Assembly (NCBI GenBank): GCA_030612365.1
Contig: JAUWOA010000010.1
Location: forward strand, 1 to 37,506
Direction of reading: 5' to 3'
DNA length: 37,506 bases
Origin: Candidatus Thorarchaeota archaeon
GTDB lineage: Archaea; Asgardarchaeota; Thorarchaeia; Thorarchaeales; Thorarchaeaceae
Below are positions 1-37,506 of this stretch, piece by piece. Both the position numbers and the translations under genes were made by a program. Positions within the stretch are counted from its first letter, which is position 1. Every line of letters begins with the position of its first letter. The notes beneath the pieces were generated by a model. It was not told the DNA's origin. It worked only from the letters and a program-made list of their open reading frames with translations, and made no database searches.

Positions 1-387
1 TGTGAGGAACATGAAGTGAAAAAGGTGTTCTTCGAAGACCTCAGGAGCTTTCAAGCTCATGCAGGCTCTAAAGACCTGTCATACAACCTCACTTCAAACT
101 TATGGGGGAAGATTATCGACACAGTGAGGTACATGCGGGAGTCCCTTGGTCACTCCAAATACAGTGTGTGGACAGTGAATCCAAGGTACACATCTCAGAC
201 CTGTCATGTCTGTGGAGAGAGAGGAATACGAGTAGAGGACGAAACGTCGACCACTGAGAGAAAAGGTGGGGAGTACTTCTACTGTGGTAAGTGCGACATG
301 CACTTCCATGCCGATGTGAATGCGGCTCGAAACATCATTCACGTGCAAGATAATATGTCCAGTGTCGTTCCTGGACGGACAGCTTGA
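1..387 (+). CDS. tnpB: IS200/IS605-family TnpB (OrfB), C-terminal part; 5' end lies outside the window
   Basis: Frame open from base 1; C-terminal zinc ribbon (CHVCGERG...YCGKC) followed by the RuvC-III-like motif HADVNAARNI typical of TnpB. Confidence 0.9.
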   Translation, partial: CEEHEVKKVFFEDLRSFQAHAGSKDLSYNLTSNLWGKIIDTVRYMRESLGHSKYSVWTVNPRYTSQTCHVCGERGIRVEDETSTTERKGGEYFYCGKCDMHFHADVNAARNIIHVQDNMSSVVPGRTA

Positions 388-572
388 TGTCCAAGTTTGT
401 CCAAGAAAAAATGAACGGTACACGGCAACCTGCCTTCAGAAGCAAGCGTGCAGGGCACATGGCTTCATTCACAGTCAATATGGCATACGCCTTCCCAGAT
501 ATCCAGCAGGCGGCTAGTGCAGGTGATAGCGCTGATTCTGACCATCATCGCGGTCGTAATCTGGAGCTTGGG

Positions 573-1244
573 GTGAATCGTGTGGACCCGGTCCAAAGCA
601 TTCTATTATTGGCCGTATTCCTGGCTGGGGCTCTTGTACTGCTTCACGATATAGGAAAGGGGATTATCAATCCGGTTTTCAGTATCATCAACAGAGCGAT
701 TGACTCTCCGTGGGATTTGAACGCCTTCCTTCACCTCGAATCAGACCAGCTGGAATCTAATCAGTATTTCAGCTTCGCTGAAGAAGCTGTTGTATCAATG
801 GGGCATAGATACAGCGGGAGGTTTGATCAAGCCGTTTTAGGGTTCGATGGAGTTCCGATTCTGAAGGCCATCATTGAGCGCAAGTTCCCTTCGCGGAATA
901 TGCCAAAGATTGTAAGAACAGAAGACATGTTCCAAGCGGGGCTGTATGCATTGGCATTGATGGAGAGGGGAGTGTCTTGTAGCTCAACACGATTGGTAGT
1001 CATATACTGTACACAGAGAGCTGCATCGAATTGTGTGCATGAGGGCAAAGGCGTGAATTGCTTTGAATGCAAAAAGGGACGCGTATTCCAGGAAGAATTT
1101 AGTCCAAAAAAAGTCCTGAAAACTCTGAAGAGGCTGGACGAAGTTTGGTATGAGAGAAGAAAGCCAAGACCCTCGCCTGAGGTCGGGAAGTGTAAAGCAT
1201 GTCCATTTGGCACCGATGGGGTATGCAATCACTCAGCCGCTTGA
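573..1244 (+). CDS. Cas4/Dna2-like PD-(D/E)XK nuclease with N-terminal transmembrane helix
   Basis: SGRFDQAV (Asp), AIIERKF (E-x-K), EDMFQAGLYALAL helix, C-terminal Cys cluster CKACPFGTDGVC. Preferred start GTG at 573 (GGAG 6 nt upstream) instead of ORF-track start 384; hydrophobic segment SILLLAVFLAGALVLLHDIG follows. Confidence 0.7.
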   Translation: MNRVDPVQSILLLAVFLAGALVLLHDIGKGIINPVFSIINRAIDSPWDLNAFLHLESDQLESNQYFSFAEEAVVSMGHRYSGRFDQAVLGFDGVPILKAIIERKFPSRNMPKIVRTEDMFQAGLYALALMERGVSCSSTRLVVIYCTQRAASNCVHEGKGVNCFECKKGRVFQEEFSPKKVLKTLKRLDEVWYERRKPRPSPEVGKCKACPFGTDGVCNHSAA

Positions 1245-1287
1245 AACACAGAGGTTTTTTACGGATTGACTTCAACCCTTATCTACA

Positions 1288-1704
1288 ATGGGTCATGAAT
1301 TGGAGAACTTCCTCACACGCGTGATGACTTCAAAGAGAACGCTGAAGGAAGTCTACTATACGATAAGGGATTCCGAAACAGAATCTGACGCAAAGGAATT
1401 AGTTATCGCAACGATATCCTTGCAGAAGACATTGGAAGACCTACTAAACATAAAGAGGAAGGTTCCGGTCGCACGGAAAGTGCTAGAAGATCGAAAAGCA
1501 GTCCTATCACTGAGCAAGTGGACCAAGGGATTAACAAGAAGAGTCGATAGCTACGCCAAGAAGAAAGGCAAATTCAAACAGGATCACCTTCACAAGTACC
1601 AAGACAGCTTGCTTGAGTATATCGAGAAGATCGATGAGGAACTGGTGAAGTGGGTTATCGATATCGAAACTCTGAGTGAGATACCTCGCCCCCCAAAGAA
1701 GTAA
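1288..1704 (+). CDS. Hypothetical helical/coiled-coil protein
   Basis: 138-aa ORF, charged helical composition, same strand 43 bp after the Cas4-like gene. Confidence 0.6.
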   Translation: MGHELENFLTRVMTSKRTLKEVYYTIRDSETESDAKELVIATISLQKTLEDLLNIKRKVPVARKVLEDRKAVLSLSKWTKGLTRRVDSYAKKKGKFKQDHLHKYQDSLLEYIEKIDEELVKWVIDIETLSEIPRPPKK

Positions 1705-1718
1705 ATGATGTGCCCAAG

Positions 1719-2798
1719 TTACCAGCGCAGCCTAGCTGCTACACCACCGAATGATTTCAACTGTGCACCCGACTCGGTTTGGCTTGAGAACACCATCACC
1801 TCAGAACCATAAGTCTGCGCTTCATTCATGAACTCATCGACAAGGTCCATGTCATCCTCAATGACCAGTATGGTACGTACTCTGCCTGCTTGAAGGGCTT
1901 CAAGGACCTCCTTCTTACCGTAGGTTACTGTTGCATTGCCCTTCATCAAGTCCCCCATGAAATCATCCCAAGCCTGGCGTTCAGCGTAGATCTCCGTTTC
2001 TTTCAGGATTCGAGAGGCTTCCTTCATCGCCTGATACAGGCCAGTTTCATCAATAATGCTGACGGGTATGATTTTCTCAGCAACCTTCTCTCTTAAGCGG
2101 TAATCCAGGTCCCCTTTCTCCAAGAACTCCTGTGCACGAATTGTGTTGCCCCCAAGAACAATGGCATCAACGTTGTCCAAATTGTCCGCGAGAAGTTTGT
2201 TCAGTAATCGTCCGACGAATTTGAAGAACTCAACCATCTTCTCATCACGTAAGCGGTCGTATCGTTTGGCGCTTTGGCCTCCTGCACGTGTTTTCCCGAT
2301 GATGAAGAAATCTTCGTCCCGGATAAGCTCCATGTGTTTTCCACGGAGATAGCCAACTGTAACTTTGCCACCCTCAATCAATACGATAACAATGAGGCTC
2401 TTAGGTCGCGTCATGTCCTCAAGCTCTTCGAGATTGAACTCTCGACCACAGATGTAGCTGAACTGGGAGATTGGAGACAGTGGAATCACAATCTCGCGTA
2501 TCTCCTCGTTTGTACCACTCTCCTCTTTGACGCCATAGAAGAAAGCAATACCGTTCTCCGGAATTGACCCGATCTTCGTCAGCTCGCTCAATATCGCAGT
2601 TAGATTATCAGACACATTCTTTCTGTTTTGCTTGCTCTTAATGTTCTCAGCACCCGCAAGTTCAGCCTTGACGAATGAAATCGTGTCAGTCAAGTTCTTT
2701 GTTGGGGGAACGTAGATTGTCGTGAAAGAACTGTGCCGACCCTGATGCGCTCTAAGCTGTTGCACCTTGCGCCTTAGGCGTTGTCTTTCAAGTTCCAC
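1719..2798 (-). CDS. prf1: Archaeal peptide chain release factor aRF1 (eRF1 family)
   Basis: NIKS motif (AENIKSKQNRKNV), YxCxxxF motif (YICGREF), GGQ motif (TRAGGQSAKRYDRLR), typical C-terminus FGGVAARLRW. Confidence 0.93.
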   Translation of the reverse strand: MELERQRLRRKVQQLRAHQGRHSSFTTIYVPPTKNLTDTISFVKAELAGAENIKSKQNRKNVSDNLTAILSELTKIGSIPENGIAFFYGVKEESGTNEEIREIVIPLSPISQFSYICGREFNLEELEDMTRPKSLIVIVLIEGGKVTVGYLRGKHMELIRDEDFFIIGKTRAGGQSAKRYDRLRDEKMVEFFKFVGRLLNKLLADNLDNVDAIVLGGNTIRAQEFLEKGDLDYRLREKVAEKIIPVSIIDETGLYQAMKEASRILKETEIYAERQAWDDFMGDLMKGNATVTYGKKEVLEALQAGRVRTILVIEDDMDLVDEFMNEAQTYGSEVMVFSSQTESGAQLKSFGGVAARLRW

Positions 2799-3006
2799 GT
2801 TCTGTCACCTACTTTGTCAGGATTAGTGCGAATGTCAACAGAGAATAAGTTGTCGTCCGGCAACTGAAGGAAATGCAGGCCAGACTGTATTTTAAGGTTG
2901 TGAACTAACAGGGCAAATTGCGCACCTCTGTTGACTAATCGGGGCTTTTGACGACACATTAAAAAAGGTCAAGACCATTCGACATGCGCGTCTAGCAATG
3001 AGTGAG

Positions 3007-3086
3007 GAGCCATGGATCACTACCAATTTACATCATCCAAGTAGGTGTCTGTTTTTCTCTTGGATACAGTCCGTACTCCATGGTTC
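3007..3086 (+). promoter_or_regulatory. Candidate structured 5' leader of pheS-pheT
   Basis: Nested inverted repeats: outer GAGCCATGGA (3007-3016) with TCCATGGTTC (3077-3086), one G-U; inner ATCCAAG (3035-3041) with CTTGGAT (3059-3065). Confidence 0.3.
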
Positions 3087-3129
3087 ATCTTCAGCATCAT
3101 CTCGCAAGTGAAGGAGTTTTGAGCGACAA

Positions 3130-4635
3130 ATGGCCGAGCTGACTATAGGCGAAAGGAAAGTTCTGGGGAAACTGGTTGAGTATGATAAGCTGGTTTCCGC
3201 ATCAGAGCTCGCTAGCGAGCTTCAAGAAAGGAACGAGCGAGTCATCTCCATCCTTAACTCAATAGCCGAAAAGGGGCTCATCAGGCTGGACACAAGGGAA
3301 CACATGACCCACCGTCTGACAGATGAAGGCCGCAGCTACGTGAAGGATGGACTTCCTGAGGAACGCCTGTTTCATGCGGTTATGGACCTCGGGGGTCTAG
3401 CAAAGATGGAAGCGGCTGTTGCCCATGCAGGTCTGGAACAACAGGCTAAGGGAATATCTGTAAACTGGGCGCGGAGGAATGGATGGCTGGAGATTGAAAA
3501 GGTCAATGGAACTACTATCCTCAAGGTGAAGGTGGAAAACGCCGAATCTAGTGTGAAGAACGTTCTTGCTCTTCTGAATAAGGGAAATGCCAACGTACCC
3601 ACGAAACTTGCAGGTGGTCTCGAAACCGCTGTTGAACGAACTCTTGTAGAGGAAAAAACCGCCAAAATGTTCGAGGCCATAATTGTGGAGAATCGCAGGG
3701 GTGAGATTGAATCACTCCTATCGCAAACGGCTGAGGGTATTACTGATCTCACGCCAGAGCTGATTGCCAGCGACGAATGGAGGAATTGCACATTTAGACC
3801 GTATAATGTGGAGCTTGCGCCTGCATTCGTGAACTATGGAAAGAAACACCCTTACAACGAGTTCATTGATTGGCTCAAGGAGGTTCTCGTTGGCATGGGA
3901 TTCAATGAGTGGTATGGACCCTATGTTGAAACCGAGTTCTGGAACAACGATGTCCTATTCGTGCCTCAAGATCATGTTGCCAGAGAAGTTCAAGACCAGT
4001 TCAGAATCGCCGAACCCTACGATCATGGTGACATTCCCGATGAGGAATACTACAGAAGGGTGAAGGCTGTACACGAGAATGGAGGAGACACAGGATCCAC
4101 TGGATGGGAAGCGCCATTCAGTCGAGAGGTGACCACCAGACTATGCTTACGTTCCCACACTACGCCAGTATCAATTAGGTATCTCTGGGAACATCCAGAA
4201 TCGCCGCAGAAGATGTTCATAATCGACCGTAACTTCAGATCGGAATCATTGAGCGCCACTCACGCTCAGGAGTTTAACCAGTTTGATGGCATTATTATGG
4301 ACAAGGGACTCACACTCCGCGATCTCATGGGCTATCTGAAAGAGGTATGCCACCGCATGGGAATCAAGAAGGTGAAGTTCAAGCCAGGACAGTTCCCCTT
4401 CACGGAACCCAGTATCGAAGGCTTCGCGAAACACGATACGCTAGGCTGGATAGAGGTCGCACCTGGAGGAATATTCAGACCGGAGGTAACGCGTCCGCTG
4501 GGAATTACGGATCCAGTTCTAGCTTGGGGCATAGGTGCAGGACGACTCTACATGGCGTCGATGGACATCAAGGACATTCGAGACCTTTACTCAAGGGACT
4601 TGACTTGGCTTCGCAGGGCATACTTCGTGAGGTAG
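3130..4635 (+). CDS. pheS: Phenylalanyl-tRNA synthetase alpha subunit
   Basis: 501 aa; N-terminal winged-helix-like region and class II aaRS catalytic core (EFWNNDVLFVPQDHVARE, RNFRSESLSATHAQEFNQFDGI, GIGAGRLYM). Confidence 0.95.
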   Translation: MAELTIGERKVLGKLVEYDKLVSASELASELQERNERVISILNSIAEKGLIRLDTREHMTHRLTDEGRSYVKDGLPEERLFHAVMDLGGLAKMEAAVAHAGLEQQAKGISVNWARRNGWLEIEKVNGTTILKVKVENAESSVKNVLALLNKGNANVPTKLAGGLETAVERTLVEEKTAKMFEAIIVENRRGEIESLLSQTAEGITDLTPELIASDEWRNCTFRPYNVELAPAFVNYGKKHPYNEFIDWLKEVLVGMGFNEWYGPYVETEFWNNDVLFVPQDHVAREVQDQFRIAEPYDHGDIPDEEYYRRVKAVHENGGDTGSTGWEAPFSREVTTRLCLRSHTTPVSIRYLWEHPESPQKMFIIDRNFRSESLSATHAQEFNQFDGIIMDKGLTLRDLMGYLKEVCHRMGIKKVKFKPGQFPFTEPSIEGFAKHDTLGWIEVAPGGIFRPEVTRPLGITDPVLAWGIGAGRLYMASMDIKDIRDLYSRDLTWLRRAYFVR

Positions 4636-4643
4636 TGGTTAAG

Positions 4644-6314
4644 ATGTTAGTTGAATGTGTAATCAACGAGCTGTTGAAACTAGTCCGCAAGAAACTGACG
4701 ATTCAGCAGCTGGAGGACGCACTGTTCCTCATGAAGGCGGAGATAGACAAATCGGATGATGAGATCATTGTGATTGAAATCAATCCCGATCGTACAGACA
4801 TGCTGTCGACAGAAGGCATAGCACGCGCCTTGCGAACATTCTTGAATGTAGACTCTGGAATGGCGGAGTATCCTGTTAAGAAATCAGGACTCGAAGTTAT
4901 TGTCAAACCAGGTCTCAAGAAGATCAGGGAATTCATTGCCTGCGGCATTGTGAAAGGCGTGCAGACAAGTGATGATCTCATCAAGGAGTATATGCACCTC
5001 CAAGAAGCCCTGACTACTACACATGGAAGGAACCGCAAGAAGGCTAGCATAGGTCTCTACGTCTTTGATGAAATCGAATTTCCAGTGATTTATCGCCCAG
5101 CAAAACCGGAGTCGATACGATTTGCACCGCTGGGCACTGAAATCGAGATGGATGGTCCCACAATCGTCAATGAACATGAGAAAGGCGTTCTATACGGACC
5201 GATCATATCAAAGCACAAGAAGTGGCCGCTTCTGATTGACTCCAAAGGCAACACCTTGAGCCTTCCGCCCATCATCAATAGCAACACCTTAGGCCAAGTG
5301 GATATGACGACGCGTAACTTGTTCATCGAAGTCACAGGGACTCACAAGAAAACTGTTGATCAGGCTCTGAACATCATGGTGACTTCTCTAGCTGAGCGAG
5401 GGGGCAATCTGGAATCAGTGACCGTACGTTATCCCGATGGGACATCCATTATAACTCCCAACTTGACGCCGAAGAAAATGCTCCTAAAAGTGGAAAATGC
5501 TGCCCGACTTACAGGGCTTTCACTCTCAGATATAGAAACAGTAAACTACTTACGGAAGATGGGCTACGACGCACGAATTAAGGGAAAAGGGAATCTAGAA
5601 GTCAAGATTCCAGCATATCGCACTGATGTTCTTCACCCAGTTGATCTGATAGAGGATGTGGCAATAGGATATGGCTTTGATAGAATCGAACCGTCGATAC
5701 CACAGACAGCAACATCAGGGAAACTGCTGCCTGTCACTCGGCTCAAGAACAAAATCAGAGACCTATTGGTTGGCACGGGGTATCAAGAAATCAAGAGCTA
5801 TGTCATGACATCTCCTGAGATCATGAAGACCAAGATGCTAAGGAATAAGCCACTGACTGCCACCGGGAACCCAAAGAGCCGGGATTACTCAGTTCTTAGA
5901 AACTCACTCTTGCCAGTTCTGCTCGATTTTGCCTCTCAGAATCAGCATGCAGACTATCCTCAACGAATCTTTGAGGTGGGAGATGTCGTCATGCCGGACG
6001 CAAGAGAGAAAACGCGAACGAAACAAGTTCCACATGTATGCCGCTTGGTCATTGACACTCATGTCAATATCACTGAGATGCTCACAGAAGTGGGATTCAT
6101 TCTGCGGAACTTGGGTCTTGGCAGCAAAATCAAGTTCGCGGCTGAAAAGACTCCCGAATTTATAGACGGGAGAGCCGGAAAAATCCTGATAAACGGAGAA
6201 CCCATGGGTATCTTTGGTGAGATTTCACCAGAGGTGCTGCGCAATTTCGGTATTGGAATGCCAGTGGTCGCATTCGAGATGGAGTTGCCAAGAAACGGTA
6301 TGTGGGTGATGTAG
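4644..6314 (+). CDS. pheT: Phenylalanyl-tRNA synthetase beta subunit
   Basis: Archaeal PheT-type sequence (NPDRTDMLSTEGIARALR, GTHKKTVDQALNIMVTSLAERGG, PAYRTDVLHPVDLIEDVAIGYG). Start ATG 4644 directly after the pheS stop; ORF-track start 4347 is inside pheS. Confidence 0.94.
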   Translation: MLVECVINELLKLVRKKLTIQQLEDALFLMKAEIDKSDDEIIVIEINPDRTDMLSTEGIARALRTFLNVDSGMAEYPVKKSGLEVIVKPGLKKIREFIACGIVKGVQTSDDLIKEYMHLQEALTTTHGRNRKKASIGLYVFDEIEFPVIYRPAKPESIRFAPLGTEIEMDGPTIVNEHEKGVLYGPIISKHKKWPLLIDSKGNTLSLPPIINSNTLGQVDMTTRNLFIEVTGTHKKTVDQALNIMVTSLAERGGNLESVTVRYPDGTSIITPNLTPKKMLLKVENAARLTGLSLSDIETVNYLRKMGYDARIKGKGNLEVKIPAYRTDVLHPVDLIEDVAIGYGFDRIEPSIPQTATSGKLLPVTRLKNKIRDLLVGTGYQEIKSYVMTSPEIMKTKMLRNKPLTATGNPKSRDYSVLRNSLLPVLLDFASQNQHADYPQRIFEVGDVVMPDAREKTRTKQVPHVCRLVIDTHVNITEMLTEVGFILRNLGLGSKIKFAAEKTPEFIDGRAGKILINGEPMGIFGEISPEVLRNFGIGMPVVAFEMELPRNGMWVM

Positions 6315-6421
6315 CGCCCATCTGGTGCTGACAAGAATCCCCGCAGAAAAGATATAAGAACACGTTAAGAACGCTTGTTTTGTAGCACTAAATTTAGTTC
6401 TGGCTATGGAGCACCATTCAA

Positions 6422-7015
6422 ATGACTGAAATCCTGCCATCAGTGGCTGATGCTGATGATACAAGCACCGGATTCAAATACAGAGTGGTATTGTTGGGAG
6501 AGGCTTCTGTAGGCAAGACTTCACTTCTCAGAAGATTTGCTGAGAATGTATTCGATGAAGTATACAAACAGACCATAGGAACCACTTTTGCTTCCAAGGA
6601 TGTTGCTGTCGTTGGCGAAGATGGCATGAAGCGCAATGTGCGCCTCGTGGTTTGGGACATGGCAGGCCAAGCAACTTACCGCGAGCTGAGACGCCAGTTC
6701 ATGAAAGGAGCATCCGCGGCAGTGATAGTTTACGACGTTACTAGGCCAGAAACTTTCATGAGTTGCAATAATTGGTTCGAGGCGTTTCGTGAAACATGCC
6801 CTGATGCAGCAGTCATCGTTGCTGCGAATAAGGTTGACTTGGAAGAAGAGAGGATTGTGCCAATCGAGCCCGGATGGATGCTGCGAGACTGGTTCCAAGC
6901 CAACTACTATGAAACCTCCGCGAAGACCGGAGCCAAGGTTGCTGATGTCTTCACTAAAGTTGCTGAGATTGTTCTTAAGAGAGGGTTGGGTCTACGTAGT
7001 GACCTAGCCATGTGA
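6422..7015 (+). CDS. Ras/Rab-like small GTPase
   Basis: G1 GEASVGKTS, G2 TIGTTF, G3 WDMAGQ, G4 NKVD, G5 ETSAK; no C-terminal prenylation cysteine. Confidence 0.93.
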   Translation: MTEILPSVADADDTSTGFKYRVVLLGEASVGKTSLLRRFAENVFDEVYKQTIGTTFASKDVAVVGEDGMKRNVRLVVWDMAGQATYRELRRQFMKGASAAVIVYDVTRPETFMSCNNWFEAFRETCPDAAVIVAANKVDLEEERIVPIEPGWMLRDWFQANYYETSAKTGAKVADVFTKVAEIVLKRGLGLRSDLAM

Positions 7016-7055
7016 CATTCACCAAATCACCAATAATCAGCAGGAGAGAATCAAA

Positions 7056-7460
7056 ATGTTAGTGAGTGACTTCATGACCAAGATGATCATCACCGCGGAA
7101 GCATCGACCCCGGTGATTAGCGCGGCTCGAGTAATGGCTGCAGAAGACATTGGCTGTCTTGTTGTAACAAAGGGAGATGTTCTGGCAGGCATTGTTGCAC
7201 AACGTGACATAATTGGAGCACATCTTCTCTCAGACGAATTTTATCAAACGATGGTGCTCGCAGACATAATGACAACCCCTGTGGTCACCGTAAGCCCTGA
7301 AGCAGAAATGGGGCAGCTCATCGCCCTCATGCATCAGAGTGGAAGAAGGCACATTCCTGTGGTCGTTGGTGACGCCATCACTGGGATTGTAACAACCACT
7401 GACGTTATCCGAGTTCTGGCCACGATGAAGATGATTGCAGACGGCGTAAGCGATAACTAA
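7056..7460 (+). CDS. CBS-domain protein (tandem CBS pair)
   Basis: MLVSDFMTKMIITAEASTPVISAARVM...GIVAQRDI; second repeat ADIMTTPVVTVSPEAEM...GIVTTTDVIRVL. SD-like AGGAGAG upstream. Confidence 0.9.
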   Translation: MLVSDFMTKMIITAEASTPVISAARVMAAEDIGCLVVTKGDVLAGIVAQRDIIGAHLLSDEFYQTMVLADIMTTPVVTVSPEAEMGQLIALMHQSGRRHIPVVVGDAITGIVTTTDVIRVLATMKMIADGVSDN

Positions 7461-8152
7461 GCCGGCTGGTAGCGCTTGATTTCCTTCTTCATTTCCTTCT
7501 TTATCTTCAGTATATCTCGAGCTTGTAGCTCCTTTCTGCGGGGTACAGCAGCCACGATACCATTCCAATGGTCAATTTTCACCATTATTGGGTCACTTGG
7601 TACAATCTTGGTGATTTCCGCTTTCGAGGAGGCAATCTGATCCAAGACGGTTCCAGCCTTGCAGCCCATCTTCAGTGTTGCGACTATTGCTTCAAGCTGA
7701 GCGGCAATCTGCATGCCTGCATGGGGTGATACCGACCCTCCTGTCGCCATTGGTGCTTCGACCGGTGTAGGTGCAATTTGAGCTGGAGCAGGTGCGGGTG
7801 CCGGGGATGGAGTAGGAGTGGGCGCAATAGTCGGAGCAGGGGCGGGAGTAGGAATGTTCTGAACCATCGTCTGTATCTCTTGACGGAAACTCGCCAAGCT
7901 TGAATCGACCGAAGTATTGAGACTTGCCAGGTCGCCTTTGATAGCCGCCAGTAGTTCCTCCTGACCCCCCGCTTGTGCTTGCGCTTGAGGGATTGTCTGG
8001 ATAGCTGTCATGATTTGTTCTGTTGCTATCCGGACTTCAGATTTGATCTCATTAAGTGCGCTCAGGAGCGTTACCATCCGCTTGAGTGTTTCACCCAATG
8101 ACGCGATGCTAGATTCTATCTCAGTAAGTCGACTCAGGAATTGCTCTGCCAT
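7457..8152 (-). CDS. Hypothetical coiled-coil protein with Ala/Pro-rich linker and basic C-terminal domain
   Basis: N-terminal helical region, low-complexity PTPAPAPTIAPTPTPSPAPAPAPAQ linker, Lys/Arg-rich C-terminus. Preferred ATG at 8152 (AGGTGA upstream) over GTG 8161. Its TAG stop overlaps the CBS TAA stop. Confidence 0.7.
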   Translation of the reverse strand: MAEQFLSRLTEIESSIASLGETLKRMVTLLSALNEIKSEVRIATEQIMTAIQTIPQAQAQAGGQEELLAAIKGDLASLNTSVDSSLASFRQEIQTMVQNIPTPAPAPTIAPTPTPSPAPAPAPAQIAPTPVEAPMATGGSVSPHAGMQIAAQLEAIVATLKMGCKAGTVLDQIASSKAEITKIVPSDPIMVKIDHWNGIVAAVPRRKELQARDILKIKKEMKKEIKRYQPA

Positions 8153-8343
8153 AGATGTCACCTATTCATAGTTGGCAACAGATTGAGAGAATCCTAGCAA
8201 AAAAGGCTTTGTCTGACGGGTGCCAACGAATATTGGCAAGATTGGGAGAACACACGCACAGAAGCATTAAATGTCAAAGATTGGGAATCCACAAGAGCGG
8301 AATCTAGGACTGTGAGAAGTTGAACTCTGAACCAGTTTCGCAT

Positions 8344-8919
8344 ATGTTTAAGCTGGTTGCCCTCGGCGATGGGGCAGTTGGTAAAACTAGTTGCATTAAG
8401 AGATACACAGAGGACAGCTTTAGCGAGCAGTACATCATGACGATTGGCACGACATTCGCGCTCAAGACAGTTGAGGCCGACCCCCCCGAGGGGAATAAGA
8501 TCACAGCAAGAGTTGTTCTATGGGATCTAGCAGGACAGCCCACGTACAATGAACTGCGTCGCCGTTACATGGCTGGCGCGTCGATGGGGATAATTGTCTA
8601 TGATGTCACTCGTCCGCAGACATTTCTGGATATCGGCGAGTGGTTCACGAAGTTCATCACAGTATGCCCCAATGCCGTTGTAGCCGTGGTTGCAAACAAG
8701 ATTGACAGGCCGGATAGGCTTGTGCCACCTGAAGCAGGTGATATGGTGAAGGAGTGGCTGGATGTTCTACACTACGAAACTTCAGCTAAGAGCGGAAAAA
8801 ACATAGACTCGCTATTCACCGAGCTGGTTCTTAGGGCGATTGAGAAACAGAAGAAGCTGGGTCCGATGGAGCCAGGGTTCCATGGTTCAGCTCAATCGAA
8901 ACCCTTTAAGACGACGTAG
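8344..8919 (+). CDS. Ras/Rab-like small GTPase
   Basis: G1 GDGAVGKTS, G2 TIGTTF, G3 WDLAGQ, G4 NKID, G5 ETSAK. ATG 8344 or TTG 8320 are both possible starts. Confidence 0.93.
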   Translation: MFKLVALGDGAVGKTSCIKRYTEDSFSEQYIMTIGTTFALKTVEADPPEGNKITARVVLWDLAGQPTYNELRRRYMAGASMGIIVYDVTRPQTFLDIGEWFTKFITVCPNAVVAVVANKIDRPDRLVPPEAGDMVKEWLDVLHYETSAKSGKNIDSLFTELVLRAIEKQKKLGPMEPGFHGSAQSKPFKTT

Positions 8920-8946
8920 AATACTCTCAGATATGGGCTGGCGCTA

Positions 8947-9483
8947 ATGGTTGAGAGAGGGCAAATCGTCAAAGGAATTATGGCTCACCTCTTGCTGTTG
9001 GTCATTAACTTTTTCGTCCTGCTTGGGGTGATTGAGAGCCTACAGATATTCACCGACGACTTACCGATCATCAATGCGATTATTCTTGGCTACATGTTGC
9101 TCCATACGATATCTCTGCTCACAATACAGTTGAGCATCCAGATTCTTCAACTGGTTAGAATTAGGATGCCATCTTTTCTTATTTTCTACTACTTCAGATT
9201 CGATGATGACGAAACCATCCCGATCGCCCTGTTGGACCCCACGAAGAGCAGACTGGCAGTGGTCATTCTTCTCCTAGTTATCAGCGGAGGACCCATACTC
9301 TATCCAATATTCGCTGTATACGGCTTCTTCCTAGCCTACGCGCATCTTGCTTCCATCATCATCGACCCGCCGACGATTCTTCACTACTTCGAGCTGTTCT
9401 TGAATTACATGCCACCTGTACTCATAATCATAGTAGCCATTGTGATCATCTCGATTGTGGCCATCGAGTTCAGACATGTCTAG
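8947..9483 (+). CDS. Multi-pass membrane protein, unknown function
   Basis: 178 aa with about four hydrophobic segments (LLLVINFFVLLGVI; IINAIILGYMLLHTI; LAVVILLLVISGGPILYPIF; PPVLIIIVAIVIISIVAI). Confidence 0.75.
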   Translation: MVERGQIVKGIMAHLLLLVINFFVLLGVIESLQIFTDDLPIINAIILGYMLLHTISLLTIQLSIQILQLVRIRMPSFLIFYYFRFDDDETIPIALLDPTKSRLAVVILLLVISGGPILYPIFAVYGFFLAYAHLASIIIDPPTILHYFELFLNYMPPVLIIIVAIVIISIVAIEFRHV

Positions 9484-9526
9484 CGAGCCCGGAAGAGCAC
9501 CCGACAAGCGTGGTGTGACGCATGTG

Positions 9527-9533
9527 TTTATAT
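9527..9533 (+). promoter_or_regulatory. TATA box-like element (TTTATAT) for the reductase gene
   Basis: About 34 bp upstream of the in-frame TTG at 9564, consistent with near-leaderless archaeal transcription and with rejecting the ORF-track start 9522. Confidence 0.4.
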
Positions 9534-9563
9534 CATTGCGAACTTCTTGAAGCCCGACTCACA

Positions 9564-10919
9564 TTGAAACGACCTGAGGTAATAGTAATTGGTGCAGGGA
9601 CAGCTGGTTGTGTTACTGCAAAACGGTGCGCTGAGCTGGGATTGAAGACTATGCTTCTTGATCGCAAGCCAGAACCGGAGATTGGGAAAAAGGTCTGTGG
9701 AGACGAGATCAGCAAGTCACACTTCGAGTTCACAGGAATCAAGCCACCACACGGCAAAGAGATATCATCTGAAGTCAAGGGTGCGGACGTCTATCCGCCC
9801 AACATGTCGAACGAGTTGCAGGTTAGAGGATGGGACGAGTTCGATGGTTGGACAATCGACAGACCGCGGTTTGGACAGCGGCTACTTCAGAGAGCGGTGC
9901 AAGTGGGGGTGGTCTTCAAGCCGGAAGTTCACGTTGTCGGGCCAATCCTCTTGCAGGAGAGGGTGGCTGGAGTAGTGTATCTCGACCGCCACACCGATGA
10001 AAAGATGGCAATTAGCTGCAAGCTGGTAGTGGATGCAAGCGGTTTCGCTGGAGTAATTAGAAAGAAGCTGGACGATCCACTTGTTGAGCGCGATATTGCG
10101 AAGGAAGATATCGCATTATGTTACCGAGAAATACTGGACTTAAAAAATCCAATGGCAGAGCCGGAGGTGGCACGAATATACCTGGGAGGCGATGCCGCTC
10201 CGCAAGGCTACGCATGGGTATTTCCCAAGGGACCTAAGACCATTAACGCAGGTGTTGGAATCACTGGAGGGAAGGGAAAAGCGTCTCCCAAGAGTTATTT
10301 CGAAATTTTCAAGAAACAAATCCCATTGTTGCATGGCGCGCGTGTATTGGAAAGCGGAGGAGGAGCAGTCCCAATCAGGCGGCCAATGAAGAGCCTAGTG
10401 ACAGACGGAGTGGCTTTTGTAGGTGATGCCGCTTGGCAGGTTAATCCCATACACGGCGGGGGTATTGGGGCAGGAATGAGAGCTGGGATAATCCTGGGCG
10501 AAGTGGCAAAACAGGCCATAGCGAGGAGAGATTTGAGCGCACGAGGTCTGTGGGGCTACAATACACTGTACCTTCGTGGATTCGGAAGAAGACTAGCTTC
10601 TCTAGAGGTATTCAAGAGACTTCTCCAGGCAGTTAGTGACGAGGATATGAACTACGGATTCGAGAAGCGCTTGCTTGAAGCAAACGACCTAATGGCTGCA
10701 AATCGCGGTGATGGCCTGTCAATTGGCATGAGAAACAAGATAGGCCGGGTAAAAAGAGGAGCCTCACGAGTCAAACTCCTATTGAAGCTACGGAAGGCGG
10801 CCGGTCTGATGAAGAAGGTGGACCGCCACTATGCACAATATCCCGGAACTCCAGATGGTCTTGAGAATTGGACGCGCGGCATCAACAAGATTATGGAGTC
10901 CGCAAGATTCAGCTCGTGA
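9564..10919 (+). CDS. Geranylgeranyl reductase-family FAD-dependent oxidoreductase
   Basis: N-terminal dinucleotide-binding motif VIVIGAGTAGCVTAKRCAELGLKTMLLDRK; GVAFVGDAAWQVNPIHGGGIGAGMRAG typical of GGR family. Confidence 0.88.
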   Translation: MKRPEVIVIGAGTAGCVTAKRCAELGLKTMLLDRKPEPEIGKKVCGDEISKSHFEFTGIKPPHGKEISSEVKGADVYPPNMSNELQVRGWDEFDGWTIDRPRFGQRLLQRAVQVGVVFKPEVHVVGPILLQERVAGVVYLDRHTDEKMAISCKLVVDASGFAGVIRKKLDDPLVERDIAKEDIALCYREILDLKNPMAEPEVARIYLGGDAAPQGYAWVFPKGPKTINAGVGITGGKGKASPKSYFEIFKKQIPLLHGARVLESGGGAVPIRRPMKSLVTDGVAFVGDAAWQVNPIHGGGIGAGMRAGIILGEVAKQAIARRDLSARGLWGYNTLYLRGFGRRLASLEVFKRLLQAVSDEDMNYGFEKRLLEANDLMAANRGDGLSIGMRNKIGRVKRGASRVKLLLKLRKAAGLMKKVDRHYAQYPGTPDGLENWTRGINKIMESARFSS

Positions 10920-10932
10920 CGGGCCATCTATC

Positions 10933-12030
10933 CTAGGTGGCAACCGCGTCAACGTCTCTGATGCCATCCTTGCATACTCTGAAGATAGCTTCGCCTTCCG
11001 GCAGATTTGGTGAATCTACCAGTCTGCAAATTCTACGTTCGCCCTTGGATTTTCTTAGATAGCAACGTGTCTGAGGTACGTGAGCCATAACATGCCCACC
11101 GACAGGTGTTGTTGGATCACCAAAGAAAGCATCGGGACGTGACATCACCTGATTCGTGATATAGACAGCCAAATTGGCGACCTCTGCACCCCGCTGTAGA
11201 TGGTGCAGGTGCTTGTTGAGCTTCTGCTGTCGTGCCGCTAGAGTACCTCGGCCCGTGTATTCAGCTCTGAAGTGACTGGTTACCGAGTCAAGAACGAGAA
11301 GCTTGGCATTTAGCTCTGTGGCCATCTCCAGTGCTTGGTCGCACAACAAAATCTGATGGTCGGAATTGAATGCTCGTGCCCACACCACGTTCTTCAGAAC
11401 CTTCTTGGGATCAAGACCCACAGCCTCAGCCATGTCAACAAGGCGCTCGGGACGAAAAGTACCCTCGGTATCCACATAGATCGCTGTCGCGCTCAAACCT
11501 CCCTTCTCAGGAGGTAGTTGGATATTAACAGCCAGCTGGTGAGCCATCTGTGTCTTCCCCGAACGGAACGAACCGTACATCTCGGTGATACTCTGGGTTT
11601 CAAGTCCGCCGCCGAAGAGCTCATCAAGAGCCTTAGAACCAGTAGTGATTCTACCAGCTGTTCTGCGCCGCTCTAGCATTAGATCAGCTGTTTCAAAACC
11701 GATATCCAGCATCTCTCGTGCTGCTTTGACAATCTTCGTCGCGGTTGTTTCGCCGATTGAGCCGGCTGCTGCAAGTTCTCTCGGTGAAGCCACTGCAATC
11801 GCTTCAACACTCTTGTAGCCTGACTCAGCTAGTCGTTTCCCAATTGCAGGTCCAACGCCTGGAAGATCGGTCACGTCGAGACTGGCATTAGCTTCTGCAC
11901 TGGCCTCCAATGTAGAATCTTTCCCTTCATCAAAGTCCTCGTAGTCAACATCGTCCTTGTCTTTCTTTGCTGGAATCCTAAAGACCTCCCTCAAGTGCTT
12001 GGTACGCTGAATTTCACCGCAGCAATGCAC
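10933..12030 (-). CDS. radA: DNA repair and recombination protein RadA
   Basis: N-terminal HhH (LPGVGPAIGKRLAESGYKSVEAIA), Walker A GSFRSGKTQ, IYVDTEGTFRPERL, LLVLDSVTSHFRAEYTGRGTLAARQQKLNKHLHHLQ. Start uncertain. Confidence 0.96.
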   Translation of the reverse strand: MHCCGEIQRTKHLREVFRIPAKKDKDDVDYEDFDEGKDSTLEASAEANASLDVTDLPGVGPAIGKRLAESGYKSVEAIAVASPRELAAAGSIGETTATKIVKAAREMLDIGFETADLMLERRRTAGRITTGSKALDELFGGGLETQSITEMYGSFRSGKTQMAHQLAVNIQLPPEKGGLSATAIYVDTEGTFRPERLVDMAEAVGLDPKKVLKNVVWARAFNSDHQILLCDQALEMATELNAKLLVLDSVTSHFRAEYTGRGTLAARQQKLNKHLHHLQRGAEVANLAVYITNQVMSRPDAFFGDPTTPVGGHVMAHVPQTRCYLRKSKGERRICRLVDSPNLPEGEAIFRVCKDGIRDVDAVAT

Positions 12031-12202
12031 GTGGCTAGGTTATGGTGGATTCACACAGTATAAAAATGGCACTAGTTGCGGCACCGAGTGAGTATGCGAT
12101 AAAGACAGGATTCGACAAACCTAGTCAAGCGAACCGCATAATGGAGTTGATCTGTCTTTAAGAGGCAGTGTGGTGTAATTATGAAACTGTGGTTCTGATG
12201 AA

Positions 12203-12511
12203 TCAGAGCTTGGTCAGAGTGACAAGAATAAACTCCTCTTGAGGCGCTATGCGAATTCCACCGAAGGTCGTTTGAACTTGGATGAAATGCAAATCACCGC
12301 CCTCATTGACCTGTCTGATGATTTCTTTTGTCTTGCCGATGAGGGCACTGAGCAGCGCCGATATCTCTTCAGCTCTTTCTAGACTTACGCCCCAGCTGTT
12401 TATCGGAAAGCCCTCTGGACTGATGAAGAGTGCGGCATAGACGTCCGGAAACTTGCTGGTAATATTCTGGATTATTCGTTCAAAGATCTCCCGCTTTGGC
12501 ATTGCCGGCAT
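12203..12511 (-). CDS. Roadblock/LC7 (MglB-like) domain protein
   Basis: 102 aa; IIQNITSKFPDVYAALFISPEGFPINSW...EEISALLSALIGKTKEI resembles the compact Roadblock/LC7 fold pattern. Confidence 0.7.
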   Translation of the reverse strand: MPAMPKREIFERIIQNITSKFPDVYAALFISPEGFPINSWGVSLERAEEISALLSALIGKTKEIIRQVNEGGDLHFIQVQTTFGGIRIAPQEEFILVTLTKL

Positions 12512-12859
12512 GAGTTACACATCCGTGGTTGTCGCTGGACTTCCCGTATTAGGAAAAAGGGAAAATAAGAGAACAAAAGGTTTGCCGTTGTAGACTTCTC
12601 GCATAAGCTTCGAAAATTCACCACTTCTTCAAGACTGTCGGAGGAGCATCGATGGACTTCATGACCACACGGGGTGCCTAAGCATTGCTCTATATCTGGT
12701 AATACGTCTAAGCTATCCTTATGAAACACCACAATTCTATTTCTGGCAAGGATTACCTGAAACGCCGAGTTGACGTTGCTTGCGTGTTTGGCTTTTCAGT
12801 TTCTCCGTAAGCGTGCTGTTCCTTAAGGATGACCAGCCGCAGTTAGTAATAGATCAGAT

Positions 12860-14203
12860 GTGTGTGCAATGGCTGAGTTCATAGAATGCCCAGAATGCAG
12901 CAAGAGAATTCGCAAAGGATCAACCTTCTGCTTGCATTGTGGAATCAGAATCGGAGAAGACATGAAGTCGCTGGGCAGCCCCATCATCACAGAAGATGCA
13001 CCAAGCCCCGTAACTGATAGTCTGGAGAATCTCGAGGATAAGATGGCTGACATGCTAACGCAATCTGGTTTGCCGACCACAGAGCACTCAACAGAGGCAC
13101 CGACCATTTCAGAAGCGGAAGGAGATATTCTTCCTGATATCGACGATTCTATCCTTCCAGAGCCTGAAGAGGTAACACGCCCTGAAGAAAAATCTACCCT
13201 CGAAGCAACAACGATCCCACCAGCTGATGAAATGGCTTGGGAAGTTGACAGCTCAGTTCAGTTGGAGGCGGGGCTTGGTGTGACAACCGATGAGCCAACA
13301 GCCGCTCCTGCCGAATCATCTCAGGAAACTGAAGTGCGCGATTACGATCATGTAAGTGCTGAGATGAATTGGGACACAGCGTCCATACCGGAGTTCTCTT
13401 CAGACGAAGTCAAGGAGGGCATGCCATTCAAGGAAGTGGCACCTCCAAGGATTGCTGCAGATGACATAACCACTTCAACAGATGAAGCACTGCGACACCT
13501 ATTCCCTGATGAAATCGATGCTAGCACAACAGAAGCTGTCACACACCTATTTCCTAGGGGACGTGGAGATGCATCGCGTGACTTCGTTGACGTTGTCGTA
13601 GGAAAACCCAAGAAGATTACCATCACATCCAAAATGCACGAACTGAAGACACCATCCTGTCCGAATTGCGGAACCACAATCACAGGAGATGGCTATGAGT
13701 ACCCGTCGTACGTTTACGAATCCATGGGGAAAGCAAGGCTCGAACAGGGAGCACAGAAGCAAAGGGAGAATGACCATGAAAACGCCATTGAATCGTTCGA
13801 AATGGCCAAGACGCTTTTCGAGAGGGCGGAAAATCCCAAGGCTATTTTCGAAGCCCAGAAGAGAATAGATGGTGGCTATGAAGCGATGGCGGCGTCACAT
13901 CTCACGCAGGGTGAAATGCACTTCAAAGCTGGCGAGTTTGAATGGGCAGCAGTCCAGTTCAAGAAAGCACGTGAGATATTCATGTTTACAACTCGAAGTA
14001 AAATGAGAGCCAAATGCTCCGAGAGAATACGCGCGTCCTACGGCGCTTGGGGGAAAGCCATTGAATCCGAGGGGGATCGGTTGTCCAAGGAAGGTCGGTC
14101 AAGAGAAGCCCTCGCAAAATACCAACTTGCCGCCGCGAAGTACAAGGAGGCCGACGCCCCCAAGAGGCTCAGGGGTCTCGATAAGAAGATACGCAAGGCA
14201 TAG
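12860..14203 (+). CDS. Zinc-ribbon protein with acidic linker and C-terminal TPR-like repeats
   Basis: N-terminal CPECSKRIRKGSTFCLHCG; acidic low-complexity middle; CPNCGTT half-motif; TPR-like helices (ENAIESFEMAKTLFERA, GEFEWAAVQFKKAREIF, GRSREALAKYQLAAAKYKEA). Confidence 0.75.
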   Translation: MCAMAEFIECPECSKRIRKGSTFCLHCGIRIGEDMKSLGSPIITEDAPSPVTDSLENLEDKMADMLTQSGLPTTEHSTEAPTISEAEGDILPDIDDSILPEPEEVTRPEEKSTLEATTIPPADEMAWEVDSSVQLEAGLGVTTDEPTAAPAESSQETEVRDYDHVSAEMNWDTASIPEFSSDEVKEGMPFKEVAPPRIAADDITTSTDEALRHLFPDEIDASTTEAVTHLFPRGRGDASRDFVDVVVGKPKKITITSKMHELKTPSCPNCGTTITGDGYEYPSYVYESMGKARLEQGAQKQRENDHENAIESFEMAKTLFERAENPKAIFEAQKRIDGGYEAMAASHLTQGEMHFKAGEFEWAAVQFKKAREIFMFTTRSKMRAKCSERIRASYGAWGKAIESEGDRLSKEGRSREALAKYQLAAAKYKEADAPKRLRGLDKKIRKA

Positions 14204-14321
14204 ATTGCAGCTTAGCGTTACAGCAGCCCAATTGAGCGCACAGGAATCGCAGCTAGGACATTTTTCAAACAATAAAGAGATAAGACTTCAGACATACATA
14301 GAATCTGAGGGGAATCGTATT

Positions 14322-14549
14322 ATGCTCGAATACATCATTATCGCGGGTATTGCCATTGCTGTGGTTGTAGCAATAATCCTGCTTAGTGTCAGGCGATCTG
14401 AGGCCACGGGTCGATCCTCTGCGCCGCCTAACGTGCTCGACGAGTCGTATTTCCCAGGCGTAAATGGCTTCACCAAATGGCCATTGCCATTGGGAGGAAG
14501 GACCGAGAGGAAGAAGACAGAAACTTACAGACAACACAGTGACGACTAG
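14322..14549 (+). CDS. Small single-pass membrane protein
   Basis: In-frame ATG 14322 gives MLEYIIIAGIAIAVVVAIILLSVRRSEATG...; the ORF-track start 14061 lies inside the preceding gene. Confidence 0.55.
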   Translation: MLEYIIIAGIAIAVVVAIILLSVRRSEATGRSSAPPNVLDESYFPGVNGFTKWPLPLGGRTERKKTETYRQHSDD

Positions 14550-14558
14550 TTGCTGAAC

Positions 14559-16673
14559 TCAAATCCAATCTCCGGTTTCCAGCTTGGTAGGCAAGTACTC
14601 GTCTGTTAGATACTGGAATGAATGACTTGCAAAGGCCTGTATCTCAGCCTTCTCCTTCAGTTGCAGCATCAGCTTCAAGTCCTTGACCCAAGCTTTGTTC
14701 TTCTGGATAAAGGGCTCCTTGAGCATATCCTTCACTCTTTTGATGTCTGTTGGTTCCATTGGTATCCGAACAGCTTTCGGAATATTGTACGCGTCAAGGT
14801 CTCTGCTCAAGACACCAAGCAGTTTCAGATCTGGTGTGGCTATGAATGGTGATTCGTAACTGAGTCTTTTACTGCCGCGAAGAAACACCGAGTAGATATA
14901 GTGTCCGTACGGATCTGAATCGACAAGGGCGAAGGCAGGAATTTCAAGCTCCTTAACAAGCATCTTCAGGAATGCTCTCGTTGCGATGTCACCACTACCC
15001 TTTCCTGTAAGGACAATGCACGGTTGTCGGTTCCAGTATTTCGCTTCAGACAGGCGCATCACTGCGGCATCCTTCTCGGAAAGCAGGATAAACTCTGCAT
15101 CACTTTCAAGAATCTCCACCTGTTCGAGGAATGGTGTGATTGCCCACCCGCCTGTACCCATCTTCGTCAAATCAATAGTATCGCCGCCATCTCTTATGAC
15201 CACACGGCCCATGGCTGATCCTCGGGCTGAAGCAACAACATGGACACTGTCTCGAGTCGTACGAAGCATAGATGCAACATCCTCAATGATTTTGTCGCTA
15301 TACTTTTGTTCCCGAAACAGGTTAACGTCACTGTAGAACACCTCTCGTTTCGTTGCGTGTAGGTTGGCCTTGAGCAACTGAAATACTATCTCCATTACTC
15401 GAGCAGTGCGTGTGGCATCTACGACGGACGCCAATGAATGATAGGGTCGCGTGATGGTCTTCATTCCAAGGAGGAGAAGGTCTCTAATCTCGTCCCAGAT
15501 GATGTTGTCTGCGGATCTGCGGGGAATCTCAAAGGCAGGGCGACCTGTCATCATAGTCTCGTTGAGGACCTCCATGGCAACTTGGATTAGCTTGTCCTGT
15601 GTTTCATTGGCTGTTAAACCAACAACTTGGACTGTGTCCTCTATTGTTAATTCGCCCTCTTTGGGCTCCGCCCCAGCTGCGAGAGCCTCAGCTCTTTTCT
15701 CAGCATCCTTCCACTTCTTCTTCATCTGCTTGGCAACACGAGTGACAGCCGCAGGGACGGGAAGGCCTGATTTCTTCTTCTTTGCTTTCGTCCTTGGATG
15801 CTTCTTTGGAATCTGTTCTGCATCCTTTTTTATTGGTTTCTTCTTGGTTGGTGCCTTCTTGGACGAATCTTTCTTTTGTGGAGTCTTCTTTTTGGATCCT
15901 ACTTTCTTGGCCACAACTGCTACCTCCGCAGGAACCTCCTCCTTGGGAGTCACGGGTTTCTCCACGAGCTTCGGTTCTATCTTGGGACCAACCTTTCCAG
16001 TTATTGCTTGCATCTCCCTATCTTGAATAGCCTTCTTCGCCGCGACAATTATCATCTTCGCTCGATTAACGCTCAAGCCGCTCACAATTCGTGCAACACT
16101 TTGCGGACGTGCTCGGGATAATCGGGACACAGAATCATATCCTGAGTCCTCGAGCTTGCGTACCATCTTTGCACCCACACCTGGCAGAGAAGCAAGAGAA
16201 ATCTTAGCTGGACCTTGCGTGATTTCCACTGCTGCATCATCAGGCTCAATGTCTGTTACAGGCTTCAGCTTGGTACTCATCTCAGGCGCATTGATAGATT
16301 CCTTTGCAGCTCGCACCAAGTTCTTCGCACCCGTCTTACTTAGTCCGTTCACTTTTTTCGCAACGCTTTTCGATCTGGCTTTTGAGAGTTTGAGAACAGA
16401 GTCATATCCTGCAGCTACAAGTCGGTTTCTAAGCTTGGTCCCAACACCCGGAAGCGAAGCTAATGACGGACCTGTCACAACTTGCGGCTCTTTCTTGACG
16501 GAAGTTTTTTCCTTGACCTTCTTGACAAGTGCCTTCCTCTTGGTTACCATCGCTGTGGGTTTCTTCTTGACCGTTTTCTTCTTGCTAGTGGCTTTCTTGG
16601 AAGGTTTTTTTACAAGCTCACCCAATGTAGATTGGACGGTTTCCTTTTTTCTAGTCTTCTTTCTTGAACTCAT
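14559..16673 (-). CDS. top6A: DNA topoisomerase VI subunit A (Spo11 homologue) with long N-terminal HhH/Lys-rich extension
   Basis: Catalytic Tyr region KREVFYSDVNLFREQ; Toprim region LLSEKDAAVMRL...LTGKGSGDIATRAFLK...ALVDSDPYGHYIYSVFLRGSKRL...FIATPDLKLLGVLSRDL. First ~305 aa are extra. Confidence 0.93.
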   Translation of the reverse strand: MSSRKKTRKKETVQSTLGELVKKPSKKATSKKKTVKKKPTAMVTKRKALVKKVKEKTSVKKEPQVVTGPSLASLPGVGTKLRNRLVAAGYDSVLKLSKARSKSVAKKVNGLSKTGAKNLVRAAKESINAPEMSTKLKPVTDIEPDDAAVEITQGPAKISLASLPGVGAKMVRKLEDSGYDSVSRLSRARPQSVARIVSGLSVNRAKMIIVAAKKAIQDREMQAITGKVGPKIEPKLVEKPVTPKEEVPAEVAVVAKKVGSKKKTPQKKDSSKKAPTKKKPIKKDAEQIPKKHPRTKAKKKKSGLPVPAAVTRVAKQMKKKWKDAEKRAEALAAGAEPKEGELTIEDTVQVVGLTANETQDKLIQVAMEVLNETMMTGRPAFEIPRRSADNIIWDEIRDLLLLGMKTITRPYHSLASVVDATRTARVMEIVFQLLKANLHATKREVFYSDVNLFREQKYSDKIIEDVASMLRTTRDSVHVVASARGSAMGRVVIRDGGDTIDLTKMGTGGWAITPFLEQVEILESDAEFILLSEKDAAVMRLSEAKYWNRQPCIVLTGKGSGDIATRAFLKMLVKELEIPAFALVDSDPYGHYIYSVFLRGSKRLSYESPFIATPDLKLLGVLSRDLDAYNIPKAVRIPMEPTDIKRVKDMLKEPFIQKNKAWVKDLKLMLQLKEKAEIQAFASHSFQYLTDEYLPTKLETGDWI

Positions 16674-18736
16674 TCTGTGCCGCCCTCCATTGAAGCCTCT
16701 GCGGGTTCACCATCGCCAAGAGGCATGTCTGCAACAAGATCGGTTCCTTTTGCGTCTGTTTCGGTTTCCTCAGCGTCAACTTGTGTTTCAAATCCAGTTA
16801 TGGAGTCCCTCATTTTCCTGGCGAGTACCTCAGCATTGAACTTGGGTTTCTTGCGGCCATCATTGACTATGTTGGCTAGACTCTGAGCGAACTGATCTGC
16901 GTACATAGCAAGAATTCCCGCTCTCTTTGCCTTTCGACGTGCAGTTTCACGCCTTGTGATGAATCTCTTGAACTTCCGACCTGTATCTTCAAGGGCAAGC
17001 TTGATCTCTCTTAGAAGAACCTCATCTTCTGCTAGAGCCTGCTTACTCTGACCCTTGAACATCACATGCACATATGCACCAGCCACATGAATGAAGACCA
17101 TTATTTGACCACGAGGGATGCCATTATCGAATGTGGCGACCTTGTAGTTCTTCCAATTGACCGATGCTGTGCTTTTCCACGTCGCGCAGTCACTGTTATC
17201 CCTAAGCTTGGGCACGCGATTCACAAACCGCCAAAGCGCCATTGGGGCTGAAGTAGCGGTCCTCAGATCCCCACCATACGCGATACAGACTTCCACTGCG
17301 AAGGAAAGGCCCTTTCCAGAGGTGGGTTTGCGTGTCACCGCGGTGACGAACTCAGGATTGTAAGCCAGATTAATCGTCTGCTCGAAGACCTCAGCTCCAA
17401 CAGGTACAACCGTGTCCGTCGGTGGAGAGATGTACTCCTGACTTGAGAATGACTTGTACAATAGCTCCACTTCTGTCTTGGACAAAGAATCAGCAGGCGT
17501 CTTCATACTCAAAGTATCAAGGTGACGGCGCCGTAGTTCCTTATTCGCGCTTTGGATGATAGTTCGAGCCTTGTTTGTGCTTAGCCTAACAAACGCCCGC
17601 GTGAGGAAGCGTCCTAAATCATTCTCTAGGGTTTCCCGTAGAAGGTCCTGGAATTCTCCAATCCGTATACTTGCAGGATGAGGTTGAGCATACTTGGGCT
17701 CATCTGGGAAGCTCTTCACACGCCGTGGATGGATATGAACAACGCCGTATGGATCAATAAACACAAGCGTGACGTGTGCGTTGAGAAGAGAAGCCATCTC
17801 TGTGTAAATGTCAGCATAACCCCGTCTGTACTGGATGTTTAGGTAGTAGAGTTTGATGAATGTACCGTGCTCCAATGGAAGGTCCATATTGATGGGACCA
17901 CTAACGTAATCCTTTGTATTAGCTGTCGTCGTATAAAAGTCAGCTGCAGTGGCCTTATCCGATGTGAACCGCTTGGAAACGGTGAAGATTGGTTTTCCAG
18001 TTGTATTCTGGGAATCACTGAATGCAGATGGTGCGCCGAAACCCTGACTTCCTCTGGTTTGCTTTAATTTCTCCGATTTGCTTGAAGCCAGATAGATACC
18101 GTACTTCTCGAGGTCTGACGGAATCATACCCACACCATTGTCAAAGCAGATGAATTCGTAAACCTTTAACCCCTCATCATCGTCGAGTGGTATTAGGTCA
18201 GGCATTTGAACTTCCGTGAGCTGCATCACGACTAGGGGTTCACGTTTCTTAATCAGACTCCTGAATGGAACCAAGAACTTCCTGAACCTCGTGAGTTGTT
18301 CATCCAGCGTTTCTTTTCGACGAGGGGGGATATCGACTTTCTTTCCAGCGCGAACATCCTTTTCGAGCCGCTTACTGAGAGCAATCGAGTCGTGCAGGGT
18401 TCCCTCAAGCTTATCCCGTACCTCCTGAACAATCTCCGGGTCCAGTGCATCCTTAAGTCGGGGCCTTTTATCTGTCTTCCACCACCAGCTCTCCAACGCG
18501 TCGATAGCATTGTCTAGGAACTCTATGCTAAACTGGGTGTGCTTGTTGAGCCCCGTTTCGAAGCCGACCAGCTGAGTTCTCTTTCGCATGAACTTGGCAA
18601 TCGTGCCTTGGCGAATGTCGCCTGTTTCTTCCATAGTTGGGACATTAGCTGTCGTCTTCTTGCCACCACTTGGCTTACCGGAGCCACGCTTCTTCTTGCG
18701 AGACTTGGTGCGCTTAGTCTTCTTCGAAGGACTCAT
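16670..18736 (-). CDS. top6B: DNA topoisomerase VI subunit B (GHKL ATPase)
   Basis: N-box QFSIEFLDNAIDA, FDNGVGM, RGSQGFGAPSAFSDSQNTTGKP. ATG 18736 preceded by GGAGTG at 6-nt spacing (the track start 18745 is a GTG). ATGA overlap with top6A. Confidence 0.92.
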   Translation of the reverse strand: MSPSKKTKRTKSRKKKRGSGKPSGGKKTTANVPTMEETGDIRQGTIAKFMRKRTQLVGFETGLNKHTQFSIEFLDNAIDALESWWWKTDKRPRLKDALDPEIVQEVRDKLEGTLHDSIALSKRLEKDVRAGKKVDIPPRRKETLDEQLTRFRKFLVPFRSLIKKREPLVVMQLTEVQMPDLIPLDDDEGLKVYEFICFDNGVGMIPSDLEKYGIYLASSKSEKLKQTRGSQGFGAPSAFSDSQNTTGKPIFTVSKRFTSDKATAADFYTTTANTKDYVSGPINMDLPLEHGTFIKLYYLNIQYRRGYADIYTEMASLLNAHVTLVFIDPYGVVHIHPRRVKSFPDEPKYAQPHPASIRIGEFQDLLRETLENDLGRFLTRAFVRLSTNKARTIIQSANKELRRRHLDTLSMKTPADSLSKTEVELLYKSFSSQEYISPPTDTVVPVGAEVFEQTINLAYNPEFVTAVTRKPTSGKGLSFAVEVCIAYGGDLRTATSAPMALWRFVNRVPKLRDNSDCATWKSTASVNWKNYKVATFDNGIPRGQIMVFIHVAGAYVHVMFKGQSKQALAEDEVLLREIKLALEDTGRKFKRFITRRETARRKAKRAGILAMYADQFAQSLANIVNDGRKKPKFNAEVLARKMRDSITGFETQVDAEETETDAKGTDLVADMPLGDGEPAEASMEGGTE

Positions 18737-18789
18737 TCTAATCACTCCGCAGGCTTCATTGGTTTAAGCCCTAAGATCTACATTCTTTT

Positions 18790-18837
18790 GTGGATAGGAA
18801 GACGAGCGTCTTCCCCACATAAAGCAGTTTTCTGCTT
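18790..18837. repeat. Two adjacent perfect hairpins in the top6B/cofE divergent region
   Basis: GGAAGACG-AG-CGTCTTCC (18797-18814), extended by TGTGG/CCACA around an ATA bulge; then AAGCAG-TTTT-CTGCTT (18822-18837). Confidence 0.6.
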
Positions 18838-19012
18838 CTAGATATTGTGGAACCTTCATCATGCCTATTAGGCTTTTGCCGGTGTACATGCGCGTAGAGG
18901 CAATCTGGTCCTTCTGGAGCACTCCTCTGAAAGAGCGGGTTTCTTCCAGAGAAGTGAACAATAAGCAGAGGATTTTTCCGTGTTACAGATACTGGGGGAC
19001 TGAGATGAAGCA

Positions 19013-19768
19013 TTGAGCAAACAAAGTATCTCCATCATGGCACTGCTAGGTGTCCCCATCATTGAACATGGAGATGATGTTGCAGATGTTATACTCAAGG
19101 CTCTTGAAACCTCCAACATTCAGCTGCTGGATGGAGACCTAGTCATTATCGCACACACAGTTGTTTCGAAGTCCGAAGGGAGAATTGTGCGCGGTGACGA
19201 AGTGTCAGTTTCAGACAGGGCAAAAGAAATAGCCGATCAGAATGGTTTCGATCCTGTGCAAGTCGAACTGGCATTGAGAGAGAGCAAGGAAGTGATTCGG
19301 AGCGACGGTGCTCTCATCACTGAAACCAAAACAGGACTTATCTGCAACTTCAGCGGAGTTGATCATTCAAATGCACCCAAGGATTCGTATGTTCTTCTTC
19401 CTGAGAACCCTGACCGGAGTGCGAGCGATATCTTGAGGATGCTGACCAATTCGACTGGGGTCAGATTAGGGATTGTCATAACCGATACACAGGGAAGACC
19501 TTGGCGAAAGGGGTCCGTGAATCTTGCAGTCGGGTCTGCAGGGATTAATGCGTTCAAGCACAACAGAGGGAAGCAAGATCTCTATGGAAGAACCCTCAAG
19601 AGGTCAACTGTCTGTCAGGTGGACGAGCTGGCAGCCTCCGCGGAACCACTCATGGGGCAAGCAGACGAGGGTATTCCAATCGTTATTATCCGGGGCTACG
19701 AATATGAAGATGGCTCTGAGAGGAGTAGGGATGTTCCCCGCCCAAAGAGCGAGGAACTCTTTCGATGA
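19013..19768 (+). CDS. cofE: Coenzyme F420:L-glutamate ligase
   Basis: VVSKSEGRIV, LALRESKEVIRSDGALITETKTGLICNFSGVDHSNAP, GIVITDTQGRPWRKGSVNLAVGSAGINAF: CofE/FbiB N-terminal family pattern. Confidence 0.93.
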   Translation: MSKQSISIMALLGVPIIEHGDDVADVILKALETSNIQLLDGDLVIIAHTVVSKSEGRIVRGDEVSVSDRAKEIADQNGFDPVQVELALRESKEVIRSDGALITETKTGLICNFSGVDHSNAPKDSYVLLPENPDRSASDILRMLTNSTGVRLGIVITDTQGRPWRKGSVNLAVGSAGINAFKHNRGKQDLYGRTLKRSTVCQVDELAASAEPLMGQADEGIPIVIIRGYEYEDGSERSRDVPRPKSEELFR

Positions 19769-19779
19769 CTAGTATGATC

Positions 19780-20598
19780 CTAGACCGGTTGTCCACACTT
19801 ACCGCAGAATTTTGAACCCGCGGGCAGTGGCTGGCCACACTTCGTGCAGAACCCGCCGCCTCCTTCTGTGGGCACATGGATATGGATGGTTTCGCCCCCG
19901 CCTTGAGCTGGTGCGCCTCCTCCACCCTCAATTGGCGCTCCACACTTTGGACAAGAAATAGCATTCGGAGCATTGGTGCCGCAGTATGGGCACTTGCCCT
20001 CACTCTGGGCAGAAGTGACATTTGCAATGACAGAGGGAATGACCTTGCTCTGCCTGAACTCAAACTGCATGTTTCCACCTGATTTGAGCTCGACTATCAG
20101 TTTCTTGCCGCTCTGAGTGGCTTGACTGATTGCCACAAGCGGGAGGGCGATGGTTTCCGTGTTTCCGTTCTTGTCTTTGTTGTAATATGAATCCCTAGTC
20201 CATGATGAAATCGCTACGCCAATGGATGCATAGGCTACTGTTCGACCAGCACGCCGGATCGCGTGTCCAGCAACTCCTCCGACGCTACTGCCAATAATAT
20301 CAGCGGCTATGGCCCCACCAACTGCAGCAGCAATGCCTCCGAACTTTCCCATGCCGCCCCATTTTGAAGGCTTCTTGATCCATACGATACGGACATCGGT
20401 GAGCTCGAGTGAGCCATCCTCACCATCAAACTTCACATCTTTTTCTCTTATCATCTTCTTCTCATAGTTCATGGTCGTGAGACCAGAGCCCGAATAGGTC
20501 ACCGTTAGAAAGTCAGGTCGTTCTCCCAAGTATAACACCGACCGATTCTTGAAATCAAATGATTTTAACTTTGTTGAGGATGAACTGTGGAACCGCAT
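19780..20598 (-). CDS. Protein with PH-like N-terminal segment, glycine-rich hydrophobic segment and C-terminal zinc ribbons
   Basis: GGMGKFGGIAAAVGGAIAADIIGSSVGGVAGHAI segment; CPYCGTNAPNAISCPKCG and FCTKCGQPLPAGSKFCGKCG ribbons. Confidence 0.7.
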   Translation of the reverse strand: MRFHSSSSTKLKSFDFKNRSVLYLGERPDFLTVTYSGSGLTTMNYEKKMIREKDVKFDGEDGSLELTDVRIVWIKKPSKWGGMGKFGGIAAAVGGAIAADIIGSSVGGVAGHAIRRAGRTVAYASIGVAISSWTRDSYYNKDKNGNTETIALPLVAISQATQSGKKLIVELKSGGNMQFEFRQSKVIPSVIANVTSAQSEGKCPYCGTNAPNAISCPKCGAPIEGGGGAPAQGGGETIHIHVPTEGGGGFCTKCGQPLPAGSKFCGKCGQPV

Positions 20599-20660
20599 GC
20601 ACCACTCAAATCACGTCATCTGCTTCAGCAGGATAGATTTGGGAATCTGTAGATGTGCAA

Positions 20661-22172
20661 TTATTCTTCGGTGGGCTTATCGTCGAATACTTCAGTAGGC
20701 CATGTTTCCGTGAATTCCTCCGAAGACACATCCCCAAGCCCATCTGATTCCGCCAAGGGGGTCATCCAAGTTTCCTCTGTAGGGACCGGTTTTGGCTGGG
20801 CAAGTCCATGTCTAATCAACAGCACGCCCACGAAAGACACAATCGCAATCCCTGTCAGTGTCAACGGAAAGCCATACATGGGAACAAGCATGCCAAATAG
20901 CGCGATCTGCGGAATCGCAAAGATAATCGCTACTGTTGGGATGAGCGAGTATATGCTATTGCGAATACGATTCGGAATGACATCCAAGAGCATGCGCTGG
21001 GTGAGAATCTCTGCAAATCCACCAAAGAAGCTCGTAGCAGCAAATGTGATGAAAGCAAGGATGATAGGGATGAACGATTGTTGCGGAATGCTCGCTATGA
21101 CCAAGTCGGTAAAAGGCCATATCACTTCGATTGTAGGTGCACCCGGCGGCGCAGGAGGAAAGAAATAGGTAATTGCCGCGAGGATTCCAAAGAATAGGAA
21201 ACCACACGTTTGAAGGAGACGAAAACGGGGGATCCATTTCTTGGGCTCAAATCGTTTTGACCAGATGCCTGACCGCTCCCGTGCCGCGACTCCGGGCAAG
21301 AACAAGAGAGTACGATAGCTCGCCACTGCTACGTCGGTAATAAGGTAGCTATAGTAGAATGGAAAGAGGATCAAGTTTCCCCAAACCATTATGCTGCTGA
21401 TTGTTAGCATCCCGCCGATGATAAGGTACTTGATAAACTTATCACCGAACAGGAATTTCACTCCAGACTTGAGTATCGACAAGTATTCACTTGTGGAAGG
21501 CCGTTTCTCTCGGGCTTCTCGAACCTCTGGGAAGTCCACGACATACTTAAACACTGCAATTGCTACTACCACACAGAGGACAGCCTGGAGTTGAAACACC
21601 CAAGCCCTCTGGAACACCACCGCTAGAAGGCTGCCGGGGATCAGTGATAGCGTCGCGACTATCCCAAAGATCATTCCAATCCGGCCTTGAAAAACACCGT
21701 ACTGTTTTCTTTCTGTGTCCTCAGGCATCGCCGCCCTGTAGTTATTGTCAAACCAGGCACCGAATGCTCCACTATCCTGCGCCGCCGCGAATCCTTGTAG
21801 CGCATAGATTGCAACCAGAAAGAGGAATGGAGTCGAGCTAGTGACCAGCGACACCATATAGAATGCAACACCATATAGAATGAAAGCTGAAGAGATTATG
21901 TATCGCTGGCCGAGCCAGTCCCCGATTCCTCCTGTAGGATAGTCGAAAATTGTCTGTACCGTCAGCTGAATAACTACAAGGACACCTACCAAACCCATGC
22001 CCTGCATGAAGTCGCCGCTCCCCAGCGCCTCTGCTATGAAAATGACGTAGAACGTTGTTGAGAGCATGACCGTCACGGAGATTAAGGGGAAGAATACAAC
22101 CATGAGCCGAGCCATTCTCATTATCTTGTCGTTGGGCTCAGTGAAACCAAAGAAGTTCGCCAGTCTGGTCAT
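20661..22172 (-). CDS. MFS transporter (paralog 1)
   Basis: 503 aa, about 12 hydrophobic segments; QTIFDYPTGGIGDWLGQRYIISSAF MFS loop 2/3 pattern; GGAGG upstream of ATG 22172. Confidence 0.9.
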   Translation of the reverse strand: MTRLANFFGFTEPNDKIMRMARLMVVFFPLISVTVMLSTTFYVIFIAEALGSGDFMQGMGLVGVLVVIQLTVQTIFDYPTGGIGDWLGQRYIISSAFILYGVAFYMVSLVTSSTPFLFLVAIYALQGFAAAQDSGAFGAWFDNNYRAAMPEDTERKQYGVFQGRIGMIFGIVATLSLIPGSLLAVVFQRAWVFQLQAVLCVVVAIAVFKYVVDFPEVREAREKRPSTSEYLSILKSGVKFLFGDKFIKYLIIGGMLTISSIMVWGNLILFPFYYSYLITDVAVASYRTLLFLPGVAARERSGIWSKRFEPKKWIPRFRLLQTCGFLFFGILAAITYFFPPAPPGAPTIEVIWPFTDLVIASIPQQSFIPIILAFITFAATSFFGGFAEILTQRMLLDVIPNRIRNSIYSLIPTVAIIFAIPQIALFGMLVPMYGFPLTLTGIAIVSFVGVLLIRHGLAQPKPVPTEETWMTPLAESDGLGDVSSEEFTETWPTEVFDDKPTEE

Positions 22173-22237
22173 CTATCGATTCCTCCAAGAATCTCGAGGT
22201 CTGCTACCTTTGGAATTACAATTTGAAAGACAAGGCT

Positions 22238-22257
22238 AAGATTCCTTAAAGAATCTT
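22238..22257. repeat. Perfect inverted repeat AAGATTC-CTTAAA-GAATCTT
   Basis: 7-bp arms in the spacer between the two MFS genes. Confidence 0.55.
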
Positions 22258-22366
22258 GTATTCCGGGAGGTGCAGTTCGTAGAGGCCACTCAATTAGTGC
22301 AGTTGAACTCGATGCGGGATTCACCATATCACTCTCCATTAGGTGGTTAGGCGGCCCCCAAGGGAG

Positions 22367-23806
22367 CTACTCCGCAGGGACCGCCAGTGAGATAGACTCT
22401 GTTTTGGCTATGTCGTCGTGCTTTATTGGAATCGGGTAGCTAAGACCTTTCCGAATCATGACGACTCCGATCAAAGCCACGATTCCAACAGAAGCAAGAG
22501 TCACAGGAAAGCCAGCCGTCGGTATTAGCCAGCCAAACAGCGCAATCTGAGGGATTGCGAAGATTGTTGCTATTGTAGGAGATAGAGAGTACATGCCGTT
22601 CCTGATCTTGTTCGGAATTACATCTAGTAGGATTCTCTGGGTTAGAATCTCAGCGAACCCACCGAACAATCCAGTCAGCGTGAATGTACACATTATCAAT
22701 AGCACCGGCAAAACCGAGCTAGCTGGCATCCGCATAATGGCAATGGTTGTGAAAGGCAGAATCACATCGATGATTGCCCCGCCTGCAGCAGGGGGAAAGA
22801 GAAACATCGTGATTGCCAACACGATGTAGAATAAGAAACCTCCAAACTGAAGGAGTCGGAACCGCGGAATCCATGTCTTCGGATCGAATTTCCTAGACCA
22901 AATGCCAGATCTTTCCTGCGTGAAGATTCCGGGAATGAATAGAATTGTTCTGAAACTTGAAACTGCTATGTCTGAAACCAAATATGAGAAGTACAGAGGG
23001 AAGAGAATCAGCTCGCCCCACACAAATCCTGCACTCCATATGACGCAGCCTCCAATGGTTACGTACATCATGAACTTATTGCTGAACAGGAAACTGACTC
23101 CAGACTTCAGTAGTGATGTGTACTCGTTCATGGTCGGTTTCTGTCTGGCAGCCTCTACTTCGGGGAAATCCTGCACCAGACGGAGCACGATTGCTGCTAT
23201 AACCACGCACAGCACTGCTTGAACTTGGAATACCCACGCCCTGCCAAGAATCGCGGCGATGATGCTTCCAGGTATCAGAGCTGCAGTTGCCACGAGTTGG
23301 AAGAGCATTCCAATCTTCCCCCAAAACACGCCATACTGCTTTCTATCCTTATCACCAGGCATCGCAACTCTGTAGTTATTGTCGAACCAAGCATTGAACG
23401 AGCCGCTGAGCTGGGAGCTTCCGATACCCATCAAAACATAGAGGCCAATCAGGAAGATGAAGGGAGTTGCACTGTTAACCAGCGAAACCATGTAGTATGC
23501 TAGGCCATAACAAAGGAATGCTGACGCTATCACGTAGCGTTGGCCAATCCAATCGCCTATCGCACCTGTGGGGTAATCCAACAAGGTTTGAACGACCATC
23601 TGAATGACAATCAGGAATCCTACGAGCATCATTCCATCAATGAAGGAGCCACCGCCCAAAGCCTCCGCCACGAAAACCATGAAGAAAGTGGTGCTAAGCT
23701 GTATTGTAGCCGCGACAACAGGAAGCAACATTGACATGATCTTAGCTAACCGCAGAATCTTGTCGTTTGCGTCAGTCAATCCAAAGAAGGTACCTATTTT
23801 GCTCAG
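22367..23806 (-). CDS. MFS transporter (paralog 2), probable CTG start at 23806
   Basis: Strong colinear similarity to paralog 1 (LLDYPTGAIGDWIGQRYVIASAF; FGGFAEILTQRILLDVIPNKIRNGMYSL). GGAGGTG 6 nt upstream of CTG, which aligns with Met1 of paralog 1. Confidence 0.88.
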   Translation of the reverse strand: MSKIGTFFGLTDANDKILRLAKIMSMLLPVVAATIQLSTTFFMVFVAEALGGGSFIDGMMLVGFLIVIQMVVQTLLDYPTGAIGDWIGQRYVIASAFLCYGLAYYMVSLVNSATPFIFLIGLYVLMGIGSSQLSGSFNAWFDNNYRVAMPGDKDRKQYGVFWGKIGMLFQLVATAALIPGSIIAAILGRAWVFQVQAVLCVVIAAIVLRLVQDFPEVEAARQKPTMNEYTSLLKSGVSFLFSNKFMMYVTIGGCVIWSAGFVWGELILFPLYFSYLVSDIAVSSFRTILFIPGIFTQERSGIWSRKFDPKTWIPRFRLLQFGGFLFYIVLAITMFLFPPAAGGAIIDVILPFTTIAIMRMPASSVLPVLLIMCTFTLTGLFGGFAEILTQRILLDVIPNKIRNGMYSLSPTIATIFAIPQIALFGWLIPTAGFPVTLASVGIVALIGVVMIRKGLSYPIPIKHDDIAKTESISLAVPAE

Positions 23807-23925
23807 TACAGGCACCTCCGCTCGTGACACCCATGGAATACCACTGACGTTAGAGTACCCTTGAAGGCGAATACAGCGCATTCCACGCAGGCTGCTGCAT
23901 CTATTGGTGTTGTTTCACTTCTCAT
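23803..23925 (-). CDS. Candidate 40-aa Cys-containing leader protein overlapping the MFS paralog 2 start
   Basis: Translation MRSETTPIDAAACVECAVFAFKGTLTSVVFHGCHERRCLY*; GAGGT 7 nt upstream of ATG; TGA stop overlaps the MFS CTG codon as CTGA. Confidence 0.4.
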   Translation of the reverse strand: MRSETTPIDAAACVECAVFAFKGTLTSVVFHGCHERRCLY

Positions 23926-23963
23926 TTCGTGTACCTCACATTCATTGGACTGGTCACTGTATA

Positions 23964-23977
23964 TCCCATTGATGGGA
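23964..23977. repeat. Perfect palindromic repeat TCCCAT-TG-ATGGGA next to a TATA-like sequence
   Basis: Abuts minus-strand GGGATATAC upstream of the 40-aa ORF/MFS paralog 2. Confidence 0.45.
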
Positions 23978-24016
23978 AATGGTGCCCACTTCTGTGACCA
24001 CTCGTGACCATGTAGT

Positions 24017-24124
24017 TTACCTTCTATAGGTAAAAGCGTAAGAAACCGCCTCAGTAGACTGAACCTTTGCGATCTTCCTTTTCTTCAGCATGGATGAATC
24101 TCGATTGTTTGATGCTAGGGCCAT
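24017..24124 (-). CDS. Microprotein A, 35 aa, basic
   Basis: MALASNNRDSSMLKKRKIAKVQSTEAVSYAFTYRR*; TAGGAGTG SD-like upstream; TATA ~62 bp upstream; paralogous ORF 260 bp away. Confidence 0.75.
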   Translation of the reverse strand: MALASNNRDSSMLKKRKIAKVQSTEAVSYAFTYRR

Positions 24125-24140
24125 ACTATTACACTCCTAA

Positions 24141-24155
24141 GTTTGTGTGACAAAC
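24141..24155. promoter_or_regulatory. Operator-like inverted repeat GTTTG-TGTGA-CAAAC
   Basis: Perfect 5-bp arms, located between TATA and ATG of microprotein A. Confidence 0.45.
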
Positions 24156-24186
24156 CTTTCTGTAGCCCATGGCTTGTACATGAATC

Positions 24187-24193
24187 TATATAA
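24187..24193 (-). promoter_or_regulatory. TATA box for microprotein A (minus strand CTTTATATAG)
   Basis: Canonical archaeal TATA-like sequence on the minus strand, about 62 bp from the ATG. Confidence 0.5.
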
Positions 24194-24194
24194 A

Positions 24195-24211
24195 GGTTTG
24201 CTCACCAAACC
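24195..24211. promoter_or_regulatory. Operator-like inverted repeat GGTTTG-CTCAC-CAAACC
   Basis: Perfect 6-bp arms with a 5-bp spacer, at the BRE side of the TATA box; same GTTTG-N5-CAAAC form as 24141-24155. Confidence 0.5.
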
Positions 24212-24275
24212 ATATTCTACGCAATCGTCCGAAGTTAAAACCCAATCAATCACTTGTCAGACACCTCTACACATT

Positions 24276-24383
24276 CTACCTTCTGTAGGCGAATGCGAAG
24301 CTGATTGCCTCAGTTGACTGAATCTTTGCGATCTTCTTGTTCTTGAGCACTGACGAGTTCCGGTTGTTTGTTGCTAGAGCCAT
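24276..24383 (-). CDS. Microprotein B, 35 aa, basic (paralog of A)
   Basis: MALATNNRNSSVLKNKKIAKIQSTEAISFAFAYRR*; 26/35 identical to A; GTGAG upstream; minus-strand TATA near 24415-24423. Confidence 0.75.
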   Translation of the reverse strand: MALATNNRNSSVLKNKKIAKIQSTEAISFAFAYRR

Positions 24384-24384
24384 T

Positions 24385-24400
24385 ATATCTCACAAGATAT
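24385..24400. repeat. Perfect inverted repeat ATATCT-CACA-AGATAT in the leader of microprotein B
   Basis: 6-bp arms immediately upstream of the microprotein B ATG, covering the possible SD. Confidence 0.5.
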
Positions 24401-24557
24401 CCTGCTCAGAATCAGTATATAATGCGAAGCCACAATTCAGGGTCACAGCAAAGGGTCACATCTTGTGACTATGTTTGGGGAGGCTGACAGTCAAACATAT
24501 TACGGACCATCTTGCGAACCAATGACATACGAAACCATCAATGAGAGGTTGTTGACG

Positions 24558-25439
24558 ATGGAGATAAAGAAGATAGCAGTTCTCGGAGCGGGTCAGATGG
24601 GCAATGGAATCGCCCAAGTCTGCGCGCAAGCCGGCTACGAGGTCACGATGCGAGATATCGCACAGAAATTCTTGGACAATGGCATGGCTACGATAAAGAA
24701 GAACCTAGAGAGAGGCCTCAAGAAAGGGAAAATCACTCAGGAAGAGGTTGACGCAGCTCTTGGCAGAGTTAAACCAGTTCTCGAAATGAAGGATGCTGTG
24801 AAGGATGCGGATCTCATCATCGAAGCAATTCCAGAGATTGTAAAGCTCAAGCTCGACACTTGGAATGAAGTTGACGAACTGGCTCCTAAGGAAGCGTACC
24901 TGGCATCCAATACGTCGAGCATCAGTATCACACAGATGGCTGCTGCAACGAAAAGGCCTGAAAAGTTCGTGGGCTGCCATTTCTTCAATCCAGTTCCTGT
25001 GATGGGCCTCATAGAAATTATCAAAGGCGCCGCAACGAATGACGAATCTGTTGATGTCATAAAGCAGCTCGCTAAGAAGCTGAACAAGCAAACCGTGATT
25101 GTCAATGAAGCGCCTGGCTTTGCAGTGAACCGCCTGCTAGTTCCAGCAATCAATGAAGCAATATTCGCGATTCAAGAGGGAGTTACCACGGTTGAGGATA
25201 TGGACCTCTCAATCAAGCTTGGGTTGAACTGGCCGATGGGTCCGCTCACATTGGCAGACTTCGTGGGTCTGGACACTCTGCTGTACATAAGCGACTACTT
25301 CGTCGATGAATTCAAGGACAGCAAGTACAGAGCACCGGCCCTACTGAGAAAGATGGTGCGCGCCGGATGGATGGGGCGAAAGACCCGAAAGGGCTTCTAC
25401 GATTACTCCGGTGATAAGCCCGTACCACAGCGTTTCTAG
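24558..25439 (+). CDS. 3-hydroxyacyl-CoA dehydrogenase (3-hydroxybutyryl-CoA dehydrogenase-like)
   Basis: IAVLGAGQMGNGIAQVCAQAGYEVTMRDI, SNTSSISITQMAAATKRPEKFVGCHFFNPVPVMGLIEII, GFAVNRLLVPAINEAI. Start at 24558 with GAGAGG upstream instead of ORF-track 24465. Confidence 0.95.
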   Translation: MEIKKIAVLGAGQMGNGIAQVCAQAGYEVTMRDIAQKFLDNGMATIKKNLERGLKKGKITQEEVDAALGRVKPVLEMKDAVKDADLIIEAIPEIVKLKLDTWNEVDELAPKEAYLASNTSSISITQMAAATKRPEKFVGCHFFNPVPVMGLIEIIKGAATNDESVDVIKQLAKKLNKQTVIVNEAPGFAVNRLLVPAINEAIFAIQEGVTTVEDMDLSIKLGLNWPMGPLTLADFVGLDTLLYISDYFVDEFKDSKYRAPALLRKMVRAGWMGRKTRKGFYDYSGDKPVPQRF

Positions 25440-25448
25440 CTTTAGATC

Positions 25449-25505
25449 GAGGGTTGCGTGGACCCCTGCAAAGGATCACGACACCCTCCCTTACTCCTTT
25501 TTTTC
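25449..25505 (+). terminator. Hairpin plus T-tract terminator-like element
   Basis: GAGGGT(25449-25454)...ACCCTC(25483-25488), inner GTG/CAC pairing, followed by a T-rich run (CTCCTTTTTTTCG). Confidence 0.5.
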
Positions 25506-25544
25506 GTCAAGATTAATTAGCGCAGTCCAACAACAGCAAGAACA

Positions 25545-26396
25545 GTGTCTGAAATGAAGCATGAAGAGAGTGAGTACATCGGATATGATGGAACCAGAAT
25601 GTTCATGCATGTCTGGCTCCCGAACCGCGAGATACCTCGTGCTCTGCTAGTCGCGATACACGGCCTAAGCAGCCACGGAGGAGGCTTACAAGGCATTGGT
25701 GAATTTCTTGCAGAGAAAGGTTTGGCTGTCTTCGCGCCGGACATGAGGGGCTTCGGTCACTATTCCGGTTTGAAAGGCCATGTTATGAACTTCGATGAAT
25801 TCACCGAAGATCTGCAGAACATCATCATGCAAGTCAAAGATCGTTTCCTCAATACTCTCACATTCCTCTACGGGATTTCATTGGGCGGCCTCCAAGTGAT
25901 AAGATACGTGACGAGATATCCAAAAATGGTCGATGGATTGATGCTCACTTGCCCTGCAGTATCTGAAACCTTGGATATCGGACTGGGCACAAGGATACTT
26001 GCTGAGCTGCTTTCTGTGCTGAATGTAAAGAAATATTTCTCAAACCCCAGCAGTCATGAAGATAGCACGCGTTCTCCCGAGGCGGTGAAAAGGTATGAAG
26101 AGGATCCCCTGCGATTTGAGTCTGTTACTCCCCGGTTCGGCATCTCCGGCTTAAAGGCCTCGAAGGATGCATTCCATGCCGCACAACAAATCACGTTGCC
26201 AGTTTTTATTCAACAGGCAGGCGATGATAAGCTAGTGTCACCGGAGAAGAGTAAGACATTCTTTGATAACCTCAAGTCCGAGGATAAGACCTGGAGACTC
26301 TACGAAGGTCTTTATCACTCACTTCCGGATGAGCCAGAAAAGGCCATGGTTCTGGGAGACATGAACGCTTGGCTTGAGAAGAGGTTGCCTAGATAG
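25545..26396 (+). CDS. Alpha/beta hydrolase (lysophospholipase/monoglyceride lipase-like), copy 1
   Basis: HGLSSHGGGLQGIGEFLAEKGLAVFAPDMRGFGHYSG; nucleophile elbow YGISLGGLQ. Confidence 0.9.
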   Translation: MSEMKHEESEYIGYDGTRMFMHVWLPNREIPRALLVAIHGLSSHGGGLQGIGEFLAEKGLAVFAPDMRGFGHYSGLKGHVMNFDEFTEDLQNIIMQVKDRFLNTLTFLYGISLGGLQVIRYVTRYPKMVDGLMLTCPAVSETLDIGLGTRILAELLSVLNVKKYFSNPSSHEDSTRSPEAVKRYEEDPLRFESVTPRFGISGLKASKDAFHAAQQITLPVFIQQAGDDKLVSPEKSKTFFDNLKSEDKTWRLYEGLYHSLPDEPEKAMVLGDMNAWLEKRLPR

Positions 26397-26446
26397 GAGC
26401 CGCACAGAGTCCGCAAGACAAATAGCACAGGAAGCACTCTACCAGA

Positions 26447-27298
26447 GTGGTGGTCATAATGAAGACTGAAGAGAGTGAATATGTTGGACATGATGGAACA
26501 AAGATGTTCCTTCGCGCATGGCTTCCTGATACTGAATCGCGCGCGCTTGTGATAGGGATCCATGGACTTGGGTCCCACAGCGGCCTGATGTCGTTCCACG
26601 GCGAGAGTTTCGCAACGAAGGGTATGTCATTCTTCGCACCGGATTTGCGGGGTTTTGGCAAGAATCCGGGTTTGAAGGGGCATGTTGAGAGATTTGATGA
26701 GTATATAGAAGACATGAATAGTCTAGTTACACAGCTCAAGGACAGAATGCCAGGCAAACCCACATACATGTTTGGACATTCTCTTGGGGGTTTGCACGTC
26801 ATCAGATACGCCGCCACATATCAGGATGAGCTTGATGGGATCATTATTCCGTGTCCTGCCGTGTCGGAGAGGTTGGAGGTAAGTGCAGGGCTCAGGATGA
26901 TGGCAAAACTTCTCTCCAAACTCAATATCAAGAAGACCTTCAACAACGGCATCAACTTCGATCTGCTCTCACGAAACCCTGAGGTTGTCAAGCGAAATCT
27001 GGAAGACCCGCTTAGAGTAGACGATGTGACTCCGCGCTTCGCCACTGAAGGGCTAGCAGCTCGTGTGAAAGGAGCCAACCTGGGTCCGAAGATCACACAG
27101 CCAGTTCTAATGCAGCAAGCAGGGGATGACCTCATACTTATTCCGGAGGAGAACAAGGCGTTCTTCGATACAATAGCCTCTACTGACAAGACATTCAAGC
27201 TCTATCCGGGTCTCTACCATGATCCCTTCGAGGAACCAGGCGGGGACGAGCTCGTGGCAGATATGTTCTCCTGGCTTGAAGAGAGGCTGCCGCTGTAA
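26447..27298 (+). CDS. Alpha/beta hydrolase (lysophospholipase/monoglyceride lipase-like), copy 2
   Basis: HGLGSHSGLMSFHGESFATKGMSFFAPDLRGFGKNPG; nucleophile elbow FGHSLGGLH; colinear with copy 1, also 283 aa. Confidence 0.9.
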   Translation: MVVIMKTEESEYVGHDGTKMFLRAWLPDTESRALVIGIHGLGSHSGLMSFHGESFATKGMSFFAPDLRGFGKNPGLKGHVERFDEYIEDMNSLVTQLKDRMPGKPTYMFGHSLGGLHVIRYAATYQDELDGIIIPCPAVSERLEVSAGLRMMAKLLSKLNIKKTFNNGINFDLLSRNPEVVKRNLEDPLRVDDVTPRFATEGLAARVKGANLGPKITQPVLMQQAGDDLILIPEENKAFFDTIASTDKTFKLYPGLYHDPFEEPGGDELVADMFSWLEERLPL

Positions 27299-27307
27299 CC
27301 CGTTAAG

Positions 27308-30139
27308 CTATGTGTTAGTTTTGGCAGCAGCTGCGAGTTTCTTTTCCTTGTGGTGACCAAACAGAATGTGAGGCGGTATCAAGAGCGCTGGTATGCAGGC
27401 GATAGCAATCACTGCCCAGTCCAGCGGATATAGCGGAACGCACTGGAACAAGACCGCCACAAATGGCACGTAAATGGTAACCAAAGTTAGTACAACAGAA
27501 AACAGAACTGCAATCATCAGCGCCTTCGACCCGGTGATGTCGGTCTTCCAGACGGGATGGTACTCATCCCGACAGTTCCAAACAAAAAGCAGTTCAAAGA
27601 AGACAACACTTGCGAAAACTGTTGTACGCGCATGCGTTAGCACATAATCCCAAGTCAGACCAGTAACACTTGACACATCTGTCGTCCAGTTCACCATGGG
27701 TCCAGTAAGACCAGGAATCCAACCTCCATACACAGATAGAGACCAGAAGAATGCGGTAGCTGAGGCCAAGAATGCAACAAACCCAGCCACAAGGATGAAA
27801 GACACCATACCTCGGTCCATCATCTTTATGCCAGGTTTCCTTGGAGGCCGATTCATCACACCCTTCTCAGGAGGGTCGACGCCCAGAGCCAGAGCAGGGA
27901 ATCCGTCAGTGGCAAGATTCAACCAGAGTATCTGAATTGCTGTGATTGGCAAGGGCAGGCCAATCATTATGATTGTGAAGATGAGGAACAACTCATCGAA
28001 GTTGGCCGCCAGCAAGAAGCGGACGAATTTGCGGATGTTGGAATAGATCTCCCTACCCTTCTCAACAGCCGAAACAATGGTTGCGAAATTGTCGTCGACC
28101 AGTATAACGTCAGAGGCTTCCTTCGTGACGTCAGCCCCCCGTATTCCCATCGCGATTCCTACGTCTGCGGCTTTTACGGCAGGAGCGTCATTGACACCGT
28201 CGCCTGTCATGGCAACGACTTGATCATGGCCTTTGAGTGCCTCGACTATACGTAGTTTGTGTTCAGGAGCCACCCTTGCATATACGTTGCATGTATCAAC
28301 AATGGCGTTAAACTCTTCGTCAGTCATATCATCAATCATGGTCCCGGTGATGACTTGACCATCACGTTCAATGAGACCGACTTCATGGGCAATGGCTCGT
28401 GCTGTGAGTTCGTGGTCGCCGGTTATCATGATTGGACGAATTCCCGCCTTTGCGCATGTAGCCATCGCTTCAAGAACCTCATCGCGCGGTGGGTCGAACA
28501 TTCCCTGAAGCCCAACAAATACAAGGTCCTTCTCTACCTCCTCGGCGTCCCAATCGGGAATCTCGTGATCGAGGTCTCTGTAGGCGAAAGCCAAAATCCG
28601 AAGGGCTTTCGCAGCGAAACCGGCGGCTACTTCGAGGATGCCCTCACGCTTAGTCTCATCCAATGGTCTAACAGTGCCATTCTCGTAGATGTGACTACAG
28701 AGAGATAAGAGGATCTCTGGAGCACCCTTGGAAAACGCCGTTAGGTTTTCTTCGGGACCCTTGCAGATGGAGGTCATCCTTTTCCTAGCTGAGTCGAAAG
28801 AGATCTCCGTTATCTCCGTATACGTATTCCACGTTTTGTCGTATGATACACCAGCCTTTTCTGCCACCACCAATAGAGCGCCTTCGGTCGGATCGCCTAC
28901 AATGGCCCAATCTCCTGCGCCCGACAGATCTTCCTGAAGCAAGGCATTGCTGCAGAGTTGACCTATCTCGATTAGCTTGATGACGTGAGGGTCTTGATGA
29001 ACGTCAAACTCCTTGTCTGCTTGGAAGAACTGCCCTTCCTTGTTATACCCGACGCCTGTCACGTCGATGGTCATACCATTGACGAAGAAATTCGTCACCG
29101 TCATTTCATTCTTGGTGATGGTCCCCGTCTTGTCAGAAGCAATGACAGTGGTAGAGCCAAGGGTTTCGACAGACGGGAGTCTACGGACAATTGCGTTTCT
29201 TTGGACCATTCGCTGAACTCCGATGGCAAGCGTTATTGTGACAACCGCAGGGAGTCCCTCAGGGATGGCCGAGACTGCAAGGGCGATTGCAGTCAGCAGC
29301 ATCTCCATCAGCTCTCCTACATTGCGAAGTACCTCTGCGGCGAAAACGATTACAACCAGTATGATTACAAGAATTCCTAGCTTCTTTCCCAAGTCTTCAA
29401 GGTCATGCTGGAGAGGAGTCATGTCCTTCTCGCTCTCTTGAACCATCTCGGCGATTTTGCCGAACTCGGTATTCATTCCAGTAGCTGTGACAACAGCTCG
29501 GCCCTTGCCGGACACGATTGTCGTGCCAGAGAACACCATGTTGGTCATATCAGCTATTACAGGATTGCGAAGATGAATCGGGTCGTCAATCTTACGTACT
29601 GCCATCGATTCACCAGTGAGAACTGCTTCGTCTACGCCGAATCCAACAGAATAGACCACCCTGCCATCCGCTGGGACGCGAGCTCCTGACTCAAGCGCAA
29701 CAATATCACCTGGGACTAGTTCTTTCGAGTCGATATCTATCCACAGACCATCTCTCATGACGAGGGCTCGTGGTGCAGCCATCTCCTTGAGAGCCTCAAG
29801 AGCCTGCTCCGACTTATACTCCTGAACAAAACCGAATACTGAATTGAAGATGACAATCGCAGAGATCACGATTGCGTCAATAAACCCATGACCCCCTTCA
29901 CCCACAATTGATGTGAAAACGGAGATGACTATGGCAACTAGAAGGATGATGACCATGGGGTCAGTGAATTGCCGCAGGAACATTCGGAGGGGCCCGATAC
30001 GGTCAATAGCGACTAGCTCATTGTACCCATAGGTCTCGAGACGTGTCTGCGCCTCGGAACTGGAGATTCCCTCCATCGTAGTGTCGAGATGTTTCATTGC
30101 GTATTCGACATCGTTGCTGTGCCAGTTATGTTCGGACAT
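27308..30139 (-). CDS. P-type cation ATPase, P2A/SERCA-like Ca2+ pump
   Basis: SDKTGTITKNEMTV phosphorylation site, PEGLPA, MTGDGVNDAPAVKAADVGIAMG, NLATDGFPALALGVDPPEKG. Confidence 0.93.
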   Translation of the reverse strand: MSEHNWHSNDVEYAMKHLDTTMEGISSSEAQTRLETYGYNELVAIDRIGPLRMFLRQFTDPMVIILLVAIVISVFTSIVGEGGHGFIDAIVISAIVIFNSVFGFVQEYKSEQALEALKEMAAPRALVMRDGLWIDIDSKELVPGDIVALESGARVPADGRVVYSVGFGVDEAVLTGESMAVRKIDDPIHLRNPVIADMTNMVFSGTTIVSGKGRAVVTATGMNTEFGKIAEMVQESEKDMTPLQHDLEDLGKKLGILVIILVVIVFAAEVLRNVGELMEMLLTAIALAVSAIPEGLPAVVTITLAIGVQRMVQRNAIVRRLPSVETLGSTTVIASDKTGTITKNEMTVTNFFVNGMTIDVTGVGYNKEGQFFQADKEFDVHQDPHVIKLIEIGQLCSNALLQEDLSGAGDWAIVGDPTEGALLVVAEKAGVSYDKTWNTYTEITEISFDSARKRMTSICKGPEENLTAFSKGAPEILLSLCSHIYENGTVRPLDETKREGILEVAAGFAAKALRILAFAYRDLDHEIPDWDAEEVEKDLVFVGLQGMFDPPRDEVLEAMATCAKAGIRPIMITGDHELTARAIAHEVGLIERDGQVITGTMIDDMTDEEFNAIVDTCNVYARVAPEHKLRIVEALKGHDQVVAMTGDGVNDAPAVKAADVGIAMGIRGADVTKEASDVILVDDNFATIVSAVEKGREIYSNIRKFVRFLLAANFDELFLIFTIIMIGLPLPITAIQILWLNLATDGFPALALGVDPPEKGVMNRPPRKPGIKMMDRGMVSFILVAGFVAFLASATAFFWSLSVYGGWIPGLTGPMVNWTTDVSSVTGLTWDYVLTHARTTVFASVVFFELLFVWNCRDEYHPVWKTDITGSKALMIAVLFSVVLTLVTIYVPFVAVLFQCVPLYPLDWAVIAIACIPALLIPPHILFGHHKEKKLAAAAKTNT

Positions 30140-30315
30140 GCTGTGCGCTCCGAGGTCTAGTCAGATTGCAGACCTTTGCTAGGTGAGGTGCGGCAAATAT
30201 TCGATAGAAATACCTTTCGGCATAGACTGTCCCCTTCAATCCATTCCTCTGACGAAAGGATTAAGAGATTGCCAGAACACGCAGCCGAACGTTTCCGGAA
30301 GGAAGATGACTAGAC

Positions 30316-30912
30316 ATGAGTGAGAAGTCCAAATTCAGCTTCAAGTGCCTTGAACAGAAATGCGATACAAAAGCTTGCCATATTCGACGCCGCATCAATA
30401 TCACCATGAGTGATATCGCAAGATGGACAAGTCAGAACTACCTTTCTCAGATCCTACCTGGCATAACTCTAAGCATGCCATCTAATGAAAATGAACCTCT
30501 CGCTCTTACGACTCTTCGAAAGCCTTTGGAGAGCGACCCAGAGCAGACTGCATGCATCTTTTATCATGAAGAGTCAAATGGGTGCACAATAAGGTACTCG
30601 CGGCCCATCTCTTGCAGAGCATTCCCGCTCGAATACAACGGCGAGAAATACTTCTTGAGCGATAAGAACTGTCCCGGTGTCGGTGAAGGAGAAGTCAACA
30701 AAGACGCCTTGAAGGAGGCAAGAGACCTTGCCGAACAGGAGTACAGAGAGAAAATCGAAACGCTGGCGGCCTTGCCAGGCGTTTACTCCATCTTTATGGG
30801 AATGATGATAAGACAGTCTGCAGAGGCAATGAAGGACTTGCCAGAAGACGATAAGAAGCACATTGAAGACATCATGTCCAAATCATCAGCCGATAAGAAG
30901 CAGGACGAATAA
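30316..30912 (+). CDS. YkgJ-like cysteine cluster protein
   Basis: Cys spacing CLEQKCDTKAC...CIFYHEESNGCTIRYSRPISCRAFP...CPGVGEG. Confidence 0.75.
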   Translation: MSEKSKFSFKCLEQKCDTKACHIRRRINITMSDIARWTSQNYLSQILPGITLSMPSNENEPLALTTLRKPLESDPEQTACIFYHEESNGCTIRYSRPISCRAFPLEYNGEKYFLSDKNCPGVGEGEVNKDALKEARDLAEQEYREKIETLAALPGVYSIFMGMMIRQSAEAMKDLPEDDKKHIEDIMSKSSADKKQDE

Positions 30913-30922
30913 CCATCCAGAT

Positions 30923-32032
30923 CTAGACATCAATCTGGATTAGGCTCCTTGGCGAGTAGGTCAACACCTCTGGTCCACCATCCTTCACGCAAACCAGGTC
31001 TTCAACCCTGATTCCGAATTTACCTTCCAGATAGATGCCAGGTTCAACACTGTGAGTCATACCCACTCTAAGTTCACACGGATTTCCTCGGACGAGATAA
31101 GGTGGCTCATGTACTTCGATGCCGATACCGTGCCCCAGCCGGTGCGTGAAGTACTCGCCATATCCGGACTCTTCGATTATGCGGCGCGCAATGCTGTCAG
31201 CTTTGCCGCAGGCAAGTCCAGGGGCTATCTTCTCAATGGCAGTCTGTTCAGCCTTCAACACCACAGAGTGAACCCGTTTCTGTTCGTCCGTGGGTTCACC
31301 AGCGACTCCCACTCTAGTCATGTCAGTGTTATAGCCGCCTAGTGAACAACCGCAATCTAAGAGAACAATATCGTGCTTACTCAGCTCCCTGGTTGACGGA
31401 TGAGCATGGGGGAGGGCACTGTTCGCCCCAAACTGAACAGCTGCAAATGTTGGTTTAGCGTCCAGACGGATTGTTTCGTTTTGGACTATCTGCTTCATCT
31501 CCATCTCAGTCATTCCCAGCTGTGCCTTCCTGAAGGCCAACATGACCGCGTCATCGATAATTCGCCCTGCCTTCTTGATGAGGTCTAATTCTGCTTCACT
31601 CTTGATGAGTCGCATCTCACCAAGATAGGGAGTTAGCGATACAGTACTCTTGAACTCCCCAATAGCTTTCTCAAGAGACCAGTATACACCAAGGGGCAGA
31701 CTGTTATCAAGAAGAACCGAATAACCTGCCGTCTTTGAACTGAGTGTTTCTGAGATTAGCGAGTATGGGTTTTCCTCCTCCTCCCAAGGCAAGATCTCGT
31801 CAATCCAAGTCCCACTTGAGAGGTTAGAAACCTCAAATGCGGGAGCTATCATCGTAGGCGCATCATCTGCTGTGAGAAGCAAACCAACAAGACGTTCACG
31901 CATCTCCAGATCCAGACCCGTGAGATACTGAAAGGCTGGCGAAGGCGTGAGAAACACAAAATCCGAACCAGTCGCCCGGATATGGTTTCTGACTTGATCC
32001 ACTCTCTTCTGAAAGACCTTGTCTTCGAGCAT
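30923..32032 (-). CDS. M24 family metallopeptidase (Xaa-Pro aminopeptidase/dipeptidase)
   Basis: Metal-ligand pattern LLDCGCSLGGYNTDMTR, HRLGHGIGIEVHEPP, HSVEPGIYL, GIRVEDLV. Confidence 0.92.
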   Translation of the reverse strand: MLEDKVFQKRVDQVRNHIRATGSDFVFLTPSPAFQYLTGLDLEMRERLVGLLLTADDAPTMIAPAFEVSNLSSGTWIDEILPWEEEENPYSLISETLSSKTAGYSVLLDNSLPLGVYWSLEKAIGEFKSTVSLTPYLGEMRLIKSEAELDLIKKAGRIIDDAVMLAFRKAQLGMTEMEMKQIVQNETIRLDAKPTFAAVQFGANSALPHAHPSTRELSKHDIVLLDCGCSLGGYNTDMTRVGVAGEPTDEQKRVHSVVLKAEQTAIEKIAPGLACGKADSIARRIIEESGYGEYFTHRLGHGIGIEVHEPPYLVRGNPCELRVGMTHSVEPGIYLEGKFGIRVEDLVCVKDGGPEVLTYSPRSLIQIDV

Positions 32033-32135
32033 ATGTCAGCTCTCTCTACGCTTCATACTAGACGTGACCAAGCAAATAATGCTGACGGTTTGTGTCTTCA
32101 GACTGGTTTCCTAAGACCTAGAGTTAATAGGGGAG

Positions 32136-33512
32136 ATGTCTGACCGGGGGTCTACTTCGGGAAGGTTACTCATGGAACAGGATGCAGCCCAGCAACGCAC
32201 CAAGAAGATTCCGCCAAGAGCATATCTCCTGGGATCGCTGCTGAGTTCTGCTCAGGGCATGTATGCTCCATTCATGATGACATACATGATTGATATGAAC
32301 GCCAGCTTCACTGAGCTAGGAGCTTTCCGCAGCGTGGGCAACATTGCGCCCGCCATCCTGCAGCCAGCGTGGGGTGCTGGTTCTGACAAGGTAGGGCACA
32401 GAAACCTATTCGTGGCGTTTGGTAGTCTAACTGGGCTTCTCACGGTGTATCTGTTCCTCTGGGCTAGGACACCATTTGAGATGATTGTCCTTTACGCAAT
32501 TCAATCCATGCTCTTCAGTATCCAAATACCAACTTGGCTCTCCCTTGTAGGCAGCTTCATTGATGAAGACAATAGAGGCAATGAACTAGGGCGTTTCGAA
32601 ATGGTCACTCGACTGACCGCTCTTACCGCCACGTTAGTGTCCGGATTCCTCATCGGACTAGAGGGCTTGGTCACCTTGCTACGAAATACGCTGGGCGGTG
32701 TGGGAGTCATTCTTTTGCCCCCATCAGAAGCACTGGGTGAGCCATACTACATTTCATTCTATCTTACTGCCATTCTGGGTATCATAGCCGCGTTGATTTC
32801 AATCACAATCCATGAGAAGCCACTTAGCAAGGTCAAGAAGAGGGAGTTTCCACCTATCCTCCGGTTACTTAGAACACCCGGAGACTTTAGGAGATTCTGT
32901 CTTGTCACCATATTATTCTCATTCGCCATGGCCATGTCGTGGCCGTATTTCACCGTGATTCTGTATGGTAGACTAGGGGCCACACATTTTGGCGTAGGAA
33001 TTGCATCAGCAATAATGGCCCTAAGCGTCATTGTATTTACCGTTCCATTTGGACGCCTCAGTGATCGAATAGGTAGAAAACCCCTAATCGTTTTTGGTCG
33101 CGGTATTCTCTTCCTTGTTCCATTGCTCTACGCCTTCGCACCTAATGTATACTGGATTTATGCAGCCAACGCAATTGCAGGTATCTCCATGGCGTCATCA
33201 TGGAATGCACTCACTGCATACATCTATGACATTGCACCGGAGGAGGAAAGAGGGGCTCATTTGGCGGTCTACAATATGTTCATCGGAATTGTCTTTCTTT
33301 CAGGCTCGCTTGTAGCGGGAGTGCTTGGTGACGTCATCGGGGTTTTCATGGAGGAGTACGCAGTCGCTTTCACGATGCTAGTAGCAAGCGGAGTGCTCAG
33401 GTTTGTATCTTCATTTTTCTACTTGCTGCTTCGAGAGCCTCGGGACTACGCATCCAACTTCTGGGCAGAACTGAGAGGGTTTATTCACAGGGAGAGACTC
33501 GATTATCCGTAG
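32136..33512 (+). CDS. MFS transporter
   Basis: 458 aa, about 12 hydrophobic segments; PFGRLSDRIGRKPLIVFGRGILF MFS signature. ATG 32172 is an alternative start. Confidence 0.88.
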   Translation: MSDRGSTSGRLLMEQDAAQQRTKKIPPRAYLLGSLLSSAQGMYAPFMMTYMIDMNASFTELGAFRSVGNIAPAILQPAWGAGSDKVGHRNLFVAFGSLTGLLTVYLFLWARTPFEMIVLYAIQSMLFSIQIPTWLSLVGSFIDEDNRGNELGRFEMVTRLTALTATLVSGFLIGLEGLVTLLRNTLGGVGVILLPPSEALGEPYYISFYLTAILGIIAALISITIHEKPLSKVKKREFPPILRLLRTPGDFRRFCLVTILFSFAMAMSWPYFTVILYGRLGATHFGVGIASAIMALSVIVFTVPFGRLSDRIGRKPLIVFGRGILFLVPLLYAFAPNVYWIYAANAIAGISMASSWNALTAYIYDIAPEEERGAHLAVYNMFIGIVFLSGSLVAGVLGDVIGVFMEEYAVAFTMLVASGVLRFVSSFFYLLLREPRDYASNFWAELRGFIHRERLDYP

Positions 33513-33532
33513 GCTTATTAGGAGATGGAAAA

Positions 33533-33553
33533 GTACTTAGTGTCACTATGTAC
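33533..33553. promoter_or_regulatory. Candidate PadR operator: GTACTTAGTGTCACTATGTAC
   Basis: 21-bp palindrome GTAC-N-TAGTG-N-CACTA-N-GTAC, ~70 bp upstream of the PadR start. Confidence 0.5.
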
Positions 33554-33622
33554 TGCCCGGTTACAGGATTAGCAAAATATGCTGATTGGAACCTGTGACT
33601 GAACTTCAGAGGATTGTAGGAA

Positions 33623-33976
33623 TTGAAGAAGGCTCCAAACTTCGAAGACAGTTGGAAGGTCGAGATTCGGAGAGGAGTTCTTCAATATGCAGTTCTAGCC
33701 ATTGTCAGTCGGCACAAGGAAGAGGGCATTCACGGATATGGAATAGCTCGCGAATTGGAAGAGAAAACGGACGGTCTTCTTGAAGTTAAAGAAGGAACGT
33801 TGTACCCCATACTGCATAGACTTCGCAAGGAGAGGCTCTTGAACGTTAGAACAGAGAAATCAGAAACAGGGCCTGTTCGTAAGGTGTATGTATTGACAGG
33901 GGACGGTGATCGGGTCTATCGAGAGCTTACAGTTATTCTTGATTCTATTAATGAGAAGTTGGAGGCTTTGCGATGA
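33623..33976 (+). CDS. PadR family transcriptional regulator
   Basis: GVLQYAVLAIVSR...IHGYGIARELEEKTDGLLEVKEGTLYPILHRLRKERLL: PadR winged helix. TTG start; ends in ATGA overlap with next gene. Confidence 0.92.
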   Translation: MKKAPNFEDSWKVEIRRGVLQYAVLAIVSRHKEEGIHGYGIARELEEKTDGLLEVKEGTLYPILHRLRKERLLNVRTEKSETGPVRKVYVLTGDGDRVYRELTVILDSINEKLEALR

Positions 33977-34440
33977 ATGAGAGAGAAATTACGCAGACTA
34001 TAGAGGAGTACATCAAGAACGTTAGTCGAGTTCTACCGTCAGGTTTTGAAACTGAGGACATGCTTGAGGAACTCAGGATTCACATTAGCGAAGCCTTTTC
34101 GGATAAGATTCAGAAAAAACCTTTAGCCAACAAAATCGACCTCTTGAGAGAGGTATTGAACGATCTAGGTGAGCCAAAGGAGATAGCTGAGGAGTTCAAA
34201 AGAACTGGCGTTCGTCTTCAGGAGCAGGGAGGAGATGATGAGAAGGCATTCTGGCTGATAGCGCGATTCATCATCAATATGGTTGTGGTTGTTGCTGCAT
34301 CATGGTTCGTGTCAAACCTCCCTGATGCTGGAATATCCTTCTATTGGGCACTTGCCGTTTTTCTTGTGTTTGGTCTTGCTGAGTGGTTCATTCGAGCTCG
34401 GCAGATGCGAGAAGCCAGTCGGATAGAGGTGCAAAACTAG
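33973..34440 (+). CDS. PadR-associated HAAS-like (DUF1700-type) membrane protein
   Basis: N-terminal helical region (ITQTIEEYIKNVSRVLP...LREVLNDLGEPKEIAEEF) then two TM segments; 4-bp overlap with padR. Confidence 0.75.
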   Translation: MNEREITQTIEEYIKNVSRVLPSGFETEDMLEELRIHISEAFSDKIQKKPLANKIDLLREVLNDLGEPKEIAEEFKRTGVRLQEQGGDDEKAFWLIARFIINMVVVVAASWFVSNLPDAGISFYWALAVFLVFGLAEWFIRARQMREASRIEVQN

Positions 34441-34455
34441 GAGATAGCGGCGAGC

Positions 34456-35493
34456 CTAATCGAAGACCTCTGCAAAGCTCTCCAAGTACTTCTTTTGTTC
34501 CTTAGTGGGCTTCTTGGGAATGTGAATCTTGACTCGCACCCGCTGGTCACCCTGTCGCCCATCTTGGGCATGCACGCCTTTTCCTCTTAGGCGAAGAATC
34601 GTGCCGCCCTTTGTGCCCTTCTTGATCTTCATCTTGCTTGTGCCCCACATCGTGGGTACATCAACATCGCCCCCGAGCACCGCCACCGAGAAGGGTATGT
34701 CCATCTCCATGTAGACATGCAATCCACGACGCACGAATTGCTTGTGGGGCTTAACTGAGAATATCACGATCAGATCGCCATTGAGGCCGCCACGTGCTCC
34801 CGCATCTCCACCACCCTGAATACGCTGTCCCATGCCATCCTCTACACCGGGCGGTATTGGGACTGTAATCTCCATTCGTTTCGACTGTAGCCCGGTTCCG
34901 CGGCATGTCTTGCATGGGCTATCGATAATCTCCCCAAGACCTCTGCAGCTTGGGCAAGTTTGCGCTACCGTCATGAATCCACCCATGGACCGCATGACTT
35001 GACCTTGACCTTGGCACGTAGGACATCTTTTGGGGGTGGTCCCGGGTTGGGCACCTGAAGCGCCACAGGTTTCACACCGCTCCTTTCGTTTGAATGCGAT
35101 TTCCTTTTCGGTGCCAAAGAACGCCTCTTCAAAGGTGAGCCGTATCGTTATCCTGAGAGTCCTCCCCGGTGGCGGTCCCGCTCGGCCTCTCTGGCCAAAA
35201 CCACCAAAGCCTCCAAATCCCCGGAATATCTGACTGAACAGGTCGCCAAAACCTTCCATGTTAATGCTCTGGAAATCTGCAGTGCCGTATCGATCGTAAT
35301 TCGAGCGCTTCTCAGGATCACTTAGAACAGTGTAGGCTTCATTGATGCGCTTCAGCTTTTCTTCGGATTCTTTGCTGCCGGGATTCTTGTCAGGGTGATG
35401 TTTCTTGGCTAGATTCCGGTAGGCTCGTTTGAGCTCATCTTGGGTGCTACTCTTGCTGACACCCAAAACACTGTAGTAATCATTCTCAGCCAA
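34456..35493 (-). CDS. dnaJ: Chaperone DnaJ
   Basis: J domain with HPD ([10 protein letters not shown]), G/F region, four zinc-centre CxxCxxx motifs, C-terminal substrate domain. Confidence 0.96.
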
Positions 35494-35516
35494 ACTACGT
35501 CACCCAAACAAGAATT

Positions 35517-37391
35517 CTAGTCGATGTCCTCAAAATCAACGTCGACTACGTCTTCGTCATCTGAACCCTTCGACTTTGCCTTTTCACTACCTGGCATCTG
35601 AGTTGCATCAAAGCCCATCTTACTTGGGTCCATTCCAGCGCCCCCCGGTCCTTGAGCACCGTAAGCCTTCTCTGATATCTTGAAGATCACTTGCTGCAGT
35701 GCGTCTGTTCCTTCCTTCATCTTCTCGTAGTCATCAATTTCGATGGCTTTCTTAAGACCCTCAGACTCCTTCTCGAACTCCGTCTTGAGGTCGGCAGGAA
35801 CCTTGTCGCCGAGGTCCTTCAGTAGCTTCTCTCCCTGGTAGACCATCTGATCTGCGTTATTCTTGGTTTCCACCTGTGCTTTCCTCTTGGCGTCTTCTTC
35901 AGAGTACTTCTCCGCATCCTGTACCATTCTCTCAACATCGCCATCAGATAGGTTGGTGCTTGCAGTGATGGTCACAGACTGCTCGTTACCTGTTGCCTTA
36001 TCCTTGGCTGCGACTTTGACAATGCCATTGGCGTCTATGTCAAATGTGACTTCAATCTGGGGGATGCCTCTGGGTGCAGGTGGGATACCAACTAGCTGGA
36101 AACGCCCAAGGGTCATGTTATCCGCCGCCATTGGACGCTCGCCCTGCACAACGCGGATATCGACTGCGGTCTGGTGGTCTGCAGCAGTGGAGAAAATTTG
36201 ACTCTTCCGAGTCGGAATTGTAGTGTTCTTGTCGATAAGAGGTGTCGCTACACCACCCAGTGTTTCAATGCCAAGAGTCAACGGAGTGACGTCAAGCAGA
36301 AGAATATCTGTGACTTCTCCAGACAGTACCCCTGCCTGAGCGGCCGCACCCAATGCGACGCATTCGTCTGGATTGATGCTCTTGTCCCCTACTTTGCCGA
36401 ACATGGCACGGATGATGTCCTGAATCATTGGCATCCTCGTAGCACCTCCAACAAGGAGTATCTTGTCGATGCCTTCTGGTTCGACCTTGGCATCAGTGAG
36501 AGCCTGTCTAATCGGACCCAATGTGGCCTGCACCAAGTCATCTGTCATCTGTTCAAGCTTTGCCCGCGTGATTTCTAGATTCAGATGCTTCGGACCGCTC
36601 TGGTCAGCGGTTATGTAAGGAAGGTTGATTGTTGTCTTTTTAACAGTAGAGAGCTCGATCTTCGCCTGCTCAGCAGCATCCTTAATTCTCTGCATAGCAG
36701 ATAGGTCCTTAGTGATGTCCATACCAGTAGTTTTCTTGAACTCCTCAACCATCCAATCCATGACACGCTGATCCCAATCATCGCCTCCCAACTGAGTATT
36801 GCCGCTTGTGGAGAGTACTTCATAGACTTCTTCGCCGATTTCAAGTATCGACACATCAAAGGTTCCGCCTCCGAGGTCGTAAACAAGGACCTTGAGTTCC
36901 TCATTCTTATCAAGGCCATAGGCCAGAGCCGACGCTGTGGGTTCATTAACAATTCTCAGAACCTCAAGACCAGCTATCTTCCCCGCATCCTTCGTTGCTT
37001 GCCGTTGACTATCGTTGAAATATGCAGGCACCGTGATGACAGCCTGCACGACTTCCTGTCCCAGAAACGCTTCTGCATCCCTCTTCATTTTGGTCAGGAT
37101 CATTGCAGATATCTCCTGTGGAGTGTATTCCTTATCTCCAATCTTCACTGAGTAATCCTGCCCCATCTTGCGTTTTATTGACCGGACTGTCCGTTCCGGC
37201 ATAGAAACTGCTTGTCTCTTTGCAAGTTCCCCAACAACAATCTCTCCATTCGGCATGATCCCCACGACTGACGCAGTTAGCCGCTTGCCTTCTGCGTTAG
37301 GGATTATCGTGGGCGTCCCGGCTTCCATGTAGGCAATGCCACTATTGGTGGTTCCCAAGTCTATGCCGACAACTATGGTTTTCTTTGACAT
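35517..37391 (-). CDS. dnaK: Chaperone DnaK (Hsp70)
   Basis: [73 protein letters not shown]. Confidence 0.97.
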
Positions 37392-37393
37392 GT

Positions 37394-37506
37394 TTATTCA
37401 CTATCCATTTCTGAGCTCTTGTTAACATCTTCTTCGATTTCACTGGCAGAAGGACTCTCGTGTCGGTTTACACGAACCATCGCAGGTCTTAGAACCTTTT
37501 CCCTTA
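37394..37506 (-). CDS. grpE: GrpE, C-terminal 36 residues (partial, start outside window)
   Basis: Minus-strand translation ...[36 protein letters not shown] just upstream of dna[10 protein letters not shown] matches the GrpE C-terminal strand. Missing from the ORF track because partial. Confidence 0.75.

Follow-up and report, generated by a model that had tools for sequence, protein, structure and literature searches.

A lineage-specific family of putative regulated microproteins in Thorarchaeota, encoded in compact operons and linked to a winged-helix protein

Results

Two paralogous microprotein genes in the window

The window, the whole stretch of 37,506 nucleotides of a Candidatus Thorarchaeota archaeon that was analysed, carries on its minus strand two 35-codon open reading frames, A1 (24276–24383; MALATNNRNSSVLKNKKIAKIQSTEAISFAFAYRR; net charge +6, pI 11.1) and A2 (24017–24124; MALASNNRDSSMLKKRKIAKVQSTEAVSYAFTYRR; net charge +6, pI 10.6). 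An earlier note on this DNA had described them as paralogous basic microproteins under purifying selection; when we rechecked the window, their coordinates and sequences were confirmed, and our recount agrees that they align without gaps, that 26 of 35 residues are identical, and that 14 codons are identical, 12 differ synonymously and 9 nonsynonymously. Eighty of the 105 bases are shared, and the 25 differences are distributed 7, 3 and 15 over codon positions one, two and three. When the same number of changes was placed randomly, so few amino acid changes were obtained with P = 0.0002. The claim of selection on the protein is further borne out by the dN/dS of the pair, 0.16 (NG86), a value that, like those that follow, is based on ∼25 synonymous sites. 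Both reading frames are intact in their orthologues, whose dN/dS over four species, pooled from non-independent pairs, is 0.28 for A1 and 0.30 for A2; TCN as well as AGY codons occur at the conserved serines, and conservation therefore follows the protein.

Each ORF has, as also claimed, a TATA element and a Shine–Dalgarno (SD)-like sequence of its own, all on the minus strand. Upstream of A1 lies an operator that we assign to class 1 of the three classes described below (24441–24469), comprising the palindrome GTCACAAGATGTGAC (24455–24469) and a TGTGACC element, a layout that is repeated in other genera. It is followed by a TATA box ∼39 nt before the ATG (24416–24421) and by the SD-like GTGAG (24389–24393), in place of which relatives have TTGTGAA or GGTGAA. 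The TATA box of A2 (24187–24192), ∼70 nt before its ATG, has a class-2 operator on either side: the upstream copy, GGTTTGGTGAGCAAACC (24195–24211), is the sole exact match in this genome, and the second, GGTTTGTCACACAAACT (24140–24156), sits between the TATA box and the start, with the SD-like AGGAG at 24134–24138.

Downstream of A2, and before a gene for an MFS transporter, come class-3 half sites, GGTCAC/GTGACC (23952–24009, minus strand), and behind these a 40-aa ORF (MRSETTPIDAAACVECAVFAF..., 23803–23925, minus strand) that overlaps the MFS start region, the order being A1, A2, class-3 sites, 40-aa ORF, MFS gene. The 40-aa ORF is intact in four species, with a pooled dN/dS of 0.33; no homology to A1, A2 or the B and C microproteins introduced below was shown for it, and it may be a further, diverged microORF. 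The first ATG of the longest MFS ORF (22367–23881, minus strand) falls inside the 40-aa ORF. Because the MFS gene of relatives starts at a GTG ∼203 nt behind A2, which corresponds to a position near 23814 in the window, this longest ORF is probably too long.

A multi-copy family restricted to one taxonomic family

The earlier note had presented A1 and A2 as a pair. The two paralogues are real, but their locus is an atypical one within a multi-copy family whose members are normally arranged in A–B–C operons; the B and C partners, the SD sites embedded in the ORFs, a hairpin in C, the three operator classes and a divergent regulator had all been missed. Within the window genome a sequence search gave six matches, with E-values for further homologues down to 1.6e-11, and a profile search eight. 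Of the 47 genomes in the taxonomic family to which the window belongs, 46 had profile matches (E ≤ 1), up to 14 per genome, counts that come mostly from metagenome assemblies, in which some units lie at contig ends, and in which near-identical strains inflate the number of ORFs. When 228 genomes of the phylum were scanned, the 44 that were positive (E ≤ 0.01) all belonged to this one taxonomic family, and none of the 181 genomes of other Asgard families had an A or B relative at that threshold. Independently, C turned up in 37 genomes, every one from this taxonomic family, and had no relative in the other Asgard families searched. Two genomes that gave no profile match at E ≤ 0.01, G015 and G020, do have a unit at the regulator locus described below.

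That no known family is recognisable, as the earlier note had put it, agrees with our library searches: A1, A2, B and C had no match in Pfam, nor A, B and C in NCBIfam and PHROGs; PADLOC gave no match, and A had none in the PDB by sequence or by fold, the fold query being a weak AlphaFold model. Ten related loci from several genera had no match at gathering score in Rfam 15. A literature search of partial coverage found no paper on these peptides, and this family of 26–40 aa proteins is apparently undescribed.

We considered whether the units might be cargo of mobile elements, and rejected this; phage and plasmid collections hold no relatives of the microproteins, and the synteny of single loci is kept across species and genera. 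One promoter-pattern match on a viral contig has no microprotein adjoining it and was judged to be due to chance.

Organization of the A–B–C units and translational coupling

At most loci a type-A ORF (33–37 aa) and a type-B ORF (26–35 aa) lie within a few bases of each other, often with a type-C ORF (29–42 aa) behind B. A follows the pattern MALAxNxR..S..K.....STxAI.YAY.YRR and B the pattern MALAK....K..ISTxAIA.AYFRR; both are basic (net charge +6 to +7, pI 10.6–11.8) and have in common the core STxAI..AY..RR at the C-terminal end. C has a variable body that ends in LTxEEVLALEAT, and is not basic. The terminal Arg-Arg of A and B is mostly encoded by CGGAGG, AGGAGA or AGGAGG, and these codons, together with the stop codon, usually constitute the SD sequence of the next ORF. 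ORF ends with a microORF behind them (n = 118) match GGAGGTGATC over a mean longest stretch of 5.64 nt, against 4.06 nt where none was found next (n = 84). The protein end is selected too, because A1 orthologues that have no B behind them keep the Arg-Arg, encoded as CGACGG or CGAAGG.

The window locus departs from the usual arrangement in that A1 has a class-1 and A2 a class-2 operator, with neither B nor C, and it shows that A can persist without them. A likewise occurs without B and C at L092, and B occurs alone at L200, where genome G025 has two B-only units, MAIAKKIKN...AMAYSYFRR and MAIAKKIKK...AMAYNYFRR, with class-1 promoters. The retention of A where B and C are missing, in the window as in its orthologues, and of a solitary B at L200 indicates that the peptides matter individually.

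Within the genus of the window, dN/dS of the orthologue sets is 0.28–0.49 for A, 0.30–0.67 for B and 0.48–0.80 for C, and all six serine codons, AGY among them, are found at the core serine across the family. Selection at the protein level is weaker on C than on A and B; in L070 and L073, which represent a single locus, the C stop codon has been lost, and in L072, at another locus, ten C codons. AlphaFold predicts a single helix over residues 8–33 of A; the model is weak (mean pLDDT 66.6, pTM 0.29), its C-terminal third having the best confidence. A and B have hydrophobic moments of 0.10–0.37 and GRAVY values of −0.35 to −0.66, and no transmembrane stretch was found in their sequences.

A covarying hairpin at the end of C

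A hairpin of 15 bp, closed by a loop of four bases, is formed by the codons for EVLALEAT together with the stop codon; one instance is GAAGTGCTCGCGTTG-GAAG-CAACGTGAGCACTTC. Over 45 sequences, 84.9% of the cells of the hairpin alignment are paired, and 36 cells are changed on both sides, against 11.0 in shuffles. The covariation score is 0.268, compared with 0.170 in shuffles, none of 500 of which reached the observed value, and it is lost when the partner arm is slid out of register. Pairing (0.849) also exceeds that obtained by synonymous resampling of the coding arm (0.650; z = 17). The hairpin explains part of the conservation of C. The 30 nt behind it contain 45% T, compared with a background of 26% further on, and the hairpin probably marks the end of the transcript.

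A strong covarying hairpin, together with SD sequences that explain most of the terminal Arg codons, might be taken to mean that the conserved element is a regulatory RNA in which the ORFs are incidental. We regard this as very improbable: dN/dS is below one in all sets, serines within the core switch between TCN and AGY codons, and Arg-Arg is kept by non-SD codons in A1 orthologues, to which may be added the lack of an Rfam match in the ten related loci.

Neighbouring genes and the possibility of leader peptides

Single-locus synteny is stable across species and genera, and the neighbours of paralogous loci are unrelated. Roughly half of the units have a same-strand gene behind them, often for an MFS transporter; a TBP gene is among the genes adjoining units, as are others that, from our own reading of their sequences, we take to encode an EF-1A-like GTPase, Roadblock-like proteins and MFS transporters. 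No common function emerged among the neighbours. Odd translations behind some units suggested an association with tRNA genes; the loci contain no tRNA.

These neighbours bear on the possibility that the microORFs are leader peptides, that is, cis-acting uORFs that control the downstream gene, mostly an MFS gene, through translational coupling and the C hairpin. An MFS gene stands behind the units in the window, at the orthologous loci, at the locus represented by L060, L065, L070 and L073, and at L085, L090 and L091, and in L085 and L090 the MFS start is 6 nt after B. The SD sequence embedded in the ORF end and the overlap of the hairpin with the C stop codon would fit as well, and attenuators of the ermC, tnaC and mgtA type likewise combine short ORFs having conserved ends with translational coupling and a hairpin beside the stop codon. 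However, by our own count, the next gene of at least 150 aa is convergent at 18 of 38 loci, which have no gene to lead, and such a role is therefore not general. Unlike those attenuators, the present units lack a same-strand downstream gene at about half of the loci, and have several paralogous peptides in a row; their hairpin, with its terminator-like T-rich tract behind C, resembles the unit's own terminator. The unrelated neighbours of paralogous loci argue in the same direction, as does the retention of the A1 and A2 sequences where B, C and any coupled downstream member are missing. The microproteins may act as leader peptides at some MFS loci; as a general role we consider this unlikely.

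Three operator classes

We distinguish three operator classes, of which each unit carries one, using hand-written patterns that 34 of 121 unit starts do not fit, many of these being ORFs inside a unit or one base off the pattern. Class 1 consists of GTCACA-N3-TGTGAC, TGTGACC and a TATA box, which in almost every class-1 unit lies at −38 to −41 relative to the A start, and this layout is seen before most units of other genera. The exact palindrome occurs five times in the 2.3-Mb window genome, three times before microprotein units, and 32 sites were found in seven other genomes, compared with two for a reversed control. Class 2 is GGTTTG-N5-CAAACC, of which five genomes have a single exact site each, and class 3 consists of GGTCAC/GTGACC half sites. 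Class-3-like sites precede A′–B units in L085 and L090, directly behind which the MFS gene is found. The coexistence of units belonging to different classes makes it probable that the peptides function in more than one response.

Class-1 sites are found at microprotein units, at a Bactofilin gene, at a multi-transmembrane gene and at a few unrelated places. The Bactofilin gene (PF04519) is under a class-1 operator in the window genome and four others, in several genera (L112, 1162–2838; L195–L197, L199 and L205), each time with an HTH_45 gene adjoining, and the winged-helix protein that this gene encodes is a candidate for the class-1 regulator. At L111 (about 1380–1520, minus strand) a 27-aa ORF, MALNRKAQRKRVVMEISRRNHSVGFGV, has a class-1 operator and lies upstream of a multi-transmembrane gene; L202 likewise has a class-1 operator before such a gene, and L203 a similar operator. 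In genome G013, class-2-like GGTTTG..CAAAC sites stand before a 3-hydroxyacyl-CoA dehydrogenase gene (L198, near 2844, minus strand) that resembles window positions 24555–25439, which suggests that fatty-acid metabolism belongs to the class-2 regulon.

Operator control bears, in addition, on whether the microproteins are small chromatin-, ribosome- or RNA-polymerase-binding proteins whose basic charge is itself their function, a narrow form of the suggestion in the earlier note that they may bind nucleic acid or ribosomes. The charge and pI of A and B would suit such a role, but C is not basic, control by operators favours an inducible over a housekeeping function, no relative was found in the PDB or Pfam, and charge alone is weak evidence. 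We think it unlikely that this is what the family does.

A winged-helix protein divergent from the most widely kept unit

Of the 47 genomes in the taxonomic family, 42 have a gene for a winged-helix protein of ∼250–290 aa, which also occurs in a single genome from a different family. We inspected 39 regulator loci, one genome being counted twice among them. At 34 of these loci an A/B unit, normally one per genome, is divergent from this gene, with the class-2 operator between the two; allowing up to two mismatches, a class-2 operator is present at 36 of the 39, compared with 1.2% for shuffled sequence. The protein has weak matches to HTH_20 (PF12840) and PadR-like (PF03551) domains, below the curated cut-off. 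Like regulators of those families, it is encoded divergently, with palindromic operators in the common intergenic region; it differs from them in having microproteins as its presumptive targets and in being lineage-specific as a family. The divergent layout and the position of the operator suggest that it is a repressor rather than an activator. The regulator-linked locus is the most widely kept copy of the units, from which we infer that it is the ancestral one. In the genome from another Asgard family (L243, G052), the regulator faces a gene other than a microprotein gene, whose 479-aa product we read as a zinc-ribbon/VWA-like protein, with a two-mismatch class-2 operator; this arrangement may represent an older regulon or a transfer.

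Small, basic, multi-copy proteins that seem to be tightly regulated, accompanied by a third peptide with an acidic end and by a regulator encoded nearby, might also constitute a toxin–antitoxin-like or antimicrobial module, in which A and B are cationic toxic peptides and C or the winged-helix protein neutralizes or regulates them. Type II toxin–antitoxin and other autoregulated modules similarly comprise small co-transcribed proteins, palindromic operators and an associated DNA-binding protein. In the present system, by contrast, the regulator is divergent and ∼250–290 aa long, A or B alone persists without C (window, L092, L200), and we recognised no toxic fold and no family match, whether in PADLOC, NCBIfam or PHROGs. 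The low hydrophobic moment of A and B, with no transmembrane stretch, also argues against such a module, as do the stable synteny across species and genera and the absence from phage and plasmid collections. We judge this explanation improbable.

Discussion

The reading that we prefer, to which we would give an even chance on the strength of the sequence comparisons, is that A1 and A2 are expressed members of a family-specific set of regulated microproteins, and act as trans-acting effectors with a C-terminal docking helix. The winged-helix regulator would repress its divergent unit and, in trans, other class-2 targets such as A2. A signal would then lead to short, strongly translated mRNAs, presumably terminated at the C hairpin, and the peptides would act in trans, their C-terminal helical motif docking on one common cellular partner, a protein or a ribonucleoprotein. 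The basic arm of A and B may add a contact with nucleic acid or an acidic surface, and paralogues under other operators would bring this effector activity to bear in further responses.

A further likeness is to the stress-made small regulatory proteins of bacteria of the MgtS, AcrZ and CydX type, which are also encoded by tiny, regulated ORFs with their own promoters and are easily missed in annotation. Those proteins act on a larger partner, and are mostly membrane proteins encoded by single genes. The Thorarchaeal peptides have no sequence relation to them, and differ in being apparently soluble and basic, in forming coupled A–B–C sets and in having many paralogues.

Thorarchaeota are Asgard archaea, which are close to the root of the eukaryotes, and almost nothing is known of their regulation. 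The present findings provide a concrete, testable set of regulator, operator and targets for almost all genomes of the group. These targets are a microprotein family that is missing from homology libraries and whose genes annotation may skip. The units are also unusually economical, in that the terminal Arg codons double as SD sequences and the last codons of C as a covarying hairpin. More tentatively, and with rather less confidence than we attach to the effector role itself, we propose a lineage-wide regulatory layer, in which the winged-helix regulator and two further regulons would drive A–B–C operons whose peptides converge, through their C-terminal docking motif, on a common machine, from an mRNA so compressed that the ends of its ORFs are the ribosome-binding sites of the next and the end of C is the terminator hairpin.
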